64,000 nt of DNA from Nitrospira sp. (GTDB lineage: Bacteria; Nitrospirota; Nitrospiria; Nitrospirales; Nitrospiraceae): assembly GCA_024998565.1 (NCBI GenBank), contig JACOEM010000002.1, forward strand, positions 464,522-528,521, read 5' to 3'. The notes beneath the pieces were generated by a model. It made no database searches. It saw nothing but the letters and a program-made list of their open reading frames with translations, and was not told the DNA's origin. Below are positions 1 through 64,000 of the stretch, piece after piece; position 1 is the stretch's first letter, and each line of letters starts with the position of its first letter. A program made the position numbers and the translations under genes.

Positions 1-156
1 CCGCGCGTTGCGCGAGCAAGAGGGCACCTGGCCGCACCATCCCTCCCGCTCTTGCATCTCATTCTTTCTCACCATTACAATGCCTCCGTAACCCGTTGGC
101 TTTCTGATTATTTCTGTCGCTTCTCGGCCGGGAAGAAGAAGGACCAGATATTATGA
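1..156 (+). CDS. possible 3' end of an upstream gene (partial)
   Basis: Reading frame 1 is open from the window edge to a TGA at 154-156, which would overlap the ATG of the next gene as ATGA, a usual sign of translational coupling. The encoded tail ends in a basic stretch (GKKKDQIL). Frame 2 is also open from the edge, to a TAA at about 90, so the true frame cannot be settled from 150 bases. No family is recognised. Confidence 0.25.
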   Translation, partial: PRVARARGHLAAPSLPLLHLILSHHYNASVTRWLSDYFCRFSAGKKKDQIL

Positions 157-2051
157 AAGTGGAGTATTCCAAGGGCGAGCGGGCTTCCAAAGAGCTGATC
201 CTCCTCAATCGTCAAAGTTTCGAAGCGACCAGCGGCCGGAAGATGAAGGTCATGTTGATCTTCCCGCCCGATTGGTTTCCTTCCGAACCCTATCTGAGCC
301 TCCCGTCCCTCACCGCCGTGCTTCGCCAGGCCGGGCATACGGTCATTCAAAAAGACATCAACCTTGAGATGTGGGATTGGTACTTCAGCGAGGATTTTCT
401 GAAGAAGGTCCTGCGCCGGGTGCCGCAGCAGCTCGACCGGCTCCGCAAGCTGGCGAAGAAACGCGAACTCGAAGAATGGGAGCAGGATCTCCAGCTCACC
501 CTCTGCGATCTGACGCGCCAGCGCATCGATGATCTGATCAAGAAGGCGGAGAAGGCGAAGGCGATCATTCGCGGAGAAGTCTTCTACGAAATCGACCAGT
601 TAGAGTGGGCTATTCATGTTTTCCGTGAGGTCACGTCGGTGATCTCGATGGTCTATGCCCCGGCCCGGATCTGCATGCCGCCGATGGAGACCGACCTCTC
701 CTATAAAGTCTTCGTGTCGCACGAGGTGATGGATGCGGTGAACGACACTCAGGTGAACATCTACCGCGACGTGTTCGAGCATCTGGTGAAGCCGGCGATT
801 GAGGCGGAGCAGCCGGACGTGGTCGGCATCTCGATCGTCTTGCAGCAGCAGATGTTTTCCTCCATGACGTTCTGCGCCCTCATCAAACAGCATTTTCCCC
901 ACATCCATGTGACGATCGGCGGCAACACGGTCACGCGTCTGCGCGATGTGCTCCCGCAGTCGCCGCTGTTTCAATACTTCGACAGTGCCGTGGTCTATGA
1001 GGGGGAGACGGCGTTTGTCCAGCTGGTGTCGGCGGTGGGGGCGAAGCGGAGCCTGGCCGATGTGCCGAACACCATCTATAAGGACGCGACCGGGGTGCAT
1101 GTCTCGGCGACGAGTTTCGCCGAAGACATGCATGCGCTGCCGCCGCCCGATTTTGACGGCCTGCCGCTCGACAAGTATTTCGTGCCGACCAAAATTTTGC
1201 CCTATCTGGCCACGCGCGGTTGCTACTGGGGCCGTTGCGAGTTCTGCGACCATGGCGAAGGCTACACGGCGGGATACCGGAGCAAGAAGATTCAGGACAT
1301 TCTCGGCGAGATCACGCATCTGCGCGACAAGTACGGCGCGAAGCATTTTCATTTTACCGACGAGTCCTATCCGCCGGCGCTGTTTCGCAAGCTGACGCGC
1401 GGCCTGATCGACAGCAATATGGGCATTGCCTGGACCACGCACATGCGGTTCGAGAAGAGCCTGCTGGAGGATCAAGTCTGGCAGGATGCGAAGGACTCGG
1501 GCTGCAAGTATCTCCACTTCGGCTATGAGTCGGGGAACGAGCGCGTGTTGAAGCTGATGGACAAGGCGACGACGACCGAGATCATGACGAAGCACCTGAA
1601 GTACACCGCCGAGGCCGGCATCTGGAACCACTGCATGGGCTTCTTCGGCTTTCCCGGCGAGACGCGGGAAGAAGCCTGGTCGTCGGTGGAGTTTTTGGAG
1701 CAGAACAAGGACCATGTGCATTCGCTCGGCTTCGGCACGTTCGATCTTGGCCGGCACAATCCGGTGGCGAAACATCCGGAGAAGTTCGGTGTGACCGCCT
1801 ATCGGAATCCCGAGTGGGACTTGGCGCTCGACTACTACTTCACCGTGAAGCAGGGGTTGAGCATTGAAGAAGCCGAACGGGTGTTCGAAGAATTCGAACG
1901 CAATCACCACCCCGGCTGGGATCTGCGGCTGTTCATCCGGGAATATATCTTTCTCTATATCGCGCGGTTCGGGTTACAGAAGCTGCCGGACCTGCAGTTC
2001 CGCTCGGCGAGGGTCGCGACGGTACCGCCGTCGCTTGCGGGGAAAATGTAG
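153..2051 (+). CDS. cobalamin-binding radical SAM protein (first of tandem pair)
   Basis: This 632-residue protein has the two-domain layout of the B12-binding radical SAM family (BchE/HpnP-like methylases and cyclases). An N-terminal Rossmann-type cobalamin-binding region starts near residue 31 (KVMLIFPPDW), followed by a long insert and a radical SAM TIM-barrel half. The cluster-binding cysteines are C357, C362 and C365 in RGCYWGRCEFC, which is CX4CX2C rather than the usual CX3CX2C; this spacing is known in some B12 radical SAM proteins. I see no DxHxxG cobalamin motif. A GAAGAAGGA ribosome site precedes the ATG. The next gene is a collinear paralogue, so a duplication is likely. The substrate is unknown; a methylation or rearrangement of a hydrophobic or peptide substrate is a guess. 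Confidence 0.88.
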   Translation: MKVEYSKGERASKELILLNRQSFEATSGRKMKVMLIFPPDWFPSEPYLSLPSLTAVLRQAGHTVIQKDINLEMWDWYFSEDFLKKVLRRVPQQLDRLRKLAKKRELEEWEQDLQLTLCDLTRQRIDDLIKKAEKAKAIIRGEVFYEIDQLEWAIHVFREVTSVISMVYAPARICMPPMETDLSYKVFVSHEVMDAVNDTQVNIYRDVFEHLVKPAIEAEQPDVVGISIVLQQQMFSSMTFCALIKQHFPHIHVTIGGNTVTRLRDVLPQSPLFQYFDSAVVYEGETAFVQLVSAVGAKRSLADVPNTIYKDATGVHVSATSFAEDMHALPPPDFDGLPLDKYFVPTKILPYLATRGCYWGRCEFCDHGEGYTAGYRSKKIQDILGEITHLRDKYGAKHFHFTDESYPPALFRKLTRGLIDSNMGIAWTTHMRFEKSLLEDQVWQDAKDSGCKYLHFGYESGNERVLKLMDKATTTEIMTKHLKYTAEAGIWNHCMGFFGFPGETREEAWSSVEFLEQNKDHVHSLGFGTFDLGRHNPVAKHPEKFGVTAYRNPEWDLALDYYFTVKQGLSIEEAERVFEEFERNHHPGWDLRLFIREYIFLYIARFGLQKLPDLQFRSARVATVPPSLAGKM

Positions 2052-2058
2052 CGAAGGC

Positions 2059-2170
2059 GTGAAACGTGGGACGTGAAAGGTCAAACGTGAAAGGTAAGAT
2101 GCGAGGATTGAATGTTGAACAGCAGCCAGCTCTCTTCAGGCCCTCTCACCTTTTACGTTGTATGTTTCAC
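2059..2170. repeat. GTGAAACGT-type inverted repeat, copy A
   Basis: This intergenic stretch has arms at 2059-2081 and 2148-2170 that are imperfect reverse complements (GTGAAACGTGGGACGTGAAA against GTGAAACATACAACGTAAAA). Within the arms the unit ACGTGAAA is repeated. It separates the two radical SAM paralogues and ends just before the ribosome site of the second one. Related copies lie at 4427-4510 and 9109-9178. Confidence 0.65.
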
Positions 2171-2181
2171 GGAAGAGGATT

Positions 2182-4143
2182 ATGAGTAGCTCCGGCTTGG
2201 TTCAAATCGACGGTCTGAGTCCGATCAGGAAAGAGGATCGGAAGACTTCCAAGGTCATGTTGTTGTTCCCGCCGGAGTGGGTGCCGACGGCGCCCTATCT
2301 CGCCTTGCCCGCGCTCACCTCCGTGTTGCGGGAGGCGGGGCACACCGTGGTGCAGCGCGACATCAACATCGAGATGTACGACCATTTCTTCACCATGGAG
2401 TTTTTAATCTGGGTGAAGGGGCGACTGGGCATGCAGCTGAAGCCGCTTCAGGACAAGGAAAAGGCGGGGAGGCTCACGGAACAGGAAGCCGCTCAGAAAG
2501 CGGTCTTGGAAGAGGCCTATGCGGTAGACGTGTTCGACCTGGCGGACCGGGCTGAAGATGCCAAGTTGGTCGTGCGGGGCGAACGGTTCTACGACGCAGA
2601 AAAGCTGGAGCGGGCGCTGAATACCTTCCGCGAAGCGATGCAGTACATTTCCGCGGCTTATTATCCCGCCTCGCTCGTGTTTTATCCGATGGAAAGTAAT
2701 CTGAGCTATCGGCCCGGTGTCTCGAAGGAAGTCTTCGCCTGTCTTGACGACGAACAGGTGAATGTCTATCGCGACATCTGCAATCAACTCGTGTTGCCCA
2801 GCGTGAGCAAAGAAAAGCCGGCGGTGATCGGCATCTCCATCGGCACGCAGATGCAGTTGATGGCGGGTCTCACGTTCTGCAAGATGATCAAGGAAAGTTT
2901 TCCCGACATCCACGTCGTGGTCGGCGGCAACGTCGTGACGCGGTTGCAGGAAGAGTGGGCGAAGCATGAGCGTTTCTTCACCGAGGTGTTCGACGCGGCC
3001 ATTTTGTACGAGGGCGAACATGCGCTGCTCTGGTACATCGAGGCGATGAACGGACAGCGCGCAATCGAGTCGGTGCCCAACCTCATGTATTACGAGTCCG
3101 GCGCGGTACAGCAGAGCAAGGAAGTGTACACGGAGAAAACGGCGGCGCTGCCGTTGCCGGACTTCGACGGCTTGCCGCTGGATCACTATTTCGTTCCTGA
3201 ACGGATCATTCCCTATCTCGCGACGCGCGGCTGCTACTGGGGCCGCTGCACCTTTTGCGATCACGGCCAGGGGTATTTCGATCAATACCGCGGCATGACG
3301 GCGCAGCATGTGGTCGAGCAGGTGACGGCGCTGCGGGATAAGTACCAGTGCAAACACTTCTTGTTCTCCGACGAATCTTACCCGCCCGCGTTGTTCAAGA
3401 AGGTGTCGCAGCTGCTGGTGGACCGGAACGTCGGTATCAAGTGGACGACGCTGATCCGTTTCGAAGAGACCTTGCAGGATCAGGCGGTCTGGGATCTGGC
3501 GGCGAAGGCGGGCTGCTGCACGCTCTACTACGGGATGGAGTCGGCGAACGAGCGCGTGCTGAACCTCATGGACAAACACGCGAAGAAGAGCGTGATTCAG
3601 AACAACCTCCATCAGGCGGCGAAGGCTGGTATCTGGAACCACGTGATGGCGTTTTACGGCTTTCCCGGCGAGACGCGGGAGGAGGCGCTGGAGACGCGGC
3701 AGTTCGTCATCGAGAACCAGCCGGTGATTCACTCCGTGGAGCTGTTCTACTTCGTGGCCTACCGCCACACGCCGATGGTGCGCAACCCGGATAAGTTCGG
3801 CATCACGATCCACAAGCAGGAAGAGTACGACCTGCCGCTGGATTACTATTACACGCTGAACGAGCCGGTGGGCATTTCCTGCCTCGATGCGATGCAGCTC
3901 TGTGAAGAATTTTATAAGAACGACTTCCGCCCTTGGGCGGTGCGGGTGAACAGCCGCGAGCATGTGTTCCTCTATATCTCCAAGTTCGGCACGAATAAGC
4001 TGCCGCAGATCTATGCGGCCACGAAGGACGGTGCGACGACGGCCGAAGGTGTCTCCGGTCTTGTGACCTGGCCGATGGCGATCGGTGAAGGGGATGAGGG
4101 AAAAGAGGGGATGTCTCGCGTGGTCTCCCACGGCGTGGGATAG
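2182..4143 (+). CDS. cobalamin-binding radical SAM protein (second of tandem pair)
   Basis: This 653-residue protein is a close, collinear paralogue of the gene before it. It has the KVMLLFPPEW start of the cobalamin-binding domain, the same long insert, and RGCYWGRCTFC with C351, C356 and C359 (CX4CX2C). The start at 2182 is chosen over an in-frame ATG at 2158 because GGAAGAGGA lies 2-10 bases before it and the earlier ATG sits inside repeat A. The C-terminus carries about 30 extra, acidic residues compared with the paralogue. The stop TAG is the first triplet of a structured repeat. The two may act in sequence or as a heterodimer on the same unknown substrate. Confidence 0.88.
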   Translation: MSSSGLVQIDGLSPIRKEDRKTSKVMLLFPPEWVPTAPYLALPALTSVLREAGHTVVQRDINIEMYDHFFTMEFLIWVKGRLGMQLKPLQDKEKAGRLTEQEAAQKAVLEEAYAVDVFDLADRAEDAKLVVRGERFYDAEKLERALNTFREAMQYISAAYYPASLVFYPMESNLSYRPGVSKEVFACLDDEQVNVYRDICNQLVLPSVSKEKPAVIGISIGTQMQLMAGLTFCKMIKESFPDIHVVVGGNVVTRLQEEWAKHERFFTEVFDAAILYEGEHALLWYIEAMNGQRAIESVPNLMYYESGAVQQSKEVYTEKTAALPLPDFDGLPLDHYFVPERIIPYLATRGCYWGRCTFCDHGQGYFDQYRGMTAQHVVEQVTALRDKYQCKHFLFSDESYPPALFKKVSQLLVDRNVGIKWTTLIRFEETLQDQAVWDLAAKAGCCTLYYGMESANERVLNLMDKHAKKSVIQNNLHQAAKAGIWNHVMAFYGFPGETREEALETRQFVIENQPVIHSVELFYFVAYRHTPMVRNPDKFGITIHKQEEYDLPLDYYYTLNEPVGISCLDAMQLCEEFYKNDFRPWAVRVNSREHVFLYISKFGTNKLPQIYAATKDGATTAEGVSGLVTWPMAIGEGDEGKEGMSRVVSHGVG

Positions 4144-4267
4144 CAGGCTGGTGAAAACGCCATCTCCCGGCGTTCTCGGGAGCGTGTCTCCCTGCGACGT
4201 ACCGCAAGGGTACGCCTCAGTCGCCACCCTCCCTGCGGCCTTGGCATATGACGTTTTGACCAGCCTG
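4141..4267 (+). repeat. structured palindromic element, copy 1
   Basis: The element begins at the TAG stop codon of the preceding gene. Its outer arms CAGGCTGGTGAAAACG (4144-4159) and CGTTTTGACCAGCCTG (4252-4267) pair fully apart from one G-G mismatch. Inside are a stem AACGCC/GGCGTT (4155-4173) and a hairpin CGTACC-GCAAG-GGTACG near 4198-4214. No U-tract follows, so it is not a standard terminator. See copies at 4284, 6091, 7241, 8967 and 12326. Confidence 0.85.
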
Positions 4268-4283
4268 CGAGGTGCGGATTGTG

Positions 4284-4406
4284 CCGGATGCTGAAAACGA
4301 CCTCCCGCGTCGTTCTCGGTTCGTCAACATCCTCAACGTACCCCTGGGGTACGCCTCCGGTTGTGACTCGCCTGTGGCCTAGTGGGACGCCGTTTTGAGC
4401 ATCCGG
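4284..4406 (+). repeat. structured palindromic element, copy 2
   Basis: This copy lies in tandem 16 bases after copy 1 and is the only one not at a stop codon. Its arms are CCGGATGCTGAAAACG (4284-4299) and CGTTTTGAGCATCCGG (4391-4406); the outer bases differ from copy 1 on both sides, so pairing is kept. The inner stem is AACGAC/GTCGTT and the central hairpin is CGTACCC-CTG-GGGTACG; both also differ from copy 1 in a compensated way. Confidence 0.82.
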
Positions 4407-4426
4407 TGTGGATGTGGAAAATATAT

Positions 4427-4510
4427 GGCGTGAAATGAGCGACGTTAAACGTGAGATAGAAAGCTCAGTGAGTTATTGAGCGAACGTTTCACGTTTTACG
4501 TCTCACGTGC
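4427..4510. repeat. GTGAAACGT-type inverted repeat, copy B
   Basis: The stretch holds GACGTTAAACGTGAGAT on one side and its imperfect reverse complement, ending in TTTACGTCTCACGTG, on the other. It lies directly after palindrome copy 2. It also contains the stop codon and the last codons of the minus-strand gene that ends at 4496. Confidence 0.6.
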
Positions 4511-4759
4511 AGGGTTCCGCGCCTCGTCCCGGACGAGGGTGGCTGCAAGTAACGCATACGAGGCTTCGACCAGGCGGGTCATCTCTTCGGCTTTTGTGTA
4601 GGCCTGCATGTATTTCTTGGGGTTGTTGGTGAGGTTGGCGAAGCGGCGCGGGGTCCAGAGATGGAGCAGGGCGTTGCGTTTCTGATCGAGTTGTTCGCGG
4701 GTAAAGGGCTGGGAGAGCGCAAAAAGTTCCAGTGCGTCGGTGAGGCGTTTCTCGGTCAT
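4496..4759 (-). CDS. small protein with a degenerate J-domain-like fold
   Basis: This 87-residue soluble protein is not firmly assigned. Residues about 8-70 follow the helix pattern of a J domain (an LELF start, a long basic helix II, and a final helix ending in EASYALL), but the HPD tripeptide that stimulates DnaK is replaced by WTP near residue 35. If the likeness is real, it would not activate Hsp70 in the normal way. The last codons and the stop fall inside repeat B, so the repeat has supplied the C-terminus. It is transcribed against its neighbours. Confidence 0.55.
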   Translation of the reverse strand: MTEKRLTDALELFALSQPFTREQLDQKRNALLHLWTPRRFANLTNNPKKYMQAYTKAEEMTRLVEASYALLAATLVRDEARNPARET

Positions 4760-4840
4760 GTCACGGAGTCTGGCAAGTCGACGATGACCCTGTCAATCTC
4801 ACACGGGCTGCCCCAGCGGCGATAGGCGGACCGGTTCATT

Positions 4841-6082
4841 ATGCCCACCACGCTTCCTATTTTTCAGCCCACGCCGATCTTCAAAGATCGCACCGACTAT
4901 CGACAGGTGCTCATCCGGGAAATGGATGCGGGCAAGATTCCGCTGAGCCTCGGCCGGGATTGCCCGGTGAAATGCGAGTTTTGTTACGAACTCGACCACT
5001 CCTACCGCGAAACCCTGGACCCGCCGAAAACCAGCGACGAAGACTGGAAGTTCATCCTCAACTACATCAGCCGGAAGCCCACCGATCCCACGCAGTTCTG
5101 GTGCCTCGGCGGCAACGAGTTCATGGAATGGACCGACCTTTTCCTGCATCCCAAAGCGATGGAATGGGTGGAGGACTTTCTGAAGTACACCGACAAGAGT
5201 ATTCAGTTCTTCACGGTCGGGTTCGTGCATGTGCCGAAGATTCACCAATTGGTCGCGCAGTATCCCGGCCGCATCAACTTCGAGCTTTCGGTCATCACGC
5301 TCAGTGAGTATCGGCAGCGCTTGATGCCGCATGCGCCTTCGGTGAAACATCTCATGAAAGTGCTGGACGGGCCTGCTGTGTCTTCCGCCAATTTCTATGC
5401 GTTCGACAAGGACACGATGTCCAAGGACGCCGCAACGATTTCGGCGATCAACCAGCAATGCGTGCTGTGGATGGGAACGTTGACTCCGGTTCGTGGGCTC
5501 AAGGAGGAGACGGCTTCGCTCATGCGGCAAGGACGGAAGTTCCTGCCGGATGAAGCGACACAGATCTATCACCTGGGATTGCCGAATCTGCAGACCATTC
5601 ATACGGAATCCTATACGACGGCGTTCTTGAGCCGCCGGCGTATTGTGAGCCTGTTCGATTCGTTGGAATTGGAGAAGAAGGATACGGTGGTGATGGCGGG
5701 GAGTGTCCATAAAATCCTGACCATGTACCGAAAGAATCGCGCGAAGTTTCTTTACGTCCCCAATGCCTTGCTCAGCGGCGATTCCGACTGCACGGTGCTC
5801 CTGACCTTCGACGACATCGCGCGACGTCTGACTAAGGAGAAGGTGGTGCATGTGCCCAAGTGCATCATGCAGTCGGGGCGTGGGCCCTATACCGACATCA
5901 CCGGCGTGACGCTGGAGCAGTTCAGCAAAAAGACCGGTGTGCGGGTGAAGGTGCTGCACAAGATCGATACCCGGTTCGCCAACCAACAGCTCTACCGCCA
6001 CGGCTCGCTCCAGAACTATGTCGAGCAATACCTCAAGCATCCGTTAAGGGGTGCCTATGAGGCTATGCCGCGCCCAGTCTAG
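4841..6082 (+). CDS. radical SAM protein of unknown function
   Basis: This 413-residue protein has a canonical radical SAM site, CPVKCEFC with C41, C45 and C48 (CX3CX2C), followed by a radical SAM barrel. It has no cobalamin domain and no further cysteine-rich auxiliary cluster that I can see. The C-terminal third (about residues 300-413) is a separate region with a VTLEQFSKKTGVRVKV segment that could be a small substrate-binding add-on. The start follows a weak TAGGCGGA ribosome site. It lies downstream of the tandem B12 radical SAM genes but is separated from them by repeats and an opposing gene, so a shared pathway is only possible. Structured palindrome copy 3 follows its TAG. Confidence 0.8.
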   Translation: MPTTLPIFQPTPIFKDRTDYRQVLIREMDAGKIPLSLGRDCPVKCEFCYELDHSYRETLDPPKTSDEDWKFILNYISRKPTDPTQFWCLGGNEFMEWTDLFLHPKAMEWVEDFLKYTDKSIQFFTVGFVHVPKIHQLVAQYPGRINFELSVITLSEYRQRLMPHAPSVKHLMKVLDGPAVSSANFYAFDKDTMSKDAATISAINQQCVLWMGTLTPVRGLKEETASLMRQGRKFLPDEATQIYHLGLPNLQTIHTESYTTAFLSRRRIVSLFDSLELEKKDTVVMAGSVHKILTMYRKNRAKFLYVPNALLSGDSDCTVLLTFDDIARRLTKEKVVHVPKCIMQSGRGPYTDITGVTLEQFSKKTGVRVKVLHKIDTRFANQQLYRHGSLQNYVEQYLKHPLRGAYEAMPRPV

Positions 6083-6090
6083 CAGGGTAG

Positions 6091-6213
6091 CCGGCTGGTG
6101 AAAACGCCATCTCCCGTCGTTCTCGGTCGCATCTCTCCCTGCGACGTACCGCAAGGGTACGCCTCAGTCGCTATCCTCCCTGCGGCCTAGGCAGATAGCG
6201 TTTTGACCAGCCG
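6091..6213 (+). repeat. structured palindromic element, copy 3
   Basis: The arms are CCGGCTGGTGAAAACG (6091-6106) and CGTTTTGACCAGCCG (6199-6213). A TAG precedes the element at 6088-6090, eight bases after the gene's own TAG at 6080-6082. The central hairpin CGTACC-GCAAG-GGTACG is identical to copy 1. The first base of the outer arm differs from copy 1. Confidence 0.84.
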
Positions 6214-6311
6214 TCCCAATTCCTACTCGTTCCCCTGCTTCGCTCAGTCGCCCTCTTGCAAAAAATACCCGCTCGGGGCAACATGCCGCCAACATCTTTC
6301 GTGAGGAATCT

Positions 6312-7241
6312 ATGCCCGGTCCGAGGCGATTGCAGTTCTATCAAGCCGATGTGTTCACGGATCAGCCGTTCGGCGGAAATCCCGTCGCCGTGTTTCCCGA
6401 TGCCGATGGCCTGACCGACGTTGAATTGCAGCAGATCGCCCGCGAGATGAATCTTTCCGAAACCGTGTTCGTGTTTCCTCCGACGGACAAGGCCGCCGTC
6501 GTGAAGATGCGTATCTTTACCCCGACGCAGGAAATTCCCTTTGCCGGGCATCCGGTGATCGGGACGTTTTTTGTGCTGGCCACCTTGGACCGTCTCGCGC
6601 TTCGGGAGCCTGTCACGCGGGTGCTGCAGGAATGTAATCTTGGTCTGTTTCCTGTCGATATCCATACGTGTAACGGCGTGATCGAGCGCGTGGTCATGGC
6701 GCAGCCGAGCCCGCAGTTTCTGGATGTCATCGACGAGCCGGAAGCGCTCTTCGCGATTGCCCGCTCCTTAGGCATTACCAAGGCGGTCATTTCAGAGACC
6801 CGTTTCCCGGTGCAGGTTGTTTCTACGGGGTTGCCGGTCATCATTGTGCCGGTGCGGACGCTCACGGCGGTGCGGCAGATCATTCCCGACGTCGCTGCCA
6901 TCGCGGAATTGTCTCAGCAGTATGGCGCCAACGGCATGATGGTGTTCAGCACCATGACCGTCGAGCAGTCGTCGAGTGTGCATACGCGGATGTTCGCTCC
7001 CTTGATCGGCATCGTGGAAGATCCCGCGACCGGGAGCGCGAGCGGGGCGTTGGGTGCCTATCTGGTCCAGCATGGTGTGGTGGACATCCGGCCATCGACC
7101 GAGATTACCGCCGAGCAGGGGTATGAGATCGATCGCCCCTCCCGCATTCTGATCCAGGTGGACTCAGACGACGATGTCATTCAGGGCGTGACGGTCGGCG
7201 GACAGGCGATGATGGTGGTGGAGGGGACGCTCACCTTTTAG
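6312..7241 (+). CDS. PhzF family isomerase
   Basis: This 309-residue protein shows the PhzF/DapF fold signatures: DVFTDQPFGGNPVAV near residues 13-27, the catalytic glutamate E50 in NLSET, FAGHPVIG in the first half, and EDPATGSASGALGAYL near residue 237. Family members are cofactor-free isomerases or hydratases of small acids. PhzF itself acts on 2,3-dihydro-3-hydroxyanthranilate, but most genomic homologues have unknown substrates. There are no phenazine genes nearby, so that pathway should not be inferred. A GTGAGGA ribosome site precedes the start, and palindrome copy 4 begins at its stop codon. Confidence 0.9.
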   Translation: MPGPRRLQFYQADVFTDQPFGGNPVAVFPDADGLTDVELQQIAREMNLSETVFVFPPTDKAAVVKMRIFTPTQEIPFAGHPVIGTFFVLATLDRLALREPVTRVLQECNLGLFPVDIHTCNGVIERVVMAQPSPQFLDVIDEPEALFAIARSLGITKAVISETRFPVQVVSTGLPVIIVPVRTLTAVRQIIPDVAAIAELSQQYGANGMMVFSTMTVEQSSSVHTRMFAPLIGIVEDPATGSASGALGAYLVQHGVVDIRPSTEITAEQGYEIDRPSRILIQVDSDDDVIQGVTVGGQAMMVVEGTLTF

Positions 7242-7366
7242 CAGGACGATGAAAACGCCATCTCACTGCGTTCTCGGTCGCCCGTCTCCCTGCGACGTCC
7301 TACAAGGGTACGACTCAGTTGCCGCGCTTCCTGCGGCCTTGTGACAGAGCGTTTTGATCGTCCTGC
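7241..7366 (+). repeat. structured palindromic element, copy 4
   Basis: The element starts within the stop TAG of the PhzF gene (7239-7241). Its arms GCAGGACGATGAAAACG (7241-7257) and CGTTTTGATCGTCCTGC (7350-7366) share the inner AAAACG/CGTTTT with the other copies. The outer GGACGAT differs from GGCTGGT in copy 1 and is compensated on the far side. The central hairpin is weaker here. Confidence 0.85.
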
Positions 7367-7449
7367 GGGAGATGATTGGGTACCTGTATTCTCGGAATCA
7401 CAGTGTGGCGTGGAATGTCATGTAGCCATGAATTACAGGTGAGGATGAT

Positions 7450-8481
7450 ATGAATGCAGTGGTGTTCCACGAACATGGCGGGCCGGGGAAGCTGCAGTAT
7501 CAAGAGATGCCGATGCCGACCATCGGTGTCGATGAAGTGCTCGTGCGGGTCAAAGCCTGCGCGTTGAACCATCTCGACATCTGGATCCGGCAGGGCAGTC
7601 CCGCCTATCCGATGCCGCTTCCGCATATCCTCGGGTCCGACATCTCCGGCGTGGTGCACCAGATCGGTTCGCACGTGGAAGGGGTTGCCGAGGGCGAGCG
7701 CGTGTATGTGGCTCCCGGTGTCGGTTGCGGGAGGTGCGAGCACTGTTGTGCCGGTCGCGACAACATGTGCCGGTCCTACGGGTTGATCGGGGCGATGTGC
7801 CATGGCGGATATGCCGAGTATGTGAAGGTGCCGGCGCGGAATGTGTTCCCCATTCCCGGCGCACTGAGCTTCGAGCAGGCGGCGGCGTTTCCGCTCGTGT
7901 CTGTCACCGCCTGGCATATGCTGTTTGGATTGGCTGCTGTGCAGCCAGGCGAAGAGGTGCTGATCATGGGTGCGGGCAGCGGGGTGGGACACATGGCGAT
8001 TCAAATGGCCAAGCTGGCCGGCGCCCGTGTGTTGACCACCGTCGGGAGCGATGACAAGATCGCAAAGGCGAAGGCGCTGGGCGCCGACGAGGTGATCAAT
8101 CACAGCCGCGAGCAGGTGAACCAGCGGGTGCGTGAGTTGACCCACCGCCGCGGTGTGGATGTAGTGATCGAACACATCGGCCCGGAAGTGTGGACGCAGT
8201 GTATCGATGCATTGGCCAAAGGCGGCCGGTTGATTACCTGTGGCGCCACGACGGGCGCGGAGGTGAAGCTGGATCTCCGGTATGTTTATTCTAGACAGCT
8301 GACCATCCGTGGTTCGTACATGGGGTCGCAGAGCGAATTGCTCAAAGCCGCTCACCTGGTCGGCCAGGGCCGGTTGCAGCCCGTGATCGACCGGACGTTC
8401 CCGCTGTCCGAGGCGAAGGCGGCGCAAGAATATCTTCTGAATCGAAAATTTTTTGGTAAGATCGTGCTGAGCGTTTCATAA
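7450..8481 (+). CDS. zinc-binding alcohol dehydrogenase / quinone oxidoreductase family protein
   Basis: This 343-residue medium-chain dehydrogenase/reductase has a GroES-like N-terminal half and a nucleotide-binding half with GAGSGVGHMAIQ near residue 175. A structural zinc site is present at C93, C96, C99 and C107. The catalytic zinc region keeps C37 (ACALNHLD), but GSD replaces the usual GHE after PHIL, so the catalytic metal site is not standard. The substrate, probably an alcohol or enone with NADP(H), is not predictable. A GTGAGGATGAT ribosome site precedes the ATG. Confidence 0.9.
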   Translation: MNAVVFHEHGGPGKLQYQEMPMPTIGVDEVLVRVKACALNHLDIWIRQGSPAYPMPLPHILGSDISGVVHQIGSHVEGVAEGERVYVAPGVGCGRCEHCCAGRDNMCRSYGLIGAMCHGGYAEYVKVPARNVFPIPGALSFEQAAAFPLVSVTAWHMLFGLAAVQPGEEVLIMGAGSGVGHMAIQMAKLAGARVLTTVGSDDKIAKAKALGADEVINHSREQVNQRVRELTHRRGVDVVIEHIGPEVWTQCIDALAKGGRLITCGATTGAEVKLDLRYVYSRQLTIRGSYMGSQSELLKAAHLVGQGRLQPVIDRTFPLSEAKAAQEYLLNRKFFGKIVLSVS

Positions 8482-8531
8482 CCGGTTTTATTAGTGGCTC
8501 TCTTGTCCCAACGGGCAGAAAGGTATGTGAC

Positions 8532-8966
8532 ATGGCGAGTATTGCGCAGATCATGAACAAGAAACCCCAGAGCATTGGTCCGACGACGTCGATTCGCGGT
8601 GCGGCGAAGAAGATGCGTGACTTGCGGGTCGGTTCTCTCCTGATCAAGAAGGGGAAGAACATGGTGGGGATCGTGACCGACACGGATCTTGTCCGCAAGG
8701 GACTGGCGACCAGCCAGGATGTATCGAAACTCACGGTGGAAAAGATCATGACCACTCCGCTCTGCACCATCGAGAGCAATCGGGCGGTCGATGACGCGCA
8801 GGATATGATGGGCGATCTCGGCGTGCGCCATCTTGCGGTGACCAAGGGCGGTTCGATCGTCGGTGTGGTGTCGGTGCGCGATTTGTTGATGCACTACAAG
8901 CGGTACGCGCAATCGAAACTGGCGGATAAGCAGGTGTACTCTGAACCGAAGATCGGGCAAGACTAG
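8532..8966 (+). CDS. CBS-pair domain protein
   Basis: This 144-residue protein consists almost only of two CBS motifs (about residues 5-60 and 70-125), with the TDTDLVRK and VVSVRDLL signatures. Such stand-alone Bateman modules bind adenine nucleotides or S-adenosylmethionine and act as energy or ligand sensors on a partner. The partner is not evident here. It starts 50 bases after the alcohol dehydrogenase and probably shares its transcript. A second CBS-pair protein sits in the hem operon at 32001. The stop TAG leads into palindrome copy 5. Confidence 0.9.
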   Translation: MASIAQIMNKKPQSIGPTTSIRGAAKKMRDLRVGSLLIKKGKNMVGIVTDTDLVRKGLATSQDVSKLTVEKIMTTPLCTIESNRAVDDAQDMMGDLGVRHLAVTKGGSIVGVVSVRDLLMHYKRYAQSKLADKQVYSEPKIGQD

Positions 8967-9090
8967 GCGGATGTTGAAAATGGCCTCCAGCAGCGTTCTC
9001 AGTCGCACGGCTCCCTGCGACGTGCCGCAAGGGTACGCCTCAGTCGCCGTGCTCCCTGCAGCCTCGTTGGATGACCGTTTGGAGCACTCG
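8967..9090 (+). repeat. structured palindromic element, copy 5 (diverged)
   Basis: The copy begins right after the TAG of the CBS gene (8964-8966). The core (CTCCCTGCGACGT, then GCAAGGGTACGCCTCAGTCG) is well kept. The central hairpin is CGTGCC-GCAAG-GGTACG with one G-T pair. The outer arms (GCGGATGTTGAAAATGG and CCGTTTGGAGCACTCG) have lost part of their pairing. Confidence 0.75.
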
Positions 9091-9108
9091 TGACTGGCTG
9101 GGGATAGA

Positions 9109-9178
9109 GCGTCAAAAGTAAAACGTCAAACGTGGGATGTGAAGAGGTGATCGTTTCACCTTTCACCTCTCACGTGTC
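9109..9178. repeat. GTGAAACGT-type inverted repeat, copy C
   Basis: The stretch contains AAAACGTCAAACGTGGGATG and, on the other side, TTTCACCTTTCACCTCTCACG, which are imperfect reverse complements made of ACGTGAAA-like units. It sits between palindrome copy 5 and the end of the minus-strand moaB gene, so the two repeat families are adjacent again, as at 4.4 kb. Confidence 0.6.
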
Positions 9179-9182
9179 GTTC

Positions 9183-9695
9183 TTATTTCGTGAGTTCTTT
9201 GACGAGGTGGCCGAGTTCGGGGAGGATCAGCTTTTCCATTGCCAGGCGGACGGCGTTTTCTGATCCTGGAGTCGAAAAGAGGATACGGCCCTTGATGATG
9301 CCGGCGGTGGCCCGGCTCATGATGGCCGGTGAGCCGATGTCCTGATAGGTCAGATAGCGAAACACTTCGCCGAATCCATCCAGCCGTTTTTCCAGCATTG
9401 CATCCACGGCCTCAAACGTCGAGTCGCGCCGTGAGATCCCTGTTCCGCCGTTGATGACAATGGCTTGCACGGATTCATTGGTGATGCCTTCGGCGATCCG
9501 CGCCGTAATCTCTGCCGGTTCGTCTTTAACGAGGTGGTAGGCGGCGATGTGGTGGCCCTTGTCCTTGAGCAACTGCTGGATCAAACGGCCGCTGGTGTCG
9601 GTCTCAGGTGTGCGGGTGTCGCTGCAGGTAATGACCATGCATCCGATGGAGCGAGGTGCGTGGTGTTTATGTTCGTGGGCTGTGGGGCTACTCAC
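9183..9695 (-). CDS. moaB: molybdenum cofactor biosynthesis protein MoaB/Mog family
   Basis: This 170-residue protein has the MoaB/MogA signature GGTGISRRDSTFEAV and the ITCSDTRTPETDTSG N-terminal motif. The family adenylates molybdopterin before molybdenum insertion (MogA), although some MoaB proteins have lost this activity. The start is a GTG at 9693-9695, only 21 bases after the terminator of the upstream minus-strand pair, so its promoter must overlap that region or it depends on read-through. Molybdoenzymes are expected in a nitrite oxidiser, but none is in the window. Confidence 0.9.
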   Translation of the reverse strand: MSSPTAHEHKHHAPRSIGCMVITCSDTRTPETDTSGRLIQQLLKDKGHHIAAYHLVKDEPAEITARIAEGITNESVQAIVINGGTGISRRDSTFEAVDAMLEKRLDGFGEVFRYLTYQDIGSPAIMSRATAGIIKGRILFSTPGSENAVRLAMEKLILPELGHLVKELTK

Positions 9696-9715
9696 ATCGA
9701 TATCCGCTGAAGGTT

Positions 9716-9760
9716 AAAAAGGCCGCCAGCATCGAACTCGCTTCGCTGGGCGGCCTTTTT
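9716..9760 (-). terminator. rho-independent terminator of the minus-strand ferredoxin gene
   Basis: The sequence AAAAAGGCCGCC-AGC pairs with GCT-GGGCGGCCTTTTT. A GC-rich stem is flanked by A and T runs, so it can end transcription from either side. It lies 29 bases after the stop of the minus-strand 2Fe-2S gene. Confidence 0.88.
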
Positions 9761-9788
9761 GATTCATCTCCTCGCTGGCGTTCGCGCG

Positions 9789-10115
9789 CTACTTCCAGAC
9801 CGAATCCGGATTCAGCTTCGCCGCCGGCTTGCCGCCCTTGATGTGCTCATCGAGAATCGTAGCGACATCGGCTTCCGTGACTTTCGAATACCAGGTGTTG
9901 TCCGGGTACACCACGACGGTCGGTCCCTGCTCGCAGGGGCCGAGGCAGGAGGAGCCCGTGACGAGGACTTCGCCAGGCATGATGCCGCGCTGCATGAGAC
10001 CCATGTTGAAGGTCATCAGCAGTTGCGCAGAGCCTTGGCCGCCGCAGGACGGTTTCGGGTGGCCCGGCGGGCGGGCATTCGTGCAGACAAGAATATGATA
10101 TTTCGGTTTTGGCAT
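9789..10115 (-). CDS. thioredoxin-like [2Fe-2S] ferredoxin
   Basis: This 108-residue protein matches the thioredoxin-like 2Fe-2S family related to NuoE and Clostridium/Azotobacter FeFd1. Four cysteines are placed as expected: C11, C24 (in PSCGGQGS), then C57 and C61 in SSCLGPCEQGPTVVVYP. It is a soluble one-cluster electron carrier whose partner is unknown. A GAGG ribosome site precedes the ATG. It follows a gamma-glutamylcyclotransferase-like gene by 48 bases, probably in one transcript ending at the terminator at 9716-9760. Confidence 0.9.
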   Translation of the reverse strand: MPKPKYHILVCTNARPPGHPKPSCGGQGSAQLLMTFNMGLMQRGIMPGEVLVTGSSCLGPCEQGPTVVVYPDNTWYSKVTEADVATILDEHIKGGKPAAKLNPDSVWK

Positions 10116-10163
10116 CGTGACCTCAATGTAATGTATGGGGTGAGCGACGACTGCGTGAGTTCG

Positions 10164-10607
10164 TCAGGCTGGTTTATACGCGTTCCACTGTTCGATGCAT
10201 TCCTCAGGCAACTTCCATTGCTTGATGCCCTTGAGTACCCAATCGATGTAATGCTCTTTCGGCTTGAACTTGCCGATGGGATTGGCCGCATGGGTGGTGA
10301 CCAATAACTTTTCACCGTCTTCCGTGATCACGGTCACCGGCAGGTGCCGGTAGGCGCCCTGCGGCACATCGTCTTCGAATTCATCGAGGATCTTGAGATC
10401 TTCGTCGGTGATTTCGAAGACGGCTCCCCAGACTTTTTCCCCCGGCGACGGAATCACGCTCGCCAGGCCGCATCGCCATTGCGTCGACCAGCGGCAGAAC
10501 TGAATGCTATGGTCGGGAAGGTACGCCGTGAAAAGAAACTTGTGTTCCGGGGCGCGACGCTTGAGTTGAGATAGGTTCAAATTGTCCGCGTAAAAGAAGA
10601 ACTTCAT
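10164..10607 (-). CDS. gamma-glutamylcyclotransferase (AIG2/BtrG-like) family protein
   Basis: This 147-residue protein has the family layout: a YxxN loop at the N-terminus (FFYADNLN in place of YGSN), a central WGAVFEITDEDLKILDEFE segment with the conserved acidic residue, and QGAYRHLPV after it. The family cyclises or releases gamma-glutamyl groups as 5-oxoproline. The altered first loop leaves substrate and activity open. It is the first gene of a two-gene minus-strand unit with the 2Fe-2S protein. Confidence 0.78.
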   Translation of the reverse strand: MKFFFYADNLNLSQLKRRAPEHKFLFTAYLPDHSIQFCRWSTQWRCGLASVIPSPGEKVWGAVFEITDEDLKILDEFEDDVPQGAYRHLPVTVITEDGEKLLVTTHAANPIGKFKPKEHYIDWVLKGIKQWKLPEECIEQWNAYKPA

Positions 10608-10809
10608 TGAACAGTGAGACTCCGATTATGTCGCGAAGGTTGACCGGTACTTGTACCATAGCGTTGCGCGACCTTGTCAAGCGCAGGGGCGCCTGCGCGT
10701 CGCCGGTTTCATTGTCCTCCCGCTGTTGTCCGACGATTGACAGTGAATTCACACGCCACCTATGATGACAAGTTGATCAACCATCCACCGCGGTTTATTG
10801 TGACAACTT

Positions 10810-11265
10810 ATGAGTAAAGTGATCCATTACACGGTGCTCGCGCTTCTCCTGGCCGGAGGCCTGGCTTACTGGTGGATGCAACCACCCGGTCTCAACCCGA
10901 TGCTCGACCCGCAGGCAGCCGAGGCGCTCGCGCTGGTGCAAACCCATCGGGCCGCCGGTTATCCGACGATTCTTCAGGCGTTCAACGAGCGGGCCCGCAT
11001 TCAGCAAGCCCGCAATTTAGGCTTGCGATTGGGAGAGTGGAAAGTGATCAAGCAGGATGGTCAGCGCTATGAGGTCCGGATCTACATGCGCGAGCAGGGG
11101 ACGACCCAGTGGTTCGAGCGGGATTTCATCTGGCACGTGGATCTGGCGACGAAGCGCGTGAACGCGGCCTCCTTGCCGGCCGACGGGTTGATGCCGGAAG
11201 GTCCGGAGAGCGGACGCCCTCGCGCGCCGGGCGGCGAAGTCCCTCCGTTCCCGCCTACAATGTAA
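10810..11265 (+). CDS. membrane-anchored hypothetical protein
   Basis: This 151-residue protein is not recognised. Residues 5-23 are a single hydrophobic segment (a signal anchor or uncleaved signal peptide), followed by a mixed soluble domain rich in W and Y (about 60-120) and a proline-rich tail ending PPFPPTM. The soluble part is probably periplasmic. The stop codon overlaps the end of the convergent Rieske gene by 11 bases. Confidence 0.7.
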   Translation: MSKVIHYTVLALLLAGGLAYWWMQPPGLNPMLDPQAAEALALVQTHRAAGYPTILQAFNERARIQQARNLGLRLGEWKVIKQDGQRYEVRIYMREQGTTQWFERDFIWHVDLATKRVNAASLPADGLMPEGPESGRPRAPGGEVPPFPPTM

Positions 11266-11581
11266 GGGGTGTTTTCACCTGCACGTCCGTGCCTTGTACC
11301 CTCACTTCCACGCAGGCCACGCGGATCTCCGGATTTTCAGGCCGCTCACCGGTCCGAACATTGAATCGCCACCCGTGCCAGGGGCATTCGACCAATTCGC
11401 CGTCCATGCATCCTTCGCCCAGCGGTCCGCCTGCGTGCGGGCATGTATTGTCGATGACGTGAAAAGTACCCTCGACATTGCAGAGGGCGAGAAAAACTCC
11501 CTCGATTTCAACGGTGCGGCAGGTGCCCGGAGGAACCTGGTCCACCTGGGCGACGGTGATATAGTCTGGCTTCGAATCCAT
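11255..11581 (-). CDS. Rieske [2Fe-2S] ferredoxin
   Basis: This 108-residue protein is a stand-alone Rieske domain with both ligand boxes: CPHAGGPLG (about residues 47-55) and CPWHGWRF (about 66-73), giving two cysteine and two histidine ligands. It lacks a membrane anchor and resembles dioxygenase ferredoxins and NirD. No oxygenase or nitrite reductase gene is adjacent, so the partner is unknown. The start follows GAGGACCCGT. Confidence 0.92.
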   Translation of the reverse strand: MDSKPDYITVAQVDQVPPGTCRTVEIEGVFLALCNVEGTFHVIDNTCPHAGGPLGEGCMDGELVECPWHGWRFNVRTGERPENPEIRVACVEVRVQGTDVQVKTPLTL

Positions 11582-11779
11582 ACGGGTCCTCTACAAGTTA
11601 CGGCAGGGTACAGGTCGTCTCACTATTGCGTAACATCATGAGTGGTATTGCCTAAGCGCTTGATTCCATTGGCTGCATATGGCATAGATTGAGCAGGCAT
11701 TTTTCAGGGAAGGGTCACAACAGCGCCGTCATTTGCTATTCTTTAAATAGTGCACTCATAGGAGATCGCCGGAGCCACT

Positions 11780-12325
11780 ATGGAAATGACCTTGTTGCTC
11801 AACTCCACCTATGAACCGCTTCGTGTCCTGCATTGGCAAAAGGCCATCACTCTGCTCTGGCAGGGGAAGGTCGAAGTCCTCGAAGTCTACGACCGCCAAA
11901 TCCACGGTATCTCGATCTCGATCAAGCTCCCCTCGGTGATGCGCCTCCTGAAGCTGGTGAAGCTCAAGGACAGTCATCGCGCAGTGAAGTTTTCGCGTAT
12001 CAACATTTTTACGCGGGACGGCTACTGTTGCCAGTACTGCAAGCACAAGTTCCGCACTGAGGAACTGACGTTCGACCATGTCGTGCCGATCGCGAAAGGC
12101 GGGCGGAAGACCTGGGAAAACATCGTGACGGCCTGCTGGCGATGCAATAACCGGAAGAGCGGCCGGACGCCGGAAGAAGCGAACATGCGCCTGATCAAGA
12201 AACCCGTGAAGCCGCGCTGGAGCCCGACCGTCACGATTACCATCGGGATCCGGAACACGCCGGAAAGCTGGCGGGACTATCTGTATTGGAACCTCGAGCT
12301 CGACGCGGACCCGGTCGATACCTAG
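11780..12325 (+). CDS. HNH endonuclease family protein
   Basis: This 181-residue protein carries a zinc-stabilised HNH fold. CQYC (about 89-92) and CWRC (about 128-131) form the metal knot, and LTFDHVVPIAKGGRKTWENIV provides the catalytic histidine and asparagine. The N-terminal 75 residues (LLNSTYEPLRVLHWQKA onward) are the usual lead of a widespread chromosomal HNH family found in cyanobacteria and Nitrospira. Its cellular role is not established, and it need not be a restriction or homing enzyme. A GGAG ribosome site is present. The degenerate palindrome copy 6 begins at its TAG. Confidence 0.88.
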   Translation: MEMTLLLNSTYEPLRVLHWQKAITLLWQGKVEVLEVYDRQIHGISISIKLPSVMRLLKLVKLKDSHRAVKFSRINIFTRDGYCCQYCKHKFRTEELTFDHVVPIAKGGRKTWENIVTACWRCNNRKSGRTPEEANMRLIKKPVKPRWSPTVTITIGIRNTPESWRDYLYWNLELDADPVDT

Positions 12326-12449
12326 CCGGCTGTTGAAACGGGTTGTCGTCGTCGTGTTCGCGGTGCGTACATCTTCAACGTACAAGCCAACGCGCGCCCG
12401 GCTTCTCTCTTCTTGCGTCCTGACCAAATCACCTGTTCAGACAGGCTGC
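12326..12449 (+). repeat. structured palindromic element, copy 6 (degenerate)
   Basis: The copy starts directly after the TAG (12323-12325) of the HNH gene as CCGGCTGTTGAAACGGG and ends with ACCTGTTCAGACAGGCTGC; the ends are still largely complementary. The interior has mostly diverged and keeps only fragments such as CATCTTCAACGTAC, which is shared with copy 2. Confidence 0.55.
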
Positions 12450-12454
12450 CGCCG

Positions 12455-12907
12455 CTAATACACCTTGTCGATCGTAATGTTCACGTCCTTCCCGCCCGGT
12501 AACGTCGGGTTCTTCGGGTAGCGTCCCTCCATGTCCCCCGGTTGCGCCTGGCCGGCCTGGCCATCTCGATCCAGACGCGCAATCACATCCACCATGCCCT
12601 TCAATTCGGTGCCCTGGACCATGACATCGGAACTCGTGATTTCGAACTGCACGGGAAATTTCGGTGCATCGATCCGTTTGGCCGCGATGGGTCTCGGTGG
12701 CCCGGTCGGACGCCGCACGATGACGAACAGCACATCGGTTGGTTTGACCTGGTCGGCCAGGTTGGGCGCAATCTGCACTTGTCCGGCAATCGATCCGCCG
12801 CCTTGGTCCGGCTCTCCGATGTGCGCGACGCCGAAATAGGCTGCGACGGCTGCAATGCCGATGATCCCTCCGGCCATCGCCAGGGATCGTCCTGTATATC
12901 CTGCCAC
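12455..12907 (-). CDS. membrane-anchored CcmI/CycH C-terminal-domain protein
   Basis: This 150-residue protein has one hydrophobic anchor (about residues 8-28) followed by a periplasmic domain that resembles the C-terminal domain of the cytochrome c maturation protein CcmI: VFVIVRRPTGPPRPIAAKR, then FEITSSDVM, then RLDRDGQAGQAQPGDMEG. In CcmI this domain handles apocytochrome c; here it stands alone, without TPRs. The GTG start at 12905-12907 is chosen because AAGGAG lies six bases upstream; longer in-frame starts have no ribosome site. A role in cytochrome maturation is an inference. Confidence 0.72.
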   Translation of the reverse strand: MAGYTGRSLAMAGGIIGIAAVAAYFGVAHIGEPDQGGGSIAGQVQIAPNLADQVKPTDVLFVIVRRPTGPPRPIAAKRIDAPKFPVQFEITSSDVMVQGTELKGMVDVIARLDRDGQAGQAQPGDMEGRYPKNPTLPGGKDVNITIDKVY

Positions 12908-13081
12908 AATAGACTCCTTGGTTGACTCGCGGTGCGCGCAACGGGATCGCCCGTTATCCAGCGGGCGCATTATACCCAGCTCGCGCCACAAAGGGGAATG
13001 GCGGAGCGGGTTTACCCTGTCAAATCGGCTGTTGTATGATACGCGTTCACGTGGTTGTCGATTTGTTGGAGGATGAACTCA

Positions 13082-13735
13082 ATGGCTGCAAATCCCGGGT
13101 TTCAAATTTCACTCGATGTGCGTGGGTGGCCGGTTTTGGTGATCGGCGGTGATGAGGAAGCGGCAGATAAAGTGCAGCGGCTCCTAGAGGCAGGCGCGAA
13201 GGTGACGGTCATCAGTCCCACCCTGCATGAAGTGCTTCGTAAGCTGGCGGCCTCGGCCAAAATCATTCATCGTGGACGGCATTTCCGTGCGAACGACCTG
13301 GAGGCGGTCATTCTGGTCTTGAACACGATACGCGATGACCGTGAACTCTCCCACTCGCTCATGCGATTGGCTCGCGAACAGAAATTTCTGATCTGGTCGG
13401 TCGACCAGCCCGACGTGTCGAACGTGGTGATGCCGGCCGTCGTGAGCTCCGGCCATGTTCGTGTGGCGATCAGCTCGAGCGGGCAGGCGCCGGCTTTGTC
13501 CGGATTCATGAAGGAAGATCTCGAGCGTATTTTGGACAACGAGTTTGTCGCGTTCGTCGATTGGCTCGGGCAGCTTCGCGAACAGGCCAAGGCCAACGAA
13601 CCGGACGCGGAGAAACGTCGCGCGCTGTTGCGTGAGGCGCTGGATGGATTCCGACTCCTGGGAAAAGTGCAGTACCCGAAGGTGTGGCTGGATCAACGGG
13701 CGGCCGTCGGGGCAGGGGAAAAGCGCGGATCATAG
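13082..13735 (+). CDS. precorrin-2 dehydrogenase / sirohydrochlorin ferrochelatase (CysG N-terminal/Met8 type)
   Basis: This 217-residue protein has the Met8/CysG-N signature: VLVIGGDEEAADKVQRLL (NAD-binding loop), WSVDQPDVSNVVMPAVV around the expected catalytic aspartate, and VRVAISSSGQAPALSGFMK. It would oxidise precorrin-2 to sirohydrochlorin and may insert iron to give siroheme. The methylase half is supplied separately by the CobA-HemD fusion at 30384. GGAGG lies nine bases before the ATG at 13082, which is preferred to ATGs at 13055 and 13073. Confidence 0.9.
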   Translation: MAANPGFQISLDVRGWPVLVIGGDEEAADKVQRLLEAGAKVTVISPTLHEVLRKLAASAKIIHRGRHFRANDLEAVILVLNTIRDDRELSHSLMRLAREQKFLIWSVDQPDVSNVVMPAVVSSGHVRVAISSSGQAPALSGFMKEDLERILDNEFVAFVDWLGQLREQAKANEPDAEKRRALLREALDGFRLLGKVQYPKVWLDQRAAVGAGEKRGS

Positions 13736-13784
13736 GACCGGTCGTTCGTTATCGGCCGACAGTTATCAGCAGGAGATTCACACT

Positions 13785-14093
13785 ATGGTGTTGCTGGAAT
13801 TCAGTATGTCGCCCCTGGGCAAGGGAGAGAGCGTGAGCAAATACGTGTCACGCTCGTTGGATATTATCGACAAGAGCGGTGTGGACTATCGGCTGAATCC
13901 GATGGGTACGGTGCTGGAAGGAGAATGGGACGAGGTCATGGCGGTGGTCAAGAAGTGCTACATGCGCATGCGCAAGGACTGCAATCGCGTGTCCTGCAGC
14001 ATCAAGATCGACTACCGGAAGGGACCGAAGGGGCGCTTGTCGAGCAAAGTGTCGAGTGTGGAATCACAGCTCAAGCGAAAGCTGAAGTCCTAA
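13785..14093 (+). CDS. MTH1187 family thiamine-binding protein
   Basis: This 102-residue protein belongs to the small ferredoxin-like-fold family of MTH1187/YkoF (DUF77). Features are the EFSMSPLGKGESVSKYVS start, a GVDYRLNPMGTVLEG strand pair and VSCSIKIDYRKG near the end. Members bind thiamine or related compounds and form tetramers; the physiological role is unclear. An AGGAG site precedes the ATG. It lies 49 bases after the siroheme gene in the same direction. Confidence 0.88.
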   Translation: MVLLEFSMSPLGKGESVSKYVSRSLDIIDKSGVDYRLNPMGTVLEGEWDEVMAVVKKCYMRMRKDCNRVSCSIKIDYRKGPKGRLSSKVSSVESQLKRKLKS

Positions 14094-14101
14094 GGGGCGC
14101 G

Positions 14102-15523
14102 TCACGGTGTTACGATGTCCGCATGGGCGTCGTAGTGGAGTGTGCCCTCGGTGTTGAAGCGCACCGAGAGGCTGGCGGTCTGTACCGTCAGCGCCTCAAG
14201 CGACAACCGGCGAACCGTGCCGCGCAAGCGCCCTCCGGTCATATTCCGGTTCAGTCCCTTTTCCACCGCTTGGCGCATCAGGTCCAGCTCCTCTCGAATG
14301 GGGAGCACCAATCTTCCCGCCAACTCATCCCGCAGCGGTTCATGTAACCATTCTTCAGCCAGGTCCGTGGCCGGTGTACGTTTCTTGATCGTGTAGTCGA
14401 CATCTCGAAAGAAGATCCGTCCCGCCGCTTCGTCGTACACCGGTGTTCCCTTTAAACGGAGTGTAAGCGGGAGCAGCCCTCGCAGGGTGAGTTCCACTCC
14501 CACTTGATTGCCCAGGGGGTACAATGTCGCTCCCACGATCGTGATCGTGCCGACGCCCAGCGACCATTCCTGCCCGACCACTGCTTCGCGCAATCGCTGA
14601 TTCGCTTCCTCGATAGGGACCTGGAGCGCGAAGGCGACATGAAAGCCCTCGTCATGAAACTGGGACTGCAGCTCGGGGAGGGGGAGATGTCGTGACAAGG
14701 GCTTGGTGCCGCGCACGACGGCCGGTCTGGCCGTGACGCCATACCCCGCGGCTGGGGTGCCTGACAGCGACTCGACTCCGGCGGGACCGATAGCTTCAGG
14801 ATTCAGTTGGAGCCAGAGCCCTTCCGCTTCGTCCAGCAACAGGGGTTCCTGCAGATCGTTCCAAATGTGAGTGACGGCGGGCTTCAGCGTCACGAGGGTG
14901 GCAGCCTTTCGGTCTACCGCCGACAGCATCCCGTGCAACTCACTTCGATAGACTTGCGCCATCAGGGGCGCTGTATCTACCCCCTGTTCGGAGAGCAGGC
15001 AGGGTCGGTTCGCTTCCACCGCAGTCACGCTGCTCGCAGGCAGCAGGGTATAGGCGCGGCCATGGCTGAAGGTGGTTGCCAGCGTCACCGATAACCGGCC
15101 TGTGCCGGTTGTGGCATCCTGTTGGCCGCAGTCGGCGATTTTCGTCACCGTGCCTTTGATCTGCTTCGCGTATTCCACGCCGAAGGGAAAGCTGGAGTGG
15201 GATAACAGGCGACCTCCGGTCGTCGTCGAACTCTGGTCTCCCGGCCAGATCCGGTACTTCAGAAATCCGGTGCCTCCGCCCAGTGCCACCCAGTCGCGTT
15301 GTGTGTGTCGATGTGCGGCGAGCGACTGGTGAATGTTCCCATACTGCTCGGCCAAGGCGGTTATCGGAATGGGGACATGCACCGTCATGCTGGAGGGGTG
15401 CGTCTGCTGGTGCCGGGCTGTGTCGGCTCCTGCCGCTGCCGCGGGTGCTGCGGCGCAGAGACTCAGAATGGCTGCTGAGCAGCAGAATAGGCTTTTTCGA
15501 TCGAACCGGCGTCGTCCGCCCAT
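14102..15523 (-). CDS. exported DUF4403-family protein
   Basis: This 473-residue protein starts with a signal peptide (basic RRRFDRK, then a hydrophobic stretch ending AAPAAAAG). The rest matches the DUF4403 family, including the pattern WSLGVGTITIVGATLYPLGNQV and a repeated lipid-binding-like beta layout. The function is unknown; an envelope role is likely. The ATG at 15521-15523 follows GAGGACAAG. It is the last gene of the minus-strand rpsB-to-alr block, about 100 bases after alr. Confidence 0.75.
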   Translation of the reverse strand: MGGRRRFDRKSLFCCSAAILSLCAAAPAAAAGADTARHQQTHPSSMTVHVPIPITALAEQYGNIHQSLAAHRHTQRDWVALGGGTGFLKYRIWPGDQSSTTTGGRLLSHSSFPFGVEYAKQIKGTVTKIADCGQQDATTGTGRLSVTLATTFSHGRAYTLLPASSVTAVEANRPCLLSEQGVDTAPLMAQVYRSELHGMLSAVDRKAATLVTLKPAVTHIWNDLQEPLLLDEAEGLWLQLNPEAIGPAGVESLSGTPAAGYGVTARPAVVRGTKPLSRHLPLPELQSQFHDEGFHVAFALQVPIEEANQRLREAVVGQEWSLGVGTITIVGATLYPLGNQVGVELTLRGLLPLTLRLKGTPVYDEAAGRIFFRDVDYTIKKRTPATDLAEEWLHEPLRDELAGRLVLPIREELDLMRQAVEKGLNRNMTGGRLRGTVRRLSLEALTVQTASLSVRFNTEGTLHYDAHADIVTP

Positions 15524-15623
15524 CGTCTTGTCCTCATGCTGGTGGCACAGTGGGTGTCGATCACCGGCCTTGTTCAGTCCCTCTTGCTCGACTATGGGGG
15601 AGTTAAAAATGGAAGGCAAGCGC

Positions 15624-16787
15624 TCAGGGCTTCGGTGAGGACGTCTCGTCATTTGGGCACAGCGGGAGATAGTGGCGCGGCACACGCTGGCCGATGGCGC
15701 AGAGGACTTCATAGGGAATCGTCTGTTGCCAGGCGGCGAGATCGGCTGCGGTGATGGACTCGTGGCCCTGCTGTCCGATAAGAATCGCTTCCTGCCCGAT
15801 GTGCACGCCTGGTATGTCCGTTACGTCGACCATCGTCATGTCCATGCAGACACGTCCGACGACCGGCGCACGGCGTCCGCCGATCAGCACCATGCCACGA
15901 TTCGACAGCAACCGGTTGTACCCGTCTGCATAGCCGACCGGGAGCACCGCGATACGGGATCGGCGTGCGGCAATGAAGGTCCGGTTGTAGCTGACGCTGT
16001 CGCCCGCTTGGATGTTGTGCAGGTGTGCGATGGTTGCTTTCCAGGTGAGGATCGGTCGCAACTCAGGCGCAGGCGTTTCATTCGAGAGTGTATGGTAGCC
16101 ATACAGCATGATGCCGGGCCGCACGAGCGAATAGAGGCTTGCGGGATACTTGATGATCCCGGCGCTGTTGGCGGCGTGTGTCAGGGGACAGGAGATCCCA
16201 CGTTGGCGCAACGTGTCGAGTGTCTGCTGGAACTCTGTGAGTTGTTTCTCCGTGTGTGTGGTCTCGGTATTGTCCGCATCAGCCAGGTGAGTCATGAGGC
16301 CTTCGAGCCGGAGAGCGGCGTGAAAGGCCGGCATGGCTGCGAGGTCGGGCATTTCTGGAGGACGCACTCCCAAGCGACCCATCCCGGTTTCGATTTTGAC
16401 ATGCACGGAATAGGGCGCGGTCTCCGGAGAAATGGCTGCGGCAAAGACCTGGACCATATCGGACCGGTACAGCACGGGCGTCAGACGATGCGCGATCAGG
16501 TCGGGAAATTGTGCCGGGGCGGTCGGGCCCATGACCAGGATGGGATCATGAATGCCCGCTTGGCGAAGCACGATGCCCTCATCCACGGTGGCGACACCAA
16601 AGCGGTGGACGGCCAGGTGTTGCAGCGTGCGTGTGAGTTCAATGGACCCATGGCCGTAGGCATTGGCCTTGACGACGGCCAGTACCTCGGAGCGCGGTGC
16701 AAGGCGCCGCACATGGGCGAGATTCTGCCCGAGGGCATTCAGATCGACGGAGACGGAGGTTGGGGGGAACTGAGACGGCGTGTACAC
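15624..16787 (-). CDS. alr: alanine racemase
   Basis: This 387-residue fold-type III PLP enzyme converts L- to D-alanine for peptidoglycan. The PLP lysine is in VVKANAYGHG near residue 39. The second catalytic residue is the tyrosine of SYNRTF near 265, and the PGIMLYGY and RVCMDMTMVDVT motifs are present. The start is a GTG with only a weak ribosome site. It follows frr by 26 bases on the same strand, which ties cell-wall precursor supply to the translation-factor operon. Confidence 0.96.
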   Translation of the reverse strand: MYTPSQFPPTSVSVDLNALGQNLAHVRRLAPRSEVLAVVKANAYGHGSIELTRTLQHLAVHRFGVATVDEGIVLRQAGIHDPILVMGPTAPAQFPDLIAHRLTPVLYRSDMVQVFAAAISPETAPYSVHVKIETGMGRLGVRPPEMPDLAAMPAFHAALRLEGLMTHLADADNTETTHTEKQLTEFQQTLDTLRQRGISCPLTHAANSAGIIKYPASLYSLVRPGIMLYGYHTLSNETPAPELRPILTWKATIAHLHNIQAGDSVSYNRTFIAARRSRIAVLPVGYADGYNRLLSNRGMVLIGGRRAPVVGRVCMDMTMVDVTDIPGVHIGQEAILIGQQGHESITAADLAAWQQTIPYEVLCAIGQRVPRHYLPLCPNDETSSPKP

Positions 16788-16813
16788 GCAGCTTGTGGTG
16801 GCAGAATGGGGCG

Positions 16814-17377
16814 CTAGACTTCCAGGATCTCGCCTTCTTTTTTCTTCATCACGTCGTCGATTTTCTGCACGTACTGGTCGGTGAGCTTCTGAATTTCGGC
16901 CTCCGACTTGCGCAGTTCATCTTCGGTCAGCTTCGTGTCTTTCTGCAACTTCTTGAGTTCTTCGTTGCCGTCCCGGCGGAAACCGCGAATCTGCACCTTC
17001 ACTTCTTCGCCGTGTTTTTTGCAGACCTTGATGAGTTCTTTCCGGCGCTCTTCAGTGAGCGGCGGAAGGGGAATCCGGATAAGCTTGCCGTCGTTCGACG
17101 GGGTCAATCCGAGGTCCGAGGTTTGGATGGCTTTTTCGATTTCCCTGATAAGGTTCTGCTCCCAGGGCTGAATCGTGATGAGCCGGGCTTCGGGGGTGGC
17201 GACGTTGGCAACCTGCTTCAGCGGCGTCATGGTTCCGTAGTAATCGACTTTAATGCCGTCCACCAGTGCCACGGATGCGCGACCGGTACGCAGTCCGGCC
17301 AGGTCCCGCTTCAAATGTTCGATCGCGTGGTCCATCTTTTCGGTTACGCGTTGTTTCACTTCCTGCGCCGTCGACAT
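16814..17377 (-). CDS. frr: ribosome recycling factor
   Basis: This 187-residue protein of standard length splits post-termination ribosomes together with EF-G. The N-terminal helix motif LKRDLAGLRTGRAS, the TPLKQVANV hinge region, IQTSDLGLTPSNDG and the IRIPLPPLTEERRKEL stretch are all present. A GGGAGAGG ribosome site precedes the ATG. It follows pyrH closely in the usual rpsB-tsf-pyrH-frr order. Confidence 0.98.
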   Translation of the reverse strand: MSTAQEVKQRVTEKMDHAIEHLKRDLAGLRTGRASVALVDGIKVDYYGTMTPLKQVANVATPEARLITIQPWEQNLIREIEKAIQTSDLGLTPSNDGKLIRIPLPPLTEERRKELIKVCKKHGEEVKVQIRGFRRDGNEELKKLQKDTKLTEDELRKSEAEIQKLTDQYVQKIDDVMKKKEGEILEV

Positions 17378-17388
17378 CAGCCTCTCCC

Positions 17389-18114
17389 TTAGCGACTTTC
17401 CACGGTGACCAGGGTCCCGATAGGTTCGCCCTGGACGACACGTTTAAAGTTTCCCTTCTCTTTCAAATTGAAAACGATCAATGGCAACCGGTTGTCCATG
17501 CACAAGCTGATGGCCGTCGAGTCCATCACCTTGAGGTTTTGGGTAAGAATCGACAGAAACGGAATCTCTGCATATTTCTTGGCTTGTGGATTCTTGACCG
17601 GATCGCTGTCGTAGATGCCGTCGACCTTGGTGCCCTTCATGATAACCTGGGCGCCGATTTCCATCGCCCGCAGTGAGGCTGCGGTGTCGGTAGAGAAATA
17701 GGGGTTTCCCGTGCCTCCGGCGAAGATCACCACGCGCTTTTTTTCCAGATGTCGGATGGCGCGGCGGCGAATGTAGCCTTCGGCCAGCTGACGCATCTCG
17801 ATGGCCGATTGGACGCGCGTGCTGACACCTTTGCCTTCCAGCGCATTTTGGAGGGCGAGGGCATTCAACACCGTGGCGAGCATGCCCATGTAGTCGGCGG
17901 AGGCCCGCTCCATGCCGCGCGCGCTGGCGGCCAGGCCGCGGAAGATATTGCCGCCGCCGATCACAACGGCTACTTCGACGTCCATCGCGACGACGTCGGC
18001 AATTTCTTCTGCGAGTCCCTCGAGAATCGAGGGTTGAACGCCATAGCCCTGCTCACCGGCCAGCATTTCTCCGCTGACTTTCAGCAGGATGCGGCGGTAG
18101 TGGGCAGAACTCAT
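17389..18114 (-). CDS. pyrH: uridylate kinase
   Basis: This 241-residue hexameric kinase phosphorylates UMP to UDP. It shows [10 protein letters not shown] at the N-terminus, [11 protein letters not shown], the RVQSAIEM region and [16 protein letters not shown], all typical of PyrH. Its ATG overlaps the stop of tsf by four bases, so translation is coupled. Confidence 0.98.
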
Positions 18115-18707
18115 GCTTGGCCTAGTTGGAATCGTGTGAACCGGCGGATGTTCATGTTCTCGCCGATCTTGGCGATTTGTTGCGCCAACAGATCCTTAAT
18201 GACGACGGACGGATCCTTGATGAAGGCCTGTTCGAGCAAGCAATTTTCCTGGTAGAACTTCTCGAGCTTGCCCTCGATGATTTTCGGCCAGGCGGCCGGT
18301 GGCTTGCCGAGTTCCTTGGCTTGCCCTTCGTAGATGCTGCGCTCTTTCGCGACGACATCTTCGGCAATCTCTTCCCGTCGGACGTAGGACGGGCTGGCGG
18401 CCGCCACCTGCAGCGCCAGATCGTTCACAAACGCCTTGAACTGCTCATTCCGCGCCACGAAGTCGGTCTCACAATTGACTTCGATAAGCACGCCGATCTT
18501 TCCGCCGGCATGGATGTAGGCATGGATCAAGCCCTGATTGGTCTCGCGACCGGCCTTTTTCTGGGCCGCCGCCAATCCCTTCTGGCGGAGATAGTCGATC
18601 GCTTTGTCGATGCTGTTTCCGTTCTCGGTCAGGGCTTTCTGGCAATCCAAAATGCCGGCCCCTGTTTTCTCACGCAACTCTTTGACGAGCTCACTCAAAC
18701 TTGCCAT
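18111..18707 (-). CDS. tsf: translation elongation factor Ts
   Basis: This 198-residue protein is the short form of EF-Ts, which exchanges nucleotide on EF-Tu. It has the UBA-like N-terminus ([20 protein letters not shown]), AIDYLRQKG, the [29 protein letters not shown] core and a reduced C-terminal domain (GenBank-typical EF-Ts is about 280-300). The short form is also known in Thermus and cyanobacteria. Confidence 0.97.
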
Positions 18708-18760
18708 GGGTTCCTCAGTTAATCGAATAGAACAATGCCATCATGCAAAACACGGCCGCG

Positions 18761-19534
18761 TTAGGAAGCGGACACGCCGGCCAAATTGGCCGCCGGTTTG
18801 GCGCCGCCGCCGGCTGGCGCCGATGCGAACTCTGTTTCTTCCTGCTGCGCCCGGAGATGCGCGCCTTCGAGGCATGCATCCGCGATCCGGGAAATGATCA
18901 GCTTGATGGAACGGATGGCGTCATCGTTGCCCGGGATGGGGTATTGAATGTGATCGGGATCGCAGTTCGAATCGACGATGGCAATGACCGGAATTTCCAA
19001 CCGGCTGGCCTCGAGGATCGCAATGTGCTCGATGCGGGTATCCAGGATGAACACCGCGCCGGGCAGGGCGCGCATATTGCGGATGCCCGACAGGTTCTTT
19101 TGCAATTTGACGACTTCCTTCTGCATCTGTCCGAGCTCTTTTTTCGTATGGCCCTGGTGCGTCGGATCAGCGAGGGTCGTTTCCATCTTTTTCATTTTGT
19201 CGATGCTACGACGAATGGTCTGGAAGTTGGTCAGCATGCCACCCAACCACCGCTGGTTGATGTAGAACTGGTTGGCCCGCTTGGACTCTTCTTCCAAAAT
19301 CTCCGCCGCTTGGCGCTTGGTCCCGACGAACAAGACGGAGTCACCGGCCGCCACGGTGTCGCGCGCGAAGGCATAGGCTAGTTCCATGCGTTCGACGGTC
19401 TGTTGAAGGTCGATAATGTAGACGCCGTTTCGTTCCCCGAACAGGAACCGCTTCATCTTGGGGTTCCAACGATTCGTCTGGTGTCCGAAGTGGACGCCCG
19501 CTTCCAGTAATTCCTTAATCGCAACTACTCCCAT
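18761..19534 (-). CDS. rpsB: 30S ribosomal protein S2
   Basis: This 257-residue protein has the S2 motifs [19 protein letters not shown] at the start, [13 protein letters not shown], and [25 protein letters not shown]. It ends with an alanine-rich tail. A strong GGAGGTGAAGGT ribosome site precedes the ATG. It is the first gene of the rpsB-tsf-pyrH-frr-alr block and has a 5' leader that contains a perfect hairpin. Confidence 0.98.
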
Positions 19535-19585
19535 ACCTTCACCTCCCTCCGAAGCCTGCAGAGCGCCTGGCGAACGCCAACGACG

Positions 19586-19601
19586 AGGGGGTTGTCCCCC
19601 T
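19586..19601 (-). promoter_or_regulatory. hairpin in the rpsB 5' leader
   Basis: A perfect six-base-pair stem (AGGGGG/CCCCCT) with a four-base loop lies about 52 bases upstream of the rpsB ATG, inside a 229-base gap between argJ and rpsB. S2 autoregulates its own mRNA through leader structures in many bacteria; whether this hairpin is that site is an inference. I cannot place a convincing -35/-10 pair in the gap. Confidence 0.4.
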
Positions 19602-19763
19602 TATTCTCAGGCTGCGCAGCGTGCGCATCACGCTGGTGTGGATTTAAATAAGACGTCCCTGATTTCGGATGCGAACCTGTGAACGATGGGACGGATCATT
19701 CACGGCACGAAAACGCCCGAACGCTAGCATAATCCCTAGTATTTTGCAACCGCGCGTGGCCGC

Positions 19764-20975
19764 TTACGACCGGTAACTCGCGTTGATCCGCACGTATTCG
19801 TAGGACAAATCGGTCGTCCACATGTGCGCCCCGGCTTGGCCCTGTGCGAGGTCGACACGAATCGTAAACTCCTTCGCCCGGAAGACCTTGGTCAGCTTCT
19901 GTTCGGCAACGCGGCCGAGGCCTTGCCCGTTTCGAACCATCGGGACATCTCCGAATTGCAGGCTGATCCGGCCGGGATCGATGGGTACCCCTGCACGTCC
20001 GAGGGCGGCCATCACTCGGCCCCAGTTGGCGTCACCGCCAAAGAGTGCGGTTTTGACCAGGTTGGAGGTGGCGATCGTTTGGGCAATTTGTTTGGCCGCC
20101 GAGGTCGACCGGGCACGTGTGACCTCTACCCGAACGACCTTGGTCACGCCTTCGCCGTCCCAGCAAATTTTCAAGGCAAGGGTGCGACAGACCGTTTCGA
20201 CCATGGCGCAGAATCGGCGAAAATCCGCCGTGCCCGGTTTGAGCGTTTGATTGCCTGCCATTCCGTTGGCCAGCAAGAGCACCGTGTCGTTCGTGCTCGT
20301 GTCGCCGTCGACGGTAATACAGTTAAACGATTGATCCACCGCTTGACTCAGCGCTGTCTGAAGCGCCGACCGGCCGATGACCGCATCGGTTGTGAGATAG
20401 CCCAGCATGGTGGCCATGTTGGGATGGATCATCCCGGAACCCTTGGCCATTCCTCCCACCGTCACCATCCGCCCTCCAAGGCGGGCGCGTACCGCCACCT
20501 GTTTGGGTTTGAGGTCCGTGGTCATGATGGCTTGGGCCGCTTCGTTTCCGCCTCTGCGCGTGACACGGGCAAGCAGGGTCGGAACAGCCTGCTTGATGCA
20601 GTCGATCGGGAGGGGTTGGCCGATTACGCCGGTCGATCCGATGAAGATCGTATGCGGCGGACAGTCGAGGGCCGTGGCTGCCAGCTGCGCCATCTCCTTG
20701 GCCACTCGCATGCCGTCAGGTCCGGTGCAGGCATTGGCGTTCCCGCTGTTGACGAGGATAGCGCGGCCCACGCCTTTTTTTAGATGGAGGCGATCGAGCA
20801 CAACCGGTGCTGCCACGACCTGATTGGCGGTGAATACTCCGGCGATGGGGCCGTCCTGCTCGGAGACCAGCAGGGCCAAGTCGAGTTGTTTCTTCTGCTT
20901 TTTCTTGATGCCGCAATACATCCCGGCGGCCCGAAAGCCGATCGGTGCGGTGACGCCTCCAGTGATGGTCTTCAT
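19764..20975 (-). CDS. argJ: bifunctional glutamate N-acetyltransferase / ornithine acetyltransferase
   Basis: This 403-residue enzyme transfers acetyl from N-acetylornithine to glutamate in the cyclic arginine pathway. The self-cleavage and nucleophile threonine is in KGSGMIHPNMATML near residue 190. The VDGDTSTNDTVLLLANG and FGGDANWGRVMAALG motifs are also present. The ATG at 20975 follows AGGA and is preferred over one 54 bases further upstream. argC lies 55 bases upstream on the same strand. Confidence 0.96.
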   Translation of the reverse strand: MKTITGGVTAPIGFRAAGMYCGIKKKQKKQLDLALLVSEQDGPIAGVFTANQVVAAPVVLDRLHLKKGVGRAILVNSGNANACTGPDGMRVAKEMAQLAATALDCPPHTIFIGSTGVIGQPLPIDCIKQAVPTLLARVTRRGGNEAAQAIMTTDLKPKQVAVRARLGGRMVTVGGMAKGSGMIHPNMATMLGYLTTDAVIGRSALQTALSQAVDQSFNCITVDGDTSTNDTVLLLANGMAGNQTLKPGTADFRRFCAMVETVCRTLALKICWDGEGVTKVVRVEVTRARSTSAAKQIAQTIATSNLVKTALFGGDANWGRVMAALGRAGVPIDPGRISLQFGDVPMVRNGQGLGRVAEQKLTKVFRAKEFTIRVDLAQGQAGAHMWTTDLSYEYVRINASYRS

Positions 20976-21030
20976 AGTGGTCCTGTGTGATGAGAAATGG
21001 TCTGTCGTGCGGAGTCGCCCGCGACTCAAG

Positions 21031-22104
21031 TTATGGATAGATACCCGGTGCCACCAGGCCCGTTTCTTCCGGATAGCCGAGCATGAGATTCATGGCCTGA
21101 ATCGCTTGCCCCGCTGCTCCCTTGATCAGGTTGTCGATGGCCGACACCGTCACGACCCATCCGGCTCGCGTATCGGTGTGAACTGCCAGATCGCAGTAAT
21201 TGGCGCCTCGCACATGTCGTGGATTCGGCATTGCGCCTTCGAGCAGTCGCACGAATCGTTCTCCCTTGTAGAAGTCCCGATAGAGCGCCCGCAGCTCGAC
21301 GACATCGAGCTTGCCCTTCATGCGCGCGTAGGCGGTGCTCAAGATGCCTCGATTCATCGGGACCAGGTGTGGCGTGAAGGCAATAGTGACACCGGCGTTG
21401 TCCCCTTTGTCTGTCTGTGTACGCGTTCCTGCCAGTCCGGTCAGTTCCTGTTCGATTTCCGGGATGTGTCGATGCTGGCCGATCTTGTAGGGCTCCAGTG
21501 ACTCGTGTGCTTCGGGAAAGTGATAGGGCAGAGCCGGGCTTCTTCCTGCGCCCGACACGCCGGACTTTGCATCAATCACGATCGTGTCGGGCACGATGAG
21601 GTTATGAGCGATCAACGGCGCCAATTGCAGAATCGCGGCGGTCGGGTAACAACCGGGGGAGGCCACGAGCCGGGCCTGTGCAATGGCGGATCGATGCAGT
21701 TCGGGCAGGCCATAGACGGCATTTCCGATCAGGTCGGGATGCGCGTGTGTGGTCTGATACCAGGTTTCATAGGTGCGAGGATCTTTGATCCTGAAGTCTG
21801 CGCTCAGGTCGATCACGCGCTTGCCGGCTTTCATGCAACTCGCTACCGGGCCCATGGATTTTGTATGGGGGAGGGCGAGGAAGAGCACATCGGCGCGTTC
21901 TGCCAGGGCCTCGGGCGCCAGGGCTTCGAAGGTCAGCGACACGATACCTTGCAAATGGGGGTACACGGCGGAGACGGGGGTTCCGGCCGACTTCTCAGAA
22001 GTCACCGCAGTCAACTTTACGTTGGGGTGTTGTGACAGGAGCCGTAGCAACTCCGCCCCGGTGTATCCGCTACCCCCTGCCACTGCTACTCGTACCGACG
22101 TCAT
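21031..22104 (-). CDS. argC: N-acetyl-gamma-glutamyl-phosphate reductase
   Basis: This 357-residue NADPH-dependent dehydrogenase of the arginine pathway has an N-terminal GGSGYTGAELLRLL nucleotide loop, the catalytic cysteine in VASPGCYPTAAIL near residue 153, and the HRHIPEIEQEL histidine region. A GGGAGG ribosome site precedes the ATG. It is paired with argJ, which gives two consecutive functions of arginine synthesis. Confidence 0.97.
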   Translation of the reverse strand: MTSVRVAVAGGSGYTGAELLRLLSQHPNVKLTAVTSEKSAGTPVSAVYPHLQGIVSLTFEALAPEALAERADVLFLALPHTKSMGPVASCMKAGKRVIDLSADFRIKDPRTYETWYQTTHAHPDLIGNAVYGLPELHRSAIAQARLVASPGCYPTAAILQLAPLIAHNLIVPDTIVIDAKSGVSGAGRSPALPYHFPEAHESLEPYKIGQHRHIPEIEQELTGLAGTRTQTDKGDNAGVTIAFTPHLVPMNRGILSTAYARMKGKLDVVELRALYRDFYKGERFVRLLEGAMPNPRHVRGANYCDLAVHTDTRAGWVVTVSAIDNLIKGAAGQAIQAMNLMLGYPEETGLVAPGIYP

Positions 22105-22158
22105 GTCACGCCTCCCGGCCTATCGCGAGTTGTTGCTCGATCACTTCATCTCACACAT

Positions 22159-22191
22159 AAAAAAAGGGAAGGCTGCGGAGCCTTCCCTTTT
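22159..22191 (-). terminator. rho-independent terminator after rpsI
   Basis: On the minus strand the stem AAGGGAAGGCT/AGCCTTCCCTT with loop CCGC is followed by a run of T residues. It lies 26 bases after the rpsI stop and just before argC, so it separates the ribosomal-protein unit from the arg genes. Confidence 0.92.
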
Positions 22192-22216
22192 GACACCCTG
22201 TCGCTCCAGTTTCTCT

Positions 22217-22609
22217 TTATCGCTTGGAGTATTGGAAGCGCTTTCTGGCGCCCTTCTGTCCGTACTTCTTGCGTTCCTTGACGCGCGAGTCACGGGTCAG
22301 AAGACCTTCCTTCTTGAGCGGGCTACGGAAGGCTGCGCTCATGATAACTAGTGCTTTCGAGATGGCATGCCGCAATGCTCCGGCCTGGCCCGCAGGCCCG
22401 CCACCATACACGGTGGCTCGGACGGAATATTTGCCGGCCACACCGGCCAGTTCGAATGGAAATTGAATCACGTTCCGTAGTGTCGGGCGGGGAAACGCCT
22501 TTTCCAGCGGCTTCTCATTGACGACGATGTCGCCGGCGGCGGCGGTCACCCATGCGCGAGCGATCGCGCTCTTTCTCTTCCCAGTTGCGTACTGCGTCAT
22601 TGCTGCCAT
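22217..22609 (-). CDS. rpsI: 30S ribosomal protein S9
   Basis: This 130-residue protein has the S9 signature YGGGPAGQAGALRHAISKAL and the conserved basic tail ending KRFQYSKR, which reaches the P-site tRNA. It follows rplM by 42 bases, the standard L13-S9 pairing, and is followed by a strong terminator. Confidence 0.98.
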   Translation of the reverse strand: MAAMTQYATGKRKSAIARAWVTAAAGDIVVNEKPLEKAFPRPTLRNVIQFPFELAGVAGKYSVRATVYGGGPAGQAGALRHAISKALVIMSAAFRSPLKKEGLLTRDSRVKERKKYGQKGARKRFQYSKR

Positions 22610-22651
22610 ATCAGGCGGCCTCCTTCACAGATCGAATCCGAACAATAATGG

Positions 22652-23092
22652 TCACAGCGAAAGTGATTCCAGTTGCTGCGCGTGGTGTGGATGGGTTGAA
22701 CCTGCGTAGACGCGCAGTTTCTTGGCCATCTGATTCCCGAGGGGGTTCTTGGGCAACATGCCTTCGATGGCGCGCGTCAAGAGCTTCGTCGGGTCTTTCT
22801 TGTGGATATGTTCGGCGGTGAGGGTCTTGAGTCCGCCTGGATATCCTGTGTGATACGAATAGGTCTTGTCTTCCATCTTGTTGCCGGTCAAGCGGATCTT
22901 CTCCGCATTGACGATGACGACATGGTCACCCGTATCCACGTGAGGAGTAAAAGTCGGTTTATGCTTGCCTCGAAGCAAGGTGGCCACCTTCGCCGCAAGG
23001 CGACCGAGCGTCTTGCCGTCGGCATCTACCAGGAACCATTTCCGTTTCACATCAGCTGGCTTCTCAAGATACGTTTTTGTCATGGTCTCCAT
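22652..23092 (-). CDS. rplM: 50S ribosomal protein L13
   Basis: This protein of about 143-146 residues has the L13 features [27 protein letters not shown] split across its first 50 residues, the [18 protein letters not shown] core and [12 protein letters not shown] near the end. Two in-frame ATGs nine bases apart (23090-23092 and 23081-23083) both have GGAG nearby, so the start is uncertain by three residues. It lies 42 bases after a DUF151 gene. Confidence 0.98.
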
Positions 23093-23133
23093 CTACTCCT
23101 GCACGATAGGATTCTAATGTGAGGTATCAGTCC

Positions 23134-23622
23134 TCACGCCTGTTGGGGTTCGATATTCTTGGTGTCGAGTTTATTGATCCAGGCATCCAGGTGAACGGCT
23201 GTCCGCCGGTTAAGCACATCTTGTGTGGCATAAATCGGGCAATCTGCGCGAAGTGCGAGGGCGATGGCGTCGCTTGGCCTGGCATCCAGGGTGCGATGCA
23301 CGCCTTTCGATGCAAAGGCCACGCTGGCATAGTACGTACTGCCTTTCACATCCGTAATCACAACCCGCTCAATCCGCACACCAAGATGATCCGCAAAGCT
23401 CCGAATGAGGTCATGGCTCATAGGGCGAGGAGTGACCACCCGTTCCATGGCAAGACGAATGGCGTTACCCTCGGCCGATCCAACCCAGATGGGCAGTGTG
23501 ACGCTCGCGCCATCATTTTTCAGCACGACGATGCGGGTGTCGGTATTGCCGTCGTCCAGCACCTGCTTGACGGTCAGAGCGACGAGCTCCGAGGGCTCAT
23601 GCTGCTGCTTCGACGAGTCCAT
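23134..23622 (-). CDS. bifunctional nuclease (BFN, DUF151) family protein, second copy
   Basis: This 162-residue protein has the DUF151 core: VLKNDGASVTLPIWVGSAEGNAI, PMSHDLIRS and LDARPSDAIALALRADCPIYA. Plant and bacterial members have been reported to have both DNase and RNase activity, but the cellular role in bacteria is unclear. It lies three bases after a paralogue, so the pair arose by tandem duplication and is co-translated. Confidence 0.88.
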   Translation of the reverse strand: MDSSKQQHEPSELVALTVKQVLDDGNTDTRIVVLKNDGASVTLPIWVGSAEGNAIRLAMERVVTPRPMSHDLIRSFADHLGVRIERVVITDVKGSTYYASVAFASKGVHRTLDARPSDAIALALRADCPIYATQDVLNRRTAVHLDAWINKLDTKNIEPQQA

Positions 23623-23625
23623 GAA

Positions 23626-24066
23626 CTAGGTATCCAGTTTCCCGAAATCTTCCGGCTTCAAGTTTTCAAGCCACTGTTCAAGTTCTTCGGACGACTGTTT
23701 CTTAATAACCTTCTCGCTGGCAAAAATCGGTGCACTGGTTCGCAGCGCCAGCGCGATGGCATCACTCGGGCGCGAATCGACCGTATATTCCGAGTCTTCG
23801 TACATCAGGTGAATCGTGGCGAAATAGGTGTTCTCGTTCAAATCTGTAATCACCACGCTGATAATTTTCGCATCGAACGTTTCCAGGAACGACTTCATGA
23901 GGTCGTGGGTCATGGGACGCGGTGCGGTGACGCTCTCCAGCGCAAGGCCGATGGCACTGGCCTCTGATTTTCCGACCCAGATCGGGAGCATGTCTGAATT
24001 CTCTTCGTCCCGCAACACCACTATATAGGCGTTGTTGTAGGGGTCGAAGATCAGACCCTTTACCCG
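23626..24066 (-). CDS. bifunctional nuclease (BFN, DUF151) family protein, first copy
   Basis: This 146-residue DUF151 protein has MRVKGLIFDPYNNAYIVVL, MLPIWVGKSEASAI, PMTHDLMKSF and VDSRPSDAIALALRTSAPIFA, ending in a short acidic helix. The ATG at 24066 matches where family members normally begin; a TTG at 24120 in the same frame would add 18 residues but would overlap the small upstream frame. Together with the following copy it is placed between a YggX-like gene and rplM-rpsI. Confidence 0.86.
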   Translation of the reverse strand, partial: RVKGLIFDPYNNAYIVVLRDEENSDMLPIWVGKSEASAIGLALESVTAPRPMTHDLMKSFLETFDAKIISVVITDLNENTYFATIHLMYEDSEYTVDSRPSDAIALALRTSAPIFASEKVIKKQSSEELEQWLENLKPEDFGKLDT

Positions 24067-24088
24067 CATTTGTGTAATCACGGCGGGA

Positions 24089-24304
24089 TTATCCTTCCCG
24101 ATGTCGGCTAAAAACCTCAAGAATAGGGCACTCTAGCACTTCCGAAATCAGAGTGTCAATGAATTCGATCGGGCAATGGATGAAGAGAGGGCCGACGGTT
24201 CGCCACTCTTGAGGCTTTAAGGTTTGGCCGGACCTCAGGCGAGTGACGACCAGACACCCATTAAGAACCGTTCTACCTGACGCCACGGTTTGATTGGAGG
24301 TCAT
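24089..24304 (-). CDS. possible small protein between the YggX-like and DUF151 genes
   Basis: This 71-residue frame starts with an ATG four bases after the stop of the YggX-like gene and ends 22 bases before the DUF151 ATG, so it fills the gap neatly. It has a C-terminal half rich in hydrophobic residues (IEFIDTLISEVLECPILEV). I do not recognise it. The spacing favours a real coupled gene, but length and composition alone do not prove it. Confidence 0.4.
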   Translation of the reverse strand: MTSNQTVASGRTVLNGCLVVTRLRSGQTLKPQEWRTVGPLFIHCPIEFIDTLISEVLECPILEVFSRHREG

Positions 24305-24308
24305 GACC

Positions 24309-24590
24309 CTAAGAGCCGGCTGGCCGAAAGTTTTGATCCAGTTTGGACGTGTCGGTCTGTTCTCCCAGTTTGAGGAACGCCTTCATTTGCTTTTTAACAA
24401 GTTCGCGGCCGCTCTCGTCGCCGAGATTGACTTGATACTCGTTGATCACCATGACCCGCATCCCTTCCCACTTTTTCCAGCAGGGCTTACAAACCTTTGC
24501 CTTGATTTCGGCTTCGAGTTTGCCGAGGAACAGCATATCGGTAATTGCTTCGCCCGCTTGTCCGCAGGTGACACATTGCACATCTGCCAT
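24309..24590 (-). CDS. Fe(II)-trafficking (YggX-like) protein with a zinc-ribbon motif
   Basis: The C-terminal two thirds of this 93-residue protein follow YggX: CWKKWEGMRVMVINEYQVNL then ELVKKQMKAFL. YggX protects iron-sulfur proteins from oxidation. Unlike E. coli YggX, this form has two CXXC pairs (CVTC at 6-9 and CKPC near 34-37) that could bind zinc or iron. GAGGAGGAG lies just before the ATG. It appears to be the first gene of the minus-strand unit that runs through the DUF151 genes to rplM-rpsI. Confidence 0.75.
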   Translation of the reverse strand: MADVQCVTCGQAGEAITDMLFLGKLEAEIKAKVCKPCWKKWEGMRVMVINEYQVNLGDESGRELVKKQMKAFLKLGEQTDTSKLDQNFRPAGS

Positions 24591-24689
24591 AGTCTCCTCC
24601 TCAAATCTGCTTGATCTACCATCGTCAGTTGTTAGTCGCGCAGCATTCTAGCATTCGCATGCCGCAGAAAAAAGAGTGCGCCCCGCCGA

Positions 24690-24718
24690 TTGACGCCTAC
24701 GCGGGATCATGCTAAGAA
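24690..24718 (+). promoter_or_regulatory. sigma-70-type promoter of tRNA-Leu
   Basis: TTGACG (24690-24695) and TAAGAA (24713-24718) are separated by 17 bases. The predicted start near 24725 is about 50 bases before the mature tRNA-Leu. Confidence 0.65.
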
Positions 24719-24776
24719 TGCGTCCCTTCAAAAAGCCGAGTGGCAAGCCAAGGAATTGACGCTGCATGACACCCGT

Positions 24777-24863
24777 GCCCGGATGGCGGAACTGGCAGAC
24801 GCGCCGGACTCAAAATCCGGTTCTCGCAAGAGAGTGGGAGTTCGACCCTCCCTCTGGGCACCA
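24777..24863 (+). tRNA. tRNA-Leu (anticodon CAA)
   Basis: The seven-base-pair acceptor stem GCCCGGA/TCTGGGC is closed with one G-T pair. The anticodon stem CCGGA/TCCGG holds the loop CTCAAAA, giving anticodon CAA. A variable arm TTCTCGCAAGAGA (class II) and the T-loop GTTCGACC are present, and CCA is encoded. The long variable arm fits leucine. Confidence 0.95.
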
Positions 24864-25011
24864 TCATTTCGACTGTTTCGATATTCCTTCCATGGTCTCG
24901 ACAGCCAGTGCGCTTATGCAGGCATTGCTGTCTGGTGTTGATGCGACGCGAATAAATAGGCGATGCTTTTCGGGACAACACTATATAGTGGATGTCGTGC
25001 CTGAAAACATC

Positions 25012-25040
25012 TTGACATGATGTGGGTGTTAGCCTATAGT
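25012..25040 (+). promoter_or_regulatory. strong sigma-70-type promoter of the exported protein gene
   Basis: A perfect -35 TTGACA (25012-25017), a 17-base spacer and TATAGT (25035-25040) lie about 95 bases before the ATG at 25136. This is among the best-matched promoters in the window. Confidence 0.8.
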
Positions 25041-25135
25041 TCGCCCGAATTTGCTTGGAACTACTATGGCCTGTTCAGTTTATCGCCGTTCATCATTACT
25101 CTCTTATCAATTCCAACTCACTAAGGAGGCAGCAC

Positions 25136-25918
25136 ATGCGTAACGTGTTGGCACTTGGAGCTGCGGTGCTTTTCATCAGCTCCGTTGGTGTTGCAGGCGC
25201 TCAGGAGCGTTTGCCACAGTCCTCGTCGGGATCAGGTTTCGGTGTCGGCAACTCAGTCGGAGACGTTTCGGGAAACTCCGGCCGTACGGCCGCATTTGAC
25301 CGCACTGCATTCATGGAGCGCCTCGGGCAGCCGGAGACGGTCTATGGACGTGTGATGGCGATTGACGTTCCCGGCGGCAAGCTCTACCTGGAAACGGGTG
25401 GGAGCTCACACGACGAGGGACGCGCAGGTCAGGGCGCCATGAGTTCCCTCACGGTCTATCTCGATGGACAGACCAATATGGATCAGATCAGAGTTCTCAA
25501 CGCCGGTGATGACATTTCATTGCAGGTTGTTGAAGCTCCGAACCAGCGCGCAGATATCGGTGTCTACGGAACCGGCCGTAAGCTGGTTCGTGAAGTCTAT
25601 CTGATGCGTGGCAATGAAAAGTTGGCAGGTTTTGGTGGCCTGGGACAGCGTCCAGCCCCGGCGACTGAGCGTGGTATTGAGACGAATTCAGGCAGCGTTT
25701 CAGGCGGACCGGTCGGTGGTGTATTCCCTGGTGTAATTACCGGTGGTGTCGTCACCACGACTGTGGGTGAGTTCACTGGAACCGCTCCTTGCTGGAACTG
25801 CGAACCGCAGCCAGGATGGGGCTACCAGACTGTCGCTCCGGAAACCAAAGTACAGAACAAGTCTGACTACGGGACCGATGGTGCCAAGCCGAATTTGCAG
25901 AAGGGCTTGAGCAACTAA
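25136..25918 (+). CDS. exported protein of unknown function
   Basis: This 260-residue protein begins with a clear signal peptide (MRNVLALGAAVLFISSVGVAGA, cleavage likely after AGA). A Gly/Ser-rich linker follows, then a small beta domain (about residues 65-145, VYGRVMAIDVPGGKLYLE) and a glycine-rich C-terminal part with CWNC. No family is recognised. The ATG at 25136 follows AAGGAGG; upstream in-frame codons lie between the promoter and this site. The strong promoter, ribosome site and terminator suggest a highly expressed single-gene unit. Confidence 0.78.
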   Translation: MRNVLALGAAVLFISSVGVAGAQERLPQSSSGSGFGVGNSVGDVSGNSGRTAAFDRTAFMERLGQPETVYGRVMAIDVPGGKLYLETGGSSHDEGRAGQGAMSSLTVYLDGQTNMDQIRVLNAGDDISLQVVEAPNQRADIGVYGTGRKLVREVYLMRGNEKLAGFGGLGQRPAPATERGIETNSGSVSGGPVGGVFPGVITGGVVTTTVGEFTGTAPCWNCEPQPGWGYQTVAPETKVQNKSDYGTDGAKPNLQKGLSN

Positions 25919-25947
25919 GATTTACGCCACGACAGTGGCAGGTGTTG

Positions 25948-25986
25948 AGCGGGGTGCTTCGAGAGAGGCGCCCCGCTTTTCTTTTG
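25948..25986 (+). terminator. rho-independent terminator of the exported protein gene
   Basis: The stem AGCGGGG...CCCCGCT (25948-25978) is followed by TTTTCTTTT. It begins 30 bases after the stop codon at 25918. Confidence 0.9.
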
Positions 25987-26066
25987 TTCACGCGATTCCT
26001 CGCAGCCCCGTTGCAACGTAACAGTTCGATTGATACCATTTGCTATCACTTCTATCGAGGTCTTCT

Positions 26067-26327
26067 ATGTCCGATGTCCCACTGAATGTCCAAGCACCTG
26101 ACGAAGAGCTGGATCTCCGCGGTGTCATTTGCCCGTACAATTTCGTGAAGACGAAACTCAAGCTTGAGAGCATGGCCCCAGGTCAGCTGTTGCTGGTCCA
26201 TCTTGACGACGGAGATCCTATTCGAAATGTCCCTCGTAGTGTGAGCGATGACGGGCATGATGTGATATCGCAGGAACGTGCCGATCAGTCCTACCGCGTC
26301 ATGATCCGTAAGCGCTTCGACGAGTAG
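26067..26327 (+). CDS. TusA/SirA family sulfur-carrier protein
   Basis: This 86-residue protein has the family core LDLRGVICPYNF with the sulfur-carrying cysteine C22 in a CP motif, then NVPRSVSDDGHDVI. Family members pass persulfide sulfur to tRNA thiolation, molybdenum cofactor or sulfur oxidation enzymes. The ATG at 26067 follows GAGGTCTTCT and is preferred to an upstream ATG at 26040. Its stop abuts the stop of the convergent RsmI-like gene. Confidence 0.88.
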   Translation: MSDVPLNVQAPDEELDLRGVICPYNFVKTKLKLESMAPGQLLLVHLDDGDPIRNVPRSVSDDGHDVISQERADQSYRVMIRKRFDE

Positions 26328-27080
26328 TTATCGCGATTGCCTTTTGCCGGTCTTCCTTTTCGACCTGGCACCTTCTACCACTACAGCGACGTGTGCCGCC
26401 TGCTCGGGGCTCGGCTTGTGCGAGAGCAGTTGCTGAACTCGTCCTCGTAGGATCCTCTCTGTACTCCGGGTCATATCGGTAGCGATCACGACCTTCCGGT
26501 TACCGAGAATCTGTTGCAGTAGAGTCAAAAACTGCGGGAGGTTCTGTGCTGGAGGGAAGAAAATCATCGTGCGTGGCTCGGATTGTACTGCTCGAAGCCG
26601 ACTGGTGAGTGCCTTGGCGCCACCGGTCCAACGTCCATCAAAGACGAAGGCATTGCCGTCCATTCCGGCGAGGGCGGCGGCCGCCACCACAGCGGAGGTT
26701 CCGGGGATGACCTGTACGGGGATCTGCGCCCTCGATGCAGCTGCGATGAGCAACCGGCCTGGATCGTAGACAACCGGCATTCCGCAATCCGACACGAGCG
26801 CCACGTGCAATCCCTGCCTGAGGCGATCGAGCAATAGTGGGACTTTTTCAGCGGCATTGTTTCGATCGTAGGTTGTGATCGTGGTATGGAATCCGTGGTG
26901 GGCCAGGAGGGCATTCGTGGCCTGAGGATTTTTAGCGGCAATGAGGTCAACGAGCCGAAGAGTGGCAAGACCTCGGATCGTCAGATCGTCAGGGTGTCCG
27001 ATCGGCACGCCGACGATGAATAACGTTCCTGCCGGAGTGGCAGAATGCGCGCACTTTCCTTGACTCCGTTCTCGTCCCAT
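26328..27080 (-). CDS. divergent RsmI-like tetrapyrrole-methylase-fold methyltransferase
   Basis: This 250-residue protein follows RsmI (16S rRNA C1402 ribose methyltransferase) along most of its length: LFIVGVPIGHPDDLTIRGL, HVALVSDCGMPVVYDPGRLL and PGTSAVVAAAALAGM. Several normally invariant motifs differ: EDTR is KNPQ, DAGTP is DCGMP, and ELTK is DMTR. The short C-terminal helix-turn-helix region is replaced by a basic tail. It may be a paralogue with another substrate. It diverges from the ccsA-hem operon. Confidence 0.72.
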   Translation of the reverse strand: MGRERSQGKCAHSATPAGTLFIVGVPIGHPDDLTIRGLATLRLVDLIAAKNPQATNALLAHHGFHTTITTYDRNNAAEKVPLLLDRLRQGLHVALVSDCGMPVVYDPGRLLIAAASRAQIPVQVIPGTSAVVAAAALAGMDGNAFVFDGRWTGGAKALTSRLRAVQSEPRTMIFFPPAQNLPQFLTLLQQILGNRKVVIATDMTRSTERILRGRVQQLLSHKPSPEQAAHVAVVVEGARSKRKTGKRQSR

Positions 27081-27089
27081 CGATATAAT
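27060..27089 (+). promoter_or_regulatory. sigma-70-type promoter of the ccsA-hem operon
   Basis: TTGACT (27060-27065), an 18-base spacer and TATAAT (27084-27089) lie 55 bases before the ccsA start. The -35 box overlaps the start of the divergent RsmI-like gene. Confidence 0.75.
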
Positions 27090-27144
27090 TTCCAGTTACC
27101 AAAAAAAGTGGCTTTGCGCTGAAATCTTGCGAGGATAGAGCACG

Positions 27145-27951
27145 ATGTCTTCGGTGTTTTTCATGCTCACGATGGGCCTGTATTTCGTGAGCACGGTCTG
27201 CTACCTGGCCTATCTGCTCCGGCGGGCGGAAACCCTATCGAAGGTGTCCCTCGGGATCACGGCCGCCGGGTTTGCCACCCACACGGTGGCCTTGGTCGCC
27301 CGGATGACCGACACGTCTCAGGCTCAGCTCCCGACATTTCACGAAGCCCTGTCGTTTTTCTCCTGGATGCTGATTCTCGTGTTTCTCGCCGTCGAGTTTC
27401 GCCGCCAGTTACATGTCCTCGGTTCCTTCATCGTACCACTGGCGCTCGTGTCGTTGGTCACCGCCGCGGCGTTCCGTTCAGACGAGGCCTCCAGTCTGCA
27501 GCCGGTCTTTAAAACGCTGTGGGTGCACGTCACCCTCAGTATGTTGGGCACGGTCGGCTTTGCCGTCGCGTTCGTCGCCGGGGTGATGTATCTCATTCAG
27601 GACGGTCTTCTCAAGTCCAAGCGGTTCAACGTCCTCTATGCAAAACTGCCTGCGCTGGACTATCTTGATCATCTGAACCAGCAGTCGATCGTCATGGGGT
27701 TTCCACTGCTGACCCTCGGGATCATCAGCGGCGCGTTCTCGGCGGAGATTGTCCGCGGCACCTATGTGAACTGGAATCCGGAACAGACGTGGGCCATGGT
27801 GACCTGGGGCTTCTACTTTGCCGTCCTGGTCGGGCGTCTGACTATCGGGTGGCGGGCCAAACGAGCCGCGTATCTGACGATCATCGGGTTTGCCGGTGTG
27901 ATTCTGACCCTGATCGGTGTCGTGTTGAAAAGTCACGGGTCGGTGTCCTGA
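27145..27951 (+). CDS. cytochrome c assembly protein (CcsA/HemX family)
   Basis: This 268-residue integral membrane protein has about eight hydrophobic segments and the tryptophan-rich motif TYVNWNPEQTWAMVTWG near residue 210, a version of the heme-handling WWD region. It matches the short CcsA/YpjD/HemX type. HemX-type proteins sit before hemA and influence its level, while CcsA delivers heme for cytochrome c; both readings fit. GAGGATAGAG precedes the ATG. Its stop is separated from hemA by one base. Confidence 0.87.
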   Translation: MSSVFFMLTMGLYFVSTVCYLAYLLRRAETLSKVSLGITAAGFATHTVALVARMTDTSQAQLPTFHEALSFFSWMLILVFLAVEFRRQLHVLGSFIVPLALVSLVTAAAFRSDEASSLQPVFKTLWVHVTLSMLGTVGFAVAFVAGVMYLIQDGLLKSKRFNVLYAKLPALDYLDHLNQQSIVMGFPLLTLGIISGAFSAEIVRGTYVNWNPEQTWAMVTWGFYFAVLVGRLTIGWRAKRAAYLTIIGFAGVILTLIGVVLKSHGSVS

Positions 27952-27952
27952 C

Positions 27953-29359
27953 ATGCATGTCATCGTTGTCGGGCTCAGCCATAAGACTGCTCCGGTCGAG
28001 ATTCGTGAGAAACTCGCCGTGCCTGAAAGCCGGCTCCGGGAAGCCCTCAGTCGCCTCTGCTCTTATCCCGGTGTGCGGGAAGGGTTGCTGCTCTCAACGT
28101 GTAATCGGGTAGAAGTCTACGCGGTCGTCGAAGAGTTGGAAAGCGGGTATGGCCGGGTGCAGGAATTCCTGGCCGATACCCATCTCTCTCTGTCCTCCGA
28201 ACATCTGACCCCCCATCTCTATTGGCATACCGGTGATCGCGCCATCGGGCATCTGTTCCGTGTGGCCTCTAGTCTTGATTCGATGATTGTCGGTGAATCT
28301 CAGATCCTCGGACAAATCAAGGACGCGTTCGAAGTCGCGTTGACGCATAAAGCCTCCGGCCTGTTGCTGAATAAGATCGTCAAGAAGGCTATTTCGGTGG
28401 CCAAACGCGTGCGCACCGAAACCAAGATTGCCGAGACAGCCGTGTCGGTGAGTTATGCGGCGGTGGAGTTAGCCAAGAAGATCTTTTCAAATCTGACCGA
28501 GAAGACCGTGTTGCTGATCGGGGCCGGGGAAATGGCCAAGCTGGCGGCACGGCATCTGATCGCCAACGGCGTGCGCCAGGTGCGCATTACCACCCGTAAT
28601 TTCCAGCATGGGTTGGAATTGGCTCAACGGTTCAACGGTACAGCCGTGCCGTTTGAGGACTACAAGACGGAACTGGCTGGGGCCGACATCGTGCTGGTGT
28701 CCACCGGGGCCTCGCATTACCTGGTGACGGCCGACGATGTGCAGCGCGCAATGAGACAGCGGATGAGTCGTCCCATGTTCTTGATTGATATTTCCGTGCC
28801 GCGCAATATCGACCCGGCTGTCCGGCCCATCGATGATGCGTTCCTGTTCGATATCGACGATCTGCACATGCGAGTGGAGCAAAACCGCGAAGACCGTCTG
28901 CGGGAAGCGGCGAAGGCCGAGCAAATGGTCGTTGAAGAAGTCGCGGTGCTCGGGCAGTGGCTGCAGTCACTGGAGGTGACGCCGACGATCGTGGCACTTC
29001 GCAGCCGGACCGAAGAACTCAAACGGCGGGAAGTCGATAAGATTCTGGCGCGGTTGGCGCATCTGTCGTCCGAGGATCGAGCCGCGGTGGAAGCCTTGGC
29101 GTCTGCCATCGTCAATAAGATGGTTCATGGCACGATGGTGACGTTGAAAGCTGAGGCCAAGTCCTCGAGCGGCGCGGCGTATGTCGATGCGGCCCGCCGG
29201 TTTTTCAATCTGGAAGAGACACCCGCTGTGTATCCGCCCGGACAAGCCGACGTCTCGGAGCTTGGGGGCGAGAACATCGCCGGGAACGGAGTTGGTCGCC
29301 TGCCCGAGGCGTCGCTGGTCCAGCACACGAGCAAGGAGCAAGGCCGGCGGGTGAGCTAA
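27953..29359 (+). CDS. hemA: glutamyl-tRNA reductase
   Basis: This 468-residue enzyme reduces glutamyl-tRNA to glutamate-1-semialdehyde, the first committed step of tetrapyrrole synthesis by the C5 route. The nucleophilic cysteine is in LLSTCNRVEVYA near residue 50, followed by SLDSMIVGESQILGQ, the VLLIGAGEMAKLAARHL NADPH loop and a C-terminal dimerisation helix. The last 40 residues are a non-conserved extension. It heads hemC, cobA-hemD and hemB. Confidence 0.97.
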   Translation: MHVIVVGLSHKTAPVEIREKLAVPESRLREALSRLCSYPGVREGLLLSTCNRVEVYAVVEELESGYGRVQEFLADTHLSLSSEHLTPHLYWHTGDRAIGHLFRVASSLDSMIVGESQILGQIKDAFEVALTHKASGLLLNKIVKKAISVAKRVRTETKIAETAVSVSYAAVELAKKIFSNLTEKTVLLIGAGEMAKLAARHLIANGVRQVRITTRNFQHGLELAQRFNGTAVPFEDYKTELAGADIVLVSTGASHYLVTADDVQRAMRQRMSRPMFLIDISVPRNIDPAVRPIDDAFLFDIDDLHMRVEQNREDRLREAAKAEQMVVEEVAVLGQWLQSLEVTPTIVALRSRTEELKRREVDKILARLAHLSSEDRAAVEALASAIVNKMVHGTMVTLKAEAKSSSGAAYVDAARRFFNLEETPAVYPPGQADVSELGGENIAGNGVGRLPEASLVQHTSKEQGRRVS

Positions 29360-29444
29360 CACCGCCGCTGAGAAATTTCATGGTCAGATTCGTTTCCACA
29401 TGTGATCGGGCATCCGTGGCCGCTCGAGCGAGTGACGGGCACCC

Positions 29445-30377
29445 ATGAGTCGTTCAACACTTATCCTTGGTACGCGCGGAAGCAAGCTGGCCGTGCATCA
29501 AAGCCAGTGGGTACAGGCCCGTCTTCAAGAACTCGCTCCCGGCCTGACCATCTCGTTGCAGCGCATCCAAACATCGGGCGACAAGATCCTCGACGTTCCG
29601 CTGGCAAAAATCGGCGGGAAAGGACTGTTTGTCAAGGAAATCGAAGACGCGCTGTTGAGCAAAGAGATCGACCTGGCCGTGCACAGCATGAAAGACGTGC
29701 CGACGGCTTTGCCGGAGGGGTTGGACATTCTGTGCGTGCCGCCGCGAGAAGATCCGCGGGATGCGTTGATTACGCGCGACGGTTGTCGGCTGGACCAATT
29801 GAAGCCCGGCGCCAGAATCGGCACCAGCAGTCTGCGCCGGCAAGCCCAGTTGCTGCATTACCGCCCTGATTTCACCATCGAGATGTTGCGCGGCAATCTG
29901 GATACACGCCTGAGGAAACTCCGTGAGGGGCAATTCGACGCGATTGTCTTGGCCGCGGCAGGATTGCGGCGGCTCGCCTGGGATGCGGAAATTACCGAAT
30001 ATCTTCCCGTGCATCTTAGTTTGCCGGCTATTGCTCAAGGTGCCCTCGGCATCGAAGCCCGCAGCGACGACACCTTTGTGCGCGAACTGTTGAGCCGGTT
30101 TGAGCATCGGCCCACCCGCATCACCGTCACGGCAGAACGTGCGCTGTTGCATCGCCTCGAAGGCGGATGCCAAGTGCCTATTGCGGCGCATGCCGCGCTT
30201 GAGGGTGACAGGCTCACGGTTGATGGCCTGGTAGCCAGCGTCGACGGCCGTCGGGTGATCCGTCATCAAATCCAGGGTCCGGCGAGTGAAGCCCAGGCTC
30301 TGGGGACGAAGCTTGCGGAGCGTTTGTTGGCCGATGGGGGTGATGTGATCCTCAAGGAGATTTACGGGCAGGCCTGA
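29445..30377 (+). CDS. hemC: hydroxymethylbilane synthase (porphobilinogen deaminase)
   Basis: This 310-residue enzyme polymerises four porphobilinogens. It shows ILGTRGSKLAVHQSQWV, IGTSSLRRQAQLL, and the dipyrromethane-cofactor cysteine in LEGGCQVPIAAHA near residue 244. It lies 85 bases after hemA and 6 bases before the cobA-hemD fusion, in pathway order. Confidence 0.98.
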   Translation: MSRSTLILGTRGSKLAVHQSQWVQARLQELAPGLTISLQRIQTSGDKILDVPLAKIGGKGLFVKEIEDALLSKEIDLAVHSMKDVPTALPEGLDILCVPPREDPRDALITRDGCRLDQLKPGARIGTSSLRRQAQLLHYRPDFTIEMLRGNLDTRLRKLREGQFDAIVLAAAGLRRLAWDAEITEYLPVHLSLPAIAQGALGIEARSDDTFVRELLSRFEHRPTRITVTAERALLHRLEGGCQVPIAAHAALEGDRLTVDGLVASVDGRRVIRHQIQGPASEAQALGTKLAERLLADGGDVILKEIYGQA

Positions 30378-30383
30378 AGTGGT

Positions 30384-31949
30384 ATGACGACGCGAGCAGG
30401 AACAGTATATTTGGTCGGGGCCGGTCCCGGAGATCCTAAGTTGCTCACGATACGCGGCAAGGAATGTCTGGAGCAGGCCGATGTGGTGCTGTACGACTAT
30501 CTCGCGAATGAAGCGCTCTTGCAGCATGTGTCTCCAACGGCTGAACGTCTGTACGTCGGCCGGCGCGGGCGCGGCCAGTATCGCGATCAGGCGGAGATCA
30601 ATCGGTTGCTGATCGATCACGCTCAAGCGGGGAAGCGGGTGGTCCGCTTGAAAGGTGGCGACCCGTTCGTCTTTGGTCGGGGCGGGGAAGAGGCGGAAGC
30701 CGTTGCCGCTGCCGGGCTGGAATTTGAAGTCGTCCCTGGTGTGACGGCCGCCGTCGCGGCCCCGGCATACGCGGGTATTCCGGTGACCCATCGCACGATG
30801 GCCTCCACGGTGACTTTCGTCACCGGACACGAAGACCCCACGAAAGATCGAAGTGGGGTCGAATGGCGGCGTCTGGCGACCGTACACGGCACGCTGGTGT
30901 TTCTCATGGGCATGACCAACCTGCCGAAAATCGTCCAATGCCTTCGAGCCGAAGGTAAAGAGGGCACCACACCCGTTGCCCTCATCCGGTGGGGGACGCG
31001 AGCCTCGCAACGGACCGTGGTGGGGAGCTTGGACGATATTGTGGAGAAGGCGGCGGCCGCTCATATGGAACCGCCCACGGTCATCGTGGTCGGCGAGGTG
31101 GTGCGTCTCCGGGAGCAACTCAATTGGTTCGAACGACGGCCTCTGTTCGGAAAGCGGATTCTGGTGACGAGGCCGAAGCCTCAAGCGGCGGAGTTCTCCG
31201 AATTGATCGCGGCTCAAGGCGGGGAACCGGTGGAATGTCCGACCATCGAGATCGTGCCCCCCGAGGACTGGGCTCCGCTGGATCGGGCCCTGTCGCGCCT
31301 GGCGAGTTACAAGTGGTTGATCTTCACCAGTGTGAACGGGGTCGCTCCATTCATGACCAGGCTGCTGGAGACGCAACGTGATGTTCGCGCATTGTCCGGC
31401 CTCACCATTTGTTGTATCGGCCCGCGCACCGCTGAGGCTCTGGCCTCCTATGGTTTACGTGCCGACGTGATTCCGGAGCAGTTTCAAGCCGAGGGAATTC
31501 TGGAGGTGTTGGCCGCCCGGCAGATGCGCGGGGCCCGCGTGTTGATTCCGCGTGCGTTAGTGGCCCGGGAGCTGCTTCCTGATCAGCTACGTACCCAGGG
31601 GGCGGACGTGGATGTGGTGCCGGTGTATCGCACGATCAGGCCTGCCGTCGCGACGGATCGCCTCATGGAACAACTCCGTACCGGCGGGATCGACGTGATT
31701 TCTTTCACGAGTTCCTCGACGGTGAGGAACTTCGTCGAGCTGTTTCCGACGAAGGACGAGTTGTTGCAGTCGGTCGGGACGACGACCGTGGCCTGCATCG
31801 GACCTATTACCGCGGCGACCGCCCGCGAGGCGGGTCTCACCGTTCAGGTGATGGCCGGACAGAACACCGTTCCAGCGCTTGCCGACGCCATCGTGGATTT
31901 TGTTGTGAATCCGATTGATGGCCGAACTGCTTCCGCGGTGAGTCATTGA
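30384..31949 (+). CDS. uroporphyrinogen-III C-methyltransferase / uroporphyrinogen-III synthase fusion
   Basis: This 521-residue protein joins two consecutive enzymes in reverse order. Residues about 1-245 are CobA/SUMT, with VYLVGAGPGDPKLLTIRG, VVRLKGGDPFVFGRGGEE and VPGVTAAVAAPAYAGIPVTHR. Residues about 255-510 are HemD, with a weakly conserved two-lobe fold and the SSSTVRNFVE motif. The fused enzyme would form uroporphyrinogen III and then methylate part of it to precorrin-2, linking heme and siroheme or heme d1 branches. Such fusions are known in Clostridia and deltaproteobacterial lineages. The precorrin-2 oxidase is separate, at 13082. Confidence 0.95.
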   Translation: MTTRAGTVYLVGAGPGDPKLLTIRGKECLEQADVVLYDYLANEALLQHVSPTAERLYVGRRGRGQYRDQAEINRLLIDHAQAGKRVVRLKGGDPFVFGRGGEEAEAVAAAGLEFEVVPGVTAAVAAPAYAGIPVTHRTMASTVTFVTGHEDPTKDRSGVEWRRLATVHGTLVFLMGMTNLPKIVQCLRAEGKEGTTPVALIRWGTRASQRTVVGSLDDIVEKAAAAHMEPPTVIVVGEVVRLREQLNWFERRPLFGKRILVTRPKPQAAEFSELIAAQGGEPVECPTIEIVPPEDWAPLDRALSRLASYKWLIFTSVNGVAPFMTRLLETQRDVRALSGLTICCIGPRTAEALASYGLRADVIPEQFQAEGILEVLAARQMRGARVLIPRALVARELLPDQLRTQGADVDVVPVYRTIRPAVATDRLMEQLRTGGIDVISFTSSSTVRNFVELFPTKDELLQSVGTTTVACIGPITAATAREAGLTVQVMAGQNTVPALADAIVDFVVNPIDGRTASAVSH

Positions 31950-32000
31950 CCGGATGGCAGTGATCATGAAGATGTTTCTTACCAAGAGGGAGGATGCGGC

Positions 32001-32393
32001 ATGGTTCCAGTTAAGTCATTCATGGTTCCGAAGGACAAGTTCATCACCGTTGAACGTGACATGGATGTGCGCTCTGCAGGGCGGGTCATGCGCGATCGCA
32101 ACATCGGCAGCCTGTTCGTCACGAACGGAAAAGATGTCATCGGCATTCTGACAGACACGGACATGGTACGGCGGGTGGTCGCCACCGGGGCCGACATGAC
32201 CAAGACGACCGTCGAGCAGATCATGTCCGCGCCGCTCGTGACGATCGAAGAACATAAGACGCTGCTGGACGCGAACGACTTGATGGCGCAGACCCATCTT
32301 CGCCACCTGGGTGTGACGAAGGACGGGCAATTGGTCGGCATGATTTCGGTGCGCGATCTGGTAGTGTTCCTGACCAACTTGCCGAGGAAGTGA
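32001..32393 (+). CDS. CBS-pair protein within the hem operon
   Basis: This 130-residue protein is made of two CBS motifs (about residues 1-60 and 68-126), with [14 protein letters not shown] and [13 protein letters not shown]. It is close in length and pattern to the CBS protein at 8532. Ligand and target are unknown. It stands 50 bases after the cobA-hemD fusion and 7 bases before hemB, so it is expressed with heme synthesis and may sense a nucleotide or SAM. GGGAGGATG lies before the ATG. Confidence 0.9.
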
Positions 32394-32400
32394 GCGGACC

Positions 32401-33384
32401 ATGCCCTTTCCGATTCAGCGCCTGCGTCGTCTGCGGGAGACGGAGCCGCTTCGGCGGATGGTTCGAGAAACGAGCCTGACGCCGAACGATTTCATCTATC
32501 CCGTGTTCGTCACCGAAGGGCAGGGACGTCGCGAACCGATCGTCTCGATGCCGGGACAATCGCGATTGTCCATCGATCTCCTGGTCAAGGAAGCGCACGA
32601 GGTCAAGGCCCTGGGCATTCCGGCCATGATCCTCTTCGGGATTCCCGATCGAAAGGACGAGCGCGGTAGTTCCGGGTTCGACCCCGATGGAATCGTGCAA
32701 CGCGCCATTCGTGCAGTGAAGGCGCAGGTGCCGGATCTGGTGCTGATCACCGATGTCTGCATCGATGAATACACGAGTCACGGCCATTGCGGCATCGTGC
32801 GGGACGGTAAAATTCTCAACGACGAGACGCTGGATTGTCTGCGGACCATGGCGAAGACTCATGCGCAGGCGGGGGCCGACATGGTCGCGCCGTCCGATAT
32901 GATGGACGGCCGGGTGGCTGCGATTCGCGACGAATTGGATCGCGCCGGATTTGTCGATATTCCCATCATGGCCTACGCGGCCAAGTTCGCGTCCTGTTTT
33001 TACGCGCCGTTTCGTGATGCCGCCAATTCCAGTCCGCAATTCGGCGATCGCCAGTCCTATCAGATGGATCCGGCGAACAAGCGGGAAGCCTTGCGGGAGA
33101 TTAACCTGGATATCGAGGAGGGGGCCGACATCATCATGGTGAAGCCCGCCATGCCGTATTTGGACATCATCAGCGCCGCGCGCGAACGGACGCTTCTGCC
33201 GATTGCCGCCTACCAGGTCAGCGGGGAATACAGCATGATCAAAGCGGCGGCACAAGCCGGTTGGTTGGATGAGCGCCGCGCGATGCTGGAGTCGCTGCTC
33301 TCGATCAAGCGAGCGGGCGCCGAGATCATCTTGACCTATTTTGCCAAAGAGGCCGCCAGGCTTCTCCAGTCACGGCCCGCATGA
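32401..33384 (+). CDS. hemB: delta-aminolevulinic acid dehydratase (porphobilinogen synthase)
   Basis: This 327-residue enzyme condenses two aminolevulinates. Both Schiff-base lysines are visible, in [17 protein letters not shown] (about residue 199) and [13 protein letters not shown] (about residue 252). The catalytic metal loop reads [14 protein letters not shown]: cysteine, aspartate, cysteine, where zinc enzymes have three cysteines. Its last codons overlap ribF by four bases (ATGA). Confidence 0.97.
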
Positions 33385-34346
33385 AGATTTCCCGCGGTCT
33401 CACCCCGTCCACGTCCAGACCCTATTCGGTTGTGACCATCGGAAATTTTGACGGTCACCATCATGGTCACCGGGCTCTCCTCGACCGGGTGGTGGCGACA
33501 GCCCGTCGCGAGGCCGGGACGGCGCTCGTCCTGACATTCGATCCCCATCCCGTCAAGATCCTGGCCCCGCAGGTCAATCTCATGTTTCTGACGACACCGG
33601 AAGAGAAGTTGGCCCGGTTCGAGGCCGCCGGTATCGATGAGGTCGTCTTTCTTGAATTCACGACGGCCTTTGCTGCGCTGAGCCCGGCTCAGTTTGCGAA
33701 GCAGGTCTTGTGCGACGGGATCGGTACGCGGGAGTTGTATGTCGGGGAGCATTTTGCCTTCGGGAAGGGCCGTGCCGGACGCATTGCGGATCTGCTCGAG
33801 CTCGGCGCCCAGCTCGGGTTTCGCGTTCATCCGATGGCGCCTGTGACCATCGACGGCGAGGTCGTGAGCTCCACGCGTATTCGCCAGCTGATCCAGGCGG
33901 GGGAGCTGCAGAAGGCCGTTCGCCTGCTGGGGCGTCCCTACAGCATCGAAGGGACCGTGATTTCAGGCGCCCATCGCGGAACGGAACTCGGTTGGCCGAC
34001 GGCGAATCTCCGCCTCCCCGAGGGGCGTGTCATTCCGCCGGATGGCGTGTATGCGGCGCAGGTCTCCTGGAAAGGGAGTGGCTTGAATGCGGTGGTCTAC
34101 ATCGGGACCAGGCCGACCTTCGGCGCCGGCGAGCGACTCCTGGAAGTCTCGATCCTCGATGAGCGGCTCGAATTGTATGGAGAAGTGATTCGAGTAGACC
34201 TGCTCGGTTTCATTCGTGAGGATCGCGTCTTTGCCTCAGCGGAAGCCCTGACCCGGCAAATTGCGTTGGATGTGGATGCGGCCCGTGCACAGTTGCGCGA
34301 TGCAGGGATCACCGCGTCGCTCTCGGCCCTCCAGCCCCGGTCATGA
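33381..34346 (+). CDS. ribF: bifunctional riboflavin kinase / FAD synthetase
   Basis: This 321-residue protein has an N-terminal adenylyltransferase half ([28 protein letters not shown], and [11 protein letters not shown] after it) and a C-terminal kinase half ([19 protein letters not shown], then [11 protein letters not shown]). It makes FMN and FAD. Its ATGA overlap with hemB and four-base spacing to tilS show that it belongs to the same long operon. Confidence 0.97.
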
Positions 34347-34349
34347 GCC

Positions 34350-35834
34350 ATGACAGGTTCCCAGTCAGAGCTCCATCACCCGCTTCATAAGCAGGTCGCC
34401 CGGGCTATTCGTGCGCGGAGGCTCCTGCAACCGGGGCAGAAGGTCCTGGTGGCCGTGTCCGGGGGGCCGGACTCGGTGGCGCTGCTCTCCATTCTGCACC
34501 AGCTTGCACCGGCCTGGAATTTTTCGCTGACCGTCGTCCATTGCAACTACGGGTTGCGGGGCGCCGAATCCGACGGGGATGCCTCGTTTGTCGCGGCACT
34601 CTGCCGTCGCCTCGAACTTCCGTGTCATATCAGACGGCTCACGGTAGACCGCAGTGGAACAGGGGAGTCGAGCTCATTGCAGGCGCGAGCCCGGGAGTCT
34701 CGCTATCGGCTGTTTCGTGACGTGGTGGCCGAACTCGGCGCAGATCGTGTGGCGCTCGGGCATACGGCGGATGACCAGGCCGAAACCGTGCTCTTGCGGA
34801 TGTTGCGCGGGGCCGGTTTGCGAGGATTGGCCGGCATGCCGCATATCCGGGAGAGCCTATTCGTTCGGCCGCTCCTCAGTCGTTCGCGTCAGGAGATCCT
34901 GGCCTATCTCCAGGCCGTGGGATTGTCCTATCGGACCGACTCCAGCAACGCCAAATCGATCTATCTTCGCAATCGTGTCCGGCACGAATTGCTCCCGGTG
35001 ATGCAGTCGTTAGCCCCGGCTGCAGCCCGGATCCTGGCGCGCCAGGCTGATCTCCTACGGGACGATGATCGGCTGCTGGATGCGTTGGCCGCACACCGTC
35101 TCGAGCGGACCATTCGGAGCCGCGATTCGGCTACGATCGTGCTCGATCGTACAGTGTTGCTCAAACAGCCGCCGGCCCTACAGCGCCGGATTCTCCGTCA
35201 GGCGATCCAGGCGGTGGCGCCGTCAACCGGCGCGCCGCGAAGCGATGTCCTGCTGTCGATGTTGGCATCACTGGCCTCACATTCGGGAGGCATCTGGAAC
35301 GCGGGTGCTGCGACGGTGGCCTGCGAACAGGATCAGGTGAGGTTGACGGCGGTCTCCCCAGTGGCTCCGACGGGTGGGACAGTTCTTCAACCGATTCATA
35401 CGGCTTCAGTCCCCGATGTTGTGACGATAGCCGCTCTCCCTTCGGCCGTTTCCTGGCCATTGACGGGAGCGGTGATTCGTCTGCGCGCGGTGACGCGCGA
35501 GCGGGGATTGGTCCTCCTGGAGAAGCCATCGTCTTCCGTGGCTCTGCTGGATGCCGACCGATTGTCGTGGCCGCTGACGATTCGCCCCTGGCGCCACGGG
35601 GATTGGTTTTTTCCGACCGGCATGGCGGGGCGACGAAAGAAATTGCAAGATTACTTCACAGATGCAAAACTGGGTCGGTCTATGCGAGAACGGATCCCAC
35701 TGGTGTTGTCGGGTGAGGGCATCGCCTGGATCGTCGGGCAGCGGGTCGATGCCCGGTTTGCCGCCACCGGTTCGACCATCCGATTTGTCCTGGCCCGTGT
35801 CACGCAGCCTCTACGCCGGAAAGGAGTCTCCTAG
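34350..35834 (+). CDS. tilS: tRNA(Ile)-lysidine synthase
   Basis: This 494-residue protein has the PP-loop SGGPDSVALL near residue 35, HCNYGLRGAESDGD and HTADDQAETVLLRMLRGAGLRGLAGM, followed by the C-terminal TilS domains (PWRHGDWFFPTGMAGRRKKLQDYF). It modifies the CAU anticodon of tRNA-Ile2 to read AUA. It is followed directly by hpt, a pair conserved in many bacteria together with ftsH. Confidence 0.96.
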   Translation: MTGSQSELHHPLHKQVARAIRARRLLQPGQKVLVAVSGGPDSVALLSILHQLAPAWNFSLTVVHCNYGLRGAESDGDASFVAALCRRLELPCHIRRLTVDRSGTGESSSLQARARESRYRLFRDVVAELGADRVALGHTADDQAETVLLRMLRGAGLRGLAGMPHIRESLFVRPLLSRSRQEILAYLQAVGLSYRTDSSNAKSIYLRNRVRHELLPVMQSLAPAAARILARQADLLRDDDRLLDALAAHRLERTIRSRDSATIVLDRTVLLKQPPALQRRILRQAIQAVAPSTGAPRSDVLLSMLASLASHSGGIWNAGAATVACEQDQVRLTAVSPVAPTGGTVLQPIHTASVPDVVTIAALPSAVSWPLTGAVIRLRAVTRERGLVLLEKPSSSVALLDADRLSWPLTIRPWRHGDWFFPTGMAGRRKKLQDYFTDAKLGRSMRERIPLVLSGEGIAWIVGQRVDARFAATGSTIRFVLARVTQPLRRKGVS

Positions 35835-35836
35835 GA

Positions 35837-36388
35837 ATGGAACGCATTTTTGGTCGCCCCATTGTGACGCAAGAGCAGATGCGGACTCGCATCCGTGAAC
35901 TCGGCCGGCAAATTGCGTCTGATTATGCCGGAAAAGATCTCGTGCTGGTCGGGGTGCTCAAGGGCGCATATGCCTTCTATGCCGATCTGGCGCGGGCCAT
36001 CCGGATTCCGATGCGGGTGGAGTTTATCGTGGTGACCAGTTATGGCGCCGGCAAGAAAAGTTCCGGCAAGGTCAAGCTGGTGTCGGACCTGACCGAGCCC
36101 ATTGCGGGCAAAGACGTGTTGCTGGTGGAGGATATCGTCGATTCCGGCCTGACGGTGCAATATCTCATGAAGACATTATCCCGTCGAAAGCCCCGATCGT
36201 TGAAGGTCTGCACGCTGCTGAGCAAGCCCGATCGTCGAACCGTCGAGGTGGATCTCGAGTACGTGGGATTCAAGATCCCGAATAAATTTGTGGTCGGGTA
36301 CGGCCTCGACTATCGGCAGGAGTATCGCAACCTGCCGTACCTTGCGGCGCTCGATCAGGGGGATGAACAGGAGCAGGAGTCTGCATGA
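35837..36388 (+). CDS. hpt: hypoxanthine phosphoribosyltransferase
   Basis: This 183-residue purine salvage enzyme has the PRPP loop VLLVEDIVDSGLT near residue 97, an LVGVLKGAYAFYADL first loop, and FVVGYGLDYRQEYRNLPY near the C-terminus. It starts two bases after tilS and lies 88 bases before ftsH, giving the widespread tilS-hpt-ftsH order. Confidence 0.97.
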   Translation: MERIFGRPIVTQEQMRTRIRELGRQIASDYAGKDLVLVGVLKGAYAFYADLARAIRIPMRVEFIVVTSYGAGKKSSGKVKLVSDLTEPIAGKDVLLVEDIVDSGLTVQYLMKTLSRRKPRSLKVCTLLSKPDRRTVEVDLEYVGFKIPNKFVVGYGLDYRQEYRNLPYLAALDQGDEQEQESA

Positions 36389-36476
36389 AAGGTTGTTCCC
36401 CCTGCGGAACGTATGGTAACATTCTGCAGGGTTAGCTAATTTTTCGGTCTGCCTAATATCCTCAAAGGAGAGGTGG

Positions 36477-38291
<1,815 letters not shown>

Positions 38292-38307
38292 GCTCTGTAT
38301 CGCTGTT

Positions 38308-38341
38308 GTCGCAGGGGCTTCATTCGTGTTGCCCCTGCGAC
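38308..38341 (+). promoter_or_regulatory. perfect hairpin between ftsH and folP
   Basis: GTCGCAGGGGC (38308-38318) and GCCCCTGCGAC (38331-38341) form an 11-base-pair stem with a 12-base loop. It begins 17 bases after the ftsH stop. No T-run follows, so it is more likely an mRNA-stabilising or processing structure, or a rho-dependent end, than an intrinsic terminator. Confidence 0.55.
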
Positions 38342-38489
38342 GACGGCGCTTCCTATACAATTCGTGCCACGGGTCGGGAAGCCGCTCCTATACATGACCG
38401 CCGTCGGTTTGATTTCCCTCCCGCAGGTGCGTTATGTCGCAGACTGATGTCCTGTTCCTGATCCGGAAGAGAGAAGGACCTGCCTGATT

Positions 38490-39380
38490 GTGACCACGAC
38501 CTCATCCTCAAGCCCTCTCCTCTTAACTGCTGGCTCTCGGACGTTCAGTTTTGAATCAGGTCCACTCCTCATGGGGGTGCTCAACGTCACCCCCGATTCA
38601 TTTTCAGACGGCGGTGCCTATCTCACGGTCGAGCATGCCCTGCAGCACGCCAGACAGATGCAGGCCGAAGGTGCCGATATCATCGACATCGGCGCTGAGT
38701 CTTCAAGGCCAGGGGCTCAACCGATCGACGAAACAGAAGAATTACGTCGCCTCCTTCCTGTCCTGGAAGCGGTCCATGACGCAGTGCCGCTTCCTATTTC
38801 CGTTGATACGACTAAAGCCGCGGTGGCCCGTCGAGCGATTCGTGCCGGTGCCACCATCGTGAATGACATTAGCGCCTTGCGCGGTGACCCCTTGATGGGC
38901 TCGCTGGTGGCTGAAACCGGCGCGGCCGTGGTGTTGATGCACATGCAGGGGACTCCGCAATCTATGCAGCAGGCGCCACGGTACGGCCATGTCGTGGAAG
39001 AGGTGCTTGCATTCCTGCGCGAACGGGTGCAGGTCGCCATCGCTCACGGCATCAAGGGAAGTCAGATCGTCCTTGACCCCGGCTTCGGTTTTGGTAAGCT
39101 CCAAGAGCATAATCTTCAATTGCTCGCTGAGTTTGACGCCTTCACGAAGCTCGGTTATCCGGTTCTGGCAGGGGTCTCCCGTAAACAGTTTATCGGGAAC
39201 CTGACTCAACAGCCGGTGCAGGAACGGGGGTACGGCACCGCCGGCGCGGTGGCAGTGGCCGTCCTTAAAGGGGCCCGGATCATTCGTGTCCACGACGTGC
39301 GATCGATGCGAGATACCGTATCCGTCGTGTCAGCCATTTCCTGTCACGCGCGTTCTCATGTAGGGGTATCCAATGCGTAA
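38490..39380 (+). CDS. folP: dihydropteroate synthase
   Basis: This 296-residue enzyme of folate synthesis joins p-aminobenzoate to the pterin pyrophosphate. It shows [15 protein letters not shown] near residue 27, [11 protein letters not shown] near 66, and DPGFGFGK near 191. The start is a GTG at 38490. Its end overlaps glmM by eight bases. Confidence 0.97.
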
Positions 39381-40722
39381 ATTGTTCGGCACAGACGGTG
39401 TTCGCGGGGTGGCCAACCTCGAACCGATGACCAGTGAAATCGCCATGCAATTGGGGCGCGCGGCCGCCCATATTTTCATGCGGCGCGCAGGCCGACACCA
39501 GGTGGTCATCGGAAAGGACACGCGGTTGTCGGGATACATGTTGGAATCGGCGCTGACATCCGGGATCTGTTCCATGGGAGTCGACGTACTTCTAGTCGGG
39601 CCTTTGCCCACCCCGGCGATTGCCTTCCTCACGCGAAGTCTGCGGGCGGACGCCGGCGTCGTGATCTCTGCGTCGCATAATCCTTATCAGGACAACGGGA
39701 TCAAGTTTTTTTCCAACGAGGGATTCAAGCTGCCTGATGAGCTAGAGGCGCGCATCGAACAGCTGATCATTTCCGACGAGATCAAACATCTTCGCCCGAC
39801 GGCGGACGCGATCGGAAAGGCCTATCGTATCGATGATGCCGAAGGCCGGTATATTGAATTCGTCAAACGCTCGCTTCCCAGAGATCTCGATTTTCAGGGG
39901 ATCAAGCTGGTGGTGGACTGTGCCAACGGTGCCGCGTATAAGGTCGCTCCAGCCGTTTTCCGCGAACTCGGCGCAGAAATTGAAGTGATCGCAAATACTC
40001 CGGATGGAATGAACATCAATGACGGCTGCGGAGCCGTGCATCCGGAGCGCTTGCAGGAGGCCGTGCGTCGGCATGGCGCCCATATCGGTATTGCGCTGGA
40101 CGGGGACGCCGACCGGGCCATTTTTGTCTGTGAACAGGGAAAAATCATCGATGGCGACCATGTCATGGCCGCGCTGGGACTCGATTTGCACGCGCAGGGA
40201 CAACTTGCCTGCGCGACCGTGGTGGGAACCGTCATGAGTAATTTCGGACTGGAAATTGCCATGAAGAAGGCCGGAATCCAGCTGATGCGCACGCCCGTGG
40301 GAGACCGGTATCTCATGGAGCGGATGCTGGCCGACGGATACAACTTCGGAGGAGAACAATCCGGCCACTTTATTTTCCTGGACCACAACACCACGGGCGA
40401 TGGCTTGATCTCGGCGTTGCAGATTCTCTCGCTGATGAAGCGTACCGGGAAGCCGCTGTCTGAATTGGCGAAGGCGATGACTGCCGTCCCGCAGATTCTG
40501 TTGAACGTGAAAGTGAAGCATAAGCCGGATCTCAACCAAATCCCGGATATCCAGCAGGCTATTAAGTCCGCCGAAGTGACCCTGAACGGGAGCGGCCGTG
40601 TGCTTGTGCGGTATTCCGGCACCGAATCACTGCTCCGCATCATGGTTGAAGGCGAACGTGATTCCACCATCCGTGAGGTCGCCGATCATCTTGCGGAGAT
40701 CGTGCGTGCCCGCATCGGATAG
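39373..40722 (+). CDS. glmM: phosphoglucosamine mutase
   Basis: This 449-residue enzyme converts glucosamine-6-phosphate to glucosamine-1-phosphate for cell-wall precursors. The phosphoserine S101 lies in [16 protein letters not shown]. The magnesium loop is [11 protein letters not shown], the sugar loop is [10 protein letters not shown], and the phosphate-binding region is [16 protein letters not shown]. It is the usual partner downstream of ftsH-folP. Confidence 0.98.
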
Positions 40723-40748
40723 CATCGGGCCGATGCCGTAGGCGCCGG

Positions 40749-43280
40749 ATGTTACCGACTCTTACGATCATCTTTGTGCTCGGCCTCGTTCTCGGTTCCT
40801 ACCTCACGTATTTTCCACTCAGCATCGCGATCGTCCTGCTGGCTTGTACTGCCGGCTGCGTGTGGCTGGAGCGTCAGCATCGCCTCACGTCACGACAGAG
40901 CAACGTGCTCCTGGCCTGTCTGTTCGGCGGATGTCTGTATTGGACCCTGTGTGCATCGTTTACTCCGCACGTGCTGCTGCAGGATAGTCCCCGTGCGCTT
41001 CCTGTCCGGTTGACCGGAACGATTGTGGAGGCCGTTCGCCATGCGCCGGGCCGTCTCACGGCTATGGTGCAGGTGACGGGCAGCGATGACCCCCAGTTGC
41101 CGATACCGTTTCACTTGCGTCTTACGTGGCGAGATCCGGACCGCGATCTCCTCCGCGGGTTGCAGATTCGTACTCGCATCCATGTCCATGCGCCCTCGGG
41201 AACTCTGAATCCGAGAGGATTCGACTATGCGGCCTATCTGGATGCGTTGGGTGTCGATGCCGTCGGATCGGTCTCAGGAGCCGGCGTCATCGAGGTGCTT
41301 GATCCAGACCGGGAGGCGCCGCTTCACCTGTTCGCCTCCCTCATCGAAGAATGGCGCGGCCGGGTCAGAGCCGCCGCCGAGATGCTTCCCCAGCCCAGTC
41401 GGGGCCTGTTTCTCAGTTTGACCATCGGTGAACAGGGGTTTCTTGCACCGGAAGTCCGTGAATGGTTCATGACGACCGGGACGGTGCACATTCTCTCGAT
41501 CTCCGGCTCGCATCTCGGTCTCATCGCCTTGCTCTCGTTCGCATTGGTCAGGAAGGCGTGCCTGTTGCTGCCGTCCATACTTCTGCTGAGCCTTTCTCGG
41601 TGGCTCACGGCGACGAGACTGGCCGCGTTGCTGACACTGGTTCCAGTGCTGGCTTATACGGTGCTGGCCGGTGCGGAGACCGCCACGATTCGTAGTGCCA
41701 TCATGATCGCCGTTGCGCTCTGGACCGTATGGCTCGGCTCACCGCACTATCTCCTTCACGCACTCGCTGCCGCCGCCGGTCTGACGCTGTTGGTCCATCC
41801 TGCGGCGCTGTTCGATATTTCCTTTCAACTGTCTTACGTCTCGGTCTGGGCGCTGGCCCTGGCGCTGTCGCGCGAGACGCCTGTCGATGAATTGCCGCTT
41901 CCGAAGGAATCCCCTGCCGGACGGATGCGGTACTGGTTTCGCGAGTCGCTGCGACTGACGGCGTTGGTGACGCTTGCCACCGTGCCCCTGGTGGCCTGTT
42001 ACTTCAATCAAGTGTCATGGATGGGTTTGTTCGCGAATCTTCTCATGGTGCCCTTCGTCGGTTTCATCTTCTTGCCGACCAGTTTGTTGACGGCCGTCTG
42101 GGTGATTGTGACGCACAGCAGCACGCTCCCTGGCGCTGCGTTCATCGATTCGTTGGGGCAAGGGCTGATTGCTTCGACACATGTGCTGGCCGGTTTGCCG
42201 GGCGCGGAATGGTTCGTGGCCGCACCGACGATTCCCATGATGCTGCTGTTCTATGTGCTGGGGTGGGCGCTGTTGGCGGGGTGGCCGGCCCATGCTGCGC
42301 CGCTGCTCAGAAGGTCCATGGCCTCGGGCCTTGCTTGTATCCTGCTCTGGTGGCTTTGGTCTCCACGTCCCTTCGGTGGGGAGGAGATGGTGCGCGTGAC
42401 CTTCCTCGACGTGGGGCAGGGTGATAGTGCGGTCATCGAATTGCCCGATGGGACGGTCACGCTGATCGATGGAGGCGCGACCTATGAGCGGTTTGACATG
42501 GGGCGGAGTGTGGTGGCGCCTTTTCTGTGGAATCGAGGGATTCGACGCATCGATCATGTCATCGGGACACACCCGCAATTAGATCACGTCGGAGGGCTGG
42601 CCTGGATCCTGGCTCATTTTCAGGTAGAGAAATTCTGGACCAACGGGGCGGAGCGGCAGGAAGAATTCTGGCGCAGGATCGAGCGAGCGATGGTGCGGCG
42701 GAAGCTCGAAGCCGCGGTGGCGACGGAAGGCCGATTGATTTCCGAAGGACCTGTCTGCCGCATGGTGGTGCTCAATCCTCAGCCCAGGCCGGAGTCGTCA
42801 ATCTCCGCAAAGAGCGAGTCGCTGAACAACCTGTCGGTCGTCACTGAATTGGTCTGTCGCGAGCAGCGTGTCCTGTTTACGGGGGATATCGAACGGGAAG
42901 CCTTGACCCGTCTCACCCATTCCGGGAATTCCGCTCACATTGCCCTCTTGAAGGTTCCGCATCATGGGGCAAAGAGTTCGCTGGAGCGGAGGTGGCTTGA
43001 AACGATCAGGCCGGCCGTCGCCGTGGTGTCTGCCGGTCGACGCAATCCCTATGGTCATCCGGCCGGAGAGGTCTTGGCGGCCTATCAGGCGGTCGAGACG
43101 CAGATCTGGAGGACGGACCGGGATGGCGCCATCTGGGCCGAACTCGATCTCACTCGACAGCAACTCTCCATGCACAGCACCAGAGAATGGATACTGCAAC
43201 CCGCCCTGACCTCGGCGGACATATGGTCCGTGGAGCAGGACAATCTGCGCCGCTTATGGCGCCGTTGGAATTGGACGTAG
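40749..43280 (+). CDS. comEC: DNA internalization competence protein ComEC/Rec2
   Basis: This 843-residue protein has all three ComEC parts: an N-terminal membrane and OB-like region (DUF4131), the central multi-spanning Competence domain (SISGSHLGLIALL near residue 250, later a large helix bundle), and a C-terminal metallo-beta-lactamase domain (VGQGDSAVIELPDG, THPQLDHVGGL, KVPHHGAKSS). It would form the channel for single-stranded DNA uptake. A ComEA-like receptor is at 51447, so natural transformation is plausible. Confidence 0.95.
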   Translation: MLPTLTIIFVLGLVLGSYLTYFPLSIAIVLLACTAGCVWLERQHRLTSRQSNVLLACLFGGCLYWTLCASFTPHVLLQDSPRALPVRLTGTIVEAVRHAPGRLTAMVQVTGSDDPQLPIPFHLRLTWRDPDRDLLRGLQIRTRIHVHAPSGTLNPRGFDYAAYLDALGVDAVGSVSGAGVIEVLDPDREAPLHLFASLIEEWRGRVRAAAEMLPQPSRGLFLSLTIGEQGFLAPEVREWFMTTGTVHILSISGSHLGLIALLSFALVRKACLLLPSILLLSLSRWLTATRLAALLTLVPVLAYTVLAGAETATIRSAIMIAVALWTVWLGSPHYLLHALAAAAGLTLLVHPAALFDISFQLSYVSVWALALALSRETPVDELPLPKESPAGRMRYWFRESLRLTALVTLATVPLVACYFNQVSWMGLFANLLMVPFVGFIFLPTSLLTAVWVIVTHSSTLPGAAFIDSLGQGLIASTHVLAGLPGAEWFVAAPTIPMMLLFYVLGWALLAGWPAHAAPLLRRSMASGLACILLWWLWSPRPFGGEEMVRVTFLDVGQGDSAVIELPDGTVTLIDGGATYERFDMGRSVVAPFLWNRGIRRIDHVIGTHPQLDHVGGLAWILAHFQVEKFWTNGAERQEEFWRRIERAMVRRKLEAAVATEGRLISEGPVCRMVVLNPQPRPESSISAKSESLNNLSVVTELVCREQRVLFTGDIEREALTRLTHSGNSAHIALLKVPHHGAKSSLERRWLETIRPAVAVVSAGRRNPYGHPAGEVLAAYQAVETQIWRTDRDGAIWAELDLTRQQLSMHSTREWILQPALTSADIWSVEQDNLRRLWRRWNWT

Positions 43281-43709
43281 CCCAGGCGTGTTTGCTGTCG
43301 GCCGTTCATGCTCTCCGTGCCGTCACCGGTCATCTTCCCATCGCTCAACGATCTCCCTCCTGTGCAGATTTAGCCGTCTCGGATGGCAGCAGGCTGTCAA
43401 TTTTGCCGACAGGCAGGAAACGTATACCGCGTAAGTCGTCAATATTGTGTAAGAGCCCCCAGAGCATCGGCAGGGCATAGCACATGCAGACGTGCTGCAC
43501 TGTCCGGTCATGTTGTCTATCACAGGCCACAGCAGGTCGAATGGCATCCGTATTCTTGAGTCGGATACCGGAAGCAGCAAAGACTCGACTCGATGGGCTG
43601 AAGCAGTCAGGCGATACAGCCAAAAGCATGGTCCGTGCGATCCCCGGCCGGCGGTACATCAGACTGGGGGATTGATCCGGATGATTCTGGGAGAAAAAGC
43701 AGCAAGATC
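43281..43709. other. 429-base gap between comEC and the glycosyltransferase gene
   Basis: No convincing gene is seen. A 104-codon minus-strand frame (43345-43659) and short plus-strand frames exist, but they have no ribosome sites or recognisable motifs. I see no clear promoter, terminator or repeat. Confidence 0.5.
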
Positions 43710-44891
43710 ATGACGAAGCGTCTTTTGTTTCTGGCTCCTGCGCCGCCCTCCGACCGGCAGGGTGGGGGAGCCTTGCGCATGTTGCACCTGTTGCGGTTCC
43801 TGGGGAGTCGCTTTCAGGTGGATCTGATTGCTCCGGCGCTCGACGGCGCGGAGGATGCGCAACGACTGTTGAAGGATGTCTGCGCTGAGACGATGTTTGT
43901 TCCGCAGCAAGGGCCCGGTTTCCTCGATCGAATCGGCCAGGTGAGTCCCTATGTCAAAGATCGGGCGTTAGCTGCCGTCGTCCGTGAACGCCTGGCGAGC
44001 GGCCAATACGGGGCAGTGCACTTAGAAAAGCCCGCGATGATTCCCTATCTCCCGCCCCATGTGTCGGTGCCGGTGGTGCTGGATGTCTGGTCCTACAGCT
44101 CGACGAGTCCGTTGCGGATACTCAGGGGCGTAGGCGGAGCTACCGGTCGGTCGAGACAACTGGTCCGGCTCATCAAGGTGGGGATCTTCGACCGGTTCCG
44201 CTGGCCTATGGTACATTGTGTGACGGTCGTATCCGAAGAGGACCGAATCCGTTGCGAACGTGCCCATCCGGGCCAACGGGTGCTGGTGGTTCCCAACGGC
44301 GTCGATTGCCGGACGATCCTGCCCAAGCCGGATCATGCCGCTACGTCGCCTCTGTTGCTGTTCACAGGTGATATGGGGGCGGAACCGAATGTCGAAGCCG
44401 CGCTCTTCCTGGCCACGGAAGTGTTTCCTGCGATTCGACGGGATTTTCCCAAGGCGGAATTGCGCTTGGTCGGGAGGAACCCGGACCCACGCGTGCGCCG
44501 CTTAGCAGGATCGGGCGTCGAAGTGACCGGCGCGGTTCCCGACATGCAACTTCATCTGCGAGCCGCGACGATGTATGTCGCGCCTCTTTGTACCGGCACC
44601 GGGTCCCGGACAAAAATACTGGAGGCCATGGCGGCAGGGCTCCCGATCATCACCACGTCAGTCGGGATCGAAGGGATGAAGGTACAACCGGGGAGGGATT
44701 TGTTGGTGGCCGATCAGCCGGTCGACATGATTGAGTCGATCCACACCTTGCTGATGAGTCAGCCCGATCGCGAGCGGTTCGGCCATGCGGCGCGCCATAT
44801 GGCGGAGATCTGGTATGACTGGAGCCGCTGTCTCTGGCCCCTGGAGCCGCTCTATCAGAATCTTCTGATTCCGAAGGCCGTGGCCTGTTGA
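43710..44891 (+). CDS. GT4-type glycosyltransferase
   Basis: This 393-residue protein has the GT-B layout of family 4 glycosyltransferases. The N-terminal acceptor half starts RLLFLAPAPPSDRQGGGALRM. The C-terminal donor half has VVPNGVDCRTI, LLLFTGDMGAEPNVEAALFL, LRLVGRNPDPRVRRL, and PLCTGTGSRTKILEAMAAGLPII with the conserved glutamate. Donor and acceptor are unknown. The ATG at 43710 is chosen because the conserved fold begins three residues later; an upstream ATG at 43635 adds an unrelated stretch. Its neighbour, a DegT aminotransferase, suggests a surface-sugar role. Confidence 0.88.
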   Translation: MTKRLLFLAPAPPSDRQGGGALRMLHLLRFLGSRFQVDLIAPALDGAEDAQRLLKDVCAETMFVPQQGPGFLDRIGQVSPYVKDRALAAVVRERLASGQYGAVHLEKPAMIPYLPPHVSVPVVLDVWSYSSTSPLRILRGVGGATGRSRQLVRLIKVGIFDRFRWPMVHCVTVVSEEDRIRCERAHPGQRVLVVPNGVDCRTILPKPDHAATSPLLLFTGDMGAEPNVEAALFLATEVFPAIRRDFPKAELRLVGRNPDPRVRRLAGSGVEVTGAVPDMQLHLRAATMYVAPLCTGTGSRTKILEAMAAGLPIITTSVGIEGMKVQPGRDLLVADQPVDMIESIHTLLMSQPDRERFGHAARHMAEIWYDWSRCLWPLEPLYQNLLIPKAVAC

Positions 44892-45085
44892 GCGCTGCCA
44901 CCGGGCGGCTGCGAATCACATCCGGTGACAGCGCAACGGTCTCGCTACAACCCCAGTTCGGCGCGGCACGACAGGAATCTGTTGTGTTGTGCCGGAGCCT
45001 CCACGTAAAATTTCCCGCCGGCACGATTTCAGGCTCTGACTGCTCCCTGCTGGCCCGGCACGACAAGCGGCTCCTGACGCGATGA
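44888..45085 (+). CDS. possible 65-residue coupled small gene
   Basis: A frame starting with TTG overlaps the glycosyltransferase stop (TTGA) and ends with a TGA inside the ATGA at the aminotransferase start. It therefore fills the intergenic gap completely with two four-base overlaps. The product is small and basic and is not recognised. It lacks a ribosome site of its own. The double overlap could be chance, but it would explain how the aminotransferase, which also lacks a good ribosome site, is translated. Confidence 0.32.
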   Translation: MSAATGRLRITSGDSATVSLQPQFGAARQESVVLCRSLHVKFPAGTISGSDCSLLARHDKRLLTR

Positions 45086-46149
45086 CGATGATTCCGCATT
45101 CAAAACCTTCCCTGGGACAAGACGACATTCGTGCGGCGACCGAGGTGCTCCGATCCGGTCTGATCGCCGGGGGACCCGTCGTCGGGCAATTCGAGCGTGG
45201 CATGGCCGCGTATCTCGGGGTGCAGGGCGGGGTAGCGGTCAGCTCAGGCACGGTGGCCCTGGAGTTGGCATTGCGTGCCATAGGAGTCGGGCATGGCGAC
45301 AATGTCATCCTGCCCAGTTATGTCTGTCCGGCGCCCTGGCTGGCGGTCCAGCGAGTCGGTGCACAAGCCAGGATCGTCGATATCGATCCGGTGACCTACA
45401 ATCTGGATCCGCACAAAGTCCGCAAGGCCCGCACGTCACGCACTCGGGCGGTGATCGTGCCGCACCTGTTCGGGTTACCGGCTGATCTGACGGTGTTGGA
45501 ATCCCTCGGGATTCCACTGATCGAAGATTGTGCGCAGACCCTCGGTGCTATGGAACAGGGCCGCGCAGTCGGCAGCGTCGGTCTGCTCACGGTCTGCTCG
45601 TTCTACGCCACGAAACTGCTCTGCACCGGCGAGGGCGGCATGGTGCTGTCGAACGATGAGGCGTTGCTGGAGCGGGTGCGGGCACTTCGCGAGTACGATC
45701 AAGCGCCGTCACTCAATGCGGCGGCGTTCAACTGCAAGATGACGGATCTGCAAGCCGCGATCGGCGTCACGCAGCTCAACCAGCTGGGAGAATTTCTCGA
45801 GAAGCGAGCAGCGTTGGCCGCGGTCTATCGCGACAGCCTGCCTGCCGAACTCTTCACTCCGCCCTCGGTTCCGGCAGGACGAACCCATGTCTACTATCGA
45901 TTTGTCGTGCGGTTGCAGAAAGGGCTGCAGTCGTCCGATGAGTTCACGGCCTATCTCTCGCGTATGGCGCATCGAGGTCTGCAGTGCCGCAAGCCCGTCT
46001 TCCGGCCCTTGCATCGGTATCTCGAGTTGGCTGATTTTCCTGCCAGTGACGAGGCCGATGATGTCGCCATTTCGCTGCCGATTTATCCATCGTTGAGTGA
46101 CGATGATGTGAAGCTGGCAGCGCAGATCCTGCAGGAAGAGCTCCGGTAA
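45082..46149 (+). CDS. DegT/DnrJ/EryC1/StrS family aminotransferase
   Basis: This 355-residue PLP enzyme of the sugar aminotransferase family has [16 protein letters not shown] (PLP phosphate site), [10 protein letters not shown] (PLP-ring aspartate), and [19 protein letters not shown] with the internal aldimine lysine. Most members aminate nucleotide-linked keto-sugars for polysaccharides; some act as dehydratases. It sits after a GT4 glycosyltransferase. Confidence 0.92.
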
Positions 46150-46330
46150 CGCCGCCTTCGTATTGATCGCTCTCTCGACCGACCCGCGTGATCCGGCAGC
46201 GCGTATGGTTGGGCACTCTGCCATCATACCCTTGACCCGCGCCCTGCTGATCGTCATGATGGCACGATTTTTCGGTCGTCCTGAGATGACGGCAAATTCC
46301 TTCCCCCTTACGCAACCGGAGGACATGCCT

Positions 46331-47362
46331 ATGGTGCCCACCGTCGAGTGGAAAGACGGAGCGGTCCGTCTGCTGGATCAAAGCCGCCTCCCGATGCACG
46401 TCGAATTCCTCGACTGTCGCGATTATCGCGCGGTGGCGCAGGCGATCCGGGACTTGAAAGTCCGTGGCGCGCCAGCGATCGGTGTCACGGCCGCCATGGG
46501 TGTGGCGCTGGGGGCGCAGGCAGTGACGGCCACCGAGTACCGCGACTTTGCCACGCAGGTGGGGGAGATCTGCGACCATCTGGCGGCATCGCGCCCGACG
46601 GCCGTCAATCTGTTTTGGGCCATCGGCCGGATGAAGCAGAAGCTGGCGGCGCTCGACAATCAACCGGTTGCGGGGATCAAGGCCCAGCTCATCACAGAAT
46701 CGCAGACGATCCTGGATGAAGATATCGCCCTCTGCAAGGCCATGGGGCAGCATGGGGCCGCGTTGATCCAGAGTGGTCAGACGATTCTGACGCACTGCAA
46801 CGCCGGCGCCCTTGCGACCGCCGGGTATGGAACGGCCCTGGGTGTCATTCGGGCGGCGTGGGAGCAGGGGAAGCAGATCCAGGTCATTGCCGACGAAACC
46901 AGGCCGGTATTACAAGGTGCGCGGCTGACGGCATGGGAGTTGATGCAGGATCACATTCCTGTCACGCTCATCACGGACAACATGGCCGGTGCGCTCATGC
47001 GCCAGGGGAAGATTCAGCTCTGCGTGGTCGGAGCGGATCGGATCGCCGCCAACGGCGACGTGGCCAATAAGATCGGCACGTATTCCGTGGCCGTCCTCGC
47101 GCGGGCGCACAACATTCCCTTCTATGTGGCGGCGCCGTACTCCACCATCGACCTCAAAACCCAATCGGGCGCCGACATTCCCATCGAAGCGCGCAATTCG
47201 CTCGAAGTCACTGCCATTCACGGCAGCCACCCGATCGCTCCGGCCGGCGTGGCGGTGCTCAACCCTGCCTTCGACGTCACCCCGGCCGGGTTGATTACCG
47301 GTATCATCACCGAGCGGGGCGTGTTCAAGCCGGGGGAACTGGCTGCGCATTTCCGATCGTAA
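46331..47362 (+). CDS. mtnA: S-methyl-5-thioribose-1-phosphate isomerase
   Basis: This 343-residue enzyme of methionine salvage isomerises methylthioribose-1-phosphate. It shows [17 protein letters not shown], the catalytic cysteine in [20 protein letters not shown], and the catalytic aspartate in [20 protein letters not shown]. The ATG at 46331 has GGAGG eight bases upstream and gives the usual family length; longer in-frame starts from 46163 are unlikely. Related proteins act on ribose-1,5-bisphosphate, but the motifs fit MtnA. Confidence 0.93.
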
Positions 47363-47454
47363 GAGGCGGGCTACGCCTGTATCTTGTGTCGCTGAACGTG
47401 AGTGGGTGGTCGGATCTGCGAATGGTTATCCGGCATGTCTAGTAGTCCTTTACC

Positions 47455-47484
47455 TTGCCAGCCCTTCCGCCGCTTCTTTATAAT
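47455..47484 (+). promoter_or_regulatory. sigma-70-type promoter of ndk
   Basis: TTGCCA (47455-47460), an 18-base spacer and a perfect TATAAT (47479-47484) lie 65 bases before the ndk ATG, within a 187-base gap after mtnA. Confidence 0.75.
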
Positions 47485-47549
47485 GCCGCGAGACTGTGGC
47501 TTACGCCTCAATGAATGTCGATTTTTTAGCTGAAGGAGCCTGACGATCC

Positions 47550-47969
47550 ATGAGTGAACGAACGCTTGCCATTGTGAAACCGGATGCCGTGAAGAAAAAC
47601 GCGATCGGCGACATTATCAATCGGTATGAAAAAGCGGGATTGCGGCCTGTGGCGATGCGGCTGATGCATATGTCGAAAGCCACGGCGCAGGGATTTTATG
47701 CCGTGCACAAGGCGCGTCCGTTCTTCGACAGCCTCTGTACGTTTATGTCGTCCGGCCCCTGTGTAGTGCTGGTGCTGCAAGGCGACAATGCCATCAAGAA
47801 GAATCGCGAGCTGATGGGCGCAACCGATCCGGCCAAGGCCGAGCAGGGGACGATCCGTGCGGCTCATGGGGCCAATATTGAATTCAACGCGGTGCACGGC
47901 TCGGACGCGCCGGAGACGGCCAAGTTCGAGATCGGGTACTTCTTCGCCGAAATGGAGTTGGTCGGGTAG
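47550..47969 (+). CDS. ndk: nucleoside diphosphate kinase
   Basis: This 139-residue enzyme transfers the gamma phosphate among nucleotides. It has the N-terminal [12 protein letters not shown] and the active-site histidine in the [19 protein letters not shown] region near residue 115. The family length is normal. A GAAGGAG ribosome site precedes the ATG, and a strong promoter lies upstream. Confidence 0.98.
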
Positions 47970-47976
47970 GCGCACG

Positions 47977-49536
47977 TTGAGCGCAGCCAAGTCTTATGTG
48001 ATCCATGCTCGACGGTCCTTGCCGGGCCGTCGAGCCGGGTCGCCACTTCTTTCGTTTATCCTGCTCATGGTTTTCGTGGCTGGCTGTGCCGGGTCGCCGC
48101 CGACCTCGATGCCTGCTGTCGTGCCTCCGACAGAAACCCCGGCAGGCGCGGCGGAGACCAGCCTCTGGTACCAAGCCTCCACCGCGTTCTCCGATGGACG
48201 GTATTCCGCCGCCATTCATCTCTACGAACGATATCTCACGAACTATCCGAAATCCCGTCGCGCGCTGGAGGCCCATTGGGATCTGGGGCAGGCGTATGAA
48301 CAAATGGGTGAAGTGACGGCGGCGATCAAAGAGTACCGGACGTTGGCCGGTCCGGAGGGCGCGCCCCTTTCCGTGCAAAACTCCTACGCCGAACGCGCTC
48401 AGCATCGAATCGATGCGCTACGCAACCAACCGGCTTCGCCGGCCGGCGCGAGATCCGGCCATACCGCGTTGTATGTCTCCTTCAGCAATCTGCCGCCGAT
48501 GTCCCAGGTTGAAGCCTGGATCAGGCAGCTGAGCGCGCAGGGCATCAGTGCCATCCTGATGGATGCCAGTCTGGAGTCATCCTTTACCAGGCCGCTGATC
48601 CCCACGAGCCCACCCACGAGCAGCCCGCTGCCGACTCTGCCCGGTGGGGCGTTGTTTGCCACGTCGCGTGGGCCCGTGCTCACGGACTGGTATGGGGTCA
48701 TGGTGCCGCAGGCCCACGAGCTGGGGATTTCCGTCTATGCCGTGCTTGATCTGTACCATGCGCCGCTGTCCGACCATCGACCGGAATCCAAGATGCTGCT
48801 CTATGATCCGACGCGGCGCAAGGTGCATCCCTGGACGCAGTTCGATCTCCTGGCTCCGGCCGTTCAGCAACAAATGGCGCAGCTGCTGACGGATCTGCTG
48901 AAGACCGGTGTCGATGGCCTGGTGTTCCGCAGCCGCGCCGAGAATAGTTTTGCCTATGAGGTGAGCGACGGCGTGTTGCGCCAGTTCGAAACGCAGGTCC
49001 ATCAGCCGTCCTCCGAGGTGGCCCAGGCTCTTCGTGATCGCATGGCACTTCGTCCGAACGAGCCGGCTCCGAATTCCGACAAGACCCTCTGGCGCTGGGT
49101 CGGGTGGAAGGCTCGCCAGGAACTCGATACGCTGGCCCGCTTCAAGAAATACTTGCAGAAAGCCGTCCCGCGTTTCCGGATGGTGATCGAAATTCATCCG
49201 GAGGCCTTGTCGAATCCGACGTCCGCCCTGGTGAACTACGGGGAAGATGCCGCGGAGGCGCGTCGTCGTGGGTTTGATTTGCTGTTAGGCGGGGCGTCCC
49301 GCGAGGCTTCGGACGTCCGGTCGTTTGGCGGTGCGTTCAAGGGATGGAGTCGCGATGTGATTCAGTCGGAGAAGGGCGAGCCACAAACCCTTCCGCAGGG
49401 ATGGGTGTTGCTCCGCACCCCGGCGGAGCACGGGGGTGGCATGTTCACGGGGCTCGCGCAGCAGGCGGATGAACTCCGCACGCCCGACATTCGTCACCTT
49501 GTGTTTGTGCCGGACGCGCCCGTGGTGATTCCTTGA
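47977..49536 (+). CDS. lipoprotein with TPR-like repeats and a PgaB-type glycoside domain
   Basis: This protein of about 519 residues has a basic N-terminus and a hydrophobic stretch ending in the lipobox VAGC, so it is an envelope lipoprotein. Residues about 60-150 form TPR-like helices (YSAAIHLYERYLTNYPKSRRALEAHWDLGQAYEQMG, spanning two repeats). Residues about 165-500 resemble the C-terminal barrel domain of PgaB and related GHL hydrolases (VMVPQAHELGISVYAVLDLY, then DGLVFRS). The start is uncertain: TTG 47977 and GTG 47998 are both in frame and neither has a strong ribosome site. It may process a surface glucosamine-type polymer. Confidence 0.65.
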   Translation: MSAAKSYVIHARRSLPGRRAGSPLLSFILLMVFVAGCAGSPPTSMPAVVPPTETPAGAAETSLWYQASTAFSDGRYSAAIHLYERYLTNYPKSRRALEAHWDLGQAYEQMGEVTAAIKEYRTLAGPEGAPLSVQNSYAERAQHRIDALRNQPASPAGARSGHTALYVSFSNLPPMSQVEAWIRQLSAQGISAILMDASLESSFTRPLIPTSPPTSSPLPTLPGGALFATSRGPVLTDWYGVMVPQAHELGISVYAVLDLYHAPLSDHRPESKMLLYDPTRRKVHPWTQFDLLAPAVQQQMAQLLTDLLKTGVDGLVFRSRAENSFAYEVSDGVLRQFETQVHQPSSEVAQALRDRMALRPNEPAPNSDKTLWRWVGWKARQELDTLARFKKYLQKAVPRFRMVIEIHPEALSNPTSALVNYGEDAAEARRRGFDLLLGGASREASDVRSFGGAFKGWSRDVIQSEKGEPQTLPQGWVLLRTPAEHGGGMFTGLAQQADELRTPDIRHLVFVPDAPVVIP

Positions 49537-49631
49537 CAAAGTTTTTCGCAGCTTTTACGATCGCGCAACCCGTTTCCTGTGCGCTTTTATTCACGTAGGC
49601 CGCTCGTGCAGCGGCCGTCACGAGGAGAGTC

Positions 49632-50018
49632 ATGATACCGTCCAATCTTCGTTACCACCAGGAACATGAATGGGTCCGTGCTGAAGGAGTGCAGGCGACA
49701 GTCGGCATCAGTCATTTTGCCCAGGATGCGCTGGGCGACATTGTGTTTATCGAACTTCCGAAGGTAGGCGCCAAAGTCACCGCCGGCCAACAGATCGGCG
49801 AAGTGGAATCGACCAAAACCACGTCCACGATCTATACCCCGGTCAGCGGAACCGTTGCGAAGATCAATGCCGATCTCAAAGATCATCCTGAGGTGGTCAA
49901 TTCCGATCCGTACGGCAAGGGATGGATGGCGGTCATCGACCTCACAGCGCCGGCTGAAGTGGATCAGTTGATGACGGCCGCCCAGTACGAAACGTTTCTG
50001 AGCAAACAGAAACATTAG
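49632..50018 (+). CDS. gcvH: glycine cleavage system H protein
   Basis: This 128-residue lipoyl carrier has the lipoylation lysine in GEVESTKTTSTIYTPVSG near residue 63, and HEWVRAEGVQATVGISHFAQ at the start. GAGGAGAG precedes the ATG. It lies seven bases before a dihydrolipoyl dehydrogenase, but gcvT and gcvP are not in the window. The pair could serve glycine cleavage, its reversal in CO2 fixation, or another lipoate-dependent route. Confidence 0.96.
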   Translation: MIPSNLRYHQEHEWVRAEGVQATVGISHFAQDALGDIVFIELPKVGAKVTAGQQIGEVESTKTTSTIYTPVSGTVAKINADLKDHPEVVNSDPYGKGWMAVIDLTAPAEVDQLMTAAQYETFLSKQKH

Positions 50019-50025
50019 GCGCGTC

Positions 50026-51447
50026 GTGAACCACCTCGCAATTCTTGGCGCCGGTCCCGGCGGGTATGTGGCGGCGATTCGCGCGGCTCAACTCGGCGCG
50101 CGTGTCACCGTCATCGAAAATCAGGCTCTGGGCGGAGTCTGCCTGAATTGGGGCTGTATCCCGAGCAAGGCGTTGCTGTCGGTCGTGGAGCTTGGCGACA
50201 AGGCGAAGAAGGCCAAGGACTTTGGTATCCAGCTCGGCGGGCCTGTCACCTACGATCCCGCCGTCATGGTGGCCAGAAAAAATAAAGTCGTGGCCACGCT
50301 GGTGAAAGGCATCGCCACGTTATTCAAGACGTGGAATATCGAACACGTGGAAGGCACGGGTGAGTTGCTTGATGCGCGTACGATCCGCGTGACGAAACCG
50401 GATGGCGCCGAAACCCGGGTCGTGGCCGACGGCCTGATCATTGCGACCGGTTCGTCCTGGCCGAATCTCCCGCTGTTTCCCATCGACGGCACCCAAATCA
50501 TCACCAGTAAGCAGGCGTTGGACCTCAGCCGCATTCCGGCGAGCCTGTTGATCGTCGGCGGGGGTGTGGAGGGCTGTGAATTCGCCTCGCTGTACAGCGG
50601 GCTGGGTACGCAGGTGACGCTGGTCGAACTCGTGCCGCGAATCCTGCCGCTGGAGGATGAAGAGATCAGTCAGATGATGGAGCGCGAACTGAAGAAGCGC
50701 GGTGTGGATATCCGGACCGGCGTCACGGTGGACCAGATCGTTAGGCAGCCGGAGATCGTCACCGCCCATTTGCGCGACGGCCTGTCGCTCAATGTGGAGC
50801 AGGTGCTGGTGTCGGTAGGGCGGGGGTTCAATTCACGTGGTATTGGATTGGAGAAGGCCGGAGTACAGGTCGGGACGCGCGGCGAAATCGTGGTCAATGA
50901 CCGAATGGAGACGAATGTGCCCGGGGTCTATGCGATCGGCGATGTGGTCGGCAAGGCGATGCTGGCGCATGTCGCGTCGGCGCAGGGCAAGGTGGCCGTC
51001 GAGAATTTTATGGGCCGTCCCCGGACGATCGACTACGATGTCATCCCGACGGGGATCTTTACGTTACCTGAAATCGGGCGGGTGGGGCTCACGGAGCAAC
51101 AGGCCCGTGACCGGTGCGTGGCAGCCGGGAAGGATCCGCAACAGTCGGTGAAGGTCGGGCGCTTCCGGTATGGCGGGTTGGGAAAAGCGCAGGCCACCGG
51201 GGACATTCAAGGATTGCTGAAGGTGGTGGCCGATGCGGAGAGCGACCGTATTCTGGGTGTACACATTCTCGGGGCGCACGCAGCCGATCTCGTTCATGAA
51301 GCCGCGCTGGCCATGCATCTTGGCGCCACAGTCTCGCGAGTGGCGGAGATGATTCACGCGCACCCGACCCTGGCCGAGGGCCTCATGGAGGCCATGGAGG
51401 ACGTCCATGGCCACGCAATCCATCTTGCACGGAAACCATCGTCCTAA
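50026..51447 (+). CDS. lpdA: dihydrolipoyl dehydrogenase
   Basis: This 473-residue flavoprotein reoxidises lipoyl groups with NAD. It has the FAD loop [18 protein letters not shown], the redox disulfide [13 protein letters not shown] near residue 42, the NAD loop [19 protein letters not shown], and the C-terminal [13 protein letters not shown] with the catalytic histidine-glutamate pair. The start is a GTG seven bases after gcvH. Its stop overlaps the ATG of comEA (TAATG). Confidence 0.97.
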
Positions 51448-51989
51448 TGCTGCGCTCACTTCTCATCAAGGTTGCGATGTTGGCGGTGACCTTGGGATCC
51501 TTGATCTGGATCGGTTCAGTCACGCCGGTCAGGCAGATACCGTCGCATCCTGCCCAGCCTGCGGCTGCGGTTCCAGGTCCGGCGGCAGTACGGCAGGTTT
51601 CGATCACGCCCCCGCAGGCTGTCTCTTCGGCCGATGGGTCGAGCCTTGTTGCCAAGGTCCCCGATGTCACGGTCGCTCCAACAGTCGAGGAATCCGAAAC
51701 CCCTGTGCGACAGGAGCAGCCGGCGCGCGGCCTGCGTCCGGTTCATCGCGAGGCGGCGCGGCAAGTCGATCTCAACCACGCCACCGCATCGGACTTGCAG
51801 GGCCTGCCCGGTATCGGTCCCAAGTTGGCGCAGCGGGTGATCGATCACCGGACGGCACGTGGACCATTTGGAAAAATCGAAGACCTTCAGCAGGTGAAAG
51901 GCATCGGTCGAAAGAAGTTCGACCGGCTTCGTCCCCACGTGCTCGTCACCAATACCCGATCACTGGCTCGACACAAAGGAACTCTGTGA
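51447..51989 (+). CDS. comEA: ComEA-like helix-hairpin-helix DNA-binding protein
   Basis: This 180-residue protein has an N-terminal membrane anchor (about residues 8-24), a long Pro/Ala/Val linker and a C-terminal double helix-hairpin-helix: [20 protein letters not shown] then [18 protein letters not shown]. That is the layout of the ComEA DNA receptor. It overlaps lpdA and tyrS at its two ends (TAATG and GTGA), so all three are translationally coupled. Confidence 0.88.
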
Positions 51990-53203
51990 CTTCCGTAGCG
52001 CAACAGTTGGACCTTATACTTCGAGGGATTGTTGAGGTTATTAATCCGAACGAGCTGGAATCAAAGCTGGCTCGCGCGATCAAGGAGCAGCGACCGCTCC
52101 GGGTCAAGGCTGGCTTCGATCCCACGGCTCCTGACCTGCACCTCGGTCACACCGTCCTGATCCACAAGTTGAAACACTTTCAAGACCTCGGGCATCAAGT
52201 CATCTTTCTGATCGGTGACTTCACCGGCATGATCGGCGATCCGACGGGACGGTCGGAGACGCGCGTCGCGCTCTCGAAGGAAAAGGTGCTGGAGAACGCG
52301 AAGACGTACGAGCGCCAGATCTTCAAGATTCTGGACCCTCAAAAAACACAGGTGGAGTTCAACAGTCGTTGGATGAGTGCGATGACGGCCGATGGGTTGA
52401 TCGAATTGAGCGCGCACTACACCGTGGCTCGCATGCTGGAGCGGGAAGATTTTCATAAGCGGTACACGGACGGGAAGCCGATCAGCATCCACGAGTTCAT
52501 GTATCCATTGATCCAGGGGTATGATTCCGTCGCGCTCAAGGCCGACGTCGAATTGGGCGGTACCGATCAAAAATTCAACCTTCTGATGGGACGGGACCTG
52601 CAGCGTGACTATGGGCAGGAAGCGCAGGTCGTCATCACCATGCCGCTCCTGGAGGGAACCGACGGCGTTCGTAAGATGAGCAAGAGCCTCGGCAATTATA
52701 TTGCGCTGGAGGACAAGCCTGACGATATGTTCGGCAAGGTCATGTCGATCAGCGATGCGCTGATGCACCGATACTACGAACTGCTGACAACGGAAGATTT
52801 GGAACGCGTGAAGACGGCTCACCCCATGGATGCCAAACAGTCGTTGGCGGAGCTGATCGTGGCCCGTTACCACGGGGCTGAGGCCGGTCGCGAAGCCAAG
52901 GCCATGTTTCAGCAAAAGTTTCAATCGCGGGAATTTCCGGAGCAGCCGGACGCCCGTGTGATCCTCACGCCCTCCGATGTGAAAGATGCCGCCGTCCCTT
53001 CAATCGGATTGGTCGATTTGATTGCGAAAACCGGCTTGGTGCCGAGTAAAAGCGAGGCTAGGCGCTTGATCGTGCAGGGTGGGGTGGAGATCAACGAGCA
53101 GAAATTCACCGATGCCAATGCCGCCATCCCATTAACGGCCGGTAAGCCGCTTTATATGCGTGTCGGCCGCCGTAAGTTTGCGGTGGCTGAGTATACGGTG
53201 TAA
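51986..53203 (+). CDS. tyrS: tyrosyl-tRNA synthetase
   Basis: This 405-residue class I enzyme of the longer bacterial type has the HIGH box [13 protein letters not shown] near residue 45, the KMSKS motif in [12 protein letters not shown] near residue 230, and a C-terminal S4 RNA-binding domain ([20 protein letters not shown]). The GTG at 51986 overlaps the comEA stop as GTGA and matches the family start; upstream in-frame codons are antisense-like read-through of comEA. Confidence 0.96.
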
Positions 53204-53222
53204 GTGGCCCTCGCCGGTTGCC

Positions 53223-53251
53223 TTGACTTAGCAGCGGCTCCGGCGTAGGAT
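53223..53251 (+). promoter_or_regulatory. sigma-70-type promoter of tRNA-Gly
   Basis: TTGACT (53223-53228), a 17-base spacer and TAGGAT (53246-53251) lie just before tRNA-Gly, with a predicted start near 53258. Confidence 0.65.
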
Positions 53252-53272
53252 TCGTTTCCTCTTCTGCAAGGG

Positions 53273-53347
53273 GCGGGCGTAGCTCAGTGGTAGAGTCCTT
53301 GCTTCCCAAGCAAGTTGTCGTGGGTTCAAATCCCATCGCCCGCTCCA
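53273..53347 (+). tRNA. tRNA-Gly (anticodon CCC)
   Basis: The acceptor stem GCGGGCG/CGCCCGC is perfect. The anticodon stem CTTGC/GCAAG encloses TTCCCAA, giving anticodon CCC. The T-loop GTTCAAATC and an encoded CCA are present. Confidence 0.96.
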
Positions 53348-53782
53348 ATCAAATCCTTCTCGACCCGGAGCTTCTCTCATTGTTCTTGGCGACGGGATAA
53401 ACCCCTTAGTGAGTGCGAGCTCCAAGCCGCATTTCGTGCGCATACCAGCGGACCTTAAGGCGAAGCCTCTCTCCTCATGGTCACCGTCGGCTAATCCCTT
53501 GTTCCTCCTAAACCTTGCTTGTTCGACCCAGAGCCTCTTCCGACTATTCTTTTCTGATTCCTTCTGCATACCAGAAGGAATCAACGCCCAACCTTTCCCC
53601 ATGTCGCTGCCTAAGACTGCTCCTCGGTGATGGTGTCAAACCACACCGTACCAAACTGATTTAAATGGACGGCAGTGTGTTTCGGATGGAATGCGCTCCA
53701 TTCGCGTGATGTTACATGGAGGGGGAGCCGCGACGTGAGGAGTAAGCGGCGGCATCCTTGCAGGCGCCAGCCAGAGAGTGAG
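53348..53782. other. gene-free stretch between tRNA-Gly and the IS element
   Basis: I see no convincing gene. A minus-strand open stretch (about 53611-53782) runs into the insertion sequence and could be the remains of an interrupted gene, but it is not recognisable. An exact 11-base inverted repeat is at 53556-53582. Confidence 0.5.
53556..53582. repeat. perfect 11-base inverted repeat
   Basis: GATTCCTTCTG (53556-53566) and CAGAAGGAATC (53572-53582) are separated by five bases. No T-run flanks either side. It could be a processing hairpin, an operator or a remnant of a mobile element. Confidence 0.6.
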
Positions 53783-53812
53783 TGACCTTCCCCTAATTCC
53801 GTGGACACCTGG

Positions 53813-54560
53813 TTAAGCAACTGCTGCCCTCGCTTCGTACTCAGCTGGGGAGTCATAGCCGAGAGCAAAATGCCGACGCGTCCGATTATAAAACACCTCG
53901 ATGTATTCAAAGAGGCCCCGAGTCGCCTCGTCACGGGTCTCATAGTGCCGATAGTACACGAGCTCGCGTTTGAGTGTCCCGAAGAAGCTTTCGACACAGG
54001 CGTTGTCCCAGCAGTTGCCTTTGCGGCTCATGCTGGAGATGAGGCTGTGCGTCTTGAGTACGCGCTGATAGCTCGTGGCGGCATATTGACTGCCGCGGTC
54101 CGAGTGGTGCACAAGCCTCGCCGTACAAGGCCGATTTCCTAGCGCCATGGTGAGGGCCCGTTCGGCCAGATCGACGGTCAACCGCTGGCCCATCGCCCAG
54201 CTAATCACCACACGCGAGTAGAGATCGAGGAGCACCGCGAGATACAGCCAGCCCTCGGCTGTCCAGGCATAGTGATGTCCCCGGCCCAGACCGAATGGGC
54301 TGCGCCAAGGTGAACTGACGATGGAGAGTATTCTCTGCCACGGGCAACCGGTGATTCGACGGGGCCGTCGCACGCCACTTCTTCACGGTCTTGGCCGGAG
54401 GTCTGCCTGGCCTGGCTGCTCTCCGGTCGATCCCGCCAGGCCTAATACTCTGCAGGGGACACGGCGAGTGCCTGGCACATGAGCCGGATCGGATAGCGAC
54501 GGTCCTGCTCCTGAATCGCGCGGTATCTCGTTGCGACTCCAGCGTGAAGAACGCCGCCGC
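53813..54560 (-). pseudogene. IS3-family transposase OrfB, broken
   Basis: The C-terminal 150 codons (up to about 54270) give a clean rve/DDE integrase core: WTAEGWLYLAVLLDLYSRVV, HHSDRGSQYA, and NACVESFFGTLKREL with the catalytic acidic residues. Upstream, the frame changes at least twice around 54270-54300 (WAGDIT lies in another frame and one base is missing), and the N-terminal segment near 54440 contains an in-frame TAG after PAEY. It cannot make a full transposase. Confidence 0.88.
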
Positions 54561-54581
54561 ACGTTTTAAGAATTCCCGCTC

Positions 54582-54844
54582 CTAATTCACACGCACCAGC
54601 TCCCGTTTCAGATGCGTGAGTTCCTCTGCCTCGGTACGTTGGATGCTCGGGTGGTGCCCTGAGCCTCGGCCTGCCGGTGCTGGCTGTGCCAGTGATACAG
54701 CAGGTTCTCTGAAATCTCTAGGTCCAGTGTCACCTGGGCCACGGGACGAGCTGAATCCCGCACCGACCGCACGGCCTGCTGCTTAAACTTCTCGGGATAC
54801 TGGCGTCGTGTGAGGGCTGCCACGCTGCCCTCCGATTTCATCAT
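54582..54844 (-). pseudogene. IS3-family transposase OrfA, frameshifted
   Basis: The ATG at 54844 follows GGGAGGAG. The N-terminal part RRQYPEKFKQQAVRSVRDSA is the HTH of IS3 OrfA. Near 54645 the frame is lost: the expected end (QRTEAEELTHLKRELVRVN) continues in another frame to the TAG at 54582-54584. One indel would account for this. Confidence 0.85.
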
Positions 54845-54980
54845 TCTCCTCCCTAATCGAGGTGTCTGTAAAATCGGGGGAAGGTCAGAGGGGTCGGAAC
54901 GCGGCATGCCAGCGGGAGCCAGGGGCAGATTTAGGGTGACTTGAGGCGGAAGCAGGTTCCTCGCTGGTTGCGCACTTGTG

Positions 54981-55691
54981 TTACGCCAATGCGGGCGGCC
55001 TTACAAGCCCGTACCGATGAGCACAGATGAGCAGTTTTTGTCGATTGGAGACGCCGAGTTTGTCGAAGATGTTGGTGAGGTGATGTCGGACCGTAATGCT
55101 TGAAATGCATAGGCGGTCGGCAATGTCCTTATTGGAAAGCCCTTCGCTGATCAACCTGATGATCTCGCGCTCTCGTTCGGTTAAGCCTTCCGGCCATTTC
55201 GACTGATCTGGATTCCAAGTGATTGGGGTAGGGACATCCGGCGTCTTGCTCATATTCACATGCGCTGCCTCACCTCCGATCGGCAGCGTGATAGCTTTGG
55301 AAGGACAAGCGAGGTGCGCGATCGTCGCAATTAATACGGCCGATGGTTGGACTTTTAGGACAATGCCATCAACCCCGACCGCAATAGCTTGTCGGGTGCA
55401 TTCCGTATTGTCGAGTCCGCTCAATAAGATAATTTTTAAATGTGAGGCAGCCGCCTTGACCTTTCGAATGCATCCAGGGACATCACTTTCAATCTCCGTG
55501 TCGACAATCATGATGTGAGGCTGCTCACGTATCGGGATGTCATCGATGTTCATGCCATTGGTGACGTGATCAATGAGCCGAATCCATTGTTCAGTTTCCA
55601 CAATTTTTTGCAGGCCGAGATGCAGGAGAAAGTTGTTGCTCATGAGTGCAACCGTCGTCGTGGCTCTTCCTGGTTTGACTCCACTCATCAT
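54981..55691 (-). CDS. LuxR/NarL-type regulator with a degenerate receiver domain
   Basis: This 236-residue protein has a response-regulator-like N-terminal half and a LuxR-type HTH (LTEREREIIRLISEGLSNKDIADRL, about residues 168-220). The receiver keeps an aspartate at D64 (IMIVDTE) and a lysine in GIVLKVQPS, but the acidic pair at the end of strand 1 is replaced by LMSNN. Phosphorylation is therefore doubtful and it may work as a pseudo-receiver. AGGAGG precedes the ATG. It is divergent from the polysaccharide genes and is the likely local regulator. Confidence 0.88.
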   Translation of the reverse strand: MMSGVKPGRATTTVALMSNNFLLHLGLQKIVETEQWIRLIDHVTNGMNIDDIPIREQPHIMIVDTEIESDVPGCIRKVKAAASHLKIILLSGLDNTECTRQAIAVGVDGIVLKVQPSAVLIATIAHLACPSKAITLPIGGEAAHVNMSKTPDVPTPITWNPDQSKWPEGLTEREREIIRLISEGLSNKDIADRLCISSITVRHHLTNIFDKLGVSNRQKLLICAHRYGLVRPPALA

Positions 55692-56212
55692 CTGCCTCCT
55701 GGGTCAGCATCGGCTTGTCGGACAATCACAAACTACATCTACATGACCCGTAAAAATAATACGTATAATATGCTCGGTCAAAAAAGTGATTGGTCCTTCA
55801 TGCATGGGGATGCATGATTGCATGCCAGCCAGGCTCTGGGCAACCTTAAAGTCAAGAGTGAAGTCTCTGTGAGGCCTTTCAGGCAGCCGATTTGCGCAGA
55901 TTGTCGGCCTGTAAAAACTTCTAGTCAGGGATGTACAGTATTGTGCATTTATCTTGGTGTACGAGGTTCCTTGCTGGTGTATTTCCCAGTCCTTCATGTG
56001 ACCCGGGTTACACATCACCGCAGAATCGAAAGAGAATTAATGGCCGTATTTTTTCTCTCCAAGTTCAGGGGGCAATTACCGGCATTTCAGCCGGCACAAA
56101 AGTATTAGCCTCCTTCGTGGTTGCTATGCGTAATAAAGGCACCATTGTCCGATGTGAGAGGGTGACGAAATCTGTAGAACGTACCCATTCATGGGACCCA
56201 GAGGGCGAAGCT
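55692..56212. promoter_or_regulatory. 521-base divergent control region between the LuxR and NusG-like genes
   Basis: The region is AT-richer than its surroundings and holds no convincing gene. It contains three TGCATG units at 55801, 55811 and 55819, a candidate minus-strand -35 TTGACC (55776-55781) for the regulator, and a CCGGC/GCCGG hairpin at 56079-56094. The long untranslated lead before an antiterminator gene fits control by transcript elongation; this is inference. Confidence 0.45.
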
Positions 56213-56764
56213 ATGTTGAATGCCTCTAGTTCTGACTCTACCGCCACAGTGTCGACGCCAAGCGGCCTCTGTGCCGATCTTCGTTGGTACGCCATCAGCA
56301 CACGTTCCCGTCATGAAAAAATGGTGCGGGACCGCCTGGCTGGTATTGGTGTTGAACCGTTTCTCCCGTTGACGAGAACATTGAACCAATGGTCGGACCG
56401 AAAAGTCTGGACGGAAAGCCCGCTCTTTTCGGGCTACTGTTTTGCCAGGTTTGCGCTCACGAATAGTCATGCCGTTCTTCAAACGCCTGGCATTGTCCGA
56501 ATCGTAGGTTCTGTCATGCCGGAGCCCATTCCTGACGAGGAACTAGAAGCAATCATGAAGTTGGCACAAAGTGCACGTTCCTTAGAGCGTCATGATTACT
56601 TGACCGAAGGGACTTGGGTGGAAGTGGTACGAGGTCCTCTAACAGGACTTCGAGGGCAGTTACTGAGAAAGGCAAGCCACGATTGTCTTGTCATCCGTGT
56701 GCACCTCATTCAACAAGCCGCTACCGTCCATATCGATATGAGCGAAGTAATCCTAGCGCAGTGA
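56213..56764 (+). CDS. NusG/RfaH-like transcription antiterminator
   Basis: This 183-residue protein has the NusG N-terminal domain (LRWYAISTRSRHEKMVRDRLAGIG about residues 24-47, and SPLFSGYCFARF) and a KOW-type C-terminal domain (VVRGPLTGLRGQLL). It is the specialised paralogue type found at the head of polysaccharide operons (UpxY/RfaH/LoaP-like), which lets RNA polymerase read long operons. The ATG at 56213 gives the family length; an ATG at 56126 in frame is possible. Neither has a strong ribosome site. Confidence 0.88.
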   Translation: MLNASSSDSTATVSTPSGLCADLRWYAISTRSRHEKMVRDRLAGIGVEPFLPLTRTLNQWSDRKVWTESPLFSGYCFARFALTNSHAVLQTPGIVRIVGSVMPEPIPDEELEAIMKLAQSARSLERHDYLTEGTWVEVVRGPLTGLRGQLLRKASHDCLVIRVHLIQQAATVHIDMSEVILAQ

Positions 56765-56830
56765 ACCCTCCACTCGTCTTTCACCTTCAAGTTTCTTGGA
56801 TGAAAGACGGAGAAGATCTAGGAAGCTACT

Positions 56831-57109
56831 ATGGCGAAATCACAATTTACCCAGGAACAAATGAAGGCAGTCGTTCTGGAGATAAATGCAGAGCGTGCGC
56901 CGAAGGATGTCGCGAGGAAGTATGGGGTCTCGAGGTCCACTTTGTATCGGTGGCGGGCAAAACTTGCGGATAAAAGAAAGCCTTTGGGGGATCACCTGCT
57001 TTCATTGGAGATTGAAAACGGCCAGCTCAGAAGCAAGATTGCCGAACTGGTATTGGATTATACGTCACTTCGCGCAGCCTTGGTGAACGACGTCAACAGA
57101 ACGTGCTAG
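56831..57109 (+). CDS. transposase OrfA-like HTH protein without OrfB
   Basis: This 92-residue protein has an IS3/IS911 OrfA-like HTH (about residues 8-45, DVARKYGVSRSTLYRWRAKL) followed by a coiled-coil stretch (LEIENGQLRSKIAELVLDY). No OrfB, inverted repeats or frameshift site follow. It may be an IS remnant or an adopted DNA-binding protein. It has its own ATG, and AGGAAGC lies upstream. Confidence 0.65.
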   Translation: MAKSQFTQEQMKAVVLEINAERAPKDVARKYGVSRSTLYRWRAKLADKRKPLGDHLLSLEIENGQLRSKIAELVLDYTSLRAALVNDVNRTC

Positions 57110-57364
57110 TTTTGTTTAAAGAAAGACTGTCGTTCTGACTCGCATGTCAGCCGCAGAGGGGGAGTGGCCAATCACGGCTCCAGGTTTGTTGGGGTTGTAT
57201 ACGTGTCTGCTCAAGAGTACCCTCATGGAAGTTCTGGGATGCCTCCCAGGGGCGCACCGCGCACGGGTGCGATTGAGGCTACAGGTCTTGCTTCAGGATG
57301 CACTGCTTGACCGCTCTTCTATATCCTGCAATTATGAAATTGCTCAAGTTTCGGAGGGCCTACA
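57110..57364. other. 255-base gap before the first SLBB gene
   Basis: No gene is supported. A TTGACC near 57307 has no well-spaced -10 box. CGGAGGG at 57352-57358 is the ribosome site of the next gene. Confidence 0.4.
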
Positions 57365-58102
57365 ATGCGTTTGTTAGGTGTCCTATTGGCGGGAGTGTTG
57401 GCGGGTTTTTGGATAGATTGTGCATTCGCGCCGTCATATGGAAGTTCGCCTCTATTGACTGAGGTACATGCCGCAGATGCCTCGTCATCAACTGGGAAGG
57501 ACAACGTAACGACATCCTCGACGGTTCAGTCCCTATCACCAGCTCAAGTAATCGAAAAGCTTTCGAACATTGTCTCTGATGAATACACCATCGGGGCAGA
57601 GGATGTGCTGGAAATTACTGTGTGGAGAAACCAGGACCTGTCGAAAACGGTTCAGGTTCGCCCGGACGGCCGGTTTTCCATGCCCGTTATACGCGACGTT
57701 GTCGCCGTGGGCAAAACACCCTCTCAACTTGCTGATGAGATCACTCGAAAGCTCAGAGAATATGTCCAGAATCCGGTCGTAGCGATTAGCGTGAAAGAAG
57801 TGAATAGTTATAGCATTTTCGTGCTCGGGGAAGTCGTCAAACCCGGCAAGTACCCTCTCAAGAGCAGGACTACATTGCTGCAGGGAATTACCATTGCCGG
57901 GGGTTTTACGCCGGTCGCGGCCCGGAATCAGGTGGTGGTGTTCCGATTTGGGGAGAACGGGTCGGGTATGCAGACCTTGACGTCCAGCTATGACGATATC
58001 GTGCTTCGCGGAGGCATTGCTCAAAACCTGGAGCTGCGTGCCGGTGATACGCTCGTTGTGCCAAGCGAAGCCATGGTCGTTTTTCCGGGTCATCCTCAGT
58101 AA
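57365..58102 (+). CDS. polysaccharide export protein (Wza-like, Poly_export + SLBB), first copy
   Basis: This 245-residue exported protein has a signal peptide (residues 1-21), then a low-complexity linker, a Poly_export domain (about 73-155, YTIGAEDVLEITVWRNQDLS) and an SLBB domain (about 158-235, SIFVLGEVVKPGKYPL). It lacks a lipobox and the C-terminal transmembrane helix of E. coli Wza. It would form a periplasmic or outer-membrane ring for polysaccharide export. A paralogue follows. Confidence 0.9.
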   Translation: MRLLGVLLAGVLAGFWIDCAFAPSYGSSPLLTEVHAADASSSTGKDNVTTSSTVQSLSPAQVIEKLSNIVSDEYTIGAEDVLEITVWRNQDLSKTVQVRPDGRFSMPVIRDVVAVGKTPSQLADEITRKLREYVQNPVVAISVKEVNSYSIFVLGEVVKPGKYPLKSRTTLLQGITIAGGFTPVAARNQVVVFRFGENGSGMQTLTSSYDDIVLRGGIAQNLELRAGDTLVVPSEAMVVFPGHPQ

Positions 58103-58141
58103 CAGGCGAGTGCCACAACCGGAAAGGACGCGCTAGTCGTT

Positions 58142-58753
58142 ATGCCGAGAGCAGCTCATCCTATTCTTCTGTTATGGCTAGGCCTTTTCCTCGCCCAAGT
58201 TCTATCAGGGTGTGCGTCAGGAGTGCTCGTCGAGCGCGAGTATCCCACTCCGTCTGGATTCCTACTCGGGCCAGAGGATGTGTTGGATATCACCGTGTGG
58301 AAGAATCAGGATCTTTCCCGTTCCGTGGCTATACGGCCGGATGGCCTGATCTCCTTGCCTATCATCGGAGATGTCCAAGCAGCAGGCTTAACCGCAGACG
58401 CGTTAGCTCAACGGATCGCTGAACGCTTAAAGCAATTTGTCGCCAGTAATCCTGCCGTCTCTGTCAGCGTCAAGGATCTTAATAGCTACTCCATCTTTGT
58501 CCTGGGAGAAGTAGCGAAGCCGGGCAAGTACCAGCTGAAATCGTACATAACCATCTTGCACGCGATCTCCATGGCCGGAGGCTTCACGGAGTACGCCAAG
58601 AGAAACAAACTGCAGGTTGTCCGTACAACGCCAAACGGAGACCACAAGCTTCATGAAATTCATATTCCCGTCCGATATGATGATGTGGTGGCGGGGAAGG
58701 GCGAACCGGGCAACCTGGTGCTGCTATCGGGTGATACCGTGGTGGTTCCATAG
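58142..58753 (+). CDS. polysaccharide export lipoprotein (Wza-like), second copy
   Basis: This 203-residue protein is similar in order to its neighbour: GPEDVLDITVWKNQDLS (Poly_export) and SIFVLGEVAKPGKYQL (SLBB). It has a lipoprotein signal with lipobox LSGC (C24), so it is likely anchored in the outer membrane, whereas the first copy is not. The two probably form a mixed or stacked export assembly. Confidence 0.9.
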   Translation: MPRAAHPILLLWLGLFLAQVLSGCASGVLVEREYPTPSGFLLGPEDVLDITVWKNQDLSRSVAIRPDGLISLPIIGDVQAAGLTADALAQRIAERLKQFVASNPAVSVSVKDLNSYSIFVLGEVAKPGKYQLKSYITILHAISMAGGFTEYAKRNKLQVVRTTPNGDHKLHEIHIPVRYDDVVAGKGEPGNLVLLSGDTVVVP

Positions 58754-58763
58754 ATGCTGCAAA

Positions 58764-60032
58764 TTGGTGCATCCATGCAGAATCTGGCTAGTCACCCTGT
58801 TGGTAGTGGGAGTTACTGGTGATCCCAGTCGACTCAGCCCCTCGGTCGCCTTTGCGGAAACAAGAGTCATCCCTTCGGTCAGCCTCTCGGAACGATACGA
58901 TTCCAACGTATTTTTTGCCCCGGCCGGGTCTGTTCCAGGACTCAAACCGTGGGATTTTGTCACGACTGTAACCCCCACAGTGCAAGTCCTCGACAAAACA
59001 CGAGAGGTCGAGACCACTCTCAATGTCGGCGGCAGCGGTAATGTCTTCGTCAATAACTCAAAACTGAATTTTTTCTCCGCGCAAGTCAGCGGCTTAGTCA
59101 AGCTGGATGGGTTGGTCGGACAACTCATTCCTGGCTTGAAGCTCAGCATCTCCGATTCGTTTGCGTTCACGCCAGAACAGCCGAGCTTTGTTCAGGCTGG
59201 AACGACGTTGCCCACCGAGAATGTGTTTGCCAGAGGCATTCAAACGGTGCGTGCTAATCAGGTTACTAATGCCACCTCCATTGTCGCGTCGTATCCCATC
59301 TCGCAGTCACTGAGCGTCCGCGGTGACTATGTGTATTCAATTTTTCGGGTAGGAGACATAATTTTTGAGCAATCTACGGATGTTCCGGTGGTGTTTTTCG
59401 ATACCGACTTTCAGCGCTGGTCCATCGGGCCAAGCTACCGGTTGCCGCACGGAGATCAAGTGAGCCTCAATTTCCAGACGACGACTGCTGATTTCAGGCA
59501 GAAAGGCACTCTCGGGGGACAATCCTTGAATCAAAGCATCACGGCCCGAGGTCTCGAGGCGGAATACTCGACGGGAACTAAACATTGGTCGGCGGTCGTC
59601 AGTGCCGGAACTACCTTTCTCGAAGAGGGAAGCGGGGGATTATTTTTCTTTTCGGGAAAGCTGGCTGTGTCCAGACAACTCAACCCTTCTACACGAGTGT
59701 CACTGGACGTATCCCGTCAACTCGCCCCCGCATTTTTTGGCACGAGTGGAGCGCTGATCAGTACGGTGGTTGGAGCCAGCGTCAGCCGAGGTCTTGGCGA
59801 TTCTTTCTCCGTGACCGGCAGCGCAAATTATGCCCTCAACCAGGCCACGCCCGTCGAGGTGGCCCGATTCGAGTCCTACTCAGGCACGGTCCTCATAAAC
59901 TATACAGGATGGCGCGACATTACACCGTCCCTGTCCTATCAATACACTCATTTTGAAGTAAGCCAATCGGGTTTCGGATTCCTGGTTAACCGCAGCGTGG
60001 CCCTGTTGTCGCTCACGACAAGGTGGAAGTAA
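58764..60032 (+). CDS. outer-membrane beta-barrel protein of a polysaccharide locus
   Basis: This protein of about 422 residues has a signal peptide (about 1-32, ending VAFAE) and long alternating strands typical of a beta-barrel (VIPSVSLSERYDSNVFF onward). It ends SLTTRWK, close to the usual C-terminal aromatic barrel signal. It resembles the PEP-CTERM/EPS-associated outer-membrane family. The start is uncertain: TTG 58764 or GTG 58767 gives a sound signal peptide, while more upstream in-frame codons overlap the SLBB gene. Confidence 0.75.
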   Translation: MVHPCRIWLVTLLVVGVTGDPSRLSPSVAFAETRVIPSVSLSERYDSNVFFAPAGSVPGLKPWDFVTTVTPTVQVLDKTREVETTLNVGGSGNVFVNNSKLNFFSAQVSGLVKLDGLVGQLIPGLKLSISDSFAFTPEQPSFVQAGTTLPTENVFARGIQTVRANQVTNATSIVASYPISQSLSVRGDYVYSIFRVGDIIFEQSTDVPVVFFDTDFQRWSIGPSYRLPHGDQVSLNFQTTTADFRQKGTLGGQSLNQSITARGLEAEYSTGTKHWSAVVSAGTTFLEEGSGGLFFFSGKLAVSRQLNPSTRVSLDVSRQLAPAFFGTSGALISTVVGASVSRGLGDSFSVTGSANYALNQATPVEVARFESYSGTVLINYTGWRDITPSLSYQYTHFEVSQSGFGFLVNRSVALLSLTTRWK

Positions 60033-60165
60033 TGCATTCTCCTGAAAAACAACGATGTATCATTCTCCCGAACTCCAACAGATTGTCTTGGTAGCCGTTC
60101 CGCGCCCAAGGGGCTGTTAATCGGCGCAGTCGACCACCGAATCGTTTTTAGAAAGAAGCGCAGAC

Positions 60166-61014
60166 ATGAGTTCATCGACCGAAGCTCTCACGGCGGTCCC
60201 AAGAATCCGCCTGAAACCATCGAATGGGTGGCGCGCACTGAATTTGCGAGAATTCTGGCAGTACCGCGAACTGCTCTACTTTCTCAGCTGGCGCGATATC
60301 AAGGTCCGATACAAGCAAACGGCGTTAGGTGCCTTATGGGCCATTCTCCAACCCTTCCTGACAATGCTTGTATTCAGTTTGTTTTTTGGGAATCTTGCGA
60401 AGATGCCGTCGGACGGCATTCCCTATCCCATCTTTGCTTTTGCGGCCTTGGTCCCCTGGACGTTTTTTTCCAACGGACTCACGCAGTCGGGAAACAGCCT
60501 GATACAGAGCGCCGGCATGCTCAAGAAAGTCTATTTTCCACGCTTGATTGTTCCGATCTCCAGCATCCTGTCAGGCGTCGTTGATTTCCTGTTCGCCTTC
60601 CTCGTCCTCATCGGACTGATGTTCTGGTACGGAATCGTCCCGACAGCCAATGTCGTGTGGTTGCCTTTTCTCCTGTTATTGGCGTTTGGGACGGCCTTGG
60701 GTGTGGGGTTATGGTTATCGGCGATGAATGTACAGTTTAGAGATGTTCGTTACACGATTCCGTTCCTCGCTCAGTTTTGGCTGTTCGCCACCCCCATCGC
60801 TTATCCCAGTAGTTTGCTCTCCGAACCCTGGAGAACGATCTATGGCATCAATCCTATGGTAGGGGTCGTCGAAGGTTTCCGGTGGGCGCTTCTTGGAACC
60901 GCAACTGCTCCAGGCCCCCTCATCATTGTGTCTGCATTGACTATGCTCACGATTCTTATAACGGGCATGTTCTATTTCCGGCGAATGGAAAGCACCTTTG
61001 CCGATGTGGTCTAG
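60166..61014 (+). CDS. polysaccharide ABC transporter permease (Wzm-like)
   Basis: This 282-residue ABC-2 permease has the cytoplasmic lead YRELLYFLSWRDIKVRYKQTALGALWAILQPF, split over residues 32-64, and about six transmembrane segments. It exports O-antigen, capsule or teichoic-type polymers across the inner membrane with the ATPase encoded ten bases downstream. Confidence 0.95.
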   Translation: MSSSTEALTAVPRIRLKPSNGWRALNLREFWQYRELLYFLSWRDIKVRYKQTALGALWAILQPFLTMLVFSLFFGNLAKMPSDGIPYPIFAFAALVPWTFFSNGLTQSGNSLIQSAGMLKKVYFPRLIVPISSILSGVVDFLFAFLVLIGLMFWYGIVPTANVVWLPFLLLLAFGTALGVGLWLSAMNVQFRDVRYTIPFLAQFWLFATPIAYPSSLLSEPWRTIYGINPMVGVVEGFRWALLGTATAPGPLIIVSALTMLTILITGMFYFRRMESTFADVV

Positions 61015-61023
61015 AAGGGCTTC

Positions 61024-62346
61024 ATGAGCAAGATAGCAATCTCCGTCGAATCACTCGGCAAACAGTTCCGAGTCGGGACAGCCACCGGGTCTTACAGCAC
61101 CCTCCGGGAAAAGCTGGTGGACCTCGTGGGGGCACCATTTTATCGGCTTGCCAGCCTTCTGCGTCGAAATCGGCAAGATGCAGGGACTGGCGACGATATC
61201 CTCTGGGCGTTGAAAGACGTGTCGTTTCAAATCAATTGCGGGGAGGTGGTCGGTATCATCGGTCGAAACGGCGCCGGGAAGAGCACGCTGTTGAAGATCC
61301 TCTCCCAGATCACGGAGCCTTCCGAAGGCCACGCAGACATGTTCGGGCGAGTCGGGTCTCTACTGGAAGTCGGGACAGGTTTTCACCCGGAGCTGACGGG
61401 ACGAGAGAATGTCTTCTTGAACGGCGCCATCTTGGGGATGTCTCGATCGGAGATCGAGAGGAAGTTCGACGAGATCGTCGCGTTTGCTGAAGTGAAGCGA
61501 TTCATCGACACCCCTGTTAAGCATTACTCCAGCGGCATGTGCGTTCGTCTGGCCTTCGCTGTCGCCGCCCATCTTGAGCCGGAAATCCTGATCATTGACG
61601 AGGTGCTTGCGGTCGGGGATGCAAGCTTTCAGAAGAAATGCCTTGGGAAGATGGAGGGGGTGGCAAAGGAAGGACGGACGGTCTTGTTCGTCAGTCACAA
61701 TATGCTGGCGGTTCAGAATCTGTGCTCGCGAGTGATTTGGTTGCACGACGGAAAGATCGTACAGGATGGAAAGCCGGCCGATGTTGTCTCAAGCTATCTG
61801 AGGATGTCTGCGTCGATGTTGACGGAACAGGCGTGGGACGACGTGACTCAGGCCCCTGGAAATCACAAAGTCCGCCTCCGTAAGATCAGCGTGCGGGGGG
61901 CTGATCGCGACAGACCCGACCAGCTCAGCATCGATCAGCCGTGCGAAATCGAAGTCGAATATTGGAACCAGCGCCCGCAGGCCGTGCTCCATGCCACGCT
62001 ACATGTATATACCGAACAGGGAATTCTCGCATTCACCACCGGGTCGGCGGAACAAGCCGCCATGGAAGACGGCGCGATGCCTGCGGGGCTCTTTCGCAGC
62101 GTGTGCCATTTGCCGGCCAACTTGTTGAATACCGGCGTACACAGGATCGTTCTACTGATCGTCGAAAACCGAAGCAGGGTCACGTATCGCCTTGAAGACG
62201 CCCTCTCCTTTGAGATGGTCGAGCTCAGTAAGCGCCACTTCGGATGGCAAGGTCGAGAGCCGGGCGCCGTTCGTCCGATGCTCAGATGGACGACCATCCA
62301 AGTTCAAGCGGGCGAACCCGTCAATATGACGCCCTTACCCCATTGA
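61024..62346 (+). CDS. polysaccharide ABC transporter ATP-binding protein (Wzt-like)
   Basis: This 440-residue protein has an ABC ATPase domain (about 1-260) with Walker A GRNGAGKST, signature HYSSGMCVRLAFAVA and Walker B ILIIDEVLAVGD. The C-terminal domain (about 285-430, a Wzt-type beta-sandwich) recognises the terminal modification of the exported chain, which suggests a capped polymer. It is the partner of the upstream permease. Confidence 0.95.
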   Translation: MSKIAISVESLGKQFRVGTATGSYSTLREKLVDLVGAPFYRLASLLRRNRQDAGTGDDILWALKDVSFQINCGEVVGIIGRNGAGKSTLLKILSQITEPSEGHADMFGRVGSLLEVGTGFHPELTGRENVFLNGAILGMSRSEIERKFDEIVAFAEVKRFIDTPVKHYSSGMCVRLAFAVAAHLEPEILIIDEVLAVGDASFQKKCLGKMEGVAKEGRTVLFVSHNMLAVQNLCSRVIWLHDGKIVQDGKPADVVSSYLRMSASMLTEQAWDDVTQAPGNHKVRLRKISVRGADRDRPDQLSIDQPCEIEVEYWNQRPQAVLHATLHVYTEQGILAFTTGSAEQAAMEDGAMPAGLFRSVCHLPANLLNTGVHRIVLLIVENRSRVTYRLEDALSFEMVELSKRHFGWQGREPGAVRPMLRWTTIQVQAGEPVNMTPLPH

Positions 62347-62510
62347 GGGGGACGCGGCAGGAGCGAAACTTCGCATCGGTGCCAGAGATCCATGGGTACT
62401 GTGTCCCATCGACAGGGATGCGACAATCGTGTAGCGCGCAGATCAGTTGCTCGTCTCAATCCATCTCAATTCCTTCGGTCAGAAACATCGGCGTGCCGTT
62501 GCCGAGCAAC

Positions 62511-63470
62511 ATGGATCACGTGATTCCTGAGTTCCCATGCCAGGTGAATGCCAGAACTGGGCTTGCCCACACAGGGTATGCTCATGCGGACTACGCTGCA
62601 TCCTTGGCGGAATTTGGAACCCCTCGCCATCTCCGGCGCTGTGATGGGTGGATCCTCGAGCGTCAGATTCCGGGCACCCCGTATCGAGATGCGATCGGCC
62701 CCTATCCGTTGTTCAGCTGCCTGGATTGGTCTCAACTTGCCCAGGACCTGGACGAGATCGGAACGGACCTGGTCAGCCTCATGGTCGTTCCTGCCCCGTT
62801 TGACGGGTATTCTCGTCTGCTCCTTGAGCGCTGTTTTACGCAGGTGATTCCGTTTAAGTCGCACTATGTGACCGATCTTACGCAGCCGCTGGAGAAGATC
62901 GTCAAGAAATCTCACAAGGATACGGTGGCGCGCGCGGCGAAAAGGGTAGAAGTGTCACACTGCGTGGAACCGGTCGCGCATCTTACAAAGTGGGTCGAAC
63001 TATTCGACGTGCTCGTCAAGAGGCATCACATCACGGGCATTCGCGCTTTTTCGCAGGACGCCTTTGCCAAGCAATTAGCGATTCCCGGCATGGTGATGTT
63101 TGAGGCACGGGCAAACGGGGAAACCGTCGGACTCGATCTGTGGTATACGCAGGCAGAAGTCGCCTATGGACATTTGGTGGCGTTTAGTGAGCTCGGGTAT
63201 GAATTACGCGCGTCATACGCCACCAAGTGGTTTATGCTCAATCACTTTGCCGGGAAAGTGAGATGGGTCGATCTGGGAGGGGGCGCCGGCGTGAGTTCGA
63301 ACGCGACCGACGGCCTTTCCGTCTATAAAGACGGGTGGAGTACCGGAACCGTCCCCGCATATCTCTGCTGCCGAATTTTTAATCATTCTCTGTACGATTC
63401 ATTGTCCGCGGCATGCGGCGCCACCGGCAGCAGCTATTTTCCTGCCTATCGAGCAGGCATTCCGTTCTAA
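62511..63470 (+). CDS. FemAB/GNAT-fold acyltransferase-like protein
   Basis: This 319-residue protein resembles the FemAB-like GNAT (Acetyltransf_6) proteins of exopolysaccharide loci. It has THLTKWVELFDVLVKRHH-type helices near residue 165, then MVMFEARANGETVGLDLWY and RASYATKWFMLNHFAGK. These may transfer amino acids or acyl groups to sugars. The ATG at 62511 is the first sensible start; upstream in-frame codes overlap the wzt gene. Ribosome site is weak. Confidence 0.7.
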   Translation: MDHVIPEFPCQVNARTGLAHTGYAHADYAASLAEFGTPRHLRRCDGWILERQIPGTPYRDAIGPYPLFSCLDWSQLAQDLDEIGTDLVSLMVVPAPFDGYSRLLLERCFTQVIPFKSHYVTDLTQPLEKIVKKSHKDTVARAAKRVEVSHCVEPVAHLTKWVELFDVLVKRHHITGIRAFSQDAFAKQLAIPGMVMFEARANGETVGLDLWYTQAEVAYGHLVAFSELGYELRASYATKWFMLNHFAGKVRWVDLGGGAGVSSNATDGLSVYKDGWSTGTVPAYLCCRIFNHSLYDSLSAACGATGSSYFPAYRAGIPF

Positions 63471-63701
63471 TCATTTTATATTCAGGAGGGGTGCCGTCAG
63501 GACGGTATAGCTGCTTCGCTACCCCTCTGAATCTTATAGACTCTGACCGCTGCAACGTTTCACTACGCACGATGGACTGTCGCAGCATTACTCCCAACAT
63601 CCTGCCTGCCGGAGCGGTTCAGCGAAAAGAAGCCGTCAGATACGGCGTGAACGGCGGGGGCCTGATATACAACCGTAAGGAGGCCGGAAGGAGGATCCAT
63701 A

Positions 63702-64000
63702 ATGTCATCCCAAGTGTCTGTTGATGTAGCCAGATCCCTGCCGACGGTTGAGGAGTGTATCGCCTCAATCGAGCGCGATGGCTACTGTTACGTGCCGCAG
63801 ATGTTCTCGCCCGAACAGGTGTCCATGGCGCTGGAGCGGATTAAGTACTGGTTCGACAACACGCTGTCGTCCCAATCCGAGCGAATGCCGTATCTCAACA
63901 AAGACCAATCGATGGTGTACAACCTCCAGAGCAAGGACCTCTTTCTTCTTCGGATGGTGCTCGGCTGCGAGCTCATCGAGAAGGTTCTGATGCGGTTTCT
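63702..64000 (+). CDS. phytanoyl-CoA dioxygenase (PhyH) family protein, N-terminal part
   Basis: The gene runs off the right edge; about 99 codons are present. AAGGAGG and GGAAGGAGGATCC precede the ATG. The visible part has the ERDGYCYVPQMFSPEQV lead and YNLQSKDLFLLRMVLG stretch typical of Fe(II)/2-oxoglutarate PhyH proteins. The HxD iron site lies beyond the window. Such enzymes are common in polysaccharide and lipid modification clusters. Confidence 0.75.
   Translation, partial: MSSQVSVDVARSLPTVEECIASIERDGYCYVPQMFSPEQVSMALERIKYWFDNTLSSQSERMPYLNKDQSMVYNLQSKDLFLLRMVLGCELIEKVLMRF

Follow-up and report, generated by a model that had tools for sequence, protein, structure and literature searches.

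The palindromic hairpins that recur in this region of a Nitrospira genome probably belong to an undescribed MITE family that is mobilized by IS5-family transposases in the Nitrospirota and retained for its fold. The region, hereafter the window, is the whole stretch of 64,000 nucleotides that was analyzed. An initial annotation of the window described four copies, whose palindromes, coordinates, and pairings all hold, and each of which folds on the plus strand much better than shuffled sequences (z −3.7 to −7.3). Copy 1 (4143–4267, subfamily A) adjoins the TAG stop (4141–4143) of a radical SAM gene at 2158–4143 and is followed in tandem on its 3′ side by copy 2 (4283–4406, subfamily B). Copy 3 (6090–6214, subfamily A) starts 7 nt past the stop of another radical SAM gene (4841–6082), and copy 4 (7241–7365, subfamily A), for which orthologs exist, adjoins the TTAG stop of a PhzF-like gene at 6312–7241. 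As annotated, a G stands opposite a G in every one of these copies, at 4153/4258, 4293/4397, 6100/6205, and 7251/7356.

The stretch from the start of AAAACG to the end of CGTTTT (4154/4257, 4294/4396, 6101/6204, and 7252/7355) gives four matches where 0.07 would be expected. The outer arms of copies 1 to 4 read GGCTGGT, GGATGCT, GGCTGGT, and GGACGAT and face ACCAGCC, AGCATCC, ACCAGCC, and ATCGTCC, respectively. Their first identification was incomplete: in copy 1, the arm at 4146–4152 lies within the left terminal repeat of a MITE, and the facing arm at 4259–4265 is an inverted partner internal to the element rather than the transposon's true right end. The central hairpin does shift from CGTACC/GGTACG in copy 1 to CGTACCC/GGGTACG in copy 2. 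The inner arm, described as constant, is so in copies 1 to 4 but varies with compensation across the family, where its last pair is C-G, A-T, or T-A. Similarly, the internal stems AACGCC/GGCGTT and AACGAC/GTCGTT both exist, but a local 5′ stem of this kind was rejected as a feature of the whole family because its variable positions are Watson–Crick in just 25–42% of copies. The AACGCC/GGCGTT stem competes with the main helix, and it is the main helix that covaries.

Three further plus-strand members were absent from that annotation. Copy 5 (8966–9091) is a good copy that adjoins the CTAG stop of a CBS-domain gene (8532–8966); copy 6 (12325–12448), heavily decayed, lies 3′ of the CTAG stop of an HNH gene (11780–12325); and a 65-nt derivative with an internal deletion (9706–9770) keeps an A-tract, a GC stem, and a T-tract (AAAAAGGCCGCC...GGCGGCCTTTTT). 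Relatives carry one to four tandem copies at the place of copy 5, including arrays of two to four copies with a period of ≈131 nt 3′ of the CBS-domain gene (L013:13270-13747, L069:13149-13738, and L014:5095-5482), where the window has one. The copies in the window are old, with no recognizable tail, right terminal repeat, or duplication, and their putative MITE origin rests on homology to intact relatives. Neighboring spacers (2052–2157 and 4410–4515) hold a second family of intergenic palindromic repeats, GTGAAACGTGA...TCACGTTTCAC, and relatives carry further families (TTGAACATTGAAAATTGAAC and GTGAGTGTTGAGTG) where the window has this repeat.

The intact form is seen in Ca. Nitrospira defluvii, to which the window's genome is close by orthologous loci and in which several copies are near-identical over 206–208 bp within non-homologous flanks. 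The complete unit of ≈206 bp runs from a left terminal repeat (CAGGNTGNKGAAAA...) through an imperfect hairpin of 125 nt and a tail of ≈77 nt to the true right terminal repeat. All 11 of the near-identical copies whose ends were read have the order YTAR, CAGGATGCGGAAAAAG, hairpin, tail, TTTTTCCGCARCCTG-type right end, and the same YTAR, and the 4-bp duplications seen are CTAG, TTAG, and CTAA. The left arm of the hairpin includes the left terminal repeat, and the right arm is its inverted near-copy. Nine more tail-form copies with matching duplications, subfamily B among them, are present in the window's own genome and in relatives.

A 1.3-kb element of Ca. N. defluvii (L316:1501-2816) carries CAGGCTGCGGAAAAAC ends and a TTAG/TTAG duplication, and CAGGCTGCGGAAAA is found at both of its ends and at the ends of the MITE copies of that genome. 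Its transposase matches the IS5-family model NF033581 (E 4.5e-83, 278.9 bits against a cut-off of 140) as well as PF05598 and PF01609. We found only one autonomous copy each in N. defluvii and in the window's own genome, where the IS5 relative has perfect 16-bp ends CAGGCTGTTGACAAAC, a CTAG/CTAG duplication, and a transposase that is 41% identical; five more IS5 relatives with CTAG/CTAG occur in the genome G166. Because the ends and the duplication are common to an IS5-family element, we assign the family to the IS5-type MITEs, which may be moved in trans by the IS5 transposase; YTAR is the IS5 target. Integron attC sites, considered for their location behind stops, were dropped on account of the ends and the IS5 partner, and a suspected autonomous element between the two arms at G000:C2:91745-93796 (G000 being the window's own genome) was rejected, there being no transposase at that place.

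The position of the copies relative to genes reflects the same target. By gene calls from a simple codon model, copies lie 0–6 nt past the stop of a sense gene in 44 of 89 cases in the window's genome and in 66 of 121 in other genera, with a mode of exactly 2 nt, whereas only 4 of 210 right ends have a stop facing them at such a distance (Fisher 6e-36). TAG accounts for 34 of those 44 stops in the own genome, compared with 45 of 180 in the background. YTAR targeting, which superseded an early reading of exact stop adjacency as a functional constraint after intact copies were found, explains why TAG is enriched and why the spacing is 2 nt (TAR, then CA, then GG). Against this reading, some copies stand behind TGA stops or away from any stop. 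The presence of a copy differs among relatives and protein length is unchanged, and we could rule out that the element truncates a gene and supplies its stop, since the proteins are equally long in empty orthologs. CTAG is scarce in the window (34 occurrences vs ≈230 expected from base composition), and this scarcity may concentrate suitable targets at stop codons. Downstream of the ortholog of the gene at 153–2051, element-free genomes have an overlapping TAATG stop/start (L009 and L033, 3′ of the ortholog), and in genomes with an element, it separates the two genes.

These features can be brought together in a single mechanism. A MITE with CAGGMTGNKGAAAA ends would be moved by an IS5 transposase into YTAR, duplicating 4 bp; because YTAR holds TAG or TAA and is duplicated, landing on a stop would leave the gene intact, and old copies would be met directly behind stops. 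The tail and right end would then decay beyond recognition and the hairpin would persist, presumably retained by selection on its fold (as a DNA hairpin, a terminator, or another 3′-end structure) and not by mobility alone. Old copies seldom show a recognizable tail or right end, but the hairpin is there, and its paired positions covary even among orthologous copies. The hairpin itself thus appears to be preserved after insertion.

Covariation between the arms exceeds what shared descent produces, as had been proposed from the few copies in the window. In a set of 84 sequences, double changes occur at 31 of 38 pairs and fill 394 cells, compared with 145 in shuffles. For the main test, 290 copies were aligned without reference to structure, a tree was built with FastTree, and null alignments preserving both the tree and the column rates were generated with a custom implementation rather than R-scape. 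Of 8,256 column pairs, the 12 that score highest all belong to the stem of one nested hairpin, and five of them beat all 200 null alignments; a 183-copy version of the tree-null test confirmed the covariation, which orthologous copies bear out as well. One outer-arm pair is C-G in 152 copies, T-A in 45, A-T in 28, and G-C in 21. Target-site duplication does not explain the outer arms, which are inverted and have the YTAR duplication outside them. The inner stems (columns 44–49/84–89), which are no transposon end, covary equally strongly.

Of the 290 copies, 273 retain the G-G mismatch. Per unit branch length, the other mismatches of the same helix return to Watson–Crick at a rate of 2.25 and G-G at 0.24, a difference of about nine-fold. 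Orthologous copies at the PhzF gene differ between species, their arms reading GGACGAT/ATCGTCC, GGATGAT/ATCATCC, or AAGATGAT/ATCATCTT, and none has lost the mismatch. When the arms are read in the same direction, the mismatch position is G in both true ends and C in the internal arm. This substitution would set the internal arm apart from a functional end and may keep the transposase from cutting there.

Likeness between the arms can arise in ways other than selection on a fold. Since the outer arms are a MITE end and its internal inverted partner, recognition by the transposase is a second reason for their resemblance, and template switching during replication, a process documented for RNA hairpins, is a third (PMC8794818). 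That template switching simply carries changes from one arm of the imperfect palindrome to the other, with no selection on the fold, seems unlikely to us. Events in which both partners of a pair change are frequent (156 in helix 1), and whole-element inversions at L033, L034, and L028 fit spacer inversion. However, the process would erase the G-G mismatch instead of sparing it, conserved asymmetric loops persist, and 83 of 115 branches show single rather than clustered double changes. Because G-G is kept, and because the orthologous arms change around it, blind arm-to-arm correction is insufficient, though it may contribute (PMC8794818). Less likely again is that the arms match only because one transposase recognizes both ends, so that the ends co-evolve and the hairpin has no function. 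The outer-arm variants do follow the cognate IS5 ends, CGGAAAAA in N. defluvii and TTGACAAA in the own genome, but the arm with which the outer arm covaries is the internal one and not the true right end, the inner stems lie outside the transposon ends, and old orthologous copies still compensate. We regard as highly improbable a REP/RAYT-type element moved by a Y1 tyrosine transposase, despite the resemblance of stop-adjacent palindromes with a TAG foot to GTAG REPs (PMC3733652) and the one intact Y1 transposase in the genome. A repeat-flanked Y1 partner was sought and rejected: the repeat that flanks this sole intact Y1 gene, GGGGTCAGGTCTTGCAAT (L184:980-1060), is unrelated and forms a separate repeat system, no member of the hairpin family lies near the gene, and clean 4-bp duplications with IS5 ends fit a DDE transposase.

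Selection on base pairing in RNA or DNA, as the initial annotation had it, is compatible with the covariation, which is real, but it is doubtful that the selected molecule is a cis-acting sense RNA of the 3′ UTR whose folding the covariation records, whether as a terminator, as protection of the mRNA 3′ end, or through an effect on the ribosome near the stop. The location of copies directly behind stops in sense orientation speaks for such an RNA, as do the core of A-tract, GC stem, and T-tract and the shape of the 65-nt derivative, which resembles a bidirectional intrinsic terminator. Canonical intrinsic terminators, rejected as the usual 3′ end, are not enriched (14 vs 18.2 expected in 20 kb), which also counts in its favor, and in Escherichia coli, translation is reportedly influenced by REPs that lie ≤15 nt from a stop (PMC12306157). 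Stop adjacency, however, is accounted for by YTAR targeting. Among single changes out of Watson–Crick pairs on the sense strand, A-C (164) exceeds G-U (112; p 0.002), and unpaired columns lean oppositely, with C to T above G to A. Sense-RNA folding is unsupported because these G-U intermediates are the rarer class. Of 183 copies, which are not independent, 157 fold better on the minus strand, the mean difference being 5.6 kcal/mol. Together, these results are suggestive against sense RNA and leave minus-strand DNA or RNA, or asymmetric double-stranded DNA, as the selected molecule.

With a covariance model built from 84 copies, and with 150 candidates scored per genome, we detected at least 92 copies in the window's genome and at least 116 in Ca. 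N. defluvii. Of 148 Nitrospirota genomes, 70 have members, other classes included; many of the relatives compared are metagenome assemblies. No match to the family was found in plasmid records, phage records, or viral contigs, and above the gathering score, Rfam matched two tRNAs only in the window, leaving the hairpin family unmatched. Some copies contain nested palindromic inserts of ≈50 nt at various points of the hairpin (L028:11374-11544, L033:11332-11503, L021:5130-5301, and L164:1501-1673), each a GC-rich hairpin followed by a GTGGGCGGGTGAGAAG-like sequence. Another nested insert, of ≈85–100 nt (GGAGG...CCGTTCGCC...GGCGAACGG...GTACCTCC), lies within copies at L069:13539-13738, L024:5819-6030, and L036:10380-10580.

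Returning to the MITE reading, we put forward only tentatively the broader idea that old hairpins have been domesticated genome-wide in the Nitrospirota as 3′-end modules, outlasting the remainder of the transposon through compensatory evolution and serving, when read from the strand opposite to that of the host gene, as terminators or DNA hairpin sites. Terminator, transcript protector, and DNA element are candidate roles for the retained hairpin. Roughly 90–116 MITE copies per genome make hairpins of many gene 3′ ends in these ecologically central nitrite oxidizers. Independent insertions at stop codons, datable by orthology, provide a natural experiment on whether a fold is selected, copied by template switching, or both, so that the origin of covariation in repeats becomes testable. 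The family also cautions that, among repeats, covariation does not necessarily point to a sense RNA.

IS5-family MITEs are non-autonomous derivatives of IS5-type insertion sequences, and the Nitrospira family resembles them in sharing its ends with a resident IS5-family element, in its 4-bp YTAR duplication, in being non-coding, and in its near-identical dispersed copies. It differs in its 125-nt hairpin, which the left end forms with an internal inverted pseudo-end, in its compensatory evolution and conserved mismatch, and in that most copies persist as hairpins without a recognizable right end. The enterobacterial MITEs ERIC/IRU (RU-1; 127 bp) and YPAL/RU-2 (168 bp) are similar in size and are likewise dispersed, gene-adjacent intergenic palindromes with long stems, co-transcribed in those hosts (PMC2759123, PMC2229807). 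Host and target set them apart, with TA at the termini of ERIC and variable 3–26-bp duplications for YPAL in place of a 4-bp YTAR and IS5-type ends. Correia/NEMIS elements of Neisseria are MITEs too, with terminal repeats and with transcripts that form stems (PMC2229807), although with TA at the termini, other ends, and another host. REP/BIME elements and GTAG REPs share palindromes near stops, a foot that often supplies the TAG stop, and clustering (PMC3733652, PMC12306157). REPs are 20–40 bp and RAYT-associated, however, whereas the Nitrospira family spans 125–206 bp and combines IS5-type ends with a target duplication.
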